A stretch of 53,333 nucleotides of DNA from an uncultured delta proteobacterium (GTDB lineage: Bacteria; Desulfobacterota; Desulfovibrionia; Desulfovibrionales; Desulfovibrionaceae): contig LT599019.1 of NCBI GenBank assembly GCA_900079685.1, positions 1-53,333 of the forward strand. Reading direction: 5' to 3'. The notes under the pieces are model-generated. The model did not search any database and had not been told where the DNA came from. It saw only the letters and a program-made list of their open reading frames with translations. Position 1 is the stretch's first letter. The number at the start of each line of letters is the position of its first letter. Positions 1 through 53,333 of this stretch are shown one piece after another. A program made the position numbers and the translations under genes.

Positions 1-624
1 GTACCGCCCATCCCGCTCTGCCGCCTCCCGCGCCTTGTAGAGCTTGTCCCGCACGTTGCCGGTCAGGTATTTATCCCGAATTTCCCATTGTTCATTGGCC
101 GGATTGAGAAAAATCAGCCCCTGTTCCTGCAACTCTTTTTGAATGGCGTCAGCGGGACGGCGCAAAAGCCGGTCCATGCGTGAAAAATCCACCTTCCCCG
201 TTTCCCGCAGCGCAATAACCAGGGCGTCCTTGACGGTTTCAGCCTGTTCCGCGACTTGTGCCGGTTTGAGCACCCGCTGCCGAAAGATAGCCGCCTTTCG
301 CGCCGAGGCAGGCCGGGCGGCTCTGCCTTGCTTTTTGGCGACTTCCCTGGAAACGCCCTTGTCATAATCCATTTCCAGGGACTCCAGCAGGGAATGTTCC
401 GGATCGTCGCGCATGAGGGAGCGGTTCGTTTGTGAATTGAGATGGCCATAGCGTTTTGCAAAAGCGTCATACTGCCGGTTGAGTTGGCCGCGCAAAATCT
501 CCATCTGGCTCTCATCGCCATTGGTCTTTTCCGCGTTTATCAACTCGCGCAAAGAGTCCCGAATCTGAATCATGGACGCTAGGCGTTGCCGGGCCGTGTC
601 ATTTTTGACCTGGTAAACGTCATA
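1..624 (-). pseudogene. Downstream fragment of a DNA methylase/helicase gene, split by an IS and cut by the window edge
   Basis: The minus strand is open from base 624 to the window edge and encodes about 208 residues beginning YDVYQVKNDTARQRLASM, a charged, helical sequence. Removing the insertion sequence at 625-1478 and one TA copy joins this frame exactly to the gene at 1478-3460 (GGS followed by YDVYQV). It is therefore the continuation of that large methylase/helicase protein. No start codon with a ribosome site is evident, so it is probably not translated alone. The protein runs out of the window. Visible motifs are few; the helicase part expected in this family would lie further left. 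Confidence 0.8.
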
Positions 625-1478
625 GATAGTGTCGTCACGAGATTGTCTAAAATTTGATTTTGTGGCATAGTTCGCTTGCCTTCCACCGCAAGCGAGGACC
701 ACATGTCACGACCTGCCCATAGACGACACGACATTTCTGATGCTGTTTGGAAAAAACTCGAGCCTCTTTTGCCTGGCCGCGAAGGGAGTTGGGGCGGCGT
801 AGCCCACGACAACCGACGCTTTATAGATGCAGTTTTTTGGATCATGCGCACCGGTGCGCCATGGCGAGATTTGCCGCCCGACTTTGGCGGCTGGAGCAAC
901 ACCCACCGTAGATTTATTCGCTGGCGTGATAATGGTGTGTGGGAACGACTGCTTGAAATGTTGATCGACGAGCCGGACTTTGAATGGCTGATGATCGATG
1001 CCAGCCATTGCAAAGTTCATCCCCACGCGGCTGGAGCCAGAGGCGGCAATCAGGACATGAGCCGCACAAAAGGGGGCTCAACACAAAATTGCATCTGCCG
1101 TGGATTCGCATGGTATGCCGCTCAGGGCTATTATTACACAGGGTACAACAGCAGATTGCACTCAGGCAATCGCACTGATTGACGGATTTACAGCCGAAAA
1201 TCTTTTGGCGGACAAAGGCTATGACACGGATGCGATTATTGAGCAGGCCAAAAGCCAGGGGATGGCACCGGTCATCCCCTCGAAGAAGAATCGCAAAGTA
1301 CAACGAGATTACGACAGGGAGCTATACAAAGCTCGTCATCTGGTAGAAAACGCCTTCTTGCACTTGAAGCGGTGGAGGGGCGTTGCTACCAGATATGCAA
1401 AAAACACGGCGTCATTTCTGGCCGCAATACAGATCAGGTGCATCTTTTTATGGGCTTCTGTCTCGTGACTACACTGTC
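625..1478 (+). mobile_element. IS5-family insertion sequence, 854 bp, TA target duplication
   Basis: Terminal inverted repeats lie at 625-642 (GATAGTGTCGTCACGAGA) and, inverted, at 1461-1478 (GACAGTGTAGTCACGAGA), matching at 16 of 18 bases. TA at 623-624 and 1479-1480 is the target duplication. Deleting the element plus one TA restores the reading frame of the interrupted host gene, which fixes the ends. The single transposase on the plus strand, the size and the short TA duplication fit the IS427-like group of the IS5 family. Confidence 0.9.
703..1468 (+). pseudogene. IS5-family transposase, in two overlapping frames
   Basis: This is a DDE transposase acting on the surrounding IS ends. The amino part (ATG at 703, preceded by GAGGA) reads MSRPAHRRHDISDAVWKK and carries the first catalytic Asp in DASHCKVH. 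The carboxy part, in another frame from about 1100, carries ADKGYD (second Asp) and VENAFLHLKRWR (catalytic Glu). Joining them to the family sequence KGGLNTKLHLAVDSHGM needs a -1 shift at the A4G5 run (1068-1076) and one more missing base near 1097. The first shift could be programmed, as in some IS5 relatives. The second looks like a real lesion, so the enzyme is probably inactive. Confidence 0.8.
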
Positions 1479-3460
1479 TAGGAACCGCCGCCAAAATCAC
1501 CGGCAGTCTTGAATACGACTTTCCGGCTTTGCGGCTCGACACAGAGCGCCCCCATTTTTAGCGATTGAAAATAGGCCGAACTGATAAAGTCTTCATTGCG
1601 TTCTTCCGTGACCGTGTTTTCCACGGCTTCGGTGTGCGGAACGTAGAGATTTCCCGGCAGAGCTTCCAGGCGCTTTGCAATTTCATGGCCCAAATCCATG
1701 AGCGGCGCGTCAGAAACACAATTCAGCGCGTCATGGAACATGCCCCCGGAATAGGCCATTTTCCCTATTATCTGGCCGGGATTGGCAGCGAAGTAGCTGT
1801 TGACGGTCGCGGGCTTCGTCCCGCCGTCCTTGTGGTCCTCCGCGACAATGGAAGCGGTACGGGTCCACTCTTTGCCGCGCTTGTTCTCGCCGGTATTTTT
1901 CTGGAAAAAGACAATATCCGTGGTGACATCGGTCAAGGCGTTTTGCCGGAATGCGGTTTCCGGCAGGCGGACAGCCCCCAGGAAGTCGGCATACTGCGAA
2001 ATGTGTTCCCGCACGGACGGGTCCGCAGCGTCCAGAAAGAAGCGGCTGACCACAAACGCGCCAACGCCGCCCTCCCGTAAGAGTCCCAAGGATTTTGAAA
2101 TAAAATAGTTGTGGATGGAGAATTTTTTCAGTTCCGGATAATCCGGATCGTACAGCGACTGCTTGCCGAAAGGCGGGTTGCCCACAACGGCGTCGAAAAC
2201 GGGCGAGGTGAGACCGGCGCCCTGAAACCCGTTATTGACATGCCGCGCTTTGGGATAAAGATATTGTGAAATGGCCGCTGTAGTTGGGTCCAGTTCCACG
2301 GCCAGAAACTGCGCGTCGAAATTCTCCGGGCAGAGGCCCATGAAATTGCCGATACCCGCCGATGGCTCCAAAATGCGAAGACTGCCGCTTTCGCCCATGC
2401 CCAAGGTGGATAAACCCTGGTATATCCCCTTGATAACCGTTTCGGAAGTAAAGTGGGCATCTTGAGTGGAGCGGCGGGCTTTTGCGTATTCGTCGGGAGC
2501 AAGCAGTCCCTGCAATTCCCGGTATTCAGCGGCCCATTTCTCATTTGCCGGGTCGAATGCCTGCGGCAGTCCCCCCCAGCCGACATAGCGGACCAGAATC
2601 TTTTTTTCTTCCGGGCTGGCCTGGTCCGCACCTGCTTCCTGAAGCTGTTTCAGCAGGCGTATGGCGGCGATATTATCAGCAAACTTCGTTTTCGCGCCGC
2701 CAACGCCCAACTGGTCATCCGGAGTTATTCGGTAATTGTCAGACTCATATCTATCCCGGCCAACTCCAAAATCTCCCAATCGCTCATCCCCCGGAGCTTC
2801 GCTTGCCGGGCTGACTCGCTGCACAGGGTCCGCTTCTCCAATGTCTGTTGCTGGTCCAGACGCAGCAGCAACGCCAAATCCCCTTGCTGTTCCAGCCGTT
2901 TCAACTGGTCCGGGTCGTTCAGCGCCCATCTGTCCAAAATCAAGTAAGCTGAATTGGTGAACCCTCCGCTTCTGACTTCCCGTATCGTTTCCGGCTTGAG
3001 AACGCTTCGGGCTATTTCCAGCGGGCTTGTCTGTCTGTCGAGCATTGTGAACCTCCGATGTAAGTGTGTTGCCCTTGGTGAAGGCCGCAACTTCTTCCAC
3101 CGTCAGGTATTGGGATTTTCCTCTGGCAAAAAGGTTTCCCGGCGTATCCTTGTCTCCATCAACCGACTGCATGATCTCCGGATTCCGGCTGACCATGCGG
3201 CCCCCGTCTTTCAGTGCATAAACGGTCGCGCCTTTGCTGTTCAGGCCAAGACGGACATAGGGGGGCGACAACTCTTGCTGCACAACGTCATTTTCGGGCG
3301 TTCCCAATGCGGCTACGTTTTTTTGCCCGGTATGACTCTTATCTTCCTCAAGGTCGGCCTGAATGTTTTCAGTCCGAATCTGCTCAATCTGGTCCGTCAT
3401 AAGGTCCATCATAAAAGACAGTTGACGGGGATCGTATTTCTGTTTGCGTCGTCTTGCCAT
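1478..3460 (-). pseudogene. Amino part of a large N6-adenine DNA methylase/helicase, interrupted by the IS
   Basis: The 660 codons from ATG 3460 (MARRRKQKYDPRQLSF) encode a charged amino region, then YVGWGGLPQAFD, the AdoMet site LEPSAGIGNFMG (about residue 365) and the methylase motif VGNPPFGK (about residue 425). NPPF marks an N6-adenine methyltransferase. Together these are typical of the very large methylase-helicase (SNF2/strawberry-notch-like) proteins of integrative elements, thought to modify or protect element DNA. An in-frame upstream ATG at 3490 is less likely. The frame stops at 1478-1480, at the IS border, so the present product lacks everything encoded left of 624. Confidence 0.8.
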
Positions 3461-3499
3461 TTCCCGTGCCTTTTGGCCGCAAAGCCTCAAGGCGGGCGG

Positions 3500-3904
3500 T
3501 TATCTTCCGTGGAGCTGCACGAAACGCGCCGGTGTCAATATTGCCGGGCGTTCCAGGCCAAGATTTTCAAAATCTTTGTCGCCTGTAAGCAGAACGTCAA
3601 CATCCTCAATAATGGCTGTCGCCAGAACAGGCACATCATCAATGTCGCGTAATGCCGGATACTTGTCTTTATCAATATTATCCGGTGTATAGACGAACTC
3701 AAAAGGTAAATTGGTCAAAAATATATCCAGCGAAACGGATTTGTGGCTGAATTTTGCCGCCACAACCCTTTTCAGTTCTTCTATGACATACGATGACAGC
3801 ACGATTGTATGTTCATCAGTAAGAACATCAATCATATCTGATATATGCTTGCTCTGAAAAACAAAAGCTGAAATGAGAACATTGGTATCAAGCATTACTC
3901 TCAT
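3500..3904 (-). CDS. PIN-domain toxin of a toxin-antitoxin pair
   Basis: The 134-residue product starts MRVMLDTNVLISAFVF, the first acidic motif of PIN-domain ribonucleases. It has further conserved acids in VIEELKRV, the pair in LRDIDDVPVLATAI, and the closing TGDKDFENL. This set builds the metal site that cuts RNA in VapC-like toxins; the overall form matches the putative PIN-family toxin group (COG1569-like). Its start overlaps the stop of the antitoxin gene by 4 bases (ATGA), so the two are co-translated. The RNA target cannot be told from sequence. Confidence 0.88.
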   Translation of the reverse strand: MRVMLDTNVLISAFVFQSKHISDMIDVLTDEHTIVLSSYVIEELKRVVAAKFSHKSVSLDIFLTNLPFEFVYTPDNIDKDKYPALRDIDDVPVLATAIIEDVDVLLTGDKDFENLGLERPAILTPARFVQLHGR

Positions 3905-4155
3905 TGCTTACCCTGCTGCCTCACTTCTTTCACCATATCGACTACATCCTGCTCGGTTTCCAGCCCCAGGCGTTCCGCCTCGCCTTTGAAATCTTCTCTT
4001 ACTTGGGCGAAAGCCAGTTTTGCGGCATTTTCCACGACAATTCGCCCGTTATCCTCATAAAACACAACCTTATCGCCCTCGCCAACCTTGAGTTTTTTAC
4101 GGATTTCAAGGGGGAGAGTAATTTGTCCGCGAGTGGTAATCTTTGCCAGTTCCAT
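3901..4155 (-). CDS. AbrB/MazE-type antitoxin
   Basis: This 84-residue protein has the swapped-hairpin AbrB DNA-binding fold at its amino end: MELAKITTRGQITLPLEIRK, with the diagnostic RGQITLP and KVGEGDKVVFYEDNGRIVVEN. The acidic helical tail would bind and block the PIN toxin encoded just downstream. AGGAGG lies 7 bases before the ATG. It probably represses its own operon through the palindrome in its promoter. The pair would stabilise the element against loss. Confidence 0.9.
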   Translation of the reverse strand: MELAKITTRGQITLPLEIRKKLKVGEGDKVVFYEDNGRIVVENAAKLAFAQVREDFKGEAERLGLETEQDVVDMVKEVRQQGKQ

Positions 4156-4191
4156 GTGCTGCCTCCTTACGGAATCTTATTTTCAAGATAA

Positions 4192-4207
4192 ATCTTACTT
4201 GTAAGAT
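4192..4207. promoter_or_regulatory. Palindromic operator over the antitoxin-toxin promoter
   Basis: ATCTTAC-TT-GTAAGAT is a perfect inverted repeat lying over the -10 box. A second, shorter pair (ATCTT at 4174-4178 and AAGAT at 4185-4189) follows one turn downstream. Placement and symmetry suit binding by the AbrB-type antitoxin for autorepression. Confidence 0.6.
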
Positions 4208-4231
4208 ACGGCTGGCAAGCAAAACTGTCAA
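4203..4231 (-). promoter_or_regulatory. Sigma70-type promoter of the antitoxin-toxin operon
   Basis: On the minus strand TTGACA (4226-4231) and TATCTT (4203-4208) are separated by exactly 17 bases, about 45 bases upstream of the antitoxin start. This is the best promoter match seen in the window. Confidence 0.7.
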
Positions 4232-4249
4232 GCTCCACCTTTCTCGCGG

Positions 4250-5020
4250 TTACAGCATCGTTTCATCCATCAGCCCATTGGTGATGATTTGAATGATCCG
4301 CGTTTTGGCGTCTTCGTCGCCCTGGCGGGCCTTTTTCGCCAATTCCAACGCCTGATGCAGCTCAGATGCCTTGAAATCGCAAGCGGTGAATCTGATGCCC
4401 GCCAGAATATAGGTGGGCGTGGAAGAAATGCGGGAGCGGGCTGCGAAAATATCTTGGCTGACCTGTTCCGAGGCTTCCTTGGTCAGCGTTTCCGTGAACT
4501 TCTCCGGAGAAATGGCCGCTTCCTGAAGGGCCAACAGCAAAGCGGCTTCATACGGAGCCGGAATGCCGAGCGTGGTTTTCTGCATGACCGAATCCCAAAA
4601 AAGATTGGCAGCGTTGACGGAAAACCGCTTCAACGCTTCATAGCTCAAGGCTTTTTTCATGGAATCGCCATATTGGTTATCCGGAATGTGGCGCACGACG
4701 ATGCACATATCGGGGTTATTCCGTTGTGCCTGCACCAGCTCCTGAATACCGCAGTAGGGACATTCAAGATTGGCCCAATACTCAACAATATCACCCTGGA
4801 AATCTGCTACGGGGCGACCGTCAAGGCACGTCCTGCCGGTGGTAAGACCTTCCAGGGGATTATAAGGCATAGCAAGGTCTTTCATGACTTCGGCCTTTAC
4901 CCCGGCTTCAACGGCAATCCGTTCCGCGATGGGAGTTCCGGCATATACCGGAGCCAGCATTACAAACAGGCAGTAAAACGAAACCGCCAGAGTCGAAAAA
5001 AATCTACGCCGCCATGCCAT
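4250..5020 (-). CDS. Periplasmic DsbA/DsbC-like thiol-disulfide oxidoreductase of the transfer operon
   Basis: The ATG at 5020 is chosen because AGGAGG lies 7 bases upstream; it gives 256 residues with an amino signal segment (MAWRRRFF, hydrophobic to VYA, residue 27). The thioredoxin-fold active site is CPYC at residues 87-90 (YWANLECPYC), and TPTYILAG near the end is the cis-proline loop. It probably forms or corrects disulfides in exported transfer proteins. Conjugation systems often carry such an enzyme (TrbB or DsbC type). It overlaps the end of dotL by 17 bases, so it belongs to the same operon. Confidence 0.8.
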   Translation of the reverse strand: MAWRRRFFSTLAVSFYCLFVMLAPVYAGTPIAERIAVEAGVKAEVMKDLAMPYNPLEGLTTGRTCLDGRPVADFQGDIVEYWANLECPYCGIQELVQAQRNNPDMCIVVRHIPDNQYGDSMKKALSYEALKRFSVNAANLFWDSVMQKTTLGIPAPYEAALLLALQEAAISPEKFTETLTKEASEQVSQDIFAARSRISSTPTYILAGIRFTACDFKASELHQALELAKKARQGDEDAKTRIIQIITNGLMDETML

Positions 5021-6779
5021 GAGAAGCCTCCTGATTAAGTTGCAGTAATTGCGGCACACGAAGCTGTGCCTTTTTCAAAGAAGGGTTGGCGAAAAACATA
5101 TCGCCCCGGACAACCTGGCCGGAAAAAATGAAATGCGCCTCGCCCTCTATCTGTTCCTGTAAATCGCGCAAAACAACGCGATCTTCCTTGTCCACCGTGG
5201 TATTCATCGTGTCCCGGTACTCGGAACTGAATTTCTCGTTGATTGTGTAGCCGGTAGTGCGAACGACCGTGCTTTGCCCGGCCTGGCCGCGTATCAGTTC
5301 CCAGGTCTTTTCCGCGTCCTGCATTTTCATGAAAATTTTGATGGATGTGTTGGCCACCATCTGTTGAGCGCCTTTTTTGTCGGCTTCCAAAATACCGGCA
5401 TAATCCTGGCTGGCGACAATGGCGGCAATGCCGAGGCCCCGCCCTTGGGTCAGCACGACCTCAAAGCCCGGCGTAACAATAGCCGCGTATTCGTCCACAA
5501 TGCAGAGATACGGGCCGATACCCACGGCATCCGTGGGCAGAGCTTCCAGCACGTCCGCCGCATCGCCCTCAATCTGCGCTCCAAGGCCGACCGCGCAGGC
5601 ATTGCGGATTGCGGACAGGCTGATTTTGCCGAGGCTGGCGAGTTCGGCAGGCGCTTTTTCCAGTGACGGCAAAAGCACGACCAGAATACGGCGCTGCATG
5701 ATGGCGTCCGCGAAATCCACTTCGCCGTCCTCCGCGCCGTAAATATGGGAATAGGTGTCCGTCAGGCTGGAAAGCGCCTTGCCGAAATAACTTTGGGCAT
5801 AACCAAATTGTTCCGCGAAAGACGGCGGCTGGTCCTTCATTTCCCGCCCGGCGATCCAGCCGGAAGTGCCAAGCGCCGCCTGGATGGAGGCGCGGCTTTC
5901 CTCGTCCAATTCCGGACGCAAAGCCAGCGCAACACATTTTTCCAAAGCAAGGGATTCGCGGATCACACTGGTGGACAGTTTCAGAAGTCTCTTGTCCCGC
6001 AAATCCACCAGAGCGTACATGACGCCGGAAATCAGCGCCTGCGCCTTGTCCGCGAAAATGCTGTTGGCCCCGTCAGAAACGGGCATAAGCGATACCAGGA
6101 GTTGCGTCAGGGCTTCCGCGCTGCCGAAGGTAAAAGGATTGTTGGTATTGGACAGGCGGCGCGGAGATTTGCCCTTGACCTTGCCGGACGTGCCGTAGTT
6201 CAGCACCCGGAAATCATCGTCGCGGCCAAGATACCGCGCCATCTGCCATATCTGGACGGCCAGCTTGGGCGAGGCTTTGGGGTCGATGTAAAACAGCCCG
6301 CTCCCGGTAGCCAGAGAGTTGTAGGAAAGCGAAACCAGGGTTTCGGTTTTGCCGCTGCCGGTGGTGCCGAACAACAGGGTGTGCGTCAGAATATCCTTGC
6401 CTTTCAACCACAATTCTTGTTTGTCCTGCAAACGGTTGCCAAGGAAAAACAGTCCCTCCGGTTTGGCGAAACCGCTACGACCGGGCAAGGGGTCGCCTTT
6501 GTCCGTTCCAGACAGGCCCATAGGCATCCGGAACGGCAAGCGTTCATTGCTGACGCAGGCGCAACGCAGAAAGAACAGCATGGCCCCGGTTCCAAAAAAT
6601 ACTATGGCGCACATGGGGAACAGAAACAGACACACCCCCGCCGCAAAAATACCCCCGGTCTGCACCTGACCGAGCTTGAGCGCATCCCCAAAGCGTTGCA
6701 CCGGAGAGCGTACATCACGAAGAAGCGGTTTACGGTCCTGTGTTTCCTGGTCTTCCAGACCTCTAAGCTGTCTTTCCAT
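5004..6779 (-). CDS. dotL: Type IV coupling protein, DotL/TrbC family
   Basis: This inner-membrane ATPase links DNA or protein substrates to the type IVB channel. From ATG 6779 (just after the dotM stop, with AGGGG upstream) it has 591 residues. Membrane segments lie at about residues 42-72. The Walker A loop is GTTGSGKT (138-145), and CIVDEYAAIV is the Walker B strand with its acid pair. The frame is open further upstream, but that part overlaps dotM and lacks coding character. Its pairing with dotM matches Legionella and IncI plasmids, where DotL-DotM form the coupling complex. One copy of the dispersed CAGACACACCCCC motif lies inside its membrane-segment codons. Confidence 0.92.
   Translation of the reverse strand: MERQLRGLEDQETQDRKPLLRDVRSPVQRFGDALKLGQVQTGGIFAAGVCLFLFPMCAIVFFGTGAMLFFLRCACVSNERLPFRMPMGLSGTDKGDPLPGRSGFAKPEGLFFLGNRLQDKQELWLKGKDILTHTLLFGTTGSGKTETLVSLSYNSLATGSGLFYIDPKASPKLAVQIWQMARYLGRDDDFRVLNYGTSGKVKGKSPRRLSNTNNPFTFGSAEALTQLLVSLMPVSDGANSIFADKAQALISGVMYALVDLRDKRLLKLSTSVIRESLALEKCVALALRPELDEESRASIQAALGTSGWIAGREMKDQPPSFAEQFGYAQSYFGKALSSLTDTYSHIYGAEDGEVDFADAIMQRRILVVLLPSLEKAPAELASLGKISLSAIRNACAVGLGAQIEGDAADVLEALPTDAVGIGPYLCIVDEYAAIVTPGFEVVLTQGRGLGIAAIVASQDYAGILEADKKGAQQMVANTSIKIFMKMQDAEKTWELIRGQAGQSTVVRTTGYTINEKFSSEYRDTMNTTVDKEDRVVLRDLQEQIEGEAHFIFSGQVVRGDMFFANPSLKKAQLRVPQLLQLNQEASHGMAA
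6624..6644 (+). repeat. Dispersed motif copy 1, inside dotL
   Basis: Core CAGACACACCCCCGCCGC with AAA before it, identical over 21 bases to the copy at 52432. It lies in membrane-segment codons of dotL on the opposite strand. Confidence 0.75.
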
Positions 6780-6789
6780 AATCGTTCCC

Positions 6790-8172
6790 CTAATACTGTT
6801 CTTGCGCCAAATACGGGTCGGAATTGGCGTCATACATTTCCGGATCGTCCTCCGCGTCGGCAAGGACCAGATCGGGCATGGGTTCGATGCCAGCGGCCCC
6901 GGACCCGGCAGAAGCCGTTCCAGAATCATCATTGGAATCCGGCGTGGTCTGCGGTCCGACATCCTGAGATGCCTTCGGCCCGTCAGGGCGGCGGGCTGTG
7001 TCTGCCATCCATCCCTGTCCGGATAAGGAATCACGCAAGCTCACGACCGCAGGAACCACATGCGGCTCATGCAGCGCCTGCCCCGCTTTTTCTTCCGCCG
7101 AATAATGCGCCCAGGCCGCAAACGCTTCCGCCCAAGCCGCACGTCCCCCGCACTGGTTGAGCGCGTACCAAAGAGCACGATCCAGCGGACGGAGCCATAG
7201 AAATTGGGAGCTGGCCAACACGCCTTTTTGCCGCGCACGGGTCAAGAGCGCCATGAACCACGGCAATTCATACGAAGTATGCCGGGTGATGGATTTTTCC
7301 GACAACACGACCTGGTGCCGCTCCCAGGGCTTTATCAACCGCTTGGCAAAATCGCTGCGCTCCAATATGCGGCACACCGCCTTGCCGTCCTTTTCTGTGT
7401 AGGAATTGGCAATGGCATCAAGGATTCCTACACATTCTTTCTTTTCCCCGGCGGCATATGCGAGAAAGGAGACAGCCAAGGCCCGACGACCAGGAGAAAG
7501 AGCCTCAAACCCGGAAAACACCGGACCAAGCTGTGCTTGCAGCACGGCAAGGGTTTTTGCCTCATCCAATCGGGCGCAGCCATAAGCGGGAAGGTCCACG
7601 GAAGCCAGACCGCCCTGTAACGCCTGTTCCGCCGTAAACAGTGTCCCATTTTCATCAAGCAGCAGGCCATGCTCCAGGGCGAATTGAACAGGGCTGCGGG
7701 CAATACGCCACAAGCCGGAATCGTAGGACTCCGGAGAAAGCAGATATTTGCCACGCCCGACTATCGGACGCAGGCAGGCGAAAGACTCCGCGTTGTGTTG
7801 CAGCAGGCTTTCCATGTTCAGGCGGCGCACAAGTCCGCGTGTTCTGCCCATGTAAATGGAAGCGGCGCCAAGCAAGACGAGCAAAAAGGCGAAAGGCCAG
7901 CGGACCCATTTGCCGGTATAGGTCAAAACACCCTGCATCCGTTCCCAGGTCAGCGATTCCGGGTCCAGACCGGAGATATGCGCCCAGGCCGTTTGCGCTT
8001 CTTCGGAGAACGGTACAAATGCTTTGAGTTGCGTTTTCGACAAAGAAAGCAGCCAATCGTTGATATAACCGGCCTTGGCAACGTAAATCGCGGGTATCAC
8101 GACCAGGATGATGAGCAGGAGCACAACCCACAAAAACATATGATCGTCCAAATCTTCCCGGTTCTGGCTCAT
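6790..8172 (-). CDS. dotM: Coupling-complex membrane protein, DotM/TrbA (IcmP) family
   Basis: The 460-residue product has two amino-terminal membrane segments (FLWVVLLLIILVVIPAIYVA and WPFAFLLVLLGAASIYMG) and a long soluble domain. RARQKGVLASSQFLWLRPLDRALWYALNQCGGR in that domain is characteristic of DotM. DotM/TrbA works with the coupling protein DotL in substrate recruitment. The carboxy tail is acidic and low in complexity. The ATG shares one base with the preceding stop (TAATG), and dotL follows 10 bases after. Confidence 0.9.
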   Translation of the reverse strand: MSQNREDLDDHMFLWVVLLLIILVVIPAIYVAKAGYINDWLLSLSKTQLKAFVPFSEEAQTAWAHISGLDPESLTWERMQGVLTYTGKWVRWPFAFLLVLLGAASIYMGRTRGLVRRLNMESLLQHNAESFACLRPIVGRGKYLLSPESYDSGLWRIARSPVQFALEHGLLLDENGTLFTAEQALQGGLASVDLPAYGCARLDEAKTLAVLQAQLGPVFSGFEALSPGRRALAVSFLAYAAGEKKECVGILDAIANSYTEKDGKAVCRILERSDFAKRLIKPWERHQVVLSEKSITRHTSYELPWFMALLTRARQKGVLASSQFLWLRPLDRALWYALNQCGGRAAWAEAFAAWAHYSAEEKAGQALHEPHVVPAVVSLRDSLSGQGWMADTARRPDGPKASQDVGPQTTPDSNDDSGTASAGSGAAGIEPMPDLVLADAEDDPEMYDANSDPYLAQEQY

Positions 8173-8729
8173 TATTCGCTCTCCCTGCCCGACATGGTGT
8201 CGGACGCCGAATCGGGCGTGAAAAGCGGCAGCGCAAAAATTCCGGAGCGCCGTAACCGCGCCAGGTGAGATTTTACTTGTGCGATATAGGCATCGCGCCG
8301 ATGGGGGGTGCGGGAATGATACGCGCCGATGGCCTGCCAGATGTTTCCGGTACGGTTATATTCTTTACGGAGCAGCCATGCCGCCGCATACGCATTGGTG
8401 CAGCCGTCTTGCAAAACGGCCTCCGGGGCTATGCCCATTTTGACCAGTTCGTTGATGTGCGTGGTGTTGACCTGAAATGGCCCCATATCCCAAGTGCCGT
8501 TGTTGTTTTGCAAGGCTTCCCCTGTCCGGCCATTTTCCGTGGCCAGGATGCCGATAAGCGCGGCCAGCGGTAAATCACTGACGCGGGCAGCTTCGGCAAC
8601 ACAATCAGCGGTCAGGGGTGCAGCTTGTGGCAGAGCCACTTTTTCGCGCCCGGCACTATTGGCGGACGCGGCTCCCGGCAGCAGGCACAGGGCGGCGCAC
8701 ATATATATAATGAAGTGCGCCACACTCAT
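8172..8729 (-). CDS. Conjugation-associated lytic transglycosylase (SLT fold)
   Basis: From ATG 8729 the protein has 185 residues with a signal peptide (MSVAHFIIYMCAALCLLPGAASA). The lysozyme-like domain has the catalytic Glu in LIGILATENGRTGEA, then NNNGTWDMGPFQVN and the AYAAAWLLRKEYNRTGNIWQAIGAYHS block typical of SLT enzymes such as VirB1/TrbN. It would cleave peptidoglycan so the secretion channel can cross the wall. Its start overlaps the upstream gene by 4 bases and its stop overlaps dotM by one. Confidence 0.88.
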   Translation of the reverse strand: MSVAHFIIYMCAALCLLPGAASANSAGREKVALPQAAPLTADCVAEAARVSDLPLAALIGILATENGRTGEALQNNNGTWDMGPFQVNTTHINELVKMGIAPEAVLQDGCTNAYAAAWLLRKEYNRTGNIWQAIGAYHSRTPHRRDAYIAQVKSHLARLRRSGIFALPLFTPDSASDTMSGRESE

Positions 8730-9145
8730 TTTATCTTGTCCTTTATCTTGATGACGTAATTGCCGCCCGTGCCGTATACTTTGTACAGATTGTTCCCGCC
8801 GAGCTGGTTGACGGTACTGAGCACCTGGTTGTGCGCCTCGTTGATTTTTTGCTGAATCATTGAATCGACCTGGTTGCACAGGCCCGTGATAATCTGGTCC
8901 ATGCTCGGCAAATTCACGCCAAGGGTGAACCCATCCCCAATGTGGTTGATGACACTGAGACAGTTGGAGAGCGGCCCCCGCTCCGACTCCGGATCGGGCA
9001 ACAACACATTATGGCTGTCGGAGACTCGACCGCTACGCTCAAGAATGGCCGCGCTCACGGCTTCTTGCGTATCCTGGCAGGAACCGGCGAAGCACGGCGT
9101 TGCGAACACCGTCAGCAGCATAATGGCAGCAAAAAGTATCCTCAT
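8726..9145 (-). CDS. Small exported protein of the transfer operon, function unknown
   Basis: The 139-residue product has a clear signal peptide (MRILFAAIMLLTVFATPCFAG). The mature part has three Cys residues (GSCQDT, LSNCLS, GLCNQV) and a glycine-rich end. I do not recognise a named family. Its place between topB and the lytic transglycosylase, with 4-base overlaps on both sides, says it is made with the transfer apparatus and is probably periplasmic. Confidence 0.7.
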   Translation of the reverse strand: MRILFAAIMLLTVFATPCFAGSCQDTQEAVSAAILERSGRVSDSHNVLLPDPESERGPLSNCLSVINHIGDGFTLGVNLPSMDQIITGLCNQVDSMIQQKINEAHNQVLSTVNQLGGNNLYKVYGTGGNYVIKIKDKIK

Positions 9146-11277
9146 TTTTTTCCTCCGAAGTCAGGTTCGCCGTTCCCGGCCACCTGGTAGGTTTGTTTGC
9201 AGCCCGGATACCCGGAGCAGCCGAAGAAAGCGCCTTTGGCTCCTTGGCGTTCAATAAGCGGCTTACCGCACGTTTTGCAGGAATGCTTGGAGAGCACAGG
9301 CGCTTGCCGGGCTTTTCCCGGCTGGCCGTTATCGTCGGGCATGGTCGTTTTACAGGCCGGATACCCGGAACAGCCCCAAAACCACGTTCCGGGCTTTTTG
9401 CCTTTGCGCCGGTAAACCGCCGCACCACAATCAAAGCAGGAATGAGTGGGCGGGCCTCCGTTCCCCAAAATCGGGGCCAGCAGATCCGGCAGAATTTTCG
9501 TCTGCTCGACCATGAAGCCCGCCAGCGTTTCCTTGCCTTGGGCAATGGCTTCCAGCCTGCTTTCCCAGGAGGCGGTAGTCACCGGGTCTTTCAATGTGGC
9601 CGGCGTCAAGTCGATAATGTCCTGTCCGAGTTTTGTTGCCACAATGGCTTTTTTCTCGGTTATCAGGTACTGGCGCTGTTTCAGAGTTTCGATAACCCCG
9701 GCGCGGGTGGCTTCGGTACCGATTCCCTCATTTTCTTTGAGCACTGACTTTGCCGCAGCATCGGATACGAAGCGGTGGACGTTGGCCATAGCTTCAATGA
9801 GTGTCCCTTCGGTGAACCGGGAGGGGGGCGAGGTCTTTTTCTTCAAGGTCCGCACATCGCGGCAATGAACGCTTTCCCCCTTTTCCACCAAAGGCAGCGT
9901 CTGGTCCTGCTCCTGTTCGCCGTCCTGTGTGCCGGAACCATCGTTATCGCTGGCAATGACCGTCCACCCGGCCTCAAGGATGCGCCGCCCCCTGGCTTCC
10001 CAGCGTGTATGACCAATGGAGAGCACGATTTTTTGCGCCTCGTAGCGCATGGGCGGATAAAATTGCAGGCAATAGGCAGACACAATCAAGGAGTAGAGAG
10101 CATATTCCGTATTGGTGAGGCTCCCCGGCATTTCTCCGGTAGGAATAATGGCGTGATGGGCTGTGATTTTTTTGGTGTTCCAAGCTGCGCTCTTCAGCTT
10201 TGCGTCCGCCTTAAACGCGATGGACTCCAGGCCAACGAAGAGGGAAAGATTTGCAAGAATCATCTTCGCGGCATCAAACTGCTCTTCCGGAAGATAGCGG
10301 CAGTCCGAGCGCGGATAGGTGGTCAGCTTCTTCTCGTACAGGGATTGCGCGGTATCCAGAACTTGCTTGGCGCTCATGGAGAGTTTGGCGGACGCCTCTT
10401 TTTGCAGCGACGAAAGACAATGCGGGAGCGGCGCGGCCTTGCTCTTATTCTCCCGCACGGATTCGGTGATTACGCCGTTCGCGCCTTTCGAGCTTTCTGC
10501 CAGGGCATTGGCGATAGCGGCATCGGTCAGCCGCCCGCTCCCATCAAGCCCGGTTTGCGTGTCGCCGGGAATGAATACAGCCGCAAATTCATCCCCGGTC
10601 GCAGGAGCAAGATAGGCCCGCAACACAAAATAATCAGAGGAGACAAAAGACGCGATTTCCCTGTCACGGGCCACGACCAGGGCCAGAGTAGGCGTCTGGA
10701 CCCTGCCCACGGACAACACCTTGCTGTTCAGTCCGGTTTCCCGGCCCATGATGGTCATGGCTCTTGTGGCGTTCATGCCGATAAGCCAATCAGCTTGTTG
10801 CCGGGCGCGGGCGGCATCACGCAAAGGAGCCTTTGCCACATTATCCGTAATGCCCTTCAACGCTTTTTTCACGGAACAGTCATCCAGAGAGGCCAGCCAG
10901 ATACGGGACACCGGGCCTTTATAGGAAAAATGCTCCAGAACTTCGTCAACAAGAAGCTGGCCCTCACGATCCGGATCACCCGCGTTGACCACCGATTTGG
11001 CTTCTTTCAGGAGCTTGCCGATTATTTTGAGTTGTGCCGTCGCCTTGGGCTTTGCTTTGCTTCTCCACGTCTGCGGAATAATGGGTAGATGTTCACGCCG
11101 CCAGGAGGCGTATTCGGGTTTGTAATCCTCTGGATAGCAAGGCTCCAGCAGATGCCCGAAGCACCAGGTTACAACATCATTGCCGCAGCGGATGCAGCCG
11201 TTGTCTTTACGCCCGTTGCCGAGGCCGTCAGCGATGGCCCGGCCAAGGGAAGGTTTCTCCGCGATAAACAGTCTCAT
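9142..11277 (-). CDS. topB: DNA topoisomerase III (TraE/TopB type)
   Basis: This 711-residue type IA topoisomerase relaxes and decatenates DNA through a 5'-phosphotyrosine. The TOPRIM domain starts MRLFIAEKPSLGRAIADGL, with VVNAGDPDREGQLLVDEVLEHF holding the acidic metal site. The active tyrosine is Tyr321 in LTTYPRSDCRYLP. Two carboxy-terminal four-Cys zinc ribbons (CFDCG..CSGYPAC and CKTCG..CSGYPGC) bind DNA. TopB genes are common in IncP/IncI-type conjugative elements, where they help resolve transfer or replication intermediates. The gene overlaps its downstream neighbour by 4 bases. Confidence 0.95.
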   Translation of the reverse strand: MRLFIAEKPSLGRAIADGLGNGRKDNGCIRCGNDVVTWCFGHLLEPCYPEDYKPEYASWRREHLPIIPQTWRSKAKPKATAQLKIIGKLLKEAKSVVNAGDPDREGQLLVDEVLEHFSYKGPVSRIWLASLDDCSVKKALKGITDNVAKAPLRDAARARQQADWLIGMNATRAMTIMGRETGLNSKVLSVGRVQTPTLALVVARDREIASFVSSDYFVLRAYLAPATGDEFAAVFIPGDTQTGLDGSGRLTDAAIANALAESSKGANGVITESVRENKSKAAPLPHCLSSLQKEASAKLSMSAKQVLDTAQSLYEKKLTTYPRSDCRYLPEEQFDAAKMILANLSLFVGLESIAFKADAKLKSAAWNTKKITAHHAIIPTGEMPGSLTNTEYALYSLIVSAYCLQFYPPMRYEAQKIVLSIGHTRWEARGRRILEAGWTVIASDNDGSGTQDGEQEQDQTLPLVEKGESVHCRDVRTLKKKTSPPSRFTEGTLIEAMANVHRFVSDAAAKSVLKENEGIGTEATRAGVIETLKQRQYLITEKKAIVATKLGQDIIDLTPATLKDPVTTASWESRLEAIAQGKETLAGFMVEQTKILPDLLAPILGNGGPPTHSCFDCGAAVYRRKGKKPGTWFWGCSGYPACKTTMPDDNGQPGKARQAPVLSKHSCKTCGKPLIERQGAKGAFFGCSGYPGCKQTYQVAGNGEPDFGGKK

Positions 11278-11280
11278 AGC

Positions 11281-12672
11281 TTACGCCCTCATGCGCGGCG
11301 CAGGCGCGGTCTGTTGTTCCGGAGTACGGTGGGCAACCGATTCTGTACGGGATTTTTCTTCCAGTTCCATGTACAGCGTCTGCGAAAGCGTATCGCAGAG
11401 CGAAGCCAAGTCCCGCACGGCATTGGGGTCTTGCTTGAGCGCCATTTCCAGGAAATCAGGGTTCTGGAGCACCAGACGAGCCTTGGCAACCGGGTCGTCT
11501 GTTTCCTTAAAAGCGGCAATGGAATCAACCAGAGTAGGACGCTCGGAACGCGGTACGGCGGTTTGTGGAGCGATCTGTGGAAGGCTATGAAAATCAGCGC
11601 CGGTAGCGGCATCCCGCTCTTTTTGCATGTTCACCAGCTCCGGCCAAACTTCACTTTTCGGGAACCAGCGGGCGGACGGCTGCTCACCGGCTTCAAACTG
11701 GCGCATGGTGGTCAGCGCTCTGGCCGCTTCCGTCGCCGCCTGGAAAACTGCTTTGATATCCCCACCGGAAAACTTCTGATTCCAGTGTTCAATGTAGGCG
11801 GCGGAATTACTTTCCGGCATGGGCAGATTAAGCCGCGCTCCGGTCAACATGGAGAACATCTCTGCCCGCATTTCTTCAAAAGCATAGCCCTTGAGCGTCT
11901 GCGACTGTTTGTTCTGCCGATTTTCCCGCGATTCGTGCCCGGTGGCGTGGTAGAACTCGTGCAGTTTGGTAGCGTAGTATTCATCCGTGCCGGTGAAGCG
12001 TTCGGGGAACGGCATTTTTACAAGGTCGGCGGCATGGTTATAAGCTGCATCGCCGCCGTGATGCTCCACGGGAATGCCGGAACTGGCGATGAACTTCTCC
12101 ACAAATTCATTGCGTTCAATTTCCGTCATGGCATGAGCGGGCTGTTCCTTTTGCGGGAAGCCATCAACCTGTGAGGCATTGAACACGGTAAACGGGTAAA
12201 AAAGTGTTTTGCGCTGTATGTCGGGCGTTTCTTGCTCCTGTGCTTTTTGTTCCGCAAACTGCTTGATTTCTTCCTGAGAAAGAAATTTCCAACGCCCATC
12301 CTCTTCGACCGTGAAAACAATTTCTTCCGGACGCAGAAGTTTGACGCCTTTCTCCCCCTTGCGGATTTTCATATCCAGGTCCGGATTGTCTTTCTGAAGC
12401 TGCTGGAGTTGTTTGAACGTCATCCAGCGGTCATCTTTATAGCTCTGGACGATACTGGTCAGCATCAGGCGAACCATGTTCGCACCGCCGTATTCCCTGC
12501 CGGTAGTGGCGCAAAAGGGCATTCCCATCGGCGTGTCGGCGGTCCAGGGCTTTTTCCATTCGCCAGCCGTCTGCGCCAGGGAAAGCATGGTTTCGGCCAC
12601 GCCGTTGACAAATTCCTCCTGCACTTCCCGGCTGATCTGGAAACGGTTCTTTTTTTCCGGGGCTTGGCTCAT
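11281..12672 (-). CDS. ArdC-like antirestriction protein (ssDNA-binding domain plus zincin)
   Basis: The 463-residue protein has an amino-terminal ArdC-type domain (WKKPWTADTPMGMPFCATTGREYGGANMVRL, then WMTFKQLQQL and RKGEKG). A zinc-metallopeptidase-like centre follows with HEFYH near residue 237, HESR, and a downstream Glu in YAFEEMRAEM. ArdC proteins bind single-stranded DNA and shield the incoming element from restriction. The carboxy third (after about residue 330) is not one I recognise. The 4-base overlap with the small upstream gene marks an operon. Confidence 0.87.
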   Translation of the reverse strand: MSQAPEKKNRFQISREVQEEFVNGVAETMLSLAQTAGEWKKPWTADTPMGMPFCATTGREYGGANMVRLMLTSIVQSYKDDRWMTFKQLQQLQKDNPDLDMKIRKGEKGVKLLRPEEIVFTVEEDGRWKFLSQEEIKQFAEQKAQEQETPDIQRKTLFYPFTVFNASQVDGFPQKEQPAHAMTEIERNEFVEKFIASSGIPVEHHGGDAAYNHAADLVKMPFPERFTGTDEYYATKLHEFYHATGHESRENRQNKQSQTLKGYAFEEMRAEMFSMLTGARLNLPMPESNSAAYIEHWNQKFSGGDIKAVFQAATEAARALTTMRQFEAGEQPSARWFPKSEVWPELVNMQKERDAATGADFHSLPQIAPQTAVPRSERPTLVDSIAAFKETDDPVAKARLVLQNPDFLEMALKQDPNAVRDLASLCDTLSQTLYMELEEKSRTESVAHRTPEQQTAPAPRMRA

Positions 12673-12881
12673 GCTTCCTCCCGCCTCACGTCAACAATGA
12701 CGGTATCCGGCTCATCCTGCGGATTGATGAATCCAGCCGCGATCGCTTCCTCGCGATCCATAGTGAAGGCCCCGGCATCAAGCTGACGCTCTATGTCGGC
12801 CTGAGTGAGCGTGACGCGCTCTTTTTCTGCAAACCGGGCAGGGGCGTCAAAAAATCCATAACTATTGCGTTTCGTGGTCAT
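12669..12881 (-). CDS. Small acidic protein, function unknown
   Basis: The 70-residue product starts MTTKRNSYGFFDAPARF and ends VIVDVRREEA. AGGAGG stands 4 bases before the ATG, and the stop overlaps the ArdC start by 4 bases, so it is a real translated gene. No domain is recognised. Pairing with the antirestriction gene could mean a helper or regulator; that is inference. Confidence 0.65.
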   Translation of the reverse strand: MTTKRNSYGFFDAPARFAEKERVTLTQADIERQLDAGAFTMDREEAIAAGFINPQDEPDTVIVDVRREEA

Positions 12882-12914
12882 AAAACCTCCTGTGTGGATT
12901 ATGGGAAACGGCGC

Positions 12915-13187
12915 TCACCACCGGCACCGTTTCCGCCATTGAATTTCATTGCTCCGCGTTTCCCGGCGTCTGCCCAGGTAGGCCACCCGGAGAGCGCGGC
13001 AGCAGGCCAAAGGCGACATGCCGGTACGCTGGACCAGATACAAAATCAGCATTCCGCCTGCGGCGATTGCCGCCGTCCAGTAGGCCCAATGGAAAAGCCA
13101 CAGAGCCAGGGGGAAAATGGCGCGGGCATCCAGAATGAATATTTTTGGCGCAATGCCGGTATCCCGCCACAAAACTTCGCCAGCCAT
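12915..13187 (-). CDS. icmT: IcmT/TraK-like type IVB secretion protein
   Basis: The 90-residue protein begins MAGEVLWRDTGIAPKIFILDARAIFPLALWLFHW. Residues about 20-53 form two membrane segments, and GMSPLACCRALRVAYLGRRRE follows. The pattern LWRD, then F-DARA-FPL, then a basic tail matches IcmT of Legionella and TraK of plasmid R64. It is a small inner-membrane part of the secretion machine. AGGAGG lies 6 bases before the ATG. Confidence 0.85.
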   Translation of the reverse strand: MAGEVLWRDTGIAPKIFILDARAIFPLALWLFHWAYWTAAIAAGGMLILYLVQRTGMSPLACCRALRVAYLGRRRETRSNEIQWRKRCRW

Positions 13188-13220
13188 GACAAACCTCCTT
13201 GTATGAGCGTAGCGGCAGGC

Positions 13221-14159
13221 TCACGCCGCCAGACCACGCCGTGTTCTTTCCTGCTCCCAATAGTCGGGCCACAAAATGGATTTGAATAACGCCTTGTGAT
13301 TCACCCACCGGCAGTACAGGCGTTGCTTTATGGTCGGAGCCGTATCGTTGGTGAAATCCCTGTATGCCTGCGCGAATGGCGCAAGGCCCAGGCCGCGCAA
13401 GAACATGGTCCGCTCGTAGGCTTCATCCACGTCCGTCACCAGGACGTAGCAAAAATATTCTTTCGGCCTGGCTCCCGCAGCACGAAGAAGGTTCACGGCT
13501 CTTTCGACAACCGGCATCTGGCCCTTTTGGTCACAGGCCAGACGCAACGGCCTGAACCAGCCCAAAGAGGCCAGGCGACGGGCTATCGGCCCGTCAATGC
13601 GTCTGGCATCGAGACCCTGGTTGAAATCAACGCGCAGACCGAGCCGGGCCATTTTTTCGATTTGAGCAATACCGTGGTCGTGGGCCAACACATTGTTGTC
13701 CAGCAACACGACATGCCGGTGGCGGCAAAATTCCTCGACATCAGCATGGGCGCGGACTTCCCCCTCTTTCCGGGGAACGATGCACCAGGAGCAGTTGTTG
13801 GAGCAGCCTCGCGTTATGAAACCCAAACTGTATTCAGGCTCAGGGCGTTTCCGCCTGCTGTTTCGGCGCTCATGCACATGCCGGTAGATTGAATAATCAG
13901 GGCAGATATGTTCCACCGCATCGGGCAGAGTATTGAAAATGCCGTAGCCGGTGCCGGATTTGACCGCCCACGGCGGCAGGCTGGAATCTTCCGGCGTCCA
14001 CGAAAAGACTTTGCTGGAAAACACCTGGTCGTACTGCGCGGCCTCATCCGGCGCGTACCACACAACCTCATGCCCCTGTTGCCTGTGCCATGCTGCGATC
14101 TTCATCAAGGCCAAGTTGGGAAAATTGGTGTCGTCGGAATCATGCAGGGCAATCAGCAT
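13221..14159 (-). CDS. Radical SAM enzyme with an amino-terminal B12-binding-like domain, cargo in the transfer operon
   Basis: ATG 14159 (GGAGG 8 bases upstream) gives 312 residues. The amino part MLIALHDSDDTNFPNLALMK..GHEVVWYAP resembles the Rossmann-like domain of B12-binding radical SAM proteins. The 4Fe-4S ligands are C119, C123 and C126 in TRGCSNNCSWCIVPRKEGEV. LDARRIDGPIARRL and the basic carboxy end follow. The substrate is unknown. It overlaps the PAPS-reductase-like gene by 20 bases, so the two are coupled. Similar enzyme pairs are familiar from phages and mobile elements, which makes nucleic-acid modification an attractive but unproven role. Confidence 0.8.
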   Translation of the reverse strand: MLIALHDSDDTNFPNLALMKIAAWHRQQGHEVVWYAPDEAAQYDQVFSSKVFSWTPEDSSLPPWAVKSGTGYGIFNTLPDAVEHICPDYSIYRHVHERRNSRRKRPEPEYSLGFITRGCSNNCSWCIVPRKEGEVRAHADVEEFCRHRHVVLLDNNVLAHDHGIAQIEKMARLGLRVDFNQGLDARRIDGPIARRLASLGWFRPLRLACDQKGQMPVVERAVNLLRAAGARPKEYFCYVLVTDVDEAYERTMFLRGLGLAPFAQAYRDFTNDTAPTIKQRLYCRWVNHKALFKSILWPDYWEQERTRRGLAA

Positions 14160-14976
14160 CTTGCCCTCCGTCCGCGTCAGTATTGTTTTCTTCGCCTTTC
14201 GCATCTTCGGCGGCGAACCGCATTTCCAGAGCGGCCACGGACGGAGCGTGATTAAACCGCCGCCTTTTGTCGTCTTCCAAAAGCCAGGAATCCATTTCCA
14301 GCATCCGGCCCCAAAGGTCGGGAAAATACCGGCGAAGCGCTCGCAAATTATCCAATGATTGCAGCGGGCAACAAAAGCAACTCACCCGGTCGAAGAGCTT
14401 GTACAGACCGCCCCAGGTGAAACCGTACCCTTTACAGTATTCAAGAGCATCGGCCTCGGTAACGCCCCATTCAATCAGGGGATACCGCTGCACATGATAA
14501 GTGCTGTCTTTTTTGGTAGGCCCGTCCAGCCGTCCAAGCTCATCGGCGGCAAAGCCGACACATTGACGCAAAGGTAGGTCAAAACCGTCCCGATGCGTCA
14601 GCGCCCGCAGATGCGCCCGCAGCGCCTCCTGTTTGCGCCCCGTACACCAACGGATACGAGGTGAAGGCCAGTAGCGTCCAATTCTGTGAACATGACTCGT
14701 TCCCCGTTTGACAATCGGGAACTCCGAAAACATCCAATCGAAAGGCGTTTTGTCCGTGACAACGCCGACCGGAAGCCGGGGACGCAAGCGTGTAATCTTC
14801 CGTCCAATGAGCTGTTCCACTTGTTCCAGGTGTTCGTGCATCTGCGGAAACTCCCACCCGCCATCGAAAAAAACGATGTCGGCTATGGGTTCGCCGCGCT
14901 CCAAAAGCATGAGCAGCATGGCCGTGCTGTCCTTGCCTCCGGAAAAAGAAACCACATTCGCAATCTGGCCCATCAA
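14140..14976 (-). CDS. PAPS-reductase/ATP-pyrophosphatase-like enzyme
   Basis: The 278-residue protein carries the PP-loop SGGKDS at residues 12-17, which binds ATP or PAPS, then DIVFFDGGWEFPQMHEHL as in the PAPS-reductase fold. Cys pairs in RWCTGRKQEAL and VSCFCCPLQS could hold an iron-sulfur cluster or the reactive thiol. DndC/SspD (DNA phosphorothioation) and tRNA-thiolation enzymes share this core. Lack of other sulfur-assimilation genes nearby argues against simple sulfate reduction. It overlaps both neighbours (20 and 4 bases). Confidence 0.82.
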   Translation of the reverse strand: MMGQIANVVSFSGGKDSTAMLLMLLERGEPIADIVFFDGGWEFPQMHEHLEQVEQLIGRKITRLRPRLPVGVVTDKTPFDWMFSEFPIVKRGTSHVHRIGRYWPSPRIRWCTGRKQEALRAHLRALTHRDGFDLPLRQCVGFAADELGRLDGPTKKDSTYHVQRYPLIEWGVTEADALEYCKGYGFTWGGLYKLFDRVSCFCCPLQSLDNLRALRRYFPDLWGRMLEMDSWLLEDDKRRRFNHAPSVAALEMRFAAEDAKGEENNTDADGGQDADCPA

Positions 14977-15947
14977 AACAACCCCTGGTTGGCGGTGTCA
15001 CGATGGGGGGATACGATAGCGAACTTTGTTCCGTTCATTTCAAATTCTGATTCACCTCTGAGGTGTTTTCGTATGTCTATGTCAATTCCTTCTTTTATCC
15101 TCCTCTGATGCGCCTTTACCCAATGAAGAATTGGCCTTTTCCTTCCTGTAGTAGTCATGGGAAGCTTTCTTGCATAAAACAGACTTTTGATTTGCGATTC
15201 ATAGATGCCGAAAAGTGCTTTTGCTTCCCCCTCTTGCGCCATCACATTGAACATATTCACCCTGTCGCACCAATAAAACAGGGCAATCACTCCCCGCTCA
15301 CTCCAGTTTGAGAGGCCGGGAACGATGTTTCCGTCATGGCCATAATCTTTAACGCGGATGTCACGAAAACCATTCCAGACAACCCGGTTTATGTAGACGG
15401 GAATCGGTTCTCCTTCTTCCGAGAGAGCCAGCATCATTCTCCCAACGGCCATGCCATTGGAGCCGGGATAAAAATGAACCTGCTCAAAGAGATACTGATA
15501 TGAGCGGTCACAGAACCACCCTCTGGGTAATTGCGGCTTGCTTTTTCCCTTTGCTGGCAAGATGCGGCGCAAAACGGTCGTCCAGCCATATTCCCCGGTA
15601 TTACTGCTTTCTCTTGGATTTTTGCTTGAAAAAGCGGCATAGCTTGGAATCCCATCTACGTCAGGCTGTATGCCGAACCCCGCATAGTAAGCCCGGTCAT
15701 TCGGGGCAAAGTAACAACCAGTTTTTCTTAAAAGGGCTTGAGCTTCACCAAAAGGAATATGAAATTCTGGACAGTTTCTTTTGTCGTTGGCATGGCGCGT
15801 TGTTTCGTATTGCAGGATTAGTCCCTTTGCGACTGTTTCCTCAAAATCTTCCATTTCCCAAAATCCGGACGGCTCTATCTCGCTGTCCACCACAGGTTTT
15901 GCTTCCTCGGCTTCTTTCATAGCTAACATCTTAAAAACATTTCTCAT
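14973..15947 (-). CDS. 324-residue protein of unknown function, coupled to the PAPS-reductase-like and radical SAM genes
   Basis: I recognise no family. The protein is soluble, rich in aromatic residues (WNGFRDIRVKDYGHDGN, RGVIALFYWCDRVNMF), and has one basic stretch (RKRPILHWVKAHQRRIKEG) that could touch nucleic acid. Its ATG shares one base with the upstream stop (TAATG) and its stop overlaps the PAPS-type gene by 4 bases, so three or four proteins are translated together. It may be the substrate-recognition partner of the two redox/sulfur enzymes. That is inference from position only. Confidence 0.7.
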   Translation of the reverse strand: MRNVFKMLAMKEAEEAKPVVDSEIEPSGFWEMEDFEETVAKGLILQYETTRHANDKRNCPEFHIPFGEAQALLRKTGCYFAPNDRAYYAGFGIQPDVDGIPSYAAFSSKNPRESSNTGEYGWTTVLRRILPAKGKSKPQLPRGWFCDRSYQYLFEQVHFYPGSNGMAVGRMMLALSEEGEPIPVYINRVVWNGFRDIRVKDYGHDGNIVPGLSNWSERGVIALFYWCDRVNMFNVMAQEGEAKALFGIYESQIKSLFYARKLPMTTTGRKRPILHWVKAHQRRIKEGIDIDIRKHLRGESEFEMNGTKFAIVSPHRDTANQGLF

Positions 15948-16243
15948 TATAATTCCTCCAGCGGAGCGCCCATCAGAGGGTCAATCTCCAGATAAAAACT
16001 GTCGCTGCTGTCTCCCGTTTCCGCGCCGGTTTTCGGCTGCGGCAGACGCATATGCAGCCGGGCCATGCCCGTTTTCGGGTCAGGCAGCGGAAACGCTCTC
16101 AGGAGCAGATTGAAAGAGCCGTCTTTGTTTTGGAACGCCGCGCCCATTCTGAGCCATGCGGCCCTGGTTTCGCCGTCCTTGCTGTACTCGGTGATTGAAA
16201 ACACCTCGTAGTACGGTCTTTTTGTTTCTTGATGTTGGTCCAT
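15947..16243 (-). CDS. 98-residue protein overlapping the end of dotB, function unknown
   Basis: The likely start is ATG 16243 (MDQHQETKRPYYEVFSI), with AAAGGA 7 bases upstream. The protein looks like a small beta-rich domain (AAWLRMGAAFQNKDGSFNLLLRAFPL), like small proteins often found on integrative elements. It lies in a different frame from dotB, which runs 164 bases into it. Coding character in the overlap favours this gene, so the dotB tail is probably the accidental part. Confidence 0.65.
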   Translation of the reverse strand: MDQHQETKRPYYEVFSITEYSKDGETRAAWLRMGAAFQNKDGSFNLLLRAFPLPDPKTGMARLHMRLPQPKTGAETGDSSDSFYLEIDPLMGAPLEEL

Positions 16244-17381
16244 ACGATGATCCTTTTGTGTTTTTGCGTTCCGCCAAAATCGCCAGATACTTGTCCTTGC
16301 TGATTTTTCCGTCCGCATATGCATGTTCCGCCGCTTCTTGAATCCGCTGGCCGGATACGAGCAGAAGTTCCTCTGTTTTCTGAATCAGGCGTTCCGGAGG
16401 CGTATCGAGCAGCGTTTCCCGGATTTCCGGGGTGAAAGCCAGATATTCACGCAGGGCAACACGCCCGCTTTCATCCGGCAGAGGGAGAAGGCGTTGGGAG
16501 ATAATCAGCCGCAGGCTGGCCAAAAGCGTAGCCGTCACCTGGCGCTGCTCTTCATTGGGGAAGACGTTGATGATACGAGTGAGTGTTTCCGGAACGGAGC
16601 GGGTATGTACTGTGGAATAGGCGGCGACACCGATTTCCGCGCTTTCAATCATGCCCCGGAGCGTTTCAGGGTCGCGGCTTTCACCGATAAGCACCACGTC
16701 CGGAGCCGTGCGCGTGGAGTTGCGTGTGGCCGTCAGGAAGGACTGCAAATGTTCCGGAATGGTGCTTTGCGAAACTGGCCCACCCGGATTGGGAATGGCG
16801 TCAAAATCAAATTCAATGGGCGATTCATAAGTGCAGACGTGCCGCCCGCCTTTTTCGATGATGTGTCGCAAAATCGCGGCCAGCAGCGTTGATTTGCCGC
16901 TCCCCATGACGCCCGTAACCAACACCAGCCCGTTACCGGGTGTGGCATGGTCCAAAATCCCTTGCTCGACGTGCAAAGCATCCAAAAGGGGAGGCTCGGA
17001 CGGGATAGCCCGGAAAACAATTTTGACGCCTGTTGCGTAGCCGTCAGCGACCGGCGTGGCGTTGCCGCGATACCGGCGGCGCACACCCCGCGATTCCTCA
17101 ATCTGATGAGCGAAGTCGTAGTCGGATTGGCCGGATTTTATCAGCGCCGCAACAGAATTGTTCTTGGTCAGGCGTTCCAGACCGGCCAGCAACTCGTCAG
17201 CGGTAATCGGACGCTGCGTGACCGGACGCCATATCCCGTTCAAACGCATCCAGGCGGGGCTACCGGAACGCAGACACAAATCCGACATGCCGCAATGGGT
17301 CGCCCACAACAGCAGAGCGTTGATGTCTGAGTAATCCCACCGGATACGCGGCTCGTCCGGGAACATGCCGACCATTGCCAT
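16080..17381 (-). CDS. dotB: Secretion ATPase, DotB/TraJ (PilT-like) family
   Basis: DotB is the hexameric AAA+ ATPase that docks to DotO to energise type IVB secretion. The 433-residue frame has an amino domain (HCGMSDLCLRSGSPAWMRLNG), the Walker A loop GVMGSGKST, the Asp-box region PDVVLIGESRDPETLRGMIESAEIG, and the His box YSTVHTRS. Family members are about 375-385 residues. Here the last 50 or so residues are an out-of-frame reading of the next gene, with two serine codons (TCA TCG) where a stop may have been lost. An ATG two codons downstream (17375) is also possible. Confidence 0.92.
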   Translation of the reverse strand: MAMVGMFPDEPRIRWDYSDINALLLWATHCGMSDLCLRSGSPAWMRLNGIWRPVTQRPITADELLAGLERLTKNNSVAALIKSGQSDYDFAHQIEESRGVRRRYRGNATPVADGYATGVKIVFRAIPSEPPLLDALHVEQGILDHATPGNGLVLVTGVMGSGKSTLLAAILRHIIEKGGRHVCTYESPIEFDFDAIPNPGGPVSQSTIPEHLQSFLTATRNSTRTAPDVVLIGESRDPETLRGMIESAEIGVAAYSTVHTRSVPETLTRIINVFPNEEQRQVTATLLASLRLIISQRLLPLPDESGRVALREYLAFTPEIRETLLDTPPERLIQKTEELLLVSGQRIQEAAEHAYADGKISKDKYLAILAERKNTKGSSYGPTSRNKKTVLRGVFNHRVQQGRRNQGRMAQNGRGVPKQRRLFQSAPESVSAA

Positions 17382-17384
17382 AGC

Positions 17385-18413
17385 CTATTTCCGCCCGCTT
17401 TTTTTGGGCTTCGCCGCTTTGGGCGGGATGGCGTATTGCAACTCCGCGTCCCTGGCCGTGAACACGGAGGGAGCGGTAATCCGGTAAACTTTCTGGCCGA
17501 TGTTGAGCTTGTTGTCGGAACTGTGCATCCCCAAATCAGCGGACGCGGTTTCAACCCGGCTGAGAAGGTGTTGAGCCGTCAGAAGATGGTAGAGCATGAC
17601 GCCGCGATAGTTCCTGACCATGCGGGCTACATTGTCTGCGTAGAGCTGGTCCGCTTCGGCCAGCCCCTGCGCCCAGGCTTCGCGTACCGCTGCCCGCCAG
17701 ATGGCCCGTTCTTCGTCATTTTTCGGTAAAACGGCGGGATTGGGTTTTTCCGGCTCCGGAAAGCCGTCTATCATCAGAAATTTACGCCAATTGGGAACGG
17801 TTGCGATATACCGCGCCGGTTCAAGCAGTTCATAGGTGGTTTCCGCAGTCGTAGCAGCTGCGGTGTTTTCAATACGCATGGACGCTCCTGCCCGCGTGAG
17901 CAAAGGCGGCATTATCAGGGCGTCACCCTGCGTCATGACCAGCGGGGAAAAGTCAAATGCCGTATCCATGATCGCGCCGTGACCTTCCGTAACGGCCACA
18001 AGCTGTTTGTAGCGCCAGGCGATTGCCGTCTGGAAAGTCACCAGTTGCGCCGCCTCCCGAATGGCGGCGGGCCGCATGAGCCTGACAGCGGTATTTTCCT
18101 TGGAACTGACCCCTTTCAGTTCCAGAAGTTCCGCCAGTTCGCCAGGCTCCCCCTTACGCGGACCCGCCGCGAGGTCGGCGGGAATGTCCACCGCCAGGTA
18201 TTGCACCGTTTCATCTTCCCCATATGATGCATCATAGGGCGACATTTTTCCCGCCTCGTCCTTGGAATTGGCGGCATCAGCTTTTTCCGGCGCTTGAGCC
18301 GTTTGCGGCGGCACCGGAACCGGAGGTACAGGCTCCCCGGCATTTTGTTTTACGGCGCATCCGGCAAGAGCGACCACCAACAACCCCATGAGCAAAAATT
18401 TCTTTGCCGCCAT
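17385..18413 (-). CDS. dotC: Outer-membrane lipoprotein DotC/TraI, core complex
   Basis: From ATG 18413 (342 residues) the signal ends in the lipobox LAGC (MAAKKFLLMGLLVVALAGCAVKQ), so Cys19 is lipidated. A proline-rich linker precedes the DotC domain: RPAAIREAAQLVTFQTAIAWRYK, FDFSPLVM..LIMPPLLTRA, YIATVPNWRKFLMIDGFPEPEKPNP, W..GLAEADQLYADNVARMVRNYRGVMLYHLL. DotC, DotD and DotH form the outer-membrane ring. The gene begins 3 bases after dotD stops and ends 3 bases before dotB. Confidence 0.9.
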   Translation of the reverse strand: MAAKKFLLMGLLVVALAGCAVKQNAGEPVPPVPVPPQTAQAPEKADAANSKDEAGKMSPYDASYGEDETVQYLAVDIPADLAAGPRKGEPGELAELLELKGVSSKENTAVRLMRPAAIREAAQLVTFQTAIAWRYKQLVAVTEGHGAIMDTAFDFSPLVMTQGDALIMPPLLTRAGASMRIENTAAATTAETTYELLEPARYIATVPNWRKFLMIDGFPEPEKPNPAVLPKNDEERAIWRAAVREAWAQGLAEADQLYADNVARMVRNYRGVMLYHLLTAQHLLSRVETASADLGMHSSDNKLNIGQKVYRITAPSVFTARDAELQYAIPPKAAKPKKSGRK

Positions 18414-18415
18414 GA

Positions 18416-18886
18416 TCAGCCTCCCACCTTTACGGTTCTGGCCAGCGTGATTACGCGGCTGATGGGATCGACGCGCAGAGCCGCCTGCGGCTGTATCTGC
18501 CAAGCTATGTCTTCAAGCAGAACATGGGCGGGCCGGTTCAGACCGCGCACAACCACGGTGAGCGGTTGGGTTGAAGGAGAACCCATTTCCTCATAGCGGT
18601 AGCCGAGTTGCAGGCAAATTTCTTTGAGAGCGCCCGCCGCCGGTCCCGTCCAGGCCACAGAAACGGGCTTGTTCAAAGACGGGTCCGGGGGAGGCAGAAG
18701 CGGCTGCATTCCCTCGCCGCGCAGTTTGGCAAGCATGGCAAGTTCGCCGTGCGCCTGTTCAGCGGCGTCACCAAGCGTGACCGCAACAAAATCTGCGGGG
18801 CTGGAAACAGCCGGAACATTCGCCTTCTTCGCGCAGGCGGCGAGAGACAGGCAGCAGCACAGCAACAAAACGGTTTTTCTGAACAC
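18416..18886 (-). CDS. dotD: Outer-membrane lipoprotein DotD/TraH, core complex
   Basis: A GTG at 18886 is the best start: AGGAG lies 7 bases upstream and the product begins MFRKTVLLLCCCLSLAAC, a lipoprotein signal ending in LAAC. An ATG at 18913 has no such site. The 156-residue protein ends with the DotD secretin-N-like domain (KPVSVAWTGPAAGALKEICLQLGYRYEE and VLLEDIAWQIQPQAALRVDPISRVITL). It works beside DotC and DotH in the outer-membrane ring. A dispersed CAGACACACCCCC motif lies in the gap just upstream. Confidence 0.87.
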   Translation of the reverse strand: MFRKTVLLLCCCLSLAACAKKANVPAVSSPADFVAVTLGDAAEQAHGELAMLAKLRGEGMQPLLPPPDPSLNKPVSVAWTGPAAGALKEICLQLGYRYEEMGSPSTQPLTVVVRGLNRPAHVLLEDIAWQIQPQAALRVDPISRVITLARTVKVGG

Positions 18887-18913
18887 GACAAAACTCCTTT
18901 GGATAAAATTCAT

Positions 18914-18933
18914 AAACAGACACACCCCCGCCC
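18914..18933 (+). repeat. Dispersed motif copy 2, between genes
   Basis: AAACAGACACACCCCCGCCC lies in the gap between the IcmV-like gene (ends 18936) and the GTG start of dotD (18886), so no protein sequence explains it. Confidence 0.75.
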
Positions 18934-18935
18934 GC

Positions 18936-19370
18936 TTACGGGCGAAACACCCCGCCAAAAGACAGCAGCCAGCGGGAGAGCGGCAGGAAACAGCAATTCT
19001 TCAAAACAGAAATCCGCCAGGCCGTTGTGATGATGCCGAACAGACAAGGCGGCGCGATAAAGGCCAATGCCAGGCAGGACGCAAGACTTTGCAGCAGAAG
19101 CGCGGCAATCAGACAGACAATCACCGGTATGGCAAACACCAGAAACCGGAGTCGCAGCACAAGGACAACGCCGGGAATTTCCGCAACGTGGTCAATGCCC
19201 CAAGACGTGAGAACCAGGCTGAAATCTTCGGTCAGCATCTGTTGTTCCGATGTCGAGCGGTGACGCCGGAAACCTCCCAGGCGCGAACGCAAATCGGCTT
19301 TCAAGGATGAAAGGTGTTGCCCGGTCGGAGAAACACGCGAAACCAAATTGTTTTTTATGCGCCTAAACAT
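18936..19370 (-). CDS. Small membrane protein, probably IcmV/TraX-like
   Basis: This 144-residue protein has a basic amino part (FRRIKNNLVSRVS..RLGGFRRHR), an acidic patch (EQQMLTEDF) and two adjacent membrane segments (about 70-115), then a basic tail. Size, topology and place directly after dotA match IcmV of Legionella, which lies next to dotA, and TraX of R64. The primary sequence similarity I can judge is weak, so the name is tentative. AGGAG stands 9 bases before the ATG. Confidence 0.6.
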   Translation of the reverse strand: MFRRIKNNLVSRVSPTGQHLSSLKADLRSRLGGFRRHRSTSEQQMLTEDFSLVLTSWGIDHVAEIPGVVLVLRLRFLVFAIPVIVCLIAALLLQSLASCLALAFIAPPCLFGIITTAWRISVLKNCCFLPLSRWLLSFGGVFRP

Positions 19371-19388
19371 GCTGAAATCTCCTGATGT

Positions 19389-21500
19389 CTAACTTCTGAA
19401 ATTGCCTTGAGCCAAACCCGCGCCCTTATTGGGAGCGACAGCGGGCGATCCCCCCGCGTCAGCGCCGCCGTCCCCGGCAGCACCGCCCTTGTTTCCGCCC
19501 CCTGACCGGTTGCCGCGCAATTCCTTGACCCCTTGCGCCCCGGAGCTGACCACGTTGGTGGACCCCATAAAAATGGCTTTCACCCCGGATTGGTCTTCTT
19601 TTTCTCCAAGAGAATGGAATTGCTGGCCTATCCAGGCTGTGACGTGTTCGGGGAGGTAGTGAATCAGGCTGAAAAACTTGTTGGCCATCATGATGACCAC
19701 GATGCCGAGAATGACGAGCATGGAGATGGTGCCGGTGATGCCGATCATCTTGCTTTGCCCGGTTCCGGCGATAAACATTTCAAAGCTGGCCCCGATGAGT
19801 CTGCCCAGGACGTTCATCAGAATGATGGCGGCAAAAAAGCCCGCCACCATCAATGGAGGCCGGATGATGATGCCGAGCAGCAGCAGATAACCGCGTTTTC
19901 CGTGCTGGCCCGCCGCGCCGTCACCTTCGGGCAACGCATGAGCACAGAGCCACAGGGGAGCGGCCACAAGAGATTCCACAATCAGAATGACCCACCCGGC
20001 CAGAGCGGAAATCCAGCGAATGAACGGAATTGCGGGGAGGTAATAGGCCAGCGCCAAACCATACAGGAGCATGGGCAGAAAAACGGCGAACAGGGCGAAA
20101 CTGATATATTTGTCCAGGGTTGGAATGGCGTCGCCAACGACAGGGATGGCGTTTCCCAGGGAGCGGGTGACATCCAGAGCGCCCAGGGCGGCAGCCAGCC
20201 CCCAGGCCGTGCCGATCATGTAGTCTCCCACGTTGGACACCGCCATGATCGGGTCTTGGCTGGAGAGTTTTTCCACGGCAATGGGCAGGACATTCCCGGC
20301 GACCAGCTTGTTCATGGTCGCCCGTATCCAGTTGGTAAGCTCTTCAAATCCTCCGGTTTCATTGGTTACAGCCGGGTCCGCCGTGGTGTCGGAAATACCG
20401 CGCCGAGTGGCGTAGGCGGTTTTGATGTAGTTCGCTACCCGCTCTTTGATGGCCTCGTAATCTTGCAGGCCGTGAGTTATGCCCAACATTTCGGACCAGG
20501 TGTATTCTTTCGGAGAGTAAGAAATCCCCGAATACATAGCCTCGCGGACTTCCTGGTTTATCCAGGAAATCGACCAATAGGAGGAACCCGCGATAAACCA
20601 GCCATACTGCTTGGATATGTCCTCAAAATCCTTGAGCTTGCTTTGTAGTTGACCTTGCTGTGCGTAGCTTTGCAGCCCGGTGAGAATTGTGGAATTGACC
20701 TGATTGGCAGCGTTATACAGGGCCAGCGGGTCAATATCGGAGGCGGCAGTTTCTGGGTTGGCAAGCTGTTGCGCCACATTGGAAAGCGCGGAAACAGCCG
20801 TACCCACGGCGTTAACCTTGCCCCGGCACAGGGCGTCTGCTTCGTCAACACACTCGACAATGACGGTCCCGGCATTGCCGTTGAAGATAAATTTGTATTC
20901 TCCCCCGGAGCCGAACCAGTTGCTGCTATACTTCCATTCGCCGCCCGGCTGGATATTCATGTCCCGCCGTTCGTTCAGATAATATTGCAGGGTAAGAGAT
21001 TCCAGAGTGCCGTTGGCTAGGGCCGAATAATGCGTCACATTCTGGTCCGGAGCCTGAACGGTGATCTGCCCGCCATGTTCAACAAAATAGTTTGTTCCCA
21101 AGTCCCATACGAAGTTGCCGAGGTTGATGGAAAAACCGATGCACGCGAGAATCGCCACCTGGAACAGACTCAACCCCTTGAAAATAGGGGCCAGAGCGCC
21201 CATCGCGCCGACAAAACGCAAGGGCATCCACAGAGAACTGAACTTTTTGCCGAAAGGCGACCCTTCATGCGCTGTTCCGGCAACCGCGACGGCCAGAACC
21301 CACAGAAACAGCGCGGATATGACGGCCAGCGCCACCAGGTTGAAGGCGCTGAAAAGCTGCAACATCAATTCCGCCGCGCTGGAACCGCCGAGGCCGCTCC
21401 CCCAGGTATCCCATCCCTGGCCGAGCAAGGTGTCCAAAAATTGTTTGCTGGCGTCACTTTTGAGCAGGACTTCCGAATTGGCGGGAATTTCTGTTGCCAT
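19389..21500 (-). CDS. dotA: Polytopic inner-membrane protein DotA/TraY
   Basis: The 703-residue product matches DotA/TraY in layout: an amino segment, WGSGLGGSSAAELMLQLFSAFNLVALAVI with early membrane spans, a large Trp/Asn-rich periplasmic domain (about residues 135-440), and a carboxy cluster of membrane spans (YISFALFAVFLPMLLYGLALAYYLPAIPFIRW, LMVAGFFAAIILMNVLGRL). The last 40 residues are low in complexity and Gly-rich. DotA is thought to form part of the inner-membrane channel or be exported itself. The next gene starts 18 bases downstream. Confidence 0.9.
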   Translation of the reverse strand: MATEIPANSEVLLKSDASKQFLDTLLGQGWDTWGSGLGGSSAAELMLQLFSAFNLVALAVISALFLWVLAVAVAGTAHEGSPFGKKFSSLWMPLRFVGAMGALAPIFKGLSLFQVAILACIGFSINLGNFVWDLGTNYFVEHGGQITVQAPDQNVTHYSALANGTLESLTLQYYLNERRDMNIQPGGEWKYSSNWFGSGGEYKFIFNGNAGTVIVECVDEADALCRGKVNAVGTAVSALSNVAQQLANPETAASDIDPLALYNAANQVNSTILTGLQSYAQQGQLQSKLKDFEDISKQYGWFIAGSSYWSISWINQEVREAMYSGISYSPKEYTWSEMLGITHGLQDYEAIKERVANYIKTAYATRRGISDTTADPAVTNETGGFEELTNWIRATMNKLVAGNVLPIAVEKLSSQDPIMAVSNVGDYMIGTAWGLAAALGALDVTRSLGNAIPVVGDAIPTLDKYISFALFAVFLPMLLYGLALAYYLPAIPFIRWISALAGWVILIVESLVAAPLWLCAHALPEGDGAAGQHGKRGYLLLLGIIIRPPLMVAGFFAAIILMNVLGRLIGASFEMFIAGTGQSKMIGITGTISMLVILGIVVIMMANKFFSLIHYLPEHVTAWIGQQFHSLGEKEDQSGVKAIFMGSTNVVSSGAQGVKELRGNRSGGGNKGGAAGDGGADAGGSPAVAPNKGAGLAQGNFRS

Positions 21501-21511
21501 GCCATTCCCCC

Positions 21512-22618
21512 TTATTGCTGTGCGCCGACCATGCGCGTGTACAAATCGTTCATTTCCTTGCCGGTGGAGCTTTCCATGCGCGTGAGGTAGTCCATTGAGG
21601 CGATGAAGGTCAGACGGTCGAGCAGTTCCGTATTCTTGCGGGCAAGCTCGAACTGAAACGCCTGCATCACCACCAGTTCACGCAGCAGACCCGAATCAGT
21701 GGCCGCGCTGACTTGCATGAACCAGTTGGGGTTGCCGACACGCATCTGCGACAGGAGTTTGTAAAGCCCGGCTTCCGAGAGCTTCCCGTCCACAATGCCA
21801 GGAGGGGTGCCGTTGCCGCCCGCTTCCGACCACTGGTTTTGCGCCCAGGTCGTCACGTCTTCCGGCAGCGTGGGCGCGTGGTACACAACATGGTTGTTGA
21901 GAGATTCCATGACCGCAGCCAACCGCGCTTCATGGATTTTCTTTGCCGCGGCATAGGTCTGCCCTGCGGGTGTGGATTTCTGCGAATCCGTGACCACCGG
22001 CAGAGGCCGGGGATTCGCCAGCGTTTTTATGGATTCATGGGCCTGCGCTACCTGGTCTTCGGTCAGAGTGCTTTCCAGGGGGAACAGCGCATCAACAGTC
22101 TCTTTTTCCGTAGGATGTTCGTCTGCCAGAACGCGATTCAGGAACTCGACCGGACGTGCGCCCGGTGTATTGGAATAGGCAAGCTGCTTCTCCCGCATGG
22201 TGCCGTGGATTTCCCGCCCGGCCTGTGCGCCAAGCTGGATACCCGCGCCCACGGAACTCGCCCCGCAGAGTCCCGCAGGCTGCGCGGCCTTGCCGTACAT
22301 ATCCTCGGTTTTCATGGCCTCGCCTGCCACGGCCTGCCCCTTGAGGGCCACGACATTACTTTCCTTGAGCGCAATAATGGCCCGGACAATCGTGGCCGAC
22401 TCGGTTTTGATGGTGCCGATGATGTTTTGCGCGGCCAGCAGAATTTCGGAACGGATGGAGGCCGCTTCCGCAGCCGTGACCGCGTTGACGGCCTGGACAG
22501 TCTGCATGTGCGCCATCGTGACAATGGCCTGGACCGAACCGCAACTGCACCCCTTGGCCCATGCTTCCTGGGCAGGAAACGCCAGTATCAACAAAGCCAG
22601 AAGCAGTATTTTTTTCAT
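21512..22618 (-). CDS. Exported TraW/IcmX-like transfer protein
   Basis: The 368-residue protein has a signal peptide (MKKILLLALLILAFPAQEAWAKG), then CSCGSVQAIVTMAHMQTVQAVNAVTAAEAASIRSEI, a long helical region, and a helical end (MQAFQFELARKNTELLDRLTFIASMDYLTRMES). Position between dotO and dotA is that of traW in IncI plasmids; IcmX is its Legionella counterpart. It is periplasmic or outer-surface and needed for transfer, with no known enzymatic role. Its ATG overlaps the dotO stop by 4 bases. Confidence 0.7.
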   Translation of the reverse strand: MKKILLLALLILAFPAQEAWAKGCSCGSVQAIVTMAHMQTVQAVNAVTAAEAASIRSEILLAAQNIIGTIKTESATIVRAIIALKESNVVALKGQAVAGEAMKTEDMYGKAAQPAGLCGASSVGAGIQLGAQAGREIHGTMREKQLAYSNTPGARPVEFLNRVLADEHPTEKETVDALFPLESTLTEDQVAQAHESIKTLANPRPLPVVTDSQKSTPAGQTYAAAKKIHEARLAAVMESLNNHVVYHAPTLPEDVTTWAQNQWSEAGGNGTPPGIVDGKLSEAGLYKLLSQMRVGNPNWFMQVSAATDSGLLRELVVMQAFQFELARKNTELLDRLTFIASMDYLTRMESSTGKEMNDLYTRMVGAQQ

Positions 22619-25611
22619 GATGTCCTCTCAGTTTTTTGGGCTATTTCATTGGCAATTTCGTGAATGACGTTGACCAGCGCATCGTCAGCGGCGGTCTGAT
22701 CCGTCACCATCCGTCTGCGGCGCTCCACTTCCGCCTTTGCGGAGCCACCCGGAAATCGGGTAGCAAGCCGCCGCAGGGCCTCGGACGGCCCCAGGCGCTT
22801 GTAAAGATTGTTGCGAATGGCAACGTCTTCCGCAGTTGTGGAAAATGCCCACAGCGGTTGCCCGCCGATGGTCAGGGTGAGTACGAGTTGCGACCGGCCT
22901 GAACCCGTTTGAAATACGGCCACCAGGTTTGCCCCGGCCCGGCCTGGTTTGCCGAGGCGGGCGAGCGCGTATTGACACGCGCCGTTCAGAGCGAAACGGT
23001 CAGCCAGATTTTTGATGCTTCGCTCCGTTCCCGCTCCGAGAACGAGAATCGTAGTGGCAAGTTCCGTAAGAATCGGGGGAACGTCGTCTATGTCCTGGGT
23101 ATACAGCCCCATAGATAACAGCCACTTGCGCGACTCTCGCGCCATAGTGGTCATGTCTGCCTGAAGCTGGCCCGCGACAGAGGTGTTTTTGGTAACGCGG
23201 TGGGCCTCGTCGTAACAAAAGCGTTTCGGGTCTTCGCGGATGGCTTCAACCCGCTCCGCATGATAGGGCTGGTACTTTTCCGGCATCAGCTTCACATCGT
23301 CGGGCATAAGGAAGAATCGCGCCCCCAAAACGTGTCGCGCCAGCATGTACATGACGGCAGATTGCCTGTCCGCCGTGGGACCGCCACGCGGAGCCACTTC
23401 GTCAAGGTCGAGACTGACAACCTGGGCATCACCCAAATCGAATTGTGTGGGTTCTTTCAGAATGACGTAGGCTTCAATGGCATCGAGAAAGGACCGCCAG
23501 ACCGTCATTATCGTGTGCTGTTCGTAGGTGTTTTCAATGCCCTTGTTCTGCCGCAACTGAGACACCACATCGCCAAGCAGCGGAACGGCAAAGCGCTGTG
23601 CCTGTAAAGCCTCGTGGATGAATCCACGGTCGAAGAGCGCATCGACAATTTCCCACCAGCTCGTAGAGGCATCCAGAGGAATGCCCTCATTGACGACGAG
23701 TTGGTGCAGTTCCGGCAATACGTTCGGCTGGTACAACCGGGGTTTGCCGCCTTTTTCATCGGACAGTTCAAGATAGGCGAGGTCTATGGCCCGCCCGATG
23801 ATGCCCGGTACGTTTTCAGCCGGTGCGTCAGAGTCCGGCGGGGTTGCCAGCAGAGTAAGGAAATTGCTCAAAAATGACTTGTGCGAAGGCAGAGGCCTCC
23901 GGTTGCCGAGCGGTAAATCGAAGGGATTTATAGAATAATCCGGCGTCATACGGAGCCGGTGGTATGCCGCCAGGTGTTTTCTCCCTTCCGGCAGATTTTC
24001 CTTGAGCAAGGTAATCAACCCGGAACTGGACGGTCCTACGTCCACAATGGACAGCCAGGGCAGGCGGGAGAGTCCGGCCTGCGTCACAAAGGCAAAGTTG
24101 AGCGCATTCAGAAAAACGGATTTGCCGCCACCCATCGGCGCAACGCCCACATCTATCCATGACGCCTGTTCCGATGAGTTGGGCGCGAATGGAATAATTT
24201 TTCCGTCCTGAGTACGGAGCAGCAGGCTCCCCTCTGTCCAGGGCGAAGCCGAGCGCAGCGGCAACATGCCTATGGCGTCCTGCAAGGGCGCGGCAGTCAC
24301 CGGAGCCGGGCTGGACGGCATCATGCCGGGCAAACTGGCCGTGAATCCAAGCAGCGGATCGCCCACGGCTTCGGAAACGTCAGTCGTTCCCCAGCCCTGG
24401 ACTGCCTTGGAAAGCTCCGCCACTCGCCGCCTGAGCAGCAAATGCGCATCCTGTTCCGAGCCTTCCCTGATGCAGGCCCAGGTGCAGAGGCAAATTCTGT
24501 ATTTGACGCAACAGACGCCTGCCAAATCCAAGGCTTTCAGGCCATCAACCGCTGCATTGAAACGCTTGTTGTCCGAACTGGAGAACGCCAGCACAGAGGA
24601 CAACAAGGGTTTGAGGCCCATGTTCAGCCCGCCGTCCTCCAAAAGAAAGGAAATGCGGTACGGCAAGCGTTCATCACGCCGCGCCAGCACCCGGAAAAAA
24701 TCCTGAAAAGGTTTGGGCGTCTGCGGCATCAGCGTCATGATCAGCGGCCCGTAAATCCGGTCGCCAATCCGGATTGCGCTTCTGGAAACTATCTGCCCCT
24801 CACGCGGCCAGAGCTGGCCCTTGAAATCCGGATACAGAATATTGTGCAACTCGTCGGCCTTGCCGGTATCCGGGTCGGGCATCCGAACCGGCAGCGGGTC
24901 GCCGGGAACAAGCGGTTGCCAGTTCCGGCTGGTAAATTCCGGATCAATGCTGGTCCGGATATCCCGCAGCGCATCATGCGCGTTAAGCGGGTACACCATC
25001 AGATCGACTTGTTTAAACGCATCCTGAACGCCGGTCAGAAAGCCGTTATGCGCGTCATGCAGCGCGGCTACAGCGCGGGAAACCTGTTGGCAGCCCGGAA
25101 TGGTCGGCACCTTGTTCATGGATACGGTGCGTTCTTTCAGCGCCGCCTTCTTGAGCGAATCGGGCAACACAGCGGGGCGGGTCCAAAGCACCAGCCAGCA
25201 TGTTTCCAGGGAGCAATAGCGTTTCAGGGCATCACCCCAATTTTCCAGCAAGGGACCGATACTCAGTCCGAGATTTTGCGCTGTCAGGCGCGAGGGCTGG
25301 AGCAGCTCGTCAACGCGCCTTGCGCTGCTTTCCGGGTCGTACTCAAAAACGACCTGAATCAGATGACCGGGCTTTGAAAGCGTGGATTGCAGCTTTTCGG
25401 TCAGGCCGCTGACTATGGTTTCATATTCTTCAACTCCTACATGCCTGAGAGAACCTTCCAGCCGCAGGAGGCTCAAAAGGCTACCATCATCAGCCACCAA
25501 AATGCCGTTATCAACGGTTTCCAGCCTGCAATAGCTGTGAACCGGCCCGGCAAAGGCTTCGGACAAGGAGCGTATGCCGCGTTCAATACCGTTTACGAAC
25601 TTATCCAGCAT
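22615..25611 (-). CDS. dotO: Large secretion ATPase DotO/TraU (IcmB)
   Basis: About 998 residues, starting at the ATG at 25611 that shares its A with the dotI stop (TGATG); a GTG one codon upstream is the alternative. The amino half is the VirB4-like docking region. The Walker A loop is APMGGGKSVFLNAL near residue 490, and PKRFCYDEAHRVTKNTS is the Walker B region with its acids. DotO hexamers sit at the inner-membrane base of the channel and recruit DotB. The gene overlaps the TraW-like gene by 4 bases. Confidence 0.93.
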   Translation of the reverse strand: MLDKFVNGIERGIRSLSEAFAGPVHSYCRLETVDNGILVADDGSLLSLLRLEGSLRHVGVEEYETIVSGLTEKLQSTLSKPGHLIQVVFEYDPESSARRVDELLQPSRLTAQNLGLSIGPLLENWGDALKRYCSLETCWLVLWTRPAVLPDSLKKAALKERTVSMNKVPTIPGCQQVSRAVAALHDAHNGFLTGVQDAFKQVDLMVYPLNAHDALRDIRTSIDPEFTSRNWQPLVPGDPLPVRMPDPDTGKADELHNILYPDFKGQLWPREGQIVSRSAIRIGDRIYGPLIMTLMPQTPKPFQDFFRVLARRDERLPYRISFLLEDGGLNMGLKPLLSSVLAFSSSDNKRFNAAVDGLKALDLAGVCCVKYRICLCTWACIREGSEQDAHLLLRRRVAELSKAVQGWGTTDVSEAVGDPLLGFTASLPGMMPSSPAPVTAAPLQDAIGMLPLRSASPWTEGSLLLRTQDGKIIPFAPNSSEQASWIDVGVAPMGGGKSVFLNALNFAFVTQAGLSRLPWLSIVDVGPSSSGLITLLKENLPEGRKHLAAYHRLRMTPDYSINPFDLPLGNRRPLPSHKSFLSNFLTLLATPPDSDAPAENVPGIIGRAIDLAYLELSDEKGGKPRLYQPNVLPELHQLVVNEGIPLDASTSWWEIVDALFDRGFIHEALQAQRFAVPLLGDVVSQLRQNKGIENTYEQHTIMTVWRSFLDAIEAYVILKEPTQFDLGDAQVVSLDLDEVAPRGGPTADRQSAVMYMLARHVLGARFFLMPDDVKLMPEKYQPYHAERVEAIREDPKRFCYDEAHRVTKNTSVAGQLQADMTTMARESRKWLLSMGLYTQDIDDVPPILTELATTILVLGAGTERSIKNLADRFALNGACQYALARLGKPGRAGANLVAVFQTGSGRSQLVLTLTIGGQPLWAFSTTAEDVAIRNNLYKRLGPSEALRRLATRFPGGSAKAEVERRRRMVTDQTAADDALVNVIHEIANEIAQKTERTS

Positions 25612-26342
25612 CACGAATCCCTTTTCAAAACGACCTGTTGAATGACCACGCCTCGCGGTGTTTTCACCGTGGAAGCGCGGCGGACCAGAACCGTGGCCAC
25701 AAGACGTTGGGTGCTTTCAACTCCCTGGCTGGACTCGTAAGAAACAATCAGGGGAAATTCGATGCGCCAGGTGGCCGTGCCACCCACCAGACCGGAGGCG
25801 GCAATAACCGGGGCGCGGGTGGTAACAGCGGACGCGGAGAGCCGCTTTTCCCGAATCATGTCCAAAATGCCGGAGCTTTGGAGCGAAGCGAGAAAAGACT
25901 TGAAGGCGTCATCGTCAAAACTCGACCGAATTGATTCAAGTTTTTCCCGCCATTCAAGGAAATTGAGAGACATCGCGCCGGTAATAGTGTCAGAGGCCCA
26001 GGTGAGCAGCCCTTCTTGTGTCAAAACGGGCTGGTCCAGGGGAACGAGGGGAGCAAGGCGCAAATCCGGAGTAGCCGCGAAATAGCGCGGCCCCGGCTGG
26101 TTCATGAGCAGCAGCGCAATAACCGCAATACTGATGCCCTGTGTAACGACCAGGCCCAAAGCCAGTTTCATGGCCCGCCTGAATTGCGTTCTGTACCAGC
26201 CAAGTCCCCCGAAAACGGCTTCGGTTGACGGTGAAGAGGCATGAACTTCATTCACGCCTTCAACCTTCGCCGTTTCCGGGGAACCTTGCGGTTGAGTGTT
26301 TACAGGAGGAGTCTCTTTGGTTTTTTTATGAAAAAAGTTCAT
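25611..26342 (-). CDS. dotI: Inner-membrane protein DotI/TraM (IcmL)
   Basis: The 243-residue protein has a soluble Pro/Thr-rich amino part, one membrane span (about 57-80, LALGLVVTQGISIAVIALLL), and a periplasmic domain with FAATPDLRLAPLVPLDQPVLTQEGLLTWASD and the closing beta-rich part (TATWRIEFPLIVSYES, VATVLVRR). This is the DotI/IcmL/TraM fold, a VirB8-like ring around the channel. The TGA stop overlaps the dotO start. Confidence 0.9.
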   Translation of the reverse strand: MNFFHKKTKETPPVNTQPQGSPETAKVEGVNEVHASSPSTEAVFGGLGWYRTQFRRAMKLALGLVVTQGISIAVIALLLMNQPGPRYFAATPDLRLAPLVPLDQPVLTQEGLLTWASDTITGAMSLNFLEWREKLESIRSSFDDDAFKSFLASLQSSGILDMIREKRLSASAVTTRAPVIAASGLVGGTATWRIEFPLIVSYESSQGVESTQRLVATVLVRRASTVKTPRGVVIQQVVLKRDS

Positions 26343-26364
26343 GCCTCTTCACCTTTGCTTGTGG

Positions 26365-26754
26365 TTACAGACCGAGATCGCCCAAACCGGAAGTCTGGTC
26401 CGAACCGAACAGTGTGGCCGAGCCGGAACCGAGAAATTCACCCAGGCCGAGCGCCAGAGCGCCGATCACCACTTTGGTGATGCCACCGGCATAAGTGCTC
26501 TGGCCCTGGTGTTTCCCGGCTTTGTACATCTCGACACAGCCCCAAACGCCCATGCCCGCGCCTGCCGCATAGCCGCCCATCGTGATGCCCTTGGCGACCC
26601 CCTTGGCGTTTTCGGCCACGTTCTGCCCCATTTCCCCAAAGGCGACAGCGGCATGGGAGATTTCCGGCTGAAGCAGCCAGATAACGGCGGCTCCCAGGAA
26701 AAACGCCGTCCACCTGGCGGGAGAAACAGAGGTCAAAAGGTTGGTAATGTTCAT
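26365..26754 (-). CDS. Small membrane protein DotP/IcmD (TraR-like)
   Basis: The ATG at 26754 (GGAGG 9 bases upstream) gives 129 residues, MNITNLLTSVSPARW. There is an amino membrane span or signal, a Gly/Ala-rich centre (GITMGGYAAGAGMGVWGC) and a second hydrophobic segment (GGITKVVIGALALGLGEFLG). Length and two-span layout match IcmD/DotP and TraR, and it sits between dotE and dotI as in IncI systems. The frame is open further upstream but that part lies over dotE in another frame. Confidence 0.75.
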   Translation of the reverse strand: MNITNLLTSVSPARWTAFFLGAAVIWLLQPEISHAAVAFGEMGQNVAENAKGVAKGITMGGYAAGAGMGVWGCVEMYKAGKHQGQSTYAGGITKVVIGALALGLGEFLGSGSATLFGSDQTSGLGDLGL

Positions 26755-26771
26755 GTGTGCTTTCCTCCACA

Positions 26772-27278
26772 TCAGCCAATGATTTTGGCTATGTACGTTT
26801 GCACGTCCCCGCCTATCGTGGCTCCGATGCCGCGCAGGAAGGTGACGAGGTTTACGGCGATAATTCCTCCAAACAGATGCACGATGCCCCGGCTGAAATT
26901 CATGGCCTGGTTGGGCGTATCGCGCATGAGACACACCCCCCGCGCTATCCCGATGACTCCCACGGTCGCTATGGCGTACACGGCGAACTGGATGTAGACG
27001 GAGCCGGGAGAGGACGGCGGGCTGTAACTCAAAGATTGTTCGGAGGTCTGATTGAAGACGGTCATGGACAACGAATCCATGAGCGTGGGCAGGTTCAGCA
27101 GCAGGACGGCGCAGAAAAAGGACCAGACCGCCAGAGAGCGGTTGAATCGTTGTTTCTGGCTTACGGCCTGCGCCAAAGAGACAACGGCAAAGGCAACGCC
27201 GATCAGATACGCCAGGCGAACAAATACAGGCCACCATTGCTGGAGATGCGGAATGACATTGGCAACGTAGTTTTCCAT
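26772..27278 (-). CDS. Inner-membrane protein DotE/IcmC (TraQ-like)
   Basis: The ATG at 27278 (GAGGG close upstream) gives 168 residues, MENYVANVIPHLQQWW. Three or four membrane spans are visible (VRLAYLIGVAFAVVSLAQAV, LAVWSFFCAVLLLNLPTLM, IQFAVYAIATVGVIGIARG, FSRGIVHLFGGIIAVNLVTFL). WPVFVRLAYLIGV and GIARGVCLMRD fit the DotE/IcmC family, which is related to DotP/IcmD. The GVCLM codons hold one dispersed CACACCCCC-type motif. Confidence 0.8.
   Translation of the reverse strand: MENYVANVIPHLQQWWPVFVRLAYLIGVAFAVVSLAQAVSQKQRFNRSLAVWSFFCAVLLLNLPTLMDSLSMTVFNQTSEQSLSYSPPSSPGSVYIQFAVYAIATVGVIGIARGVCLMRDTPNQAMNFSRGIVHLFGGIIAVNLVTFLRGIGATIGGDVQTYIAKIIG
26928..26944 (+). repeat. Dispersed motif copy 3 (partial), inside dotE
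   Basis: GAGACACACCCCCCGCG is the weaker copy: the core GACACACCCCC is kept, the AAACA lead is lost. It lies in codons for GVCLM of dotE. Confidence 0.55.
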
Positions 27279-27285
27279 GTCACCC

Positions 27286-28401
27286 TCACCTGTTCTCTTT
27301 AACGTTGAGAACAAGAATGCCTACGGGCGTACCGCTTTCAAGAAACACGGTCGGTGGGCGTTCAAAGTTCCGCTCAAAGATTTTTCCAGCTTTTTCTCCC
27401 ACTTTCCCGGCTGCAATCCACGCCTGGTCCGCAACGCTGTAGGTGTTCCAAACCATCTGGTCGGTGGTGTCGCCGTTATTCGCGCCATAAATGGTGCTTT
27501 GCGAACCGCTGTAGCGTTTGGCGCTGCCCAAGCCTTCCAAAAATGCGGAGGCAACCAGCCCGCCCCACCGGCTGAAAAAGTGCGTATCCACCCGGCTGGC
27601 CACCGATGCCTCAGTCGTGGCCGGGTCCACTGCATACGCCTCAAGCTGGACGGATTCGCCGGTCGGCAATATGGCTCTGGTAAATGCCAGCACAAGCCGT
27701 TCCTCATGGCGCTGAAAACCGCCAAGCAAACGGGTATTGCGGTATTTTCCGGAGGCGATTGTCGCCATGACAGCGGACGGAACATCGGAATTTACGCCGG
27801 TATCCACCACGGCATAGAGCAAATCCCCAGGCTTTATTGCCAAACTGGGCAAGTCCGCAGGCGTTTGAGACAGGGCCACAGCCTTTTCAACCGGAATCGT
27901 CCCACGCGCATCAGCGGAGAAATCCCGCAGCCAGACAATCTGGCCCGTACCCACGGATGCCGCTGCCAGCCTGGTATCCAGTGCGGCCAAATCTTCCATC
28001 ATGCGTTTGAGCATGGCGTTGTCAGTCCGGGGAGTCTGTACCGGCGCGGTACGCACCGGAGCGACCGCAGGCGGCGGCGGGGGCGTGTCTGGTTTTTTCC
28101 CGACAACAGGCGATTTCTGCCCGACCGGAGTAGGTACAAAGCTGTCACCCGCCTGTAGCGCGACATTTGCCCGCTGTGCATCGTGACTTTCCAGCTTTTT
28201 GTTGTATTCGTCCGACCCCGCACCACCGGCCTGACCGCTGACGGCTTCCGACCTGGTTGCAACCAGCTTCGCCGTGGCAGACGGCTTTTCCGGAGCAAAC
28301 AGAGTGAACGAGGCAAAAACTATGACTGCGGCTAAACTCACGCCGAGTGTGCAAAACATGATGAAACGCCGCTTTTTTTCCGTGCTTGTAATGTCGCTCA
28401 T
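27286..28401 (-). CDS. dotG: Core-complex protein DotG/TraO (IcmE), VirB10-like
   Basis: The 371-residue protein has a short cytoplasmic tail, one membrane span (about 13-35), a Pro-rich linker (KPDTPPPPPAV) and a carboxy VirB10-like barrel domain (IKPGDLLYAVVDTGVNSDVPSAVMATIASGKYRNTRLLGGF, AVDPATTEASVASRVDTHFFSRWGGLVASAFLEGLG). DotG spans the periplasm and joins the inner and outer complexes. It is shorter than Legionella DotG because the pentapeptide-repeat region is missing, as in conjugation versions. Confidence 0.92.
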   Translation of the reverse strand: MSDITSTEKKRRFIMFCTLGVSLAAVIVFASFTLFAPEKPSATAKLVATRSEAVSGQAGGAGSDEYNKKLESHDAQRANVALQAGDSFVPTPVGQKSPVVGKKPDTPPPPPAVAPVRTAPVQTPRTDNAMLKRMMEDLAALDTRLAAASVGTGQIVWLRDFSADARGTIPVEKAVALSQTPADLPSLAIKPGDLLYAVVDTGVNSDVPSAVMATIASGKYRNTRLLGGFQRHEERLVLAFTRAILPTGESVQLEAYAVDPATTEASVASRVDTHFFSRWGGLVASAFLEGLGSAKRYSGSQSTIYGANNGDTTDQMVWNTYSVADQAWIAAGKVGEKAGKIFERNFERPPTVFLESGTPVGILVLNVKENR

Positions 28402-28413
28402 GGACGCGCATCC

Positions 28414-29499
28414 TTATTTGGGGGAATCTTTCAGGATAATGGTCTGAATCCTGCCGTTGACGGAGAACATCACCCGCGCCGTAACCGGCGCTTCGTAACA
28501 TTTGACGTTGCCAGCGCCGTTGACCACGGCAGTCCAGGCAGGCCACATCATGGTGTGGCTGGTCCGGATGTAGTGCTTGCCGTTGTATTTCCAGACGTTC
28601 ACTTTCTCTTGGGCAGGCTCCATGCGGACCCTCGCGGCCTCTTGCGGCGGCACTCGATCCAGAAAGGCCAGCATTGCGGAATCCGCCGTTTCCTTGATGT
28701 TTTCGATAATGGGAACGCTGGCCTTGGGGCCGTAATGGGCAAGCTGGAACAGCACCAGGGCGTCAGCTTTGCGTTTGGGAGAGCGCACGGAATCGGACTC
28801 CAGCCGGATAACCAGAGGAATGTCCCTTTTTTCAAGGGTGACAACGATGGTTGACGTGCCATAGCCCTGTGTCGGCATGACGTTGAGCAGATTGCCGTCC
28901 GGTAAGTCGGGACGAAGAACCTGAAAGTAGTTCGGCCCGCCGTTGGTAACGGAAGTTACCGGCCACGGCTGTCCGGTGGAGTCGTGAAAGACAAGGGAGG
29001 TTGCGATATTGGCGGTCGTGAATACCTTGACCGGAGCGCCGCCAGGTTCAAGGGCGACGCGCACCGTGCGCGAGTTCAGCGCGGGGGATACCGGCAGCAG
29101 GGCGCGTTCACGCTGATCCGAGCGCTCCCGATATTCCTGAATTTGCCCCTCATTGAGCGGCATCATCTGGCGCAGACTTTCCTCAAAGAGAGCTTGCGCT
29201 TCCCGCGCTTTTCCCGCCTCCGGATTTGACGCGACTGACGGCGGCTGTTGCCGTTGTACTGTTGCTTCGGCAGCAGCGGGTTGTTTTGCCGTTTCCTGCG
29301 GCGTCACAACACCAGTGTGCTGTCCAAGGACAACGCCCTGTTGCCCGGATGCAGCGGGAGGCGCGGCCTCTGCGAGAGTCGGCGGCTGTTTTTGAGCTTC
29401 TTCGGCCCAGGAGGAACCGGCCACGGACAAAACAGCCATTGCCGCCAACAAGCAGCATAAACACAAGCGTTTCACGATATTACCCCTATTGTTACGCAT
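28414..29499 (-). CDS. dotH: Outer-membrane core protein DotH/TraN (IcmK)
   Basis: The ATG at 29499 (AGAGG upstream, just after the preceding gene) gives 361 residues with a signal peptide cut after SSWA. A Gln/Pro/Ala-rich linker is followed by the DotH domain: MMPLNEGQIQEYRERSDQRERAL, VALEPGGAPVKVFTTANIATSLVFHDSTGQPWPV, and YIRTSHTMMWPAWTAVVNGAGNVKCYEAP. DotH forms the outer-membrane ring with DotC and DotD. An upstream ATG at 29598 lies inside the neighbouring gene and is unlikely. Confidence 0.92.
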   Translation of the reverse strand: MRNNRGNIVKRLCLCCLLAAMAVLSVAGSSWAEEAQKQPPTLAEAAPPAASGQQGVVLGQHTGVVTPQETAKQPAAAEATVQRQQPPSVASNPEAGKAREAQALFEESLRQMMPLNEGQIQEYRERSDQRERALLPVSPALNSRTVRVALEPGGAPVKVFTTANIATSLVFHDSTGQPWPVTSVTNGGPNYFQVLRPDLPDGNLLNVMPTQGYGTSTIVVTLEKRDIPLVIRLESDSVRSPKRKADALVLFQLAHYGPKASVPIIENIKETADSAMLAFLDRVPPQEAARVRMEPAQEKVNVWKYNGKHYIRTSHTMMWPAWTAVVNGAGNVKCYEAPVTARVMFSVNGRIQTIILKDSPK

Positions 29500-29521
29500 A
29501 ATTGCCTCTACGCGGCTGGCC

Positions 29522-30688
29522 TTACACGGCCTGCCGCAGTTGTTCCGTTCCTGAAAAAAGTTGAGAAAAGAGGGGGATGTTCCGCAAAATTTTGTCACAG
29601 GGCTTCAAACTGGCGGTGCGGGCGTCAAATCGGTCGGGCTGTTGCGCGTGTCTGGCCCGATATTGCGCTTCCTCGCGTTTCCGCTTGAAAGCGTTCATAA
29701 AATCCATGATTCCCTGGCAGTTGTTCGCTGGAACATCGGAGGCCAATGGCGCGAGTCCTTGGGGGTGCAAATGGAGCCAGGTGCCAAAGGCCATTGCAAC
29801 CTGGGCATCGTTCAGGGGGTCCGCAAACTTCGCCGCGAGAGCGTCAAAGTGCGGCCTCAAACGCGCTCTTTCCGCGCTTCGCTGCTCTTGAAGGCGCTTT
29901 TCCCGTTCTTGCTGTGCTTGGAGCGACCGGCTTAATTCTTCACGACGCTGCCTTTCCCGCTCTGCGGTTTCTTCGGCGGGAGAAAGCGGGTCGAGCCAGC
30001 GTTGCCCGCGAAGCCAGTTGCCCATCTGCGGCACAAAGCGGCCTTGTTCGCGTTGCCAACTTTCAGAAACCGAAAAGCGCTGAATAGCGGCCCGAACTTC
30101 GTCCAAGGGAGGGAGTTGCCCGCTACGCTGAAGCTTGAGCCATGCGACACGCGCAAAGCCTTTGGCGTCTTTTTTGGGGTATAGTTCCCATGCATTTTCA
30201 AAATCAGAGAGAGAAACAGACACACCCCCCGCCGCAGGCGGTTCAGAAGCGGGAGAGGCTTTGGGCGCTTCCGGCTCCGTGGGGGGTAAGGGGGGATTCT
30301 TTTCTTGAAATTGCTTGTTAAGATTATTTAAGTAGTCAGATTTTGGCTCCGGGCAGGCAACTTCTGGCTGTTGGCCAGCAACTTTTGCCTCCTGCCCGCG
30401 CAGCTCACCGGGATTGAGCATATAATATACGGATGAGCGGTACTGTTCCCGCCGGACATCGATCAGCTTGGCCTTGACCAGTTCCGCCAGGTAGTTTTTG
30501 ACGCTGCTCACGCTGCATGAAAGCCGCGCAGCAAGCGTAGCTTGTGACGGCCAGCAGTGGTCTTTTTCCGAAGCGTAATTGCAAAGCAGCGCGTACATAA
30601 TTTTTGCTCCAAACGTGATGGGCTTTTCCAAAACAAACTGAGGCAGAATCGGCCCGTAAATGTTTCCTCTTGGTGCGAATGTCTCCAT
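29522..30688 (-). CDS. Replication-initiator-like winged-helix protein at the head of the transfer operon
   Basis: ATG 30688 (GGGAG 9 bases upstream) gives 388 residues. The amino part LEKPITFGAKIMYALLCNYASEKDHCWPSQATLAARLSCSVSSVKNYLAEL is a helix-turn-helix of the HTH_36 type, common in plasmid Rep and primosome proteins. A second, coiled part (about 235-290, EETAERERQRREELSRSLQAQ) is rich in Arg and Glu. It may start replication of the excised element or regulate the transfer operon, which begins 22 bases downstream. One copy of the dispersed motif lies in its linker codons. Confidence 0.65.
   Translation of the reverse strand: METFAPRGNIYGPILPQFVLEKPITFGAKIMYALLCNYASEKDHCWPSQATLAARLSCSVSSVKNYLAELVKAKLIDVRREQYRSSVYYMLNPGELRGQEAKVAGQQPEVACPEPKSDYLNNLNKQFQEKNPPLPPTEPEAPKASPASEPPAAGGVSVSLSDFENAWELYPKKDAKGFARVAWLKLQRSGQLPPLDEVRAAIQRFSVSESWQREQGRFVPQMGNWLRGQRWLDPLSPAEETAERERQRREELSRSLQAQQEREKRLQEQRSAERARLRPHFDALAAKFADPLNDAQVAMAFGTWLHLHPQGLAPLASDVPANNCQGIMDFMNAFKRKREEAQYRARHAQQPDRFDARTASLKPCDKILRNIPLFSQLFSGTEQLRQAV
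30214..30235 (+). repeat. Dispersed motif copy 4, inside the replication-like gene
   Basis: Same 21 bases as copy 1 with one extra C in the C-run. It is read in a different frame from copies 1 to 3 (AAGGVSVS). Confidence 0.75.
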
Positions 30689-31304
30689 TGCGCTTTCTCC
30701 CGGCCCCCGGAAAAAAGGACAAAAAAGAGCAAACCCGTGTGTTGACAACGAGCACCCTTTCGGGTAACGCTATCTCCACGATTCCTGCGTAGAGAATTAC
30801 GCTTTGCAGATAAGCCGTTGAGTTACCGCTCACCGGCTTTTTGCCTTTCTGGGCCTCTAGGTTTTCCTCAATAAAAGTCCTTCATATGAGGTGGATTGAG
30901 AGCGGCTGGCTCATCAGGCCGTGACCACCACGCCACGGCGACATTCGGCTTCCGATTGGGGATTTGAAGCGCTCCCCCATCCGTGCTATTTTTTGACAAC
31001 GGTTTTTTCAGACCGAAGACATTTCAGGGGTACGGAACGGAATGTTTCGCCAAGTTCATCCAGCGGGCAAAAAAAATCCCCGCCATGTTTCCGTTACGAA
31101 ACAGGGTGGGGAACGCGGGGAGCTTGGGCAGAAAAAGGGCGCGAGAAAAGACCCCTCGAAAGGGCAGTGTTTCCGGGAATTAGACCCGGAATGAAGGTTA
31201 CAAGGGTTACAAAAAAGGGTTACAAACGCATCTGTATTCTGAGGCATTTTGATGCCCTACAGAGCGCTGTAAGATGTTGATTCTCTAGGCGTACAGGCGC
31301 ATGT
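30689..31304. other. Non-coding stretch between the replication-like gene and the tRNA attachment site
   Basis: No frame here has a credible start and family match. The short frames present look like chance. It holds a TTGACA at about 30732, the GGTTACAA repeats near its end, and long purine-rich tracts. By position it is the likely promoter/leader of the transfer operon and the terminal region of the left element, possibly with origin function. Confidence 0.5.
31196..31225 (+). repeat. Three direct GGTTACAA repeats next to the attachment site
   Basis: GGTTACAA begins at 31196, 31205 and 31218. They lie about 80 bases before the tRNA-Glu fragment and upstream of the replication-like gene. 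Such short direct repeats are typical of recombinase/excisionase arm sites or of replication iterons. Confidence 0.6.
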
Positions 31305-31355
31305 CTATCGGCTTTCACGCCGTCGACAGGGGTTCAAATCCCCTTGGGGACGCCA
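31305..31355 (+). other. 3' part of tRNA-Glu(TTC): probable attachment site
   Basis: The stretch holds a TTTCAC anticodon loop (anticodon TTC), then CAGGGGTTCAAATCCCCT, a complete T arm, and TGGGGACG-CCA, the 3' acceptor strand of tRNA-Glu ending at 31355. The matching 5' strand (GTCCCCA) is absent upstream, so no functional tRNA is present. The integrase gene begins 137 bases further right. Tyrosine recombinases commonly use tRNA 3' ends, so this is read as an att core left by integration. Confidence 0.8.
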
Positions 31356-31427
31356 TTAGATTCCAAGAGGTTATAACAAAAACCTCACCAGATACCCACA
31401 GGGGGTTAGGCCCGGGGGTTAGTTTTG

Positions 31428-31459
31428 AAAAAAGGCTGCATGAAAGTGCGGCCTTTTTT
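31428..31459. terminator. Bidirectional hairpin terminator at the end of the integrase gene
   Basis: AAAAAAGGCTGCA pairs with TGCGGCCTTTTTT around a short TGAAAG loop, giving an A-run before and a T-run after the stem. It would stop leftward integrase transcripts and any readthrough from the left. Confidence 0.75.
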
Positions 31460-31491
31460 CGTTTCCAAAAACGGAGTCTGAAGCATGTTCT

Positions 31492-32769
31492 CTACTCCGT
31501 ACCTGTTGCGATAAGTTTTTCGGAAGTTCGCCCTTGCTTGCGGCGAACCACAACTGCCTTTGCCTCTCCCCCCTGCTTCTCTTCCTTTTTGTCTGCAAAG
31601 GCTTCCTTTTTTGATAAAGGCGAAGAAGGAGCAGGAAAGAGGATGTGACGATTTGCAGGACCACGGCTTGCCAGTGCGCTCAGAGCATCCGAAACTTCCG
31701 AGAATGCTCCAAGGCTGTGCAGGTATCTGTCCGTGGTTGTCTGCTTTTCGTGGCGCAGGGCGTGCTGGATGGCAAAGAGGCTTTTGCCCTCCTGTGCCAA
31801 GATGGTGGCGGCCAGATGCCGGATGGCGTGAAACCCGAATGGTTTCACCTTGGCCTTGGCGCAAAGCCTTTTCATTACGTGGGCTGCCGTTTTATACGGT
31901 CGCCCGATATACGGCTCCACCGGGCAGGTGAACACATGGTTCCCCTTGCCTTGGCGGTATTGCCACAGCCAGAGCATGGTGGCCCGCACTTCTTCATTCA
32001 TGGGCATTTCGTCACGTTTTACCGTCCCTGTGCGGGTTTTGCGTGTGGTCAGCACCACTGTGCCACGCTCAAAGTCCACATCCTGCCAGGTCAACTTGAG
32101 AAGTTCGCCCTTACGGGCTGCAAGGTTGAGAAAGCAGGTCAGCATGGCCTTCTCACGTTCCGGGGCCGCCTCATAGACCTTCCAGAAATCCTCTTCCGGC
32201 GGAATGTACCGGGGAACACGGATTTCCGCATACCGCTGGCAGGCCAGAAAAGGATCCGGCATATCCAGCGGAAAATGGTCGAGGTAGGCTGCGCCCCACT
32301 TCCAGGCGGTGGTCAGGACTTTACGATCTTTGTTGGAGCAGTTCGGGCCGCGTTGGTCATGCTGCCAGGCAAGGTACTTGCGGGCCTTTTTTCTGTCGAA
32401 GGATTCAACTGAATCATCTGGCGACAGTCCCTTGGTCTGTTCAAGGTAGCGGATGAACCGCCGAAAGCCGTCACGCTTCTCTTTGAAGGTTGCCAGAGTA
32501 TTGCGCCGCTGACATTCCTCAAGGTAGGCCGTTCCCCATTCAAGAACCGTCACTCCTTGGGGCTTGGAGGCCAAAAGGGTCACTTCTTCGGGTGCAGCCG
32601 CTGCTGCTTCCTCCAGTTCCTTTCTGGTGGTCACTTCCCAGGCTATGGCATTTCTTTCGTCGGCCTTGTTGCTGCCGAACCATTTTACTGCTGCCATCTT
32701 GCCCTGAAACCAGACTTGCCCTTTCCAACGCTTGGGGGAGCCTTTTTTCTTGCTCGTGAAGGTTGCCAT
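31492..32769 (-). CDS. int: Tyrosine recombinase (integrase) of the tRNA-Glu element
   Basis: The 425-residue protein has an Arg/Lys-rich amino arm-binding part, a core-binding domain (about 75-170) and the catalytic domain with R219 (LAARKGELL), H314-x-x-R317 (FHAIRHLAA), H340 (ALRHEKQ) and the nucleophile Y349 (TTTDRYLH). It should integrate and excise DNA at the adjacent tRNA-Glu 3' end. The last 60 or so residues are a charged extension. GGAG lies before the ATG. The excisionase-like gene overlaps its start in another frame. Confidence 0.93.
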   Translation of the reverse strand: MATFTSKKKGSPKRWKGQVWFQGKMAAVKWFGSNKADERNAIAWEVTTRKELEEAAAAAPEEVTLLASKPQGVTVLEWGTAYLEECQRRNTLATFKEKRDGFRRFIRYLEQTKGLSPDDSVESFDRKKARKYLAWQHDQRGPNCSNKDRKVLTTAWKWGAAYLDHFPLDMPDPFLACQRYAEIRVPRYIPPEEDFWKVYEAAPEREKAMLTCFLNLAARKGELLKLTWQDVDFERGTVVLTTRKTRTGTVKRDEMPMNEEVRATMLWLWQYRQGKGNHVFTCPVEPYIGRPYKTAAHVMKRLCAKAKVKPFGFHAIRHLAATILAQEGKSLFAIQHALRHEKQTTTDRYLHSLGAFSEVSDALSALASRGPANRHILFPAPSSPLSKKEAFADKKEEKQGGEAKAVVVRRKQGRTSEKLIATGTE

Positions 32770-32941
32770 TGAATATCTCCACTATGCGATTTTCAAGGAA
32801 CCTTAGAGCGTGCCCAATCCGCACACCCCCGAACGCTGTATAATACCGTCTGACCGTTCGCACATCAAGGCGGAAGATCGCGGCGACTTCACTTGCTGTG
32901 AGAACTTTACCTATGGTATTTTTTTGAAAATGTTCAGACAT
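32540..32941 (-). CDS. Excisionase-like helix-turn-helix protein
   Basis: The amino part MSEHFQKNTIGKVLTASEVAAIFRLDVRTVRRYYTAFGGVRIGHALRFLENRIVEIF is a MerR/AlpA-type winged helix as in excisionases and directionality factors. Only the first 60 residues or so have domain character. The frame then continues 230 bases inside the integrase gene in another frame before stopping, giving 133 residues. The long tail may be real, or a stop may have been lost. Placement just before int suits control of excision. Confidence 0.7.
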   Translation of the reverse strand: MSEHFQKNTIGKVLTASEVAAIFRLDVRTVRRYYTAFGGVRIGHALRFLENRIVEIFNGNLHEQEKRLPQALERASLVSGQDGSSKMVRQQQGRRKKCHSLGSDHQKGTGGSSSGCTRRSDPFGLQAPRSDGS

Positions 32942-33014
32942 GGTGGTTCCTTACTTCCACCATATTGATGTTCTCGTTATAAACAATTCTGAATGATGGT
33001 TAGAGAGGTTTTGC

Positions 33015-33758
33015 ATGGATAAGCTGCCACAAAGTCCTGGTCTGTCATTTCCAAGGGCCTGCTACGAAAATGAGTGTGGAAACAACATCGACCTCATCTG
33101 CGGTTCTTTCATCTATAGCCACATGATCTTTCCTCGACCAACCGAGCATGGACACAGGATACGCTATCAGGCACTGTCCATAAAAACGGCGCTCAAGGAG
33201 CTGGAGCAGCAGAGTCCAAAAGCGTATTTGGAAATCATGCAGGCTATTATTGAAGATACTTTTGGCAGCCATTCCACATATTGCGATGTACTTACGCAGG
33301 CATCTTTTCCCAATAAGGGCGATGGCTCATTGCAATCACGTGCATGGCAAGGGGGGTTGACCGGGCAGATACTTTTGGGAATTTTGCAAACAGAAAAAAC
33401 TCTGGATGCAGTGGCGGAAACACTACATCAAACACTTTTGAAGATGCCCCTTGAAGACCGCAGGGAATTTTCCTGCCCTTCAGCCGACAATCTTATCAAA
33501 AATTACTGGTCGCCCTTCAAGCCCGTGGCCCATTTATGGATGGCAATGCTATCTTTTACACTTCCTGATAAAGCTGATGGCATTGTGAGGATTGATAAGG
33601 CCATCAAAAACGAAACACTGAAAGGATGCCGCAATGGATGGAAAGGCATCGTAGACTATGCTGAAAGCATTTTTCACGAGGCTGTTGGCATACAGCGCAA
33701 GCAGACACATAAAAAACTTCTTGACCCGGAAAAATCTTTTCGCCTGAATCTCATATAA
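33015..33758 (+). CDS. Hypothetical 247-residue protein between the integrase and oriT
   Basis: I recognise no family. It is a soluble, mainly helical protein (LSIKTALKELEQQSPKAYLEIMQAIIEDTF, TEKTLDAVAETLHQTLLKMPLEDRREF) with a Trp-rich middle (NYWSPFKPVAHLWMAML). It runs opposite to int and ends in a strong terminator, so it is a single-gene unit. G+C seems lower than in block 1. In small mobilizable elements this position often holds cargo or defence genes. Confidence 0.65.
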   Translation: MDKLPQSPGLSFPRACYENECGNNIDLICGSFIYSHMIFPRPTEHGHRIRYQALSIKTALKELEQQSPKAYLEIMQAIIEDTFGSHSTYCDVLTQASFPNKGDGSLQSRAWQGGLTGQILLGILQTEKTLDAVAETLHQTLLKMPLEDRREFSCPSADNLIKNYWSPFKPVAHLWMAMLSFTLPDKADGIVRIDKAIKNETLKGCRNGWKGIVDYAESIFHEAVGIQRKQTHKKLLDPEKSFRLNLI

Positions 33759-33777
33759 ATATACCTTCGTTTCTGAA

Positions 33778-33820
33778 GTGAGGCCCGCAGATATATAATG
33801 CTGTGGGCCTCACCTTTTTT
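33778..33820 (+). terminator. Rho-independent terminator after the hypothetical gene
   Basis: GTGAGGCCCGCAG pairs with CTGTGGGCCTCAC (one G-T pair) around a 10-base AT-rich loop, followed by six T. It lies 20 bases after the stop codon. Confidence 0.85.
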
Positions 33821-33944
33821 ACAGACTACTCTTCACACTATAAAGAGGTGCAATGACAAAACAGCGACTGTACGCTTGGTTCAAACGGAGGTCGCACAGT
33901 GTTTTTTTATACCCACAAGTTTTCTTCACTGATGAATATCCCGC

Positions 33945-33979
33945 AAGGGCGCACTTATGCAAACACACTACGTGGTTTG
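33945..33979 (-). other. oriT: Probable oriT, RSF1010/MobQ type
   Basis: On the minus strand an inverted repeat (CAAACCACGTAGTGTGTTTG, 33979-33960) is followed at once by TAAGTGCGCCCTT (33957-33945). Inverted repeat plus TAAGTGCGCCCT is the nic layout of RSF1010, pSC101 and relatives. The MobQ relaxase starts about 65 bases away. This is recognised by eye from known family sequences. Confidence 0.78.
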
Positions 33980-34045
33980 CGTGCGCGGGGGCTGCGCCCC
34001 TCGACCCCGAGATGCAAAATGCACCAAGGCTGCCGAGGATAGACT

Positions 34046-35848
34046 GTGGCGATTTATCATCTCCATATGCAGGCCATCAGTCGCGCTGACGGCAGAAGTG
34101 CTGTAGCCGCAGCTGCTTACAGATCTGCATCCCGGCTGACGGCTGCCGATGGCCGGGTGTTTGATTTTCGGCGCAAGCAAGGCGTGGTGGCGCAGCAAAT
34201 TTTTGTGCCGGAAGGTTGTCCAGCCGTCGGCAGGCAAGATTTGTGGTTACTGGCAGAGCGTACAGAAAAACGCAAAAACTCCACGTTGGCTCGTGAAATG
34301 GATATGGCGATTCCTGTGGAATTGACCAGGCAGGAGCGTTTCAATCTTACAGTCAATTTTTGCAGATGGCTTGCTCAGGAATACCAGGTGGCTGTGGACT
34401 GCTGCATGCACAGAAAGGACAAAAATGATCCCCAAGAAAATCCGCACATACACGTTATGTTCACGACCCGCCGCTACTCACCGGAAGGTACGCTGGGAGC
34501 AAAGACCCGTGAACTTGATGACCTAAAAACGCGAAAAACGCACCTTCTGCGTATCCGCGAAAAGTGGGCGGATTTCTGTAACGGCTATCTACAGTTTTAC
34601 GGACAGACAATAGATCACCGTTCTTTCAAAGATCAGGGAATTGATGCACTGCCGCAAATCCATGTTGGTTCTGCGGCAACAACAATGACTCGCCGAGGCT
34701 TGGAAACAGAGCGCGGCGTACTCAACCGGGAAATTCAAAAAAATAATTCTGAATTTCTAAAACTACAACAGGAGATTGAAAATGTCAGATGTTTGGAAAA
34801 TGGAAGTGGCAGAGAATGTACAGAGGGAACTCAAAAACATGGAGCCTCAGATAGTAAGCTATCTGAGGAAATTGGTGCAGGAGGAGGCCAACAACGACTG
34901 GGGGCAAGCGGTGATAGCGATGGATATGGTTCACAAGGAACTGCTGGAAGTACAAGCTCAACTCCAGAAGATGGGCAAGGGGGAAATCCCACCATCCCAT
35001 TCCGTGCAAAGCCTGGTGGCACGCCTGGAAGTTCTGGAACAAGATCACGCGCAGTTGAAGACGGACGTCCGGCTTCTGCTGCCTACGCAAACCGAACAGA
35101 GCGGGTAGCAGCCTTGGAGGTGCTGGCACACATCTGCGCCAGCACCTCCAAGGAAATTCAAAGTGATATCCATGCTCTGGTTGAAGTTGTAAACTTGCGC
35201 TGTCTTGAAAGCAGTATTCGCCAACGCCGATTGCAGCGCCTTAAAGAACCCAGCATGGAAGTCATTGTGGAATGCGGGCGTGTTATCAAAGAAATTCTTC
35301 ATACCGTGGATAGGGTTAACGCGCAGGCCATCCATAAGACGCTGCTATTCTCCGCACCACAGCCTTCATCGCGCCTCGTTACCCTCACCGAAAAGGCTAA
35401 GGACATCATTGCTGTCGGCCAGAGTATTCAAAAAGAAATTCTGGCGGCTGTTGATCACAGAAACGTTCAATATATCCAGGAGTATCTGGATAGAAGACGC
35501 CTCAGAGAATTCAAAGCGTCCTGTCTTGACATTAGTGTTGAATGCGACCGCACAATCCGAGAAATTTTCGAGGCCACAGACAGGTTGGATGCCCGCTTCA
35601 TAGAGCAATGGCTTGCCCGGCACAGCGCACCAAACTTTATTGATGAGCAAGAAATATCCTTGCTTAAGCCGCCATACTGCCCCTATGTGGTCAGAATAAA
35701 TCTGGAAAATGATGAACCCCCCCAATGGATGGAGTCCAATGGCGTGATTCGGACAAATCTTGATACCCCGGAAACATCTGGGCCGGACCTCGCAGAGGGG
35801 GTTCCCGACAGCCCAGATGATACGGAAATAAACAATGCGCCTACATAG
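34046..35848 (+). CDS. mobA: MobQ-family relaxase (MobA/MobL)
   Basis: The GTG at 34046 (GAGGA 7 bases upstream) gives 600 residues. The start MAIYHLHMQAISRADGRSAVAAAAYRSAS places the nicking Tyr at residue 25, as in RSF1010 MobA. The metal-binding histidines are in QENPHIHVMFTTRR. After about residue 235 a low-complexity Gly/Ser-rich linker leads to a helical carboxy part with repeats of the form I(V)EC(G/D)R-I-EI. The relaxase nicks the oriT just upstream and leads the strand into a helper's channel. A second gene is nested in the linker. Confidence 0.9.
   Translation: MAIYHLHMQAISRADGRSAVAAAAYRSASRLTAADGRVFDFRRKQGVVAQQIFVPEGCPAVGRQDLWLLAERTEKRKNSTLAREMDMAIPVELTRQERFNLTVNFCRWLAQEYQVAVDCCMHRKDKNDPQENPHIHVMFTTRRYSPEGTLGAKTRELDDLKTRKTHLLRIREKWADFCNGYLQFYGQTIDHRSFKDQGIDALPQIHVGSAATTMTRRGLETERGVLNREIQKNNSEFLKLQQEIENVRCLENGSGRECTEGTQKHGASDSKLSEEIGAGGGQQRLGASGDSDGYGSQGTAGSTSSTPEDGQGGNPTIPFRAKPGGTPGSSGTRSRAVEDGRPASAAYANRTERVAALEVLAHICASTSKEIQSDIHALVEVVNLRCLESSIRQRRLQRLKEPSMEVIVECGRVIKEILHTVDRVNAQAIHKTLLFSAPQPSSRLVTLTEKAKDIIAVGQSIQKEILAAVDHRNVQYIQEYLDRRRLREFKASCLDISVECDRTIREIFEATDRLDARFIEQWLARHSAPNFIDEQEISLLKPPYCPYVVRINLENDEPPQWMESNGVIRTNLDTPETSGPDLAEGVPDSPDDTEINNAPT
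34782..35108 (+). CDS. Coiled-coil mobilization protein nested in the relaxase gene (MobB-like)
   Basis: In another frame within mobA, ATG 34782 is preceded by AGGAG at 7 bases and opens 108 residues, MSDVWKMEVAENVQREL. Heptad-like helices follow (VVAMD-type MVHKELLEVQAQLQKM, SLVARLEVLEQDHAQLKTDVRLLL). The mobA frame over the same bases is Gly/Ser low-complexity, so the nested frame carries the constraint. RSF1010 has the same device, mobB inside mobA. It may steady the relaxosome. Confidence 0.72.
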   Translation: MSDVWKMEVAENVQRELKNMEPQIVSYLRKLVQEEANNDWGQAVIAMDMVHKELLEVQAQLQKMGKGEIPPSHSVQSLVARLEVLEQDHAQLKTDVRLLLPTQTEQSG

Positions 35849-35874
35849 CACTGCATATACTATAGGAGATTATC

Positions 35875-36231
35875 ATGAACCCCAATAACCAGATGGCTCC
35901 CGAAAATATCACCTCCAACATTCTTCCGAGAAAAACTCTCGCTGAAAAAATGGCCAACCTGCAACTCCAAAAGCAGAAGCTGGCTCAAAAAACAGCAGCC
36001 TTGAATAAAGAGGCCCGCAAAGAACGTGATGGGCAGCTTATTGCCTGGGGCATCATGGTTGAGACCCAATACCGGAACGGCTCTTCAGAACAGCGTGAAC
36101 GATTTATCACTGCCGCTCATGAACTGCTCAAGGACAGGAACCTGAGCCGTGCCCTTGCAGGTTTTGCTCGGTTGGATAATGAAATAGCAAATATGGTGAA
36201 AGTTTATCAGCCTGATAACAATACCAAATAA
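35875..36231 (+). CDS. Relaxosome accessory protein, TraD/MobC-like
   Basis: The 118-residue protein is preceded by TAGGAG, 26 bases after the mobA stop. It has a coiled, Lys-rich part (LAEKMANLQLQKQKLAQKTAALNKEARKERDGQLIAWGIMVE) and a helical end. KEARKERDGQLIAWGIMVE resembles the core of the small TraD/MobC proteins made with MobA/MobL relaxases. Those bind near oriT and help open the nic site. The family call rests on that core and on position. Confidence 0.65.
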   Translation: MNPNNQMAPENITSNILPRKTLAEKMANLQLQKQKLAQKTAALNKEARKERDGQLIAWGIMVETQYRNGSSEQRERFITAAHELLKDRNLSRALAGFARLDNEIANMVKVYQPDNNTK

Positions 36232-36606
36232 TTACAATCAAGGTTTATTCACAAACGGTGCGGCAACGATTGGAGTCGTATAGCAATCCATCTAATTTCA
36301 AGATGAGCTCAACTCTGTTCGGTACTGCGACAACCATTTCGTTTGCCTGTTTTAGTGACACAGGTTGTATGGGCTGATATCCAATTCCTCCTGCGGTATT
36401 TTTCAAGACTCATAATATGCGTAAAACCTCTCAGAGAACAAGGCAGCATATCGTAGATATATAATCTAATGATATTAATGATAATATAAAAATATCATTA
36501 CACTTATATATAATTTCTGCAATGAGGCATCATACCATTGATGCTTAATGTGTAGTAGTTCAGACTTGATCTGACAGTCGGTTCCGTTTTGATGGTTCCG
36601 ATTGTC
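36232..36606. other. Non-coding AT-rich stretch after the mobilization genes
   Basis: No gene is visible. It holds a perfect 10-bp inverted repeat (TAATGATATT at 36467-36476, AATATCATTA at 36491-36500) in an AT-rich tract. That could be a terminator remnant or an element border. I find no copy of the tRNA-Glu core here, so the right attachment site of the mobilizable element is not identified. Confidence 0.5.
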
Positions 36607-36609
36607 AGG

Positions 36610-37330
36610 TTAGTTGAGTTGTCCGACCTTTTCCTTCCAAATCTGTTTTCCGTCAAGGAGTGTTTGCAATGGCGTTCTGCCGCAACACTTTTTCCCTTGA
36701 TGTGTCCTTTCGATGTTGTAATGTTCCATCCAGACATCCAGATCGGCTTGCAGTTCCTCCAGAGAGTTATACAGTTTCCGCCGGAAGGCAACTTGGTAAA
36801 ACTCGTGCAGGATGGTCTTGTGGAAACGTTCGCAGATGCCGTTTGTCTGCGGATGCCGCGCCTTGGCCTTGGTGTGTTCTATGTCGTTTATGCCCAGATA
36901 AAGCTGGTAGTCATGCGTTTCCAGTCTGCCGCAGTACTCTGTGCCCCTGTCCGTCAGCATGCGGATAATGCCCATTTCCATTGAAGTGAAGAATGGCAAA
37001 ACCCGGTCATTGAGCAGGTCGGCTCCGGTGATGGGTGTTTTGGTAGTGTAGAGCTTGGCAGCCGCCCACTTCGAGTAGGTATCCACAAAGGTTTGCTGAT
37101 AAATACGGCCGACGCCCTTGATGGTGCCGACGTAAAATGTATCCTGACTACCGAGATATCCGGGATGATGGCTTTCTATTTCGCCGCAAGCCTCATCGTC
37201 GTGCTTTTTACGCTCCAGAGCTTGTACCTGGGCTTCGGTGAGCACAATGCCCTCTTCGGCGGACTTCTTCTCCAGGGCGTTCAGGGGTGTATGCAGATGC
37301 TGCAGCGTAGCCCCTGACTGTGGTGCCGGA
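36610..37330 (-). pseudogene. IS481-type transposase, amino end missing
   Basis: The frame (211 residues from its first ATG, open to about 37330) holds a DDE core: PGYLGSQDTFYVGTIKGVGRIYQQTFVDTYSKWAAAKLYT (first Asp, and the VDTYS Asp), MLTDRGTEYCGR (second Asp), NDIEHTKAKARHPQTNGICERFHKTILHEFY (Glu) and LQADLDVWMEHYNIERTHQGKKCCGRTP. The usual amino-terminal helix-turn-helix (about 100 residues) is absent, and no terminal repeats or target duplication are seen. It is a relic that may have assisted the rearrangement at this block border. Confidence 0.8.
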
Positions 37331-37425
37331 GGGTTTGCCGCTGAAAACCTGCCCGGCGTCGAGGTCGGTGGGCTGGAGATTGGAAAGGATGTTGCTGCTA
37401 TTCATTTTTGATCCTTAAACGTCAA

Positions 37426-37449
37426 GAGCCTCCCTTTGACGGGAGGCTC
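37426..37449. terminator. Strong hairpin, possible terminator
   Basis: GAGCCTCCC pairs perfectly with GGGAGGCTC around TTTGAC. There is no clear T-run on either side, so it may be a weak terminator or a structural relic between the transposase relic and the RHH gene. Confidence 0.45.
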
Positions 37450-37486
37450 TCGCGTGCGTATATTGTGAAAAACCAAGGAGGGTCGT

Positions 37487-37738
37487 ATGCCGCTGACCAT
37501 TCATTTGGATGAGGCTACCAAGGCACAACTTGATGCCATAGCGTTGTCATTATCAAGCACACCGGAAACTGTTGTTAAGCAGGTTGTTGATAGTTACCTT
37601 GAAAATGATGCTAAGTTTCGGTCCGATGTGGAGGCGGGACTGGTGTCGGCTGTTCAAGAAAATTTTTACCCAGCGGACGATGTAGAACGAGAATTTTCTA
37701 GTTTGCGGGCGAACTATTTGTCCAAGGCTGGCCAATGA
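37487..37738 (+). CDS. Ribbon-helix-helix antitoxin
   Basis: The 83-residue protein starts MPLTIHLDEATKAQLDAIALSLSSTPETVVKQVVDSYLEN, a short beta strand followed by two helices, as in RHH (CopG/ParD) antitoxins. GGAGG lies before the ATG. The stop overlaps the next start (ATGATG), as in parDE operons. Its toxin partner is truncated, so it is now an orphan antitoxin. Confidence 0.75.
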   Translation: MPLTIHLDEATKAQLDAIALSLSSTPETVVKQVVDSYLENDAKFRSDVEAGLVSAVQENFYPADDVEREFSSLRANYLSKAGQ

Positions 37739-37929
37739 TGCAAGTCTTTTGGACTGGACATGCAAAGAGACGTCGTCGAGAAATTTTTGTTCATATTGCT
37801 GCTGACAGCCTGAATGCAGCCATTGTCCTCGACAGTAAGTTTCAATCTCTCTCTGTTAGACTTCCACAAATTCCTAACAGTGGGCGTCTTCAAGCACGAT
37901 ATAGGCGTACTGCTCTCCGGCCATCATGA
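37735..37929 (+). pseudogene. ParE/RelE toxin, truncated
   Basis: The frame begins MMQVFWTGHAKRRRREIFVHIAADSLNAAIVLDSKF..RLPQIPNSGR, the amino half of a ParE/RelE toxin. After about 37885 it runs into unrelated sequence, which on the other strand is the end of a different gene. The carboxy half with the remaining active residues is missing, so it is not expected to be toxic. The breakpoint marks a recombination border. Confidence 0.75.
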
Positions 37930-38119
37930 GGGGAAAGGCTTCCAGGGTGGCATCCGTCTTGCCTTTTTGGGCTTCTTCCAGCGAGGCATAGGCTGGGACA
38001 TCCATCTCCATAACGATGATTTCTCTTTGTGCGGCTAGCGCGGTAGTAGCTAGGAATAAAAGGAAGGCAAAGGATAGAACGGTTGTTTTGTACAGGAACC
38101 ATGATGAATGGTGGGACAT
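37874..38119 (-). CDS. Small exported protein, function unknown
   Basis: ATG 38119 has AGGAGA 7 bases upstream. The 81-residue product has a signal peptide (TTVLSFAFLLFLATTALAAQ) and a short mature part (EIIVMEMDVPAYASLEEAQKGKTDATLEAFPLMMAGEQYAYIVLED). I recognise no family. It lies next to the breakpoint with the toxin relic and may itself be shortened at its carboxy end. Confidence 0.55.
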   Translation of the reverse strand: MSHHSSWFLYKTTVLSFAFLLFLATTALAAQREIIVMEMDVPAYASLEEAQKGKTDATLEAFPLMMAGEQYAYIVLEDAHC

Positions 38120-38177
38120 ATATCTCTCCTTACAGGACAGTTGATTGTTAGGGAAAAACACTGCCGGGCCTCAGACA

Positions 38178-38365
38178 CTAGCCTTTGGCTCTGGTCATAT
38201 ACCGATTGTATGCATCCCGATCTATTTCGGCGAGGCTCTTTTGACTGACCTCAACCGACGTGCCGTAGGGCCAGGTGTAGGCCTCATCAGCGTAAAGCAT
38301 CTCCTCGCCGCCAAGCCATACTGAGGTCAGCAGAAATATTTTCCCGCCCCGTTGATGTAGGGCTT
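38178..38365 (-). pseudogene. Remnant of an exported-protein gene, frameshifted
   Basis: One frame gives NFTKPYINGAGKYF and, after a one-base slip in the A/T-rich run near 38335, another gives LLTSVWLGGEEMLYADEAY and continues with TWPYGTSVEVSQ to the stop at 38178. Upstream the frame meets a stop. This is a carboxy-terminal relic whose start is gone. The sequence is of the same style as the exported proteins to the right, but I cannot name it. Confidence 0.6.
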
Positions 38366-38443
38366 AGTAAAGTTCTACGCTTGCGTGGCGTTTCAGTAGA
38401 TAGATGTCCCGTAAAGGGATTGCAGTGACGGACCCGCGCATGC

Positions 38444-39055
38444 TTACTTTTCCAGAAAGCCGGAGTTGCGGAGCGCACCGTCTGTCACAAAACCGTATTT
38501 TTCCTGCAGGGAAGCGGGATAGAAAAATTCACAGTCAAACCAGTTATCGTCTTTGACTGCGAATTTTCGATGATGCATCATCCCTTCTTCTTTCCAGGAG
38601 ATAACCCAGAAAGCGCGGAGTTCATTCTGGACAAAAAGCACATCAGTAATCATTGCCTGATGCTCTTTGAATGTTTCATCAAAAGCGCCTTTCAGGCCGC
38701 CGGGGACAAACTCCACAAGGCCGCCGGAGACTCTGAAGCGCGTGTTGCCATCTTTGGATGCAAGGATGACCCCGTCTTCATTGTCCGGCAGCGTAACGAC
38801 CTGGGTTATCTCGACAGGAATCCAGGCGGAATAGCCGTATTTCCCGTTCTTGTATAAGTAGAACCCGTCGCCGCCCGGGTCGCCGGTGGGATAAAGGTCG
38901 ACCAATGTTCCCCGGTCGCTATCCTTCAAGGTAAGAACGGGGGTTTGCGCCATGGCGAATGACGGAGGAACGGCGAGCGCCGCCGTGAAAAAACAGAACA
39001 TCGCCAGAAGCAGAGCCGAGGATGGGCTGAAAACCCTATGTGCTGAAGCGTTCAT
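38444..39055 (-). CDS. Exported protein, function unknown
   Basis: The 203-residue protein has an amino signal segment (SSALLLAMFCFFTAALAVPPSFAMA) and a beta-rich mature domain (TLVDLYPTGDPGGDGFYLYKNGKYGYSAWIPVEITQVVTLP, then LVEFVPGGLKGAFDETFKEHQ). It resembles no family I can name with confidence. The KYGYSAWIP segment recalls small periplasmic domains found in enteric bacteria. It stands alone on the minus strand. Confidence 0.7.
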   Translation of the reverse strand: MNASAHRVFSPSSALLLAMFCFFTAALAVPPSFAMAQTPVLTLKDSDRGTLVDLYPTGDPGGDGFYLYKNGKYGYSAWIPVEITQVVTLPDNEDGVILASKDGNTRFRVSGGLVEFVPGGLKGAFDETFKEHQAMITDVLFVQNELRAFWVISWKEEGMMHHRKFAVKDDNWFDCEFFYPASLQEKYGFVTDGALRNSGFLEK

Positions 39056-39115
39056 GCATTCTCCTTTTCAATTTGCACACCATACAGTGGCGCTGAGACA
39101 AAAATAGTTCCTGTC

Positions 39116-39970
39116 TTACTTTGGGGCATACTCTTGGATCAGATTTCGGAAAAACGCTTCCAGCTCTTCGCTACCGGAGGCGGGTCGGCCAAGTTGCACA
39201 AAGCGCATGTCCGGCCAGTATAGATTCAGCATCGTGTACGGATACGAGAAAGCGAGTTCTTTATGGTGCAAGGCTTTTCCCCGCATATTCGCTATGTTGT
39301 GCGCTCTGATTATTTCCCGCAACCTTTGCATATGGGCAGGATCCACAGGCACACCCTCAAACGCCACTGCGTGGGTAGCGCCTTCCGGATAGTACTGTGC
39401 GAAGAGCAAAAAATTGCCCTCGTCGTGGTACAGGCCGAAGTGAAAGTTCTTGGTTCGGGGCGTGTGAGTGTAGGTGTAATACAGGGCGGAAATCTCTTCC
39501 GGTGCGCCGGGTTTGTTCACGCAGGCATCAGCGATCTCCCGAAAAAGCGTCTCCACCTCGTGGGTGGGCCAATAATTGAACGATTTTCTCTTGCCGCCAG
39601 GCCATTCGATATGCATGAAGCTCATGGGTTCATCGAGGATAAAAATTTCGCTGGGTGGCCGTTGCTCTTGTATTTGCGCAAAATGATGTTCTTTTGCCGT
39701 TTCACGCAAACGCCGCATATATTCAGGATCCACCGGCACATCTTTAAGGGTGATTTCCTGACCGTCCACGGTGAAGAAGTTGCAGGAAAAGAGAATTTCT
39801 CCCTTGTCATCCCGCAGATCAAATGAGGATTCGGACTCCGTGCTCATATGACTATAGTGGATAGACAATCCGGTTATTTCTTCCGGCGCGAGACCTTCGG
39901 GGGGAGAGGCGGCTGCGCCGGACGCGGGAAACGAAAGCAATGTACAGAGGGAAAAACAAAACACCATCAT
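39116..39970 (-). CDS. Exported protein with two tandem copies of one domain
   Basis: The chosen start (ATG 39970, GGAG just upstream; the next codon is also ATG) gives a signal peptide (MMVFCFSLCTLLSFPASGAAA) and 284 residues; a longer form from 40063 is possible. The mature part is a tandem repeat. Each half starts EEI(T/S) and has a beta region, then VPVDP(E/A)(Y/H)M(R/Q)RLRE, then a W-containing strand and (E)LEAFFR/VETLFRE. The carboxy half has a truncated duplicate at 40329-40440. Function unknown; probably periplasmic. Confidence 0.72.
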   Translation of the reverse strand: MMVFCFSLCTLLSFPASGAAASPPEGLAPEEITGLSIHYSHMSTESESSFDLRDDKGEILFSCNFFTVDGQEITLKDVPVDPEYMRRLRETAKEHHFAQIQEQRPPSEIFILDEPMSFMHIEWPGGKRKSFNYWPTHEVETLFREIADACVNKPGAPEEISALYYTYTHTPRTKNFHFGLYHDEGNFLLFAQYYPEGATHAVAFEGVPVDPAHMQRLREIIRAHNIANMRGKALHHKELAFSYPYTMLNLYWPDMRFVQLGRPASGSEELEAFFRNLIQEYAPK

Positions 39971-40088
39971 GAATCTCCGGATTATTTGGGTTGCAGATTG
40001 CGCTGCCTGTTCATTGCCTGTCCGCATTCGATTTTTACATTGATATAGTAAAAAATTGCCCATGCTCACTCCCTGCCGTCAACAGATT

Positions 40089-40310
40089 CTAAGCGGCATC
40101 CCGGCATGCGAACGTGAATTTGCTCACCAGGCCTTTGGCGTCAAAGGTAAGCTCTATTTCAAATTTCCAGCCGCTGCCCAAACCTTCGCTCAGCCGCCAT
40201 ACCTCGCCGCCCTCATCGGGAAGGCATCTTTGGATTGTATTTTGCCGATGCGTTCGCTGTATGCCCTGTCGCACCAGTCCACACTTACAAAATCCGTCAC
40301 TTCTTCGGTG
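40089..40310 (-). pseudogene. Frameshifted remnant of an exported-protein gene
   Basis: One frame reads TEEVTDFVSVDWCDRAYS and on to IQSKDAFP. Near 40220 the sense moves to another frame, LPDEGGEVWRLSEGLGSGWKFEIELTFDAKGLVSKFTF, and stops at 40089. A frameshift separates two parts of one protein. The second part, with strands ending in FDAKGLV, recalls small BamE-like periplasmic domains, but that is only a guess. Confidence 0.6.
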
Positions 40311-40328
40311 CTATAACAAAAATTATTC

Positions 40329-40530
40329 CTAGTTTACCTTGGGGGCGTATTCTTGAGCCAGATCTCGGAAAAACGCTTCCAACTCTTCGTTACCGGAGGC
40401 GGGCTGACCAAGCTGTACAAAGCGCATGTCCGGCCAGTGGTTCGTGTGCCGCTTTTGCATGCGCCATTGTCATCAGGAGAAAGAGCATGGCGATGGCCGT
40501 CAAGGCTACCCAGAAAAAATTTTTCCGCAT
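40329..40530 (-). pseudogene. Signal-peptide start joined out of frame to a duplicate carboxy end
   Basis: ATG 40530 opens MRKNFFWVALTAIAMLFLLMTMAHAKAAHE, a signal peptide. The following bases (to 40329) encode, in another frame, HWPDMRFVQLGQPASGNEELEAFFRD, nearly the same as the end of the exported two-domain protein at 39116-39970 (YWPDMRFVQLGRPASGSEELEAFFRN). So the 5' end of one gene and the 3' end of a paralogue have been fused by deletion, leaving a 46-residue dead frame. Confidence 0.75.
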
Positions 40531-40549
40531 TATATTCTCGCCTCTTTTG

Positions 40550-41188
40550 TTAGTTCACTGTTTTGTATCTTTCCCACAACTGGGTGGCAAAAGTTGAAAA
40601 CTCCGCCGGACCACCAAGTAGGGCCGGATCCATCGCATAATCCCCGCCGGCATATGTGTTTTCATCCACCCGAGACCTGGTCTCTCCCCGTACGGCATAT
40701 TTTTTGTCGCCTTCGTACATAATGATTTTCATGGTCATGGGGCTGGGATCTCCCGCGCATTGCAAAATGTACGGTAGCCAGACTTCCGCCTGGCCGTTGT
40801 TGTTCAGATCGGTTATGCGGAAGGCATCCATGATAAACTCAGCATACAAAGCGTCCAGATGACAATCTCGCACATAATCCGCCACCCGCCATATCTGCTC
40901 CGCAGCACCACTTTTCTTCAAGAGAAAACGATGGGCGAAAAGTTCTTTACTCCAAGTTTCTTGGGTATCTTTATTTTCCGGGTTAACGACAATATCCGTT
41001 TCCGTAAGCAAAAGCAGATTGTCTCCGGTACTGTCCGTATAGCGGACCGCCTTGACAAGCTTTCCATTTACTTCCGGAAAATTGAAAACACCAATGCCGC
41101 CGGGATTCTCCGCCGCATGGACATCGGATACGGGAAAGGCAAAAACCAGACACAAGCACACGACGGACGCCGTCAGTAATAATTTCAT
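40550..41188 (-). CDS. Exported protein with an Asn-Asn-Asn-Gly acidic loop
   Basis: The 212-residue product has a signal peptide (MKLLLTASVVCLCLVFAFPVSDVHA). The mature part contains FRITDLNNNGQAEVWLPYILQCAGDPSPMTMKIIMYEGDKKYAVRGETR. DLNNNGQAE is a calcium-loop-like motif as in FG-GAP-type repeats. It resembles proteins annotated as the M949_RS01915 family (surface-polysaccharide related), but the role is unproven. It lies 13 bases before the next gene, with which it may share a transcript. Confidence 0.7.
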   Translation of the reverse strand: MKLLLTASVVCLCLVFAFPVSDVHAAENPGGIGVFNFPEVNGKLVKAVRYTDSTGDNLLLLTETDIVVNPENKDTQETWSKELFAHRFLLKKSGAAEQIWRVADYVRDCHLDALYAEFIMDAFRITDLNNNGQAEVWLPYILQCAGDPSPMTMKIIMYEGDKKYAVRGETRSRVDENTYAGGDYAMDPALLGGPAEFSTFATQLWERYKTVN

Positions 41189-41200
41189 ACTATTCTCCTG

Positions 41201-41902
41201 TTATAGCAACGGGCTGGCTACTATACGGATGTTCGAAAGGGAAAACGTGCCATCGGTAAACACCACGTTTGCCGTCAAATCAGCGTAGTAGTCGGGGGTA
41301 TACGTATCACTCACCTTGGTTCCCAAAGCAGCGCGCAATACGATTGTTCCGTCAGTTTTGGGGGAAAAAGAAACCACATCGCCGCACTCAAGGCGCATTT
41401 CTGAATCCTTGGGCGAGTAGTCATTTAGAGATTTTGTCACATCGATCCGAATGCTGTCTCTTCCGGATGAAAATTCGGCTATCAGTCTGCTGTTCTCTCT
41501 TGCGACCTTGAAAGCTACAGCATCCTTGATTCGCTTCGTATATTCTTCCTCTGTATACGTATAGGACACTAATTTGCCGTCTTGCAGTTTGACGATATGC
41601 AACGCATCAATGTCCAACCCTGTTCCGGTTCCAATGCACAGAGAAACAGCAATTTCTTTTTCCCCGTCCTGGTCGTAGTCGAAAACGCGTAGTTTCGGAG
41701 CGTCCGCCCTAGGGTCGATTTCCCAGGTAAAAACTCCTGATACGTCTTTGAATTTTACTGAGAATTGATTCTCCCCGATTACATAAAGGTAGGCTTTTTC
41801 TCGCTCATCAGATGCGATGAGACGAGGTTCTGCCGCCAAAGCGGAGCTTATCCAAACAACGCTTATAATGACCCCTAGAACAAAGAGTATACCGCGTTTC
41901 AT
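41201..41902 (-). CDS. Exported protein, function unknown
   Basis: ATG 41902 has the strong site GGAGGTGAG just before it; the longer upstream frame overlaps the neighbour. The 233-residue product has a signal peptide (MKRGILFVLGVIISVVWISSALAAE) and the stretch LRVFDYDQDGEKEIAVSLCIGTGTG, a DxDxDG calcium-loop-like motif also seen in FG-GAP proteins. The rest is beta-rich. No enzyme motif is visible. It starts 26 bases after the upstream gene's stop. Confidence 0.72.
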   Translation of the reverse strand: MKRGILFVLGVIISVVWISSALAAEPRLIASDEREKAYLYVIGENQFSVKFKDVSGVFTWEIDPRADAPKLRVFDYDQDGEKEIAVSLCIGTGTGLDIDALHIVKLQDGKLVSYTYTEEEYTKRIKDAVAFKVARENSRLIAEFSSGRDSIRIDVTKSLNDYSPKDSEMRLECGDVVSFSPKTDGTIVLRAALGTKVSDTYTPDYYADLTANVVFTDGTFSLSNIRIVASPLL

Positions 41903-41927
41903 TCTCACCTCCGGTAGATAGGCAAAG

Positions 41928-42848
41928 TTATGGCGAAACAAAGCCCATAAGCCACTGAAAGGTGTCGGAGTCGCTGTATATGCACAGCAATGCCTTATTT
42001 CCGCCTCTTTGGTACAGTTCGGCATCTCCGGCGGGCGTCTCAAAGTGCATGAAGCCTTGTTCAGCCATCAGATTGCGACCACTGAGCCTCATCGCCACTT
42101 CTTTGCCTGTTTCCACAATGGGGTTGCCTTCCTCCACGTTCAGGTCGCTTTTGGCCAGAGGGAAGAAGCGGGCCGCGCCCCATCCCTTGCCGTCGCTTGA
42201 AATCGCCACGGTCCACAGCCCCATTGTTTTATGCGTCCAACCGTCAGGCAGTTTCTCGGCCAAAGGCGGAGGAGAGCCTTTTTCTCCTTCTATGGCGCCA
42301 TATTTTGTAAAATCGGGCATGACCGGCGCTTTGGCTGGGGGCGGTATTGATACGGCAGGTTCGCCGCCGCTGAAAGAAAGCCAGCCAAGCACTTCTGGAG
42401 TGCCGGCCAGGATTGTAAAAATTTTGGTCAAGTTTGGATCCCGGCTTTTGAAGCTCCGCAGTAAGGCGGAGATATCTTTGAGCGGGCGATGCACAAGTAT
42501 CCTTACCGTCTGGCCACCGGATTCCATAAACCAAACACGGCCGTCTCCTGATTCGGTAAAGAGAAAACCCTGCCCGGAGGGCAGCGTACGCAACCTGTCC
42601 GCGACGTTAAAATTGGCGGCAAGCCTTTGCGCCAGTAGAAGCGCATCAGGAAACATGTACTCCTGGCAAAGCACATGAACGCTTGAACCACTCGGCGCAG
42701 TAAAAGTCACCCCATAATTCTGCTGTTCCGCCGCCCATCGTTCGGGAACATCGGCCGTAAACAGCCCAAGCTCCTGCACCGCAGCTCGGGCGGGTAATGC
42801 GGTGATTATCAGAAAGCAAAAAATGGTTACGAACTGTATAATTTTCAT
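41928..42848 (-). CDS. Exported protein, function unknown
   Basis: The 306-residue product has a signal peptide (MKIIQFVTIFCFLIITALPARAAV). The first half (VPERWAAEQQNYGVTFTAPSGSSVHV, FNVADRLRTLPSGQGFLFTESGDGRVWFME) and the second half (LPDGWTHKTMGLWTVAISSDGKGWGAARFFPL, EVAMRLSGRNLMAEQGFMHFETPAGDAELYQRGG) look like two related beta-rich units, so it may be a diverged tandem duplicate. I recognise no named family. The leading position and 26-base gap to the next gene suggest a three-gene exported-protein operon. Confidence 0.7.
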   Translation of the reverse strand: MKIIQFVTIFCFLIITALPARAAVQELGLFTADVPERWAAEQQNYGVTFTAPSGSSVHVLCQEYMFPDALLLAQRLAANFNVADRLRTLPSGQGFLFTESGDGRVWFMESGGQTVRILVHRPLKDISALLRSFKSRDPNLTKIFTILAGTPEVLGWLSFSGGEPAVSIPPPAKAPVMPDFTKYGAIEGEKGSPPPLAEKLPDGWTHKTMGLWTVAISSDGKGWGAARFFPLAKSDLNVEEGNPIVETGKEVAMRLSGRNLMAEQGFMHFETPAGDAELYQRGGNKALLCIYSDSDTFQWLMGFVSP

Positions 42849-42908
42849 ATTTTCTCCCGCGTATAAAAATCTATAGCCACTCCAGGCAAACTCTTAACAA
42901 TACTGTTT

Positions 42909-44603
42909 TTACTGTTGTATGGTGATTCTATCCTGCAGCGAAGCTTCCACCGGAGAATGTTGTTCGAGATAGACCCGAAGCACGTCATTGGTCAGTTTGT
43001 CACCTTCTTCCCACTGCAAGGATTTCAGCATGGCAAATCCGTCGCCGCCCCGAGCGATGAAGTCGACGGTAACGACTTGATATGTCGCTTTGGGATTAAG
43101 CTGCTGCCACTGTCCGTTTTTATCCAGTACTTCCGCTTTGGTGACGCGTTTACCCGGCTTGTTTGCGGGGTTGAAGGAGTAGCGCAGTCCGGAGACCTGC
43201 AAAAAGCTTCCTTCCCCCTCACCGTAGGTAAAAACGCCATGTTCAAGAGCCTGCAGAAGAACTGCTCCTGGTATTTTAGCCGTTAGTGCAGTGTTCTGAA
43301 ACGGCAAAGTGCCGAGAACATTCCCTGGCGTAATGTTTCCTCCGGGAAGCGATGTCCGTAGCGCACCACCGTTGATAATGGCGATCTGCGCTTCAGGAAA
43401 AGGCACCAGACGTAAAGAATCCGTGACAATGTTTCCGGTAAGGCATTCCACCCGGCGGCACTCCATTACATTGGGTTCTTCCAGGGCCAGCCCGTCTTTG
43501 TCTTCCGCGTTGATACTCCCTATGGTTGTCTCCATCATCTTCGCCACTGGGACGGCAAAATCATCAATGAGCTTTACAAGTTCGGCATCAGGTTTCGGAG
43601 CATTCATAGAAGCGAGCGTGGCCTGATCCAAAAGGATGGGGCCTCCAAGCCATTCTCTGACAACACCGTCCTTACAAAACCCCACATCCAGCTTGCCCAG
43701 ATATGTACATGCCGTGGAGGCGGTGACAATCAGAACAGGTGCGCCTTCCGGCGTTTTTTCCACCATTGGATATGGACCTTCCGCCCTGTTGTGATAGTTG
43801 GACAACAGACTGTGGCTGTGTGCGCCAACAATGATGTCCACACCATTCACCGAGCGGGCGAGTTCTCTTTCGTTTTCCAGGCCCAGATGTGCCAGGGCGA
43901 TGATAATATTCACGTCCTGGGCGGTCAGTTCTTTTATGGCGTCTTCCAAGGCTTTTTGAGCATCGTTGAAGCTGATGCCAGTACCGGGAGAGGATGTTTC
44001 GGGCGTACTTTCGGTAACAAGACCGACGATACCTATTTTGCGCCCATCCCGTTCCAGCACTATATACGGAAGAATCTTATCTACAGCGGGCGAATCCGGG
44101 CGCGGGTCAAAGGATACGTTGGCCGCCAGTACCGGAGTATTCAAGCCGTCTATCAGTTTCAGCCAGGTCGGCCAGCCGTCGTCGAATTCATGGTTACCGG
44201 GAATCATGGCCTGGTAGCCCATCTTGTCCACAAGGGCCAGAGGCATACGTTCCTTGTGCTGTGTCCAGAACAGGGTTCCTTGGAAGATATCGCCGGCCTC
44301 CAGAAACAACGCATCCGGATTATCTTTTCTGACTGCCCTCACGGCCTGATCCAATCTGACATAACCGCCACGGCCATCTTCGCACATGGCAGCGTAGCAG
44401 GTAAGGCCCTTGTCCGTTATGCCGCCAAACGAAGAGTGAGTATCGTTGGTGTGCAGTATTGTAAGAGTGAAATCCGCAGCCGGGAAAAGCGGCATTTTAC
44501 GCGGCTGTGTTTCGGCGCACGCCGAAACAAGCGCCAGCGCAGCCACCAGAACGATAATGCGGAGTAATGACAAATTATTTTTTAATGCAACAATGTATTT
44601 CAT
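42909..44603 (-). CDS. Lipoprotein 5'-nucleotidase/UshA-like metallophosphoesterase
   Basis: The 564-residue protein has a lipoprotein signal (ALALVSAC) so it is probably anchored outside the inner membrane. The catalytic domain has TILHTNDTHS, FLEAGDIFQG, PGNHEFDDG, IIALAHLG and VGAHSHSLL, the set of metal ligands of the UshA family. The carboxy domain has INGGALRTSLPGG and IARGGDGFAML, which bind the nucleotide. It would hydrolyse extracytoplasmic nucleotides to nucleosides and phosphate for salvage. Length is standard. Confidence 0.92.
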   Translation of the reverse strand: MKYIVALKNNLSLLRIIVLVAALALVSACAETQPRKMPLFPAADFTLTILHTNDTHSSFGGITDKGLTCYAAMCEDGRGGYVRLDQAVRAVRKDNPDALFLEAGDIFQGTLFWTQHKERMPLALVDKMGYQAMIPGNHEFDDGWPTWLKLIDGLNTPVLAANVSFDPRPDSPAVDKILPYIVLERDGRKIGIVGLVTESTPETSSPGTGISFNDAQKALEDAIKELTAQDVNIIIALAHLGLENERELARSVNGVDIIVGAHSHSLLSNYHNRAEGPYPMVEKTPEGAPVLIVTASTACTYLGKLDVGFCKDGVVREWLGGPILLDQATLASMNAPKPDAELVKLIDDFAVPVAKMMETTIGSINAEDKDGLALEEPNVMECRRVECLTGNIVTDSLRLVPFPEAQIAIINGGALRTSLPGGNITPGNVLGTLPFQNTALTAKIPGAVLLQALEHGVFTYGEGEGSFLQVSGLRYSFNPANKPGKRVTKAEVLDKNGQWQQLNPKATYQVVTVDFIARGGDGFAMLKSLQWEEGDKLTNDVLRVYLEQHSPVEASLQDRITIQQ

Positions 44604-44661
44604 ATAGTCTCCTCATAAACGCCTCCCCCGAAAGCGGAGGGAGGGGACACGCGACCTACGC

Positions 44662-45270
44662 CTACTGATTCACAGGAAAATCCATATCAAAAAGGCGGAA
44701 AACTCCAAGTTTCGCCTCAAGTCCGGCAAAAGAAAAAGTAGCCTTGACAGCGGCCCTGGAAGCAACGGTAAGAATTCTGGACTGACCTTCCTGCGGCGCC
44801 TGTTCATGCGCAAAGCCGTCCACATCCAAAAGCAACGCGGACTGCTTACGGGTAAGGTTGACAAGACGGACCGGAAAGTCATTGTTGTTTCTGACAGCCA
44901 GGGTAACGCGCCAAACGCCGTTTTCCTGCTCTTCGAGTTTAAAAATGCTCACTTGCAGAAATTCCGCCAACTCTTTTTTGTTAGAGATCAGTTTTGTTCC
45001 GTCAGCTCCGTCGAGTTGAGCCTGAGCATTTTCTGCGCCTTCCTGCATACCCGCCGCCATCCCCGACACCATGCTGCCAGTGATGGTGACCATGTCATTC
45101 ATGAGGCCTTGCACTTCACTCTGAATATCCTGCAACGATTGCTCTTTGCTGTTGCTGTTCGTTGCAGCATCCTTATCTGTGCCCGTCGATGCGGCAAATG
45201 CTTGGGCAACAACCAGGAAAAAACATAAACAAAGAACAGAAACCAGTGACGTTTTTTTCATGTTTTGCAT
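44662..45270 (-). CDS. Exported protein, function unknown
   Basis: The start is uncertain among three ATGs (45288, 45270, 45261); 45270 has a GAGAG before it. The signal peptide is MKKTSLVSVLCLCFFLVVAQAFA. The mature protein has a helical part (LQDIQSEVQGLMNDMVTITGSMVSGMAAGM) and a beta-rich part (WRVTLAVRNNNDFPVRLVNLTRKQSALLLDVDGFAHE) that resembles an immunoglobulin-like fold. It stands between the TMEM43-like gene and the nucleotidase with its own spacing. Confidence 0.7.
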   Translation of the reverse strand: MQNMKKTSLVSVLCLCFFLVVAQAFAASTGTDKDAATNSNSKEQSLQDIQSEVQGLMNDMVTITGSMVSGMAAGMQEGAENAQAQLDGADGTKLISNKKELAEFLQVSIFKLEEQENGVWRVTLAVRNNNDFPVRLVNLTRKQSALLLDVDGFAHEQAPQEGQSRILTVASRAAVKATFSFAGLEAKLGVFRLFDMDFPVNQ

Positions 45271-45324
45271 ACTTTCTCTCGAGGTCATTACCTTTTATTC
45301 TGCTTGCAATGCACAATCGTAAAC

Positions 45325-45362
45325 AATACGGGCTTCCAGGTTGAAAGCCGGAAGCCCGTATT
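45325..45362. terminator. Perfect 13-bp hairpin after the TMEM43-like gene
   Basis: AATACGGGCTTCC (45325-45337) pairs exactly with GGAAGCCCGTATT (45350-45362). It begins 5 bases after the stop of the leftward gene, so it is its terminator. The stem could serve both directions. Confidence 0.8.
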
Positions 45363-45367
45363 GGCTG

Positions 45368-46759
45368 CTATGGATTTTCGGTTTTGCCTGCGGATTCTGT
45401 TGTGGGAATTTCCGCTTTGGTGGTTTTACGGGAGCGTCCCTTGATGAACAGCAAGGCGACCAGTACACCGGCAACGACCAGCATGGCGCCGCCGATAAGC
45501 GGACGAAAACGCAGCCAAGCTATGGCGACGATAACAAGCGACCAGGCGCCGCCCAGCAAAATGCTGACAAGCCCCGTACCCGCGCCAATAATACTACCGA
45601 GAAGGGGAACAACGCTAGCGATTACTTCCAGGGGACCAACAACCATCTTCAGCCCCAGATACACAAGAAATACGCCCACGAGGCGCAATATCCAGGTCAT
45701 GGTAGAGCTGGAAGAGTGTGCATCGCCATACATATTTTCTAGACTATGTGTGCCCATGGCGAGGTCACTAACGGTTTTGCCGTTGCTGGCGCGGTACGCT
45801 TCAAAAGTATCGCCGTTCACCTTGGCCAGAATGCTCACGGTGCCTGGCTTGGTTTCTCTGAAGGTCACACGCACATCACCAATTTGTGGCATGGCGGGAG
45901 AAAGACTCAACACAACGGTATTTCCGCTGAAATGAACCATTTCTGTCGTTTCTCCGGGCTTACGCCGCCAGGTTTCCTGAGCCCGCTCCTGTGCCCGGAT
46001 ATCAGCCTCTTGAGATTCAGTTCCGCTGATAGCACTTTGAAAAGCGTCAAGCGCGGTATTGGAAGCCTCTTCGGATAAGGTGCGCGACAGACTGTCCGGC
46101 CTAGCTTGCTCTGTAGCGCGAATTAACTGCTCATTCAAAGCAGCTTTCGCCTCTTCGGACATGATCGCGCTCAAGGGTATCGCGCCGCCGATAGAACTGA
46201 TCATGGAAGGCGGCAAGCGGTATGCGCCGAAAGTGACGTTATCGGCCTGAGCTTTGAAGTCTTCAATATGTGCAAGAACAAAGTTCCTTTTAAGTCTTGG
46301 AGCGCTGGGATCCTTAAATTGAGAAGAATCCACCGGCGTGCTTACCCACTGCTGCGCATAGCTGTAGGTTGTTACGGTTTCTTCCCCGCCGCCGAGTTTT
46401 TTCCTTTTTTCTGTTGAGGTTTTCTCTACCCACTGAAAAAATTCCACGGTACGTTCCAGGCGAATGGCGTTTATCGAAAAACCAAATACTGGATCAGTGA
46501 GTATATCTTTTGTTTCAACCGGACCTGTGGCATGGACAAGCTGCCCATTTTTTGAAGGATCCAGTTTGGTTATGTCTCCCAATTCCTGAGTGATGGCCTG
46601 CGCCTCATTCAGAGCGTCGCCGGTTGCCACAAAATTCCCTTCGTTCCACCACAACAATATGGTGCCGGCAATAAACAAGACTATGCCGAAGCCTATGCCT
46701 TTGAATGAAGAGCCCAAACGATCAAACCAACTGACCGATGTTGTTTCCTTGTATGCCAT
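45368..46759 (-). CDS. TMEM43-family membrane protein
   Basis: ATG 46759 has GGAGAGGAAG before it and gives 463 residues. One amino membrane span (IGFGIVLFIAGTILLWWNEG) is followed by a large soluble domain (about 40-330) and four carboxy spans (MTWILRLVGVFLVYLGLKMVV through GGAMLVVAGVLVALLFI). LLWWNEGNFV and the closing span cluster are the TMEM43/LUMA pattern. The bacterial role is unknown; in several bacteria it lies near LemA genes, as here, hinting at envelope stress or membrane upkeep. Confidence 0.85.
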   Translation of the reverse strand: MAYKETTSVSWFDRLGSSFKGIGFGIVLFIAGTILLWWNEGNFVATGDALNEAQAITQELGDITKLDPSKNGQLVHATGPVETKDILTDPVFGFSINAIRLERTVEFFQWVEKTSTEKRKKLGGGEETVTTYSYAQQWVSTPVDSSQFKDPSAPRLKRNFVLAHIEDFKAQADNVTFGAYRLPPSMISSIGGAIPLSAIMSEEAKAALNEQLIRATEQARPDSLSRTLSEEASNTALDAFQSAISGTESQEADIRAQERAQETWRRKPGETTEMVHFSGNTVVLSLSPAMPQIGDVRVTFRETKPGTVSILAKVNGDTFEAYRASNGKTVSDLAMGTHSLENMYGDAHSSSSTMTWILRLVGVFLVYLGLKMVVGPLEVIASVVPLLGSIIGAGTGLVSILLGGAWSLVIVAIAWLRFRPLIGGAMLVVAGVLVALLFIKGRSRKTTKAEIPTTESAGKTENP

Positions 46760-47388
46760 CTTCCTCTCCTTACCCCTGGGACGATTGGGGGTGTTGTGGT
46801 GTGTCTCCAAACTTTGACCGGAACGCGGTGTGGAAAACGTCTGCTTCTTGACGAAGCGTAACCGCCAAGTCACTTTTTCCCCTAGCGTATGTGGATGAGT
46901 ATGGCATGCCTATATTCTTTTGGGAATTACCCCACGGGTGATTTTGATAAAATTAGGATTGATTGCTTGCCTGACGATGCGCGGGGCAACATCGCCAGGA
47001 AAGTTTTTTCACTGTAGGCAACATCGCGTTCAGACGGTAAAAATACAGCTAAAAAACGAACATCACCCTGCGGGTGGTTTTAGAAAATTCCTTGTCTCGC
47101 GTGGGTTTGACGAGGGTTTTCATCATTTTGCCCTCTTCGAATAGTGTCCCTTCCTGCCATGTGACAAGATGTTCCCCAGATACTCTTCGGGGCCATACAA
47201 AAAAAGTTCTGCAAATTACCCTCCGGGGTGGTATCTGCAGCCGCGCCATTCTGCTACGCCTACTCACTATAGGCCGTATCTTACGATTCACAGGCATTAT
47301 CCGCCTTAAGATGGCTCGCGGCATTCCAGAAAAGCTGCATTTTACTCATATGAATAATCGAAGGACAAAAAACTAAGGAGACAAGCGC
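46760..47388. other. Divergent intergenic region with three palindromic repeats
   Basis: No gene is seen in these 629 bases between the TMEM43-like gene and the rightward exported-protein gene. It carries three imperfect copies of a small palindrome around 46927, 47062 and 47215, and two copies of GGCAACATCGC (46985 and 47017). Both flanking genes point away, so promoters for each must lie here. Confidence 0.55.
46927..47235. repeat. Three spaced palindromes of the form ACCC-NN-CGGGT
   Basis: The copies read ATTACCCCACGGGTGATTTT (from 46926), ATCACCCTGCGGGTGGTTTT (from 47062) and ATTACCCTCCGGGGTGGTAT (from 47215), about 135-155 bases apart. Shared core and flanks (R-TTTT) suggest binding sites of one regulator of the two divergent genes. 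Confidence 0.6.
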
Positions 47389-48057
47389 ATGAAACGTAGA
47401 GTTTTTATTCCCATTCTCTGTTGTCTGCTGCTCGGCCTTGGCGCTGTTATGGCCCATGCAGCTCCCAGCGTTACCATATCGGACAGCGGCCAAGGCAGTG
47501 CCCAGACAGGTGGAAGCTATGGGCAATACTCCAATTCCTATGACTTTCCCGCAGGCCGGCCGGTTACGTTTCAAGCCTTCAAAGACCGCTACCAGACCAT
47601 CGGTACCAGCCCGGAAGGTGCCGTACGCATGTACTTCGATGCGCTCTATTCCTACATCGACCCTGCGAGAAAAGCGGAAGGCGCCAAGATGGTGCGCTAC
47701 AGCATGCATGAAGGTAAAAATTGGGAACGCTCCGCAGCTCTGGCCACCTTCGTTTCCCGGCTCAAAAATCCCTCATACCATTATATCTTTCGCAGTTTCG
47801 CGGAAGGAACCAGCCCGGAAAACAGCTATACCATGGATCCTGACAACTATCGGCTGATGTTCAATACCTCCCGGCAGGAGGGGGATTATGTCTCTCTTAC
47901 AATCTGGAGTTCCGGCGCGGACAACCCCCGCATCCTGGGCGTGAAGCAGTTCGAAGACGGACTCTGGTACGTGGTCAACAATCATAGCACCTACGTTGAA
48001 GTGCGTCCGGCCGCCAACCAGGTTCGCACAGGCGGGCATGACGCGGATCTTGATTAA
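47389..48057 (+). CDS. Exported protein, possibly a DUF6935-like family
   Basis: AAGGAG lies before ATG 47389. The 222-residue product has a signal peptide (MKRRVFIPILCCLLLGLGAVMAHAAP) and a mature domain with VTFQAFKDRYQTIGTSPEGAVRMYFDALYSYIDPARKAEGAKMVRYSMH and TSRQEGDYVSLTIWSSGADNPRILGVKQFEDGLWYVVNNHSTYVEVR. This resembles uncharacterised families with a small alpha/beta fold. The DUF name is from memory and uncertain. It starts a rightward run of three genes ending in LemA. Confidence 0.65.
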   Translation: MKRRVFIPILCCLLLGLGAVMAHAAPSVTISDSGQGSAQTGGSYGQYSNSYDFPAGRPVTFQAFKDRYQTIGTSPEGAVRMYFDALYSYIDPARKAEGAKMVRYSMHEGKNWERSAALATFVSRLKNPSYHYIFRSFAEGTSPENSYTMDPDNYRLMFNTSRQEGDYVSLTIWSSGADNPRILGVKQFEDGLWYVVNNHSTYVEVRPAANQVRTGGHDADLD

Positions 48058-48089
48058 CGGCTTTGCAGTTCACAAGGAGATACCTATTC

Positions 48090-48608
48090 ATGGGAAAAAC
48101 AAAAAATAGTGTTTTCACAGCGGTCGCTTTCATTGTTTGCGTTGCCGTGTTCGCTTTCTCCACTCAATTTGCCGCAGCTGAGGTAAAAATCGAACCTTTG
48201 GTCAGTGTAGAGTATATCGGCGTCAATCCCGCAGTGGAATCGATAGATGCGGATGCTCCATCAATTTCAGGCGATATCCATGACTCTTTGACCAGCAGCA
48301 AGCTCGGGGGCGACCGCACATCGGAGAGCGCTTTTTTGCTTAGATCGCAAAAGGATCTAATCCTGGAGTTTTTCACTGTGGGGGATTTCACAGCACAAGG
48401 TAGGCCCACGCCCGGTGAGCTTTTGGGCAAATATTCACTGAAAAATGGCGACGTCTACCTTTTCCGGCATCATGTGCCGGAGGGTATGCCCAATCTGATC
48501 GTCTGCGCCCGGGCTGGAAAGACCTTCTCTTGTTGGGTGCCCCGGTTCAGCGGTGTGGACGGCTCTGTCGAACTGGATCCGGGGTTTGCCCCTTTTACAA
48601 AAAATTGA
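48090..48608 (+). CDS. Exported protein, function unknown
   Basis: ATG 48090 (AAGGAGA upstream) gives 172 residues with a signal peptide (TAVAFIVCVAVFAFSTQFAAAE). The mature part is acidic at first (AVESIDADAPSISGDIHDSL) and beta-rich later (KDLILEFFTVGDFTAQG, NGDVYLFRHHVPEGMPNLIVCARAGKTFSCWVPRFSGVDG). I recognise no family. Its spacing of 32 bases after the previous gene suggests co-transcription. Confidence 0.7.
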   Translation: MGKTKNSVFTAVAFIVCVAVFAFSTQFAAAEVKIEPLVSVEYIGVNPAVESIDADAPSISGDIHDSLTSSKLGGDRTSESAFLLRSQKDLILEFFTVGDFTAQGRPTPGELLGKYSLKNGDVYLFRHHVPEGMPNLIVCARAGKTFSCWVPRFSGVDGSVELDPGFAPFTKN

Positions 48609-48732
48609 TCAGCAGCGGTTGTCATCGTCAACAATGAAACCAGACAAGGATGTCTGAAAAAATATATCCAAGTAACTCTTGGAGTAAAGCCGCGAAAAGG
48701 CTTTCCTTGTGTAACCAAATAGGAGTTTTCCC

Positions 48733-49296
48733 ATGTATCTGGTGGGTACAATAGCTAGCATCATTGTTTTGGCAGTTATAGTCATAGTGTGGGGGATCGG
48801 CGTTTATAACCGACTGATCAACATGCGAACACTCAAAGAAGAAGGTTGGAGTGGCATCGACGTACAGTTGAAACGCCGCCATGACCTGATTGGCAACCTC
48901 GTCAACACAATTAAAGGGTACATGCAGCATGAACGGGCCGTATTGGAAGAAATTGCACGTTTGCGTACCGCGGCCCAACAAGCCAGCGGTGTAAGCGCTG
49001 TCGCCGCCGCAGAATCCGGGCTTAACCAAGCCATGGGCCGCCTGTTTGCGGTGATGGAAAACCATCCTGACCTCAAAGCCAATACAAACGTCATGCAACT
49101 ACAAGAATCGCTCACCTCGCTGGAAGAAGAACTCCAGATGGCCAGGCGTTACTACAATGCCACGGTCCGCGATTTGAACATTGTCATTCAGTCGTTCCCT
49201 TCAAGCATTATCGCCCGGCGTTATGGCTTTACAGAAGGTGAATTCTTTGAACTGGACAATGCGGCAGAGGCTGCTGTGCCGGTAGTTTCTTTCTAA
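48733..49296 (+). CDS. lemA: LemA-family membrane protein
   Basis: The 187-residue protein has an amino membrane span (GTIASIIVLAVIVIVWGIGVYNRLI) and the LemA helical-bundle signature: NRLINMRTLKEEGWSGIDVQLKRRHDLIGNLVNTIKGYMQHERAVLEEIARLR, then YPDLKAN-type NHPDLKANTNVMQLQESLTSLEEELQMARRYYNATVRDLNIVIQSFPSSIIARRYGF. Length is typical. LemA is an inner-membrane protein of uncertain role. In many bacteria a TPM-domain exported protein follows it; here that gene seems cut off after a few codons. Confidence 0.95.
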   Translation: MYLVGTIASIIVLAVIVIVWGIGVYNRLINMRTLKEEGWSGIDVQLKRRHDLIGNLVNTIKGYMQHERAVLEEIARLRTAAQQASGVSAVAAAESGLNQAMGRLFAVMENHPDLKANTNVMQLQESLTSLEEELQMARRYYNATVRDLNIVIQSFPSSIIARRYGFTEGEFFELDNAAEAAVPVVSF

Positions 49297-49309
49297 ATTG
49301 GGGACAGGA

Positions 49310-49343
49310 ATGATGAAAAAAAAGCTGATTTTACGCGCCCTTG
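49310..49343 (+). pseudogene. First codons of a gene after lemA, cut off at a junction
   Basis: ATG 49310 opens MMKKKLILRALAR, the beginning of a signal peptide, 13 bases after the lemA stop and with GGGACAGGA just upstream. It stops having that character by about 49343, where the DNA becomes the coding sequence of a helicase in another frame. This is likely the remnant of the exported TPM-type partner usual after lemA. The exact breakpoint cannot be fixed. Confidence 0.5.
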
Positions 49344-49347
49344 CACG

Positions 49348-50517
49348 GTGTATGTGGCGTTTTCAGCAAACAACCTTCCTTCCGTGGCGGGCATCGCACG
49401 GAGCAAGTTTCCCGATACCCCCATGCTCATTTGCGCCGACAATGACGAAGCGGGCCACAGCAAGGGGCTGGAAGCCGCACAGACGGCCCGTGCGCGGTTT
49501 ATTCTGCCGGTCTTCACCACAGGAACGGGAACGGACTTCAACGACCTGCACCAAAGTGAAGGGATAGAGGAAATCCGCCGCCAGTTGGAAGCGTCTGTGC
49601 CGGTTCCCGCCAACAACTCCCCCTCACTCGTGGCCTTGGACTTGGGGGAGTTTCTGTCCATGCCCATACCTGACCGGGGGTTTCTTCTTGAACCGGTTCT
49701 CCCGGTACAAGGCATAGGCATCATGTACGCCCCGCGCGGCATCGGCAAGACCTTTGCGGCTTTGAGCGTTGCCGTGGCCGTGGCATCCGGCGGGAAAGTA
49801 TTCGACTGGCGCGCCCCCATGCCCAAACGGACGCTGTATGTGGACGGAGAAATGCCCGCCATAGCGATGCAGAACCGTCTTGCCGCTCTTATCAGCGGAG
49901 TGGCGGCTCCCTCACATACCAAAAAGAATCTGGCAATCATCACCCCGGATTTACAACCCTGCCTCATGCCGGATTTATCCACCACAAGCGGCCAAATGAT
50001 GCTGGAACCGTATCTGAAAGGCGTGGACATGGTTGTGCTGGATAATATCGCAACCTTGTGCCGCACCGGGAAAGAAAACGAGTCCCAATCGTGGCAGATC
50101 ATACAGTCATGGCTTTTGGATTTGCGCCGCAGAGGGATAACCGTACTGCTTATCCACCATGCCGGAAAATCCGGCGACCAGCGCGGCACCAGCGCCAGGG
50201 AAGACATCATGGACACGGTAATCAGTCTGCGCCGCCCCAGGGAATACAACGTGACCGAGGGCGCTCGTTTTGAAGTCCATCTAACCAAGGCGCGGGGGAT
50301 TCTTGGCGATGACGCCAAGTCCTTTGAGGCCAATCTGGTTACGGAGGGCAATGCCCTGCACTGGCAGATAAAAGAACTGGAAGACGTTGAACTGGAAGAG
50401 CTGAAACGCCTTTTGAGCGACGGCTACAGCATACGCGACTGCGCCGAGGAAATGGGCAAATCCAAGGGCGCTATCCAGCGATTGAAAAAGAAACTGGACG
50501 GGGAAATCGACTCGTAG
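49348..50517 (+). CDS. TOPRIM/AAA helicase of the plasmid RepA/primase type, amino end missing
   Basis: From a GTG at 49348 the frame has 389 residues. The first part, VYVAFSANNLPSVAGIARSKFPDTPMLICADNDEAGHSKGLEAA, is the end of a TOPRIM primase domain (the DND metal pair). A RepA-like AAA_25 helicase follows with Walker A APRGIGKTFAALS, Walker B region VDMVVLDNIATL, and LLIHHAGKSGDQRGTSAREDIMD. A carboxy helix-turn-helix (YSIRDCAEEMGKSKGAIQRLKKKL) ends it. The catalytic first half of the primase domain is absent and no true start is visible, so it is truncated. Related proteins prime and unwind DNA of mobile elements. Confidence 0.85.
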   Translation: MYVAFSANNLPSVAGIARSKFPDTPMLICADNDEAGHSKGLEAAQTARARFILPVFTTGTGTDFNDLHQSEGIEEIRRQLEASVPVPANNSPSLVALDLGEFLSMPIPDRGFLLEPVLPVQGIGIMYAPRGIGKTFAALSVAVAVASGGKVFDWRAPMPKRTLYVDGEMPAIAMQNRLAALISGVAAPSHTKKNLAIITPDLQPCLMPDLSTTSGQMMLEPYLKGVDMVVLDNIATLCRTGKENESQSWQIIQSWLLDLRRRGITVLLIHHAGKSGDQRGTSAREDIMDTVISLRRPREYNVTEGARFEVHLTKARGILGDDAKSFEANLVTEGNALHWQIKELEDVELEELKRLLSDGYSIRDCAEEMGKSKGAIQRLKKKLDGEIDS

Positions 50518-50521
50518 CTCT

Positions 50522-50571
50522 CAGGTGTACCGCTGTACCACCCCCTAGGAGGCGGTACAGCGGTACACCTG
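50522..50571. repeat. Palindrome with 18-bp perfect arms after the helicase gene
   Basis: CAGGTGTACCGCTGTACC (50522-50539) pairs without mismatch with 50554-50571 around a 14-base loop containing CCTAGG. GTGTACCGCT occurs again at 50655-50664, and GCTACGTC is directly repeated at 50607 and 50617, ten bases apart. The cluster sits just before the MobV relaxase and may be a terminator, an origin element or part of its oriT. Confidence 0.8.
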
Positions 50572-50713
50572 CAATATTCATCGTATTTTTAATGCAATGA
50601 AGTGCGGCTACGTCCAGCTACGTCTTCAACTTTTGTACCAAGAAAAATGAAAAAGTGTACCGCTCTCCAACCGCATGGGGAACGGGACAACAGTTATACA
50701 AGGAAGCCCAGCC

Positions 50714-52003
50714 ATGTCCTATCTCGTCTTACACATGGATAAATTCAAAAAAGAGGCCGTCCGGGGCATCCAGAGCCACAACAACCGTGAGCGCGAAAGC
50801 CGCAGCAACCCGGATATCGACTACGAGCGGAGCGCGGGCAACTACGATCTGCACGAATCCGCCGTTGAAAACTACGGCGAGGCCATCCAGAATCGTATTG
50901 ACGATCTTTTGCTGGTCAAGGCGGTAAGGAAAGACGCCGTGCATATGTGCGGCCTCATCGTGTCCTCTGACAGCGCCTTTTTTGAAAAACTGTCACCGGA
51001 GGACACCCGGCGCTTTTTCGAGGAAAGCAAGGCGTTTCTCACAGAGTTTGTAGGCGCGGAAAACGTCATTTCCGCAATGGTTCACCTGGATGAAAAAACG
51101 CCGCACATGCACTTTCTGCATGTTCCGGTCACGCAGGATGGGCGGCTCAACGCGAATACAATCTATACGCGGGAAAGTCTGAAAAATCTGCAAACCGAGT
51201 TGCCCCGGCATCTGCAAAGCCGTGGCTTCGACTTGCAGCGCGGTGTCGAGCAGGAACCGGGAGCGAAGAAAAAGCATCTGAACACGCGGGAGTTCAAGCA
51301 GCAACAGGAGGCGTTGAACAGTCTGGAAAAGGAGGCTGAGGCCAAAAGCGCCGAACTGGAACAGCGCCAGTTGGAAGAATCCGCGTTGCAGGAGCGTTTG
51401 CAATCTATCGAGCGGCAAGCCCAGGAGGCGGAAAAAGCCCTTTCTGAACAAACTGACATTCCCAAGGCGTCAATGCTCAATTTCAAGTCCGTGCTGGAAA
51501 CCGCCCAGGAGATAATTGAACGGCAGAAAAAGGCGCTGGCGGCAAAAGGTATCGTGGACGCGCACAATGAAAAGCTACGAGCTGATAACGGGAGATTGCA
51601 AACCCAGGTCAGGGAATTAAGCGATAAAGTTCTGGGCATTGAGTTGCAACATGCCGAGGAACGCCAAAAAATCATTACCGAAATGCGAAGCTTGAGCAGC
51701 ACCAATCAGAATCTTCTCGCCAGTGTGGAACGAGCCGAAAAGTTTTTCCGCTGGAACACGGCAGCCGCCATGATGCGAGATGATTACGAGCGGGGGCAGC
51801 GTGAAGAGGCCCGTCAGCGTGAAGCCGAACGAAAGCGCCAAGCGGAGGAACAGGCGCGGCGGCAGGAAGAGGAACGCGCCCGCCAAGCCCAGGAGCAGGA
51901 ACGGCAGAAGGCGCGTGAAGCCGAACGCCGGCGTGAGGAGCGGGAAGCGGAGAAGGCCCGCTATCTGGAGCGGCGGTCACGCGGCATGGGCATGGGTCGT
52001 TGA
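50714..52003 (+). CDS. MobV-family relaxase (Pre/Mob)
   Basis: ATG 50714 (AAGGA 9 bases upstream) gives 429 residues. The amino domain MSYLVLHMDKFKKEAVRGIQSHNNRERE..NPDIDYERSAGNYDL is the Pre/Mob signature with the conserved N-x-D-I(D) block, and HLDEKTPHMHFLHVPV is the HxDE..PHxH metal site. The carboxy half is a long coiled coil, very rich in Arg, Glu and Gln after residue 350. It nicks an oriT, probably within the preceding 200 bases, and transfers the strand. The Dot/Icm-type apparatus in the same window is a candidate channel. Confidence 0.9.
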   Translation: MSYLVLHMDKFKKEAVRGIQSHNNRERESRSNPDIDYERSAGNYDLHESAVENYGEAIQNRIDDLLLVKAVRKDAVHMCGLIVSSDSAFFEKLSPEDTRRFFEESKAFLTEFVGAENVISAMVHLDEKTPHMHFLHVPVTQDGRLNANTIYTRESLKNLQTELPRHLQSRGFDLQRGVEQEPGAKKKHLNTREFKQQQEALNSLEKEAEAKSAELEQRQLEESALQERLQSIERQAQEAEKALSEQTDIPKASMLNFKSVLETAQEIIERQKKALAAKGIVDAHNEKLRADNGRLQTQVRELSDKVLGIELQHAEERQKIITEMRSLSSTNQNLLASVERAEKFFRWNTAAAMMRDDYERGQREEARQREAERKRQAEEQARRQEEERARQAQEQERQKAREAERRREEREAEKARYLERRSRGMGMGR

Positions 52004-52172
52004 GGGATAACCGAACGTCCGGGCCGCGTCTTTGCGAAAGCCAAAGCTATAGCCCACTATGCTTCACTTCATGAAACGTGGGCGAACGTGCCGCTCGACC
52101 GCCAAAGGCAAAAAGCAAAATCCGGGGCTTTGTTCATAACCGCCCCCGTCACAAATACAGGAGAGAAACAGC

Positions 52173-52559
52173 ATGAATATCACGACAGCCCAAATCAAGG
52201 AAATCAAGACGGCGTTCGCCAAGCTCAAGCCCGTCAAAGTCACTCTGGACGGGAACCGCAGTCTCACCGTGAAAGAGGCTATCCGCGCCCTGGCTCCGAC
52301 ATTGGAACGAATGAAAAAGCGCGGCTTCGATACCCAGGAGATTGCCGAAAAACTCCATGAGAAAGGCCTCGACATTAAGCCGCCCACCCTCGCCAAATAC
52401 CTGAACGAATTCAGACGGGGGAAAGACAGGAAAACAGACACACCCCCGCCGCCTGTGGAAACAAAAAAGGTCGCGCTCGCGCCGCAACCGAACAGGCCCG
52501 CCACGGTCAAGCCAGGAGAGTTCGTCATTACCCCAGATACGCCGCTGGATGAATTGTAG
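52173..52559 (+). CDS. Small mobilization-module protein, function unknown
   Basis: The 128-residue protein follows the relaxase by 169 bases and has AGGAG before its ATG. The amino part is helical and basic (ITTAQIKEIKTAFAKLKPVKVTLDGNRSLTVKEAIRALAPTLERMKKRGFDTQEIAEKLHEKGLDIKPPTLAKYLNEFRRGK). A segment within it looks like a helix-turn-helix. It may bind DNA and help the relaxase. The Pro-rich linker (KTDTPPPPVETKK) holds an exact copy of the dispersed motif. Confidence 0.6.
   Translation: MNITTAQIKEIKTAFAKLKPVKVTLDGNRSLTVKEAIRALAPTLERMKKRGFDTQEIAEKLHEKGLDIKPPTLAKYLNEFRRGKDRKTDTPPPPVETKKVALAPQPNRPATVKPGEFVITPDTPLDEL
52432..52452 (+). repeat. Dispersed motif copy 5, inside the small mobilization gene
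   Basis: Exact match to copy 1. Here it is on the coding strand (KTDTPPPP), opposite to the gene orientation at copies 1, 3 and 4, yet the same orientation along the DNA. Confidence 0.75.
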
Positions 52560-52781
52560 CGCGTAACGCGAATCAAATTTTCACTTGAAACGGCAAGCGG
52601 CTTTCGGGAATTTCCGGGGCCGCTTTCACATGTGCCGAAATTTCTCAACGCTTTCCAGCATGAGTTGCGAGTGCGAAATATATTTGACATGCTTGCTGGT
52701 ACTCATGATGGCACTTGATAAAAGTTAATTTCCATGGGTAAATACGCCTATGCGCCATCTAACACCGGGATGTAAAAAAGC

Positions 52782-53318
52782 ATGGAACTCTTCGACAATA
52801 TAACTAAAACCGTGAAAGACGACTTGAAAATTACGCTTGCCAAGGGAAGCCGTCTTTCTATAGCCGCAGCGTGCTTTTCTATTTATGCATATAGCAAGTT
52901 AAAAAAGCAGCTTGATTCCATTGAAGAGCTTCAATTTATATTCACATCGCCGACTTTCGTTGCGGAGAAAGCGCCAAAAGAGAAACGTGAATTTTATATT
53001 CCACGCCTTTACCGAGAACGTAGTTTGTATGGTTCAGAATTTGAAATAAAGCTCCGTAACGAGCTTACACAAAAAGCCATCGCCAAAGAATGTGCAGACT
53101 GGATAAAGAAAAAAGCTACTTTCAAGTCAAATATTACAAAAGAAAATATGGGCGGGTTCTTTAATATCAGAACACCCGAAACCGCTGTTACCTACATGCC
53201 GATAAACGGTTTTACCACCGTAGACCTAGGCTATGAGCGTGGCAACAACAGTTACAGCATGATAACAAAGCTGGATATGCCGCACAGCCAAGAGTTTTTA
53301 CCAATGCTGTCCGGCTAA
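52782..53318 (+). CDS. Amino part of a large helicase-like protein, probably truncated
   Basis: The 178-residue frame starts MELFDNITKTVKDDLKITLAKGSRLSIAAACFSIYAY and includes EELQFIFTSPTFVAEKAPKEKREFYIPRLYRERSLYGSEFEIKLRNELTQKAIAKECADWIKKKATFKSN. This matches my memory of the phospholipase-D-like amino region of long (about 1,000-residue) SNF2-type helicases carried by integrative elements. It stops at 53318, far too early, so it is either cut off or frameshifted. The A/T richness is higher than in the transfer block. Confidence 0.6.
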   Translation: MELFDNITKTVKDDLKITLAKGSRLSIAAACFSIYAYSKLKKQLDSIEELQFIFTSPTFVAEKAPKEKREFYIPRLYRERSLYGSEFEIKLRNELTQKAIAKECADWIKKKATFKSNITKENMGGFFNIRTPETAVTYMPINGFTTVDLGYERGNNSYSMITKLDMPHSQEFLPMLSG

Positions 53319-53333
53319 GGTGCGTTAAATATG

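Follow-up and report, generated by a model that had tools for sequence, protein, structure and literature searches.

PAPS-reductase-like PP-loop genes and radical SAM genes have each already been found on many mobile elements. Those PP-loop genes that phages and plasmids carry (phrog_424) are presumably of the IbrA type. In two phage papers, such genes are named cysH or PAPS reductase and are taken as sulfur metabolism (PMC10434257, PMC9723712). A PP-loop protein with conserved cysteines is also found in SspD/DndC phosphorothioation. Among phage radical SAM proteins, those of the phrog_9298 family sit in phage genomes, including Phocaeicola phage PV4-TP1, Bacteroides phage LoVEphage and Caudoviricetes sp. 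vir215. A different phage radical SAM locus, that of the Thermus phages Cumys and phiMa, pairs the enzyme with a DUF483 protein and, according to its description, may make DNA modifications of an unknown kind (PMC11437467); this locus, likened here by description only, has a phage radical SAM enzyme as well, but its partner is not a PP-loop protein.

The window (the whole 53,333-nucleotide stretch analysed, contig LT599019.1 of an uncultured delta proteobacterium) encodes a protein of each kind. The PP-loop protein has the PP-loop and Cys motifs in common with the phrog_424 genes, but it is encoded in the cargo slot of a type IV secretion system (T4SS), and the phrog_9298 relative likewise lies inside a Dot/Icm-like conjugation operon instead of a phage genome (Table 1).

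Table 1. Genes of the dotB/icmT junction and its surroundings in the window
Feature	Position	Strand	Remarks
dotB-like T4SS ATPase, upstream slot border	16080..17381	-	TIGR02524 match
P4 small protein	15947..16243	-	98 aa; ORF 15947-16324
P3 orphan protein	14973..15947	-	324 aa; between P4 and PP-loop gene
PAPS-reductase-like PP-loop protein	14140..14976	-	278 aa; SGGKDS and five invariant Cys; TTG start at 14976 or ATG at 14973
Radical SAM enzyme	13221..14159	-	312 aa from likely start M16; ORF 13221-14204, 327 aa; phrog_9298 relative
icmT-like gene, downstream slot border	12915..13187	-	Named by eye; without library match
ArdC-like protein (ArdcN and zincin), same operon region	11281..12672	-	PF08401 (E-value: 1.6e-18), PF18818 (E-value: 1.4e-31)

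The best NCBIfam match of the upstream border gene is dot_icm_DotB (E-value: 5.1e-77), with a score of 259.5 bits that is below the curated cut-off of 463.3. The downstream border gene is one that we take to be icmT. In seven related elements the two border proteins are 75-94% and 73-97% identical to those of the window, respectively, and in a distant one 39% and 30%. The three ORFs that the initial annotation placed between dotB and icmT are indeed found there, on the minus strand and tightly packed, but the layout has a fourth gene, P4, between dotB and the gene for the 324-residue protein. The radical SAM protein probably starts at M16, where the alignment of its family begins and where GGAGG lies 5' of the ATG; with this start its gene overlaps the PP-loop gene by 20 nt. 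Elsewhere in the window, PADLOC models match the topoisomerase gene (DpdF, E-value: 9.5e-75, residues 4-589), the coupling-protein gene (mad8) and a methylase gene at 1478-3490 (mad2 and several methyltransferase models). These matches are read as shared domains and not as a Dpd or MADS system.

The dotB/icmT junction was compared in nine elements, the window included, and its contents differ. The slot is empty in three elements (one of them the distant one), carries the PP-loop gene alone in three and P4 with the PP-loop gene in one. P4, the PP-loop gene and the radical SAM gene occupy it in L204, an element of the window's own kind and the closest to it, and the window alone has all of these together with P3. 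A further element, G162, was left out of the scoring, its dotB match being cut by a contig end. The junction is thus a swappable cargo slot. The three genes had been proposed to form a functional set, which this distribution does not bear out: the triple occurs in one of the nine elements only, while four have the PP-loop gene without the radical SAM gene, one has both without P3 and three have none of them.

In L204 and G216, P4 lies 5' of the PP-loop gene; in the window P3 stands between the two. The P4 protein is 85% identical to its counterpart in L204 and 57% identical to that in L376/G216, and it matches phrog_18187, for which no function is given (E-value: 0.0019). The sequence AAAGGATCATCGT is found 5' of its ATG. 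Short tblastn matches to P4 in L109 and L377 (28-32 aa) coincide with the 3' end of dotB; they are read as shared dotB DNA.

P3 belongs to no known family, as had been noted from its sequence: it matches nothing in Pfam, NCBIfam or PHROGs at an E-value of 0.1. A single PADLOC match to a type IV Cas6 model (E-value: 0.026) is taken as chance. When the whole protein and three fragments were searched at an E-value of up to 10, PHROGs returned weak scattered matches (the best, to phrog_10678, with an E-value of 0.077 for a C-terminal fragment) and Pfam one chance-level match. Tblastn against plasmids and phages and a pattern scan of viral contigs gave no match, and none of 12 pattern matches in genome contigs encodes a relative. 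In genome sets of 149 and 348 the own genome is the sole match; among 395 genomes one weak match was added (E-value: 0.0095), which has three internal stops and was discarded. The C-terminal motif of P3 occurs in the collected loci in P3 itself only. No convincing relative of P3 is therefore found in the sets searched. A single-sequence structure prediction (pLDDT 30.5) was not used as evidence. The GC content of the P3 gene is 46.8%, compared to 55-60% in nine other genes measured, and the gene is missing from L204 with an exact gene-to-gene junction, even though the radical SAM protein of that element is 96-97% identical to that of the window. From its sequence context, P3 looks like a recent, low-GC, gene-exact insertion outside the conserved module, and it is probably not teamed with the radical SAM and PP-loop pair.

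Members of the radical SAM family (phrog_9298) occur widely in viral contigs: the window protein has at least 574 viral relatives and 401 genome relatives. Gene neighbourhoods were compared for the best 80 of each, so that these loci represent the closest relatives and not a random sample. A PP-loop gene abuts the radical SAM gene (within 100 bp) in 11 of the best 80 viral loci and in none of the 80 SSB controls (p 0.0007 by Fisher's test, uncorrected for kinship among the loci), and in 15-16 of the best 80 of the 401 genome relatives. PP-loop genes anywhere in the flanks show a weak enrichment (22/80 of the best viral loci compared to 11/80 SSB controls, p 0.05) and are present in 27-28 of the 80 genome loci; the genome counts vary (28 or 27, of which 16 or 15 abutting) because the E-value depends on the size of the database. 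Wherever a PP-loop gene is present it has the same strand as the radical SAM gene (22/22 viral and 28/28 genome loci), and in the 26 abutting pairs it is upstream in 19 and downstream in seven. The loci include near-copies (L082/L083; L219-L221, three copies in one genome; L035/L211, with identical PP-loop rows) as well as L204, the element of the window's own kind. Clustered at 70% identity, the 160 loci form 64 groups; 22 of the groups hold a PP-loop gene and 13 an abutting one. The SSB control replaced an SNF2-helicase control of nine loci (one a duplicate), in which a PP-loop gene was present in one and a radical SAM gene in none of the eight scored. The co-occurrence expected from the initial annotation is supported in part for the two enzyme genes, which abut on one strand above control, but not for P3, which the closest element keeping both lacks.

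The pairing was also followed on the PP-loop tree. There, the label of abutting a radical SAM gene must change 18 times, with supported branches forcing 12 or more of the changes, and these may be losses as well as gains. The label is at the same time clustered, as none of 500 shuffles gives so low a number. The window protein belongs to a supported clade of 21 rows (98/98; the bootstrap had not settled), consisting of 16 solo rows and five set apart: the window, L204, L109, L110 and L017. The last of these, labelled 'dotslot' in the tree, is a chromosomal paralogue of the window genome and not a slot gene.

It is possible, though unlikely, that the slot genes are all unrelated passengers, in which case the packing would come from the operon slot alone and the pairings in phages from a shared accessory-gene region. 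Such a reading would fit the four sister elements that keep the PP-loop gene without the radical SAM gene, the low frequency of radical SAM genes in viral loci collected by their PP-loop gene (3/80) and the presence of PP-loop genes in 11 of the 80 SSB control loci, as these genes are common in phages anyway. It fits less well with the excess of abutting pairs among the best 80 viral loci over the controls, with the shared strand in every pair seen and with the scatter of these pairs over the PP-loop tree. Among 247 relative genomes searched at an E-value of 1e-20, the radical SAM query has matches in 11, in seven of them to larger proteins of a different kind; nine genomes are matched by the PP-loop query and two by both.

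Other neighbours of the two genes were also compared with the controls. A DNA methyltransferase gene lies within 1.5 kb in 20 of 76 viral loci with a solo PP-loop gene, compared to 7/80 controls (p 0.005); these 76 are what remains of 80 once three loci with a radical SAM gene, and one in which no PP-loop ORF was detected, are set aside. Near the radical SAM gene (best 80 loci) the difference is not significant, either within 1.5 kb (14/80 compared to 7/80, p 0.16) or within 3 kb (25/80 compared to 15/80, p 0.10). Within 3 kb of the viral radical SAM genes (best 80), C5 methyltransferases are found in 17 loci compared to 8/80 controls (p 0.08) and DUF5131 proteins in seven compared to 0/80 (p 0.014, uncorrected, several partners and distances having been tried). 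ASCH proteins, considered as a regular partner, were rejected: they occur within 3 kb in 2/160 radical SAM loci (the best 80 of both kinds) and in 2/80 controls.

The PP-loop protein has the conserved domain PF01507 (PAPS_reduct; E-value: 1.1e-10, 42.2 bits, above the cut-off of 22.5) and matches phrog_424 (E-value: 3.2e-44). The extra cysteines reported for it are confirmed: C111, C181, C200, C202 and C203 are invariant in all seven aligned sequences, that of the window included. The gene is under purifying selection (dN/dS 0.148). A weak match of its profile is PDB 21fy ('PptA', E-value: 0.018); no paper with PptA is among those listed by a search of the open-access literature.

The invariant cysteines, together with a nearly full-length match to the PADLOC SspD model (E-value: 1.1e-18), could point to a sulfur-based modification of the backbone or bases of element DNA, with the PP-loop protein acting like SspD or DndC and the radical SAM enzyme standing in for the dnd/ssp partners. 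The methyltransferases at solo PP-loop viral loci and the DNA modification suggested for the Thermus phage locus would agree with such a role. The SspD match is unspecific, however, because the model also fires in seven of 14 control genomes, and the DndC models match weakly (E-value: 0.0016). The statement that no dnd or ssp partners are visible stands for 14 sequences of the window to which PADLOC was applied, none of which matches such a partner; for the source genome it stands for dndD, which has no match at an E-value of 0.001. On this coverage, dndD in the genome and the 14 window sequences, a dnd or ssp system was dropped. DNA sulfuration by a dnd/ssp-free route is speculation, and this explanation as a whole is rather improbable.

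The radical SAM protein matches the phrog_9298 profile with an E-value of 9.1e-72 (residues 16-318 on positions 1-294 of 305), and its score for the Pfam Radical_SAM domain is 17.2, below the cut-off of 29.5. The three phage proteins named above are 34-40% identical to it, and relatives in viral contigs up to 57% among the matches listed. The CxxxCxxC cluster motif (C119, C123 and C126) is present in 45/45 aligned relatives, and C209 is conserved in 41/45. The AlphaFold2 model is of high confidence (pLDDT 92.8) and predicts a TIM-barrel fold; with the cluster motif, this places the protein in the radical SAM superfamily. Its gene is also under purifying selection (dN/dS 0.046 in comparison with L204). 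The description of the enzyme as B12-type is borne out in part: the model has the cobalamin-domain fold, but the DxHxxG motif is found in none of the 45 aligned relatives. Some cobalamin enzymes lack DxHxxG.

In structural comparisons, the best Foldseek matches of the model are the methylthiotransferases MtaB and MiaB (E-values: 6.6e-9 and 3.8e-8). MiaB is also the top match in a sequence-profile search of solved structures (E-value: 0.0062) and, as a partial match, in the NCBIfam list (E-value: 0.00028). PP-loop enzymes include tRNA thiolases, and a match to MnmA has an E-value of about 0.9. The pair might then modify tRNA or another RNA, by PP-loop thiolation and radical SAM chemistry, and so guard translation of the element from host defences. 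Methylthiotransferases have three conserved cysteines in the N-terminal domain for a second Fe-S cluster. This triad is absent here, no column before the cluster motif having a cysteine in more than 16 of the 45 sequences, and membership in that family was rejected. The sequence matches to MiaB are mostly confined to the cluster motif. In a second structural comparison, MiaB, MtaB and RimO (Z 15.9-16.9) are equalled or exceeded by AprD4 (Z 18.0 over 288 residues, 3.9 A), TsrM (Z 18.0 over 276 residues, 3.5 A) and MgmA (Z 17.8 over 278 residues, 4.2 A), in alignments that span almost all of the model. The window protein is 14-15% identical to these three; it is shorter and has no DxHxxG. RNA modification is also quite improbable.

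ECGxH near the C terminus is the catalytic motif of PAPS/APS reductase (CysH). Auxiliary sulfur metabolism by a true PAPS/APS reductase (cysH) next to an unrelated radical SAM gene, as the PF01507 match and the readings in the two phage papers would have it, is very unlikely, since ECGxH is absent from the window protein, ECG[LIM]H from all 141 family members of at least 200 aa in the collected loci, and the PP-loop gene repeatedly abuts a radical SAM gene; a general role in sulfate assimilation was dropped. Among the slot genes, none stood out as belonging to sulfate assimilation.

The preferred reading is that of capture into a conjugation-operon slot, by stepwise arrival, of a two-enzyme accessory module common to phages and conjugative elements, and as a whole it stands about evenly between right and wrong. 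The proposed model is as follows. By parsimony, a phage-type PAPS-reductase-like PP-loop gene would have entered the slot first. The next arrivals would have been P4 and a radical SAM gene of phage type, and P3, an unrelated low-GC passenger, would have come last. The two enzymes might cooperate on one target. From what is known of their families, the PP-loop enzyme would adenylate an oxygen to activate it and perhaps deliver sulfur from a Cys-bound Fe-S cluster, and the radical SAM enzyme would act on this target, or on one linked to it, through 5'-deoxyadenosyl-radical chemistry. Modification of a nucleotide or nucleic-acid base is the leading guess for this chemistry, and the benefit might be easier establishment of the incoming element. 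It is doubtful whether the pair is an uncharacterised, dnd/ssp-independent nucleic-acid modification system, assembled several times by phages and conjugative elements, that shields entering DNA or RNA from host defences.

The recurrent adjacency of the two genes and their capture in a conjugation operon make them a testable two-enzyme unit, for which the surviving empty and partly filled states of the slot serve as a set of natural deletions. Should the two enzymes modify nucleic acids, they would represent a new protection route for phages and conjugative elements.

The initial annotation was right in outline in placing a radical SAM gene, a PP-loop (PAPS-reductase-like) gene and a 324-aa gene (P3) between dotB- and icmT-like genes, and their ORFs have been located in the window, which is the beginning of a 798,272-base contig within a 4.0-Mb genome. 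The true start of the radical SAM gene is probably 14159 (M16), because the family alignment begins at M16 and GGAGG precedes that ATG. An ArdC-like gene of the conjugative element is found two genes downstream of the icmT cargo border. The integrase and relaxase genes fit an integrative conjugative or mobilisable element, as expected. The DpdF match of the topoisomerase gene probably reflects shared domains (Dpd is a DNA-modification system).

Features of the slot and of the surrounding element in the window
Feature	Position	Strand	Remarks
Eco57I/N6-type DNA methylase-like gene	1478-3490		near left end; PF07669 E 3.4e-9
Topoisomerase gene	9142-11277		PF01131 E 2.5e-108; PADLOC DpdF model E 9.5e-75
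icmT-like gene	12915-13187	minus	downstream border of slot
Radical SAM gene	13221-14204	minus	phrog_9298, near full-length match, E 9.1e-72
PP-loop gene	14140-14976	minus	PF01507 E 1.1e-10; phrog_424 E 3.2e-44
P3, 324-aa gene	14973-15947	minus	after P4, before PP-loop gene
P4, small gene	15947-16243	minus	first of four slot genes in reading order
dotB-like gene	16080-17381	minus	upstream border of slot
Phage-type integrase	31492-32769		PF00589; right of secretion genes
MobA/MobL relaxase	34046-35848		PF03389; right of secretion genes

Genes 75-88% identical to the window's dotB are present in five of 197 other genomes (198 searched, including its own). Further elements were reached by the PP-loop search (two) and the radical SAM genome search (one), and their border genes were then located. 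The slot is empty, with icmT directly after dotB, in G055, G153 and a distant element on G088 contig 25 (dotB 39% identical). It holds the PP-loop gene alone in G086, G088 contig 17 and G259 contig 16, P4 and the PP-loop gene in G216, these two and the radical SAM gene in L204 (Desulfovibrio MAG contig JAITGC010000100.1), and all four genes in the window. G162 was left out of the series because its contig ends inside dotB. Searching the complete genomes G086, G088, G055, G153 and G162 with the radical SAM protein gives nothing at E 0.001, leaving the window's own as the one of six with the gene. The best radical SAM match among named genomes (97%; best 80 of 401 genome matches) comes from a Desulfovibrio MAG, and the host is therefore probably one of the Desulfovibrionaceae. 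By parsimony, we infer that the genes arrived in the order PP-loop, P4, radical SAM and P3. The suggestion that the three larger genes form one functional set is wrong: they are all together only in the window, L204 is without P3, and the PP-loop gene stands alone in three slots. The P4 ORF (15947-16324) overlaps the 3' end of dotB, whose frame continues beyond the conserved end; DNA homology to G086 ends near 16234. The C-terminal tail of DotB seems to have been altered by cargo insertion.

P3 looks like a passenger. The P4 stop codon of L204 overlaps the ATG of the PP-loop gene; in the window P3 is placed exactly between the two and, by eye, uses the ribosome-binding site found ahead of the PP-loop gene in that element. 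Its GC content is 46.8% (47.7% at third positions), and that of nine other genes measured is 55-60% (60-68%). The protein was described as belonging to no known family, and indeed Pfam, NCBIfam and PHROGs give no match at E 0.1; PADLOC gives only a match of E 0.026. No convincing relative was found in plasmid, phage, viral-contig, genome-contig, relative-genome and fetched-locus searches.

The two-enzyme pair, radical SAM and PP-loop, is recurrent. A viral-contig scan gave at least 574 radical SAM relatives, and among the best 80 a PP-loop gene flanks 22, always on the same strand (22/22), and is within 100 bp in 11. For genome loci (best 80 of 401) these counts are 28, 28/28 and 16 (27 flanking and 15 abutting with a larger database). 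Around 80 phage SSB genes used as a control, the PP-loop gene is in 11 flanks and never within 100 bp. Presence in the flanks is thus weakly enriched near viral radical SAM genes (22/80 vs 11/80, p 0.05) and abutting strongly (11/80 vs 0/80, p 0.0007), with p values that treat loci as independent, the loci being partly related. The reverse direction is loose, with a radical SAM gene in just three of 80 PP-loop-first viral loci.

On a 144-row PP-loop tree the abutting label requires 18 gains or losses, at least 12 of them forced by supported branches (bootstrap not fully settled). Recurrent abutting is taken here to reflect selection for joint action; part of the pattern may instead come from scattered losses. 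The window's PP-loop gene belongs to a clade with 98/98 support that comprises 16 solo rows (viral loci without radical SAM) and five set-apart rows, namely the window, L204, two PP-loop-only slot genes (L109 and L110) and a chromosomal paralogue (L017). Among the four slot genes, those of the window and L204 pair up. Most simply read, a solo-type PP-loop gene would already have been in place here when the radical SAM gene joined it, independently of the pairs in phages.

Other loci vary in arrangement. The chromosome of Lentisphaerae bacterium WC36 (CP085689.1) has one radical SAM/PP-loop locus in three copies (L219, L220 and L221), whose PP-loop rows are at essentially zero distance, which suggests a mobile element. 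L367/L387 (G259 C1), L211 and L035 are alike in that a PP-loop gene is followed by a radical SAM gene and then a C5 methyltransferase gene, and are probably prophage. Viral contig L054 has two radical SAM ORFs, phrog_9298-type relatives, in tandem. Seven order-level relatives (G117, G121, G107, G106, G115, G114 and G099; L369-L375) encode a longer protein, with open frames of 708-785 aa, that shares 31-39% identity with the radical SAM protein over part of its length; this is probably a distinct family.

The radical SAM model (built from 45 sequences; pLDDT 92.8) matches AprD4 (Z 18.0, 288 residues, 3.9 A), TsrM (Z 18.0, 276 residues, 3.5 A), MgmA (Z 17.8, 278 residues, 4.2 A) and MtaB/MiaB/RimO (Z 15.9-16.9), in each case over both domains. 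MtaB (E 6.6e-9) and MiaB (E 3.8e-8) rank top in Foldseek, and MiaB tops the sequence-profile search (E 0.0062). The cluster motif is present in 45/45 aligned members and Cys209 is near-invariant (41/45). Because of these fold matches, the label "B12-type" holds for the predicted architecture and is putative for the cofactor; DxHxxG is found in 0/45 members. Judged by its cysteines the protein is not a methylthiotransferase, the N-terminal Cys triad being absent from the 45-member alignment.

The extra cysteines noticed in the PP-loop protein are real, five being invariant in 7/7 aligned sequences. ECG[LIM]H is absent from all 141 family members checked, and an ordinary PAPS reductase is therefore less likely. 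The reported lack of dnd and ssp partners stands for dndD, which was not found in a search of the whole genome; the PP-loop protein itself resembles SspD (E 1.1e-18), a similarity that is unspecific because the same model matches in 7/14 control genomes. A paralogue (45-48% identical) is located on the largest contig (G000:C1:2937174-2937896; L014, L017), immediately downstream of a large gene in which a zincin-like stretch is seen by eye; this region is perhaps another mobile element. The solved protein PptA (PDB 21fy chain C, 270 aa) is a weak match (E 0.018) to the PP-loop profile in its C-terminal half and could give a lead to function.

Passages in the literature treat viral copies of the PP-loop gene as cysH or PAPS reductase (PMC9723712, PMC10434257), place IbrA/IbrB genes among viral scaffolds (PMC4490671) and suggest a role in an unknown DNA modification for a phage radical SAM/DUF483 module (PMC11437467). 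pQBR plasmids carry both gene kinds, with no pairing mentioned in the passages concerned (PMC4989453). In the word-searched text of PMC11541004, on plasmid leading regions, radical SAM, phosphoadenosine, PAPS, ArdC, phosphorothio and sulfur are all absent. No description of the pair was found in the open-access papers searched, which is weak evidence of absence.

DNA methyltransferases are enriched near solo PP-loop viral loci, both within 1.5 kb (20/76 vs 7/80 in the control, p 0.005) and within 3 kb (26/76 vs 15/80, p 0.03); near viral radical SAM genes the counts are not significant (14/80, p 0.16, and 25/80, p 0.10, respectively). One neighbour family, whose scanned member is a ParB_N-N6/N4 methyltransferase fusion, occurs in 24/80 PP-loop loci by BLAST clustering. 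In a chromosomal copy in G259 an N6/N4 methyltransferase gene comes first, then the PP-loop and radical SAM genes, and last a C5 methyltransferase gene. On viral contig L155 (1872-4899), radical SAM, ParB_N-N6/N4 methyltransferase fusion and PP-loop genes are consecutive on one strand.

Both enzyme genes are maintained: when the window is compared with L204, the radical SAM gene has a dN/dS of 0.046 and the PP-loop gene one of 0.148, against 0.034 for dotB, 0.032 for icmT, 0.087 for a putative dotA (our naming) and 0.229 for the ArdC-like gene. The methyltransferase neighbours, the ArdC-like gene and the zincin-like neighbour of the second PP-loop copy together point to nucleic acids, though by association only; modification of nucleic acids or nucleotides is put first as a possible function of the pair.
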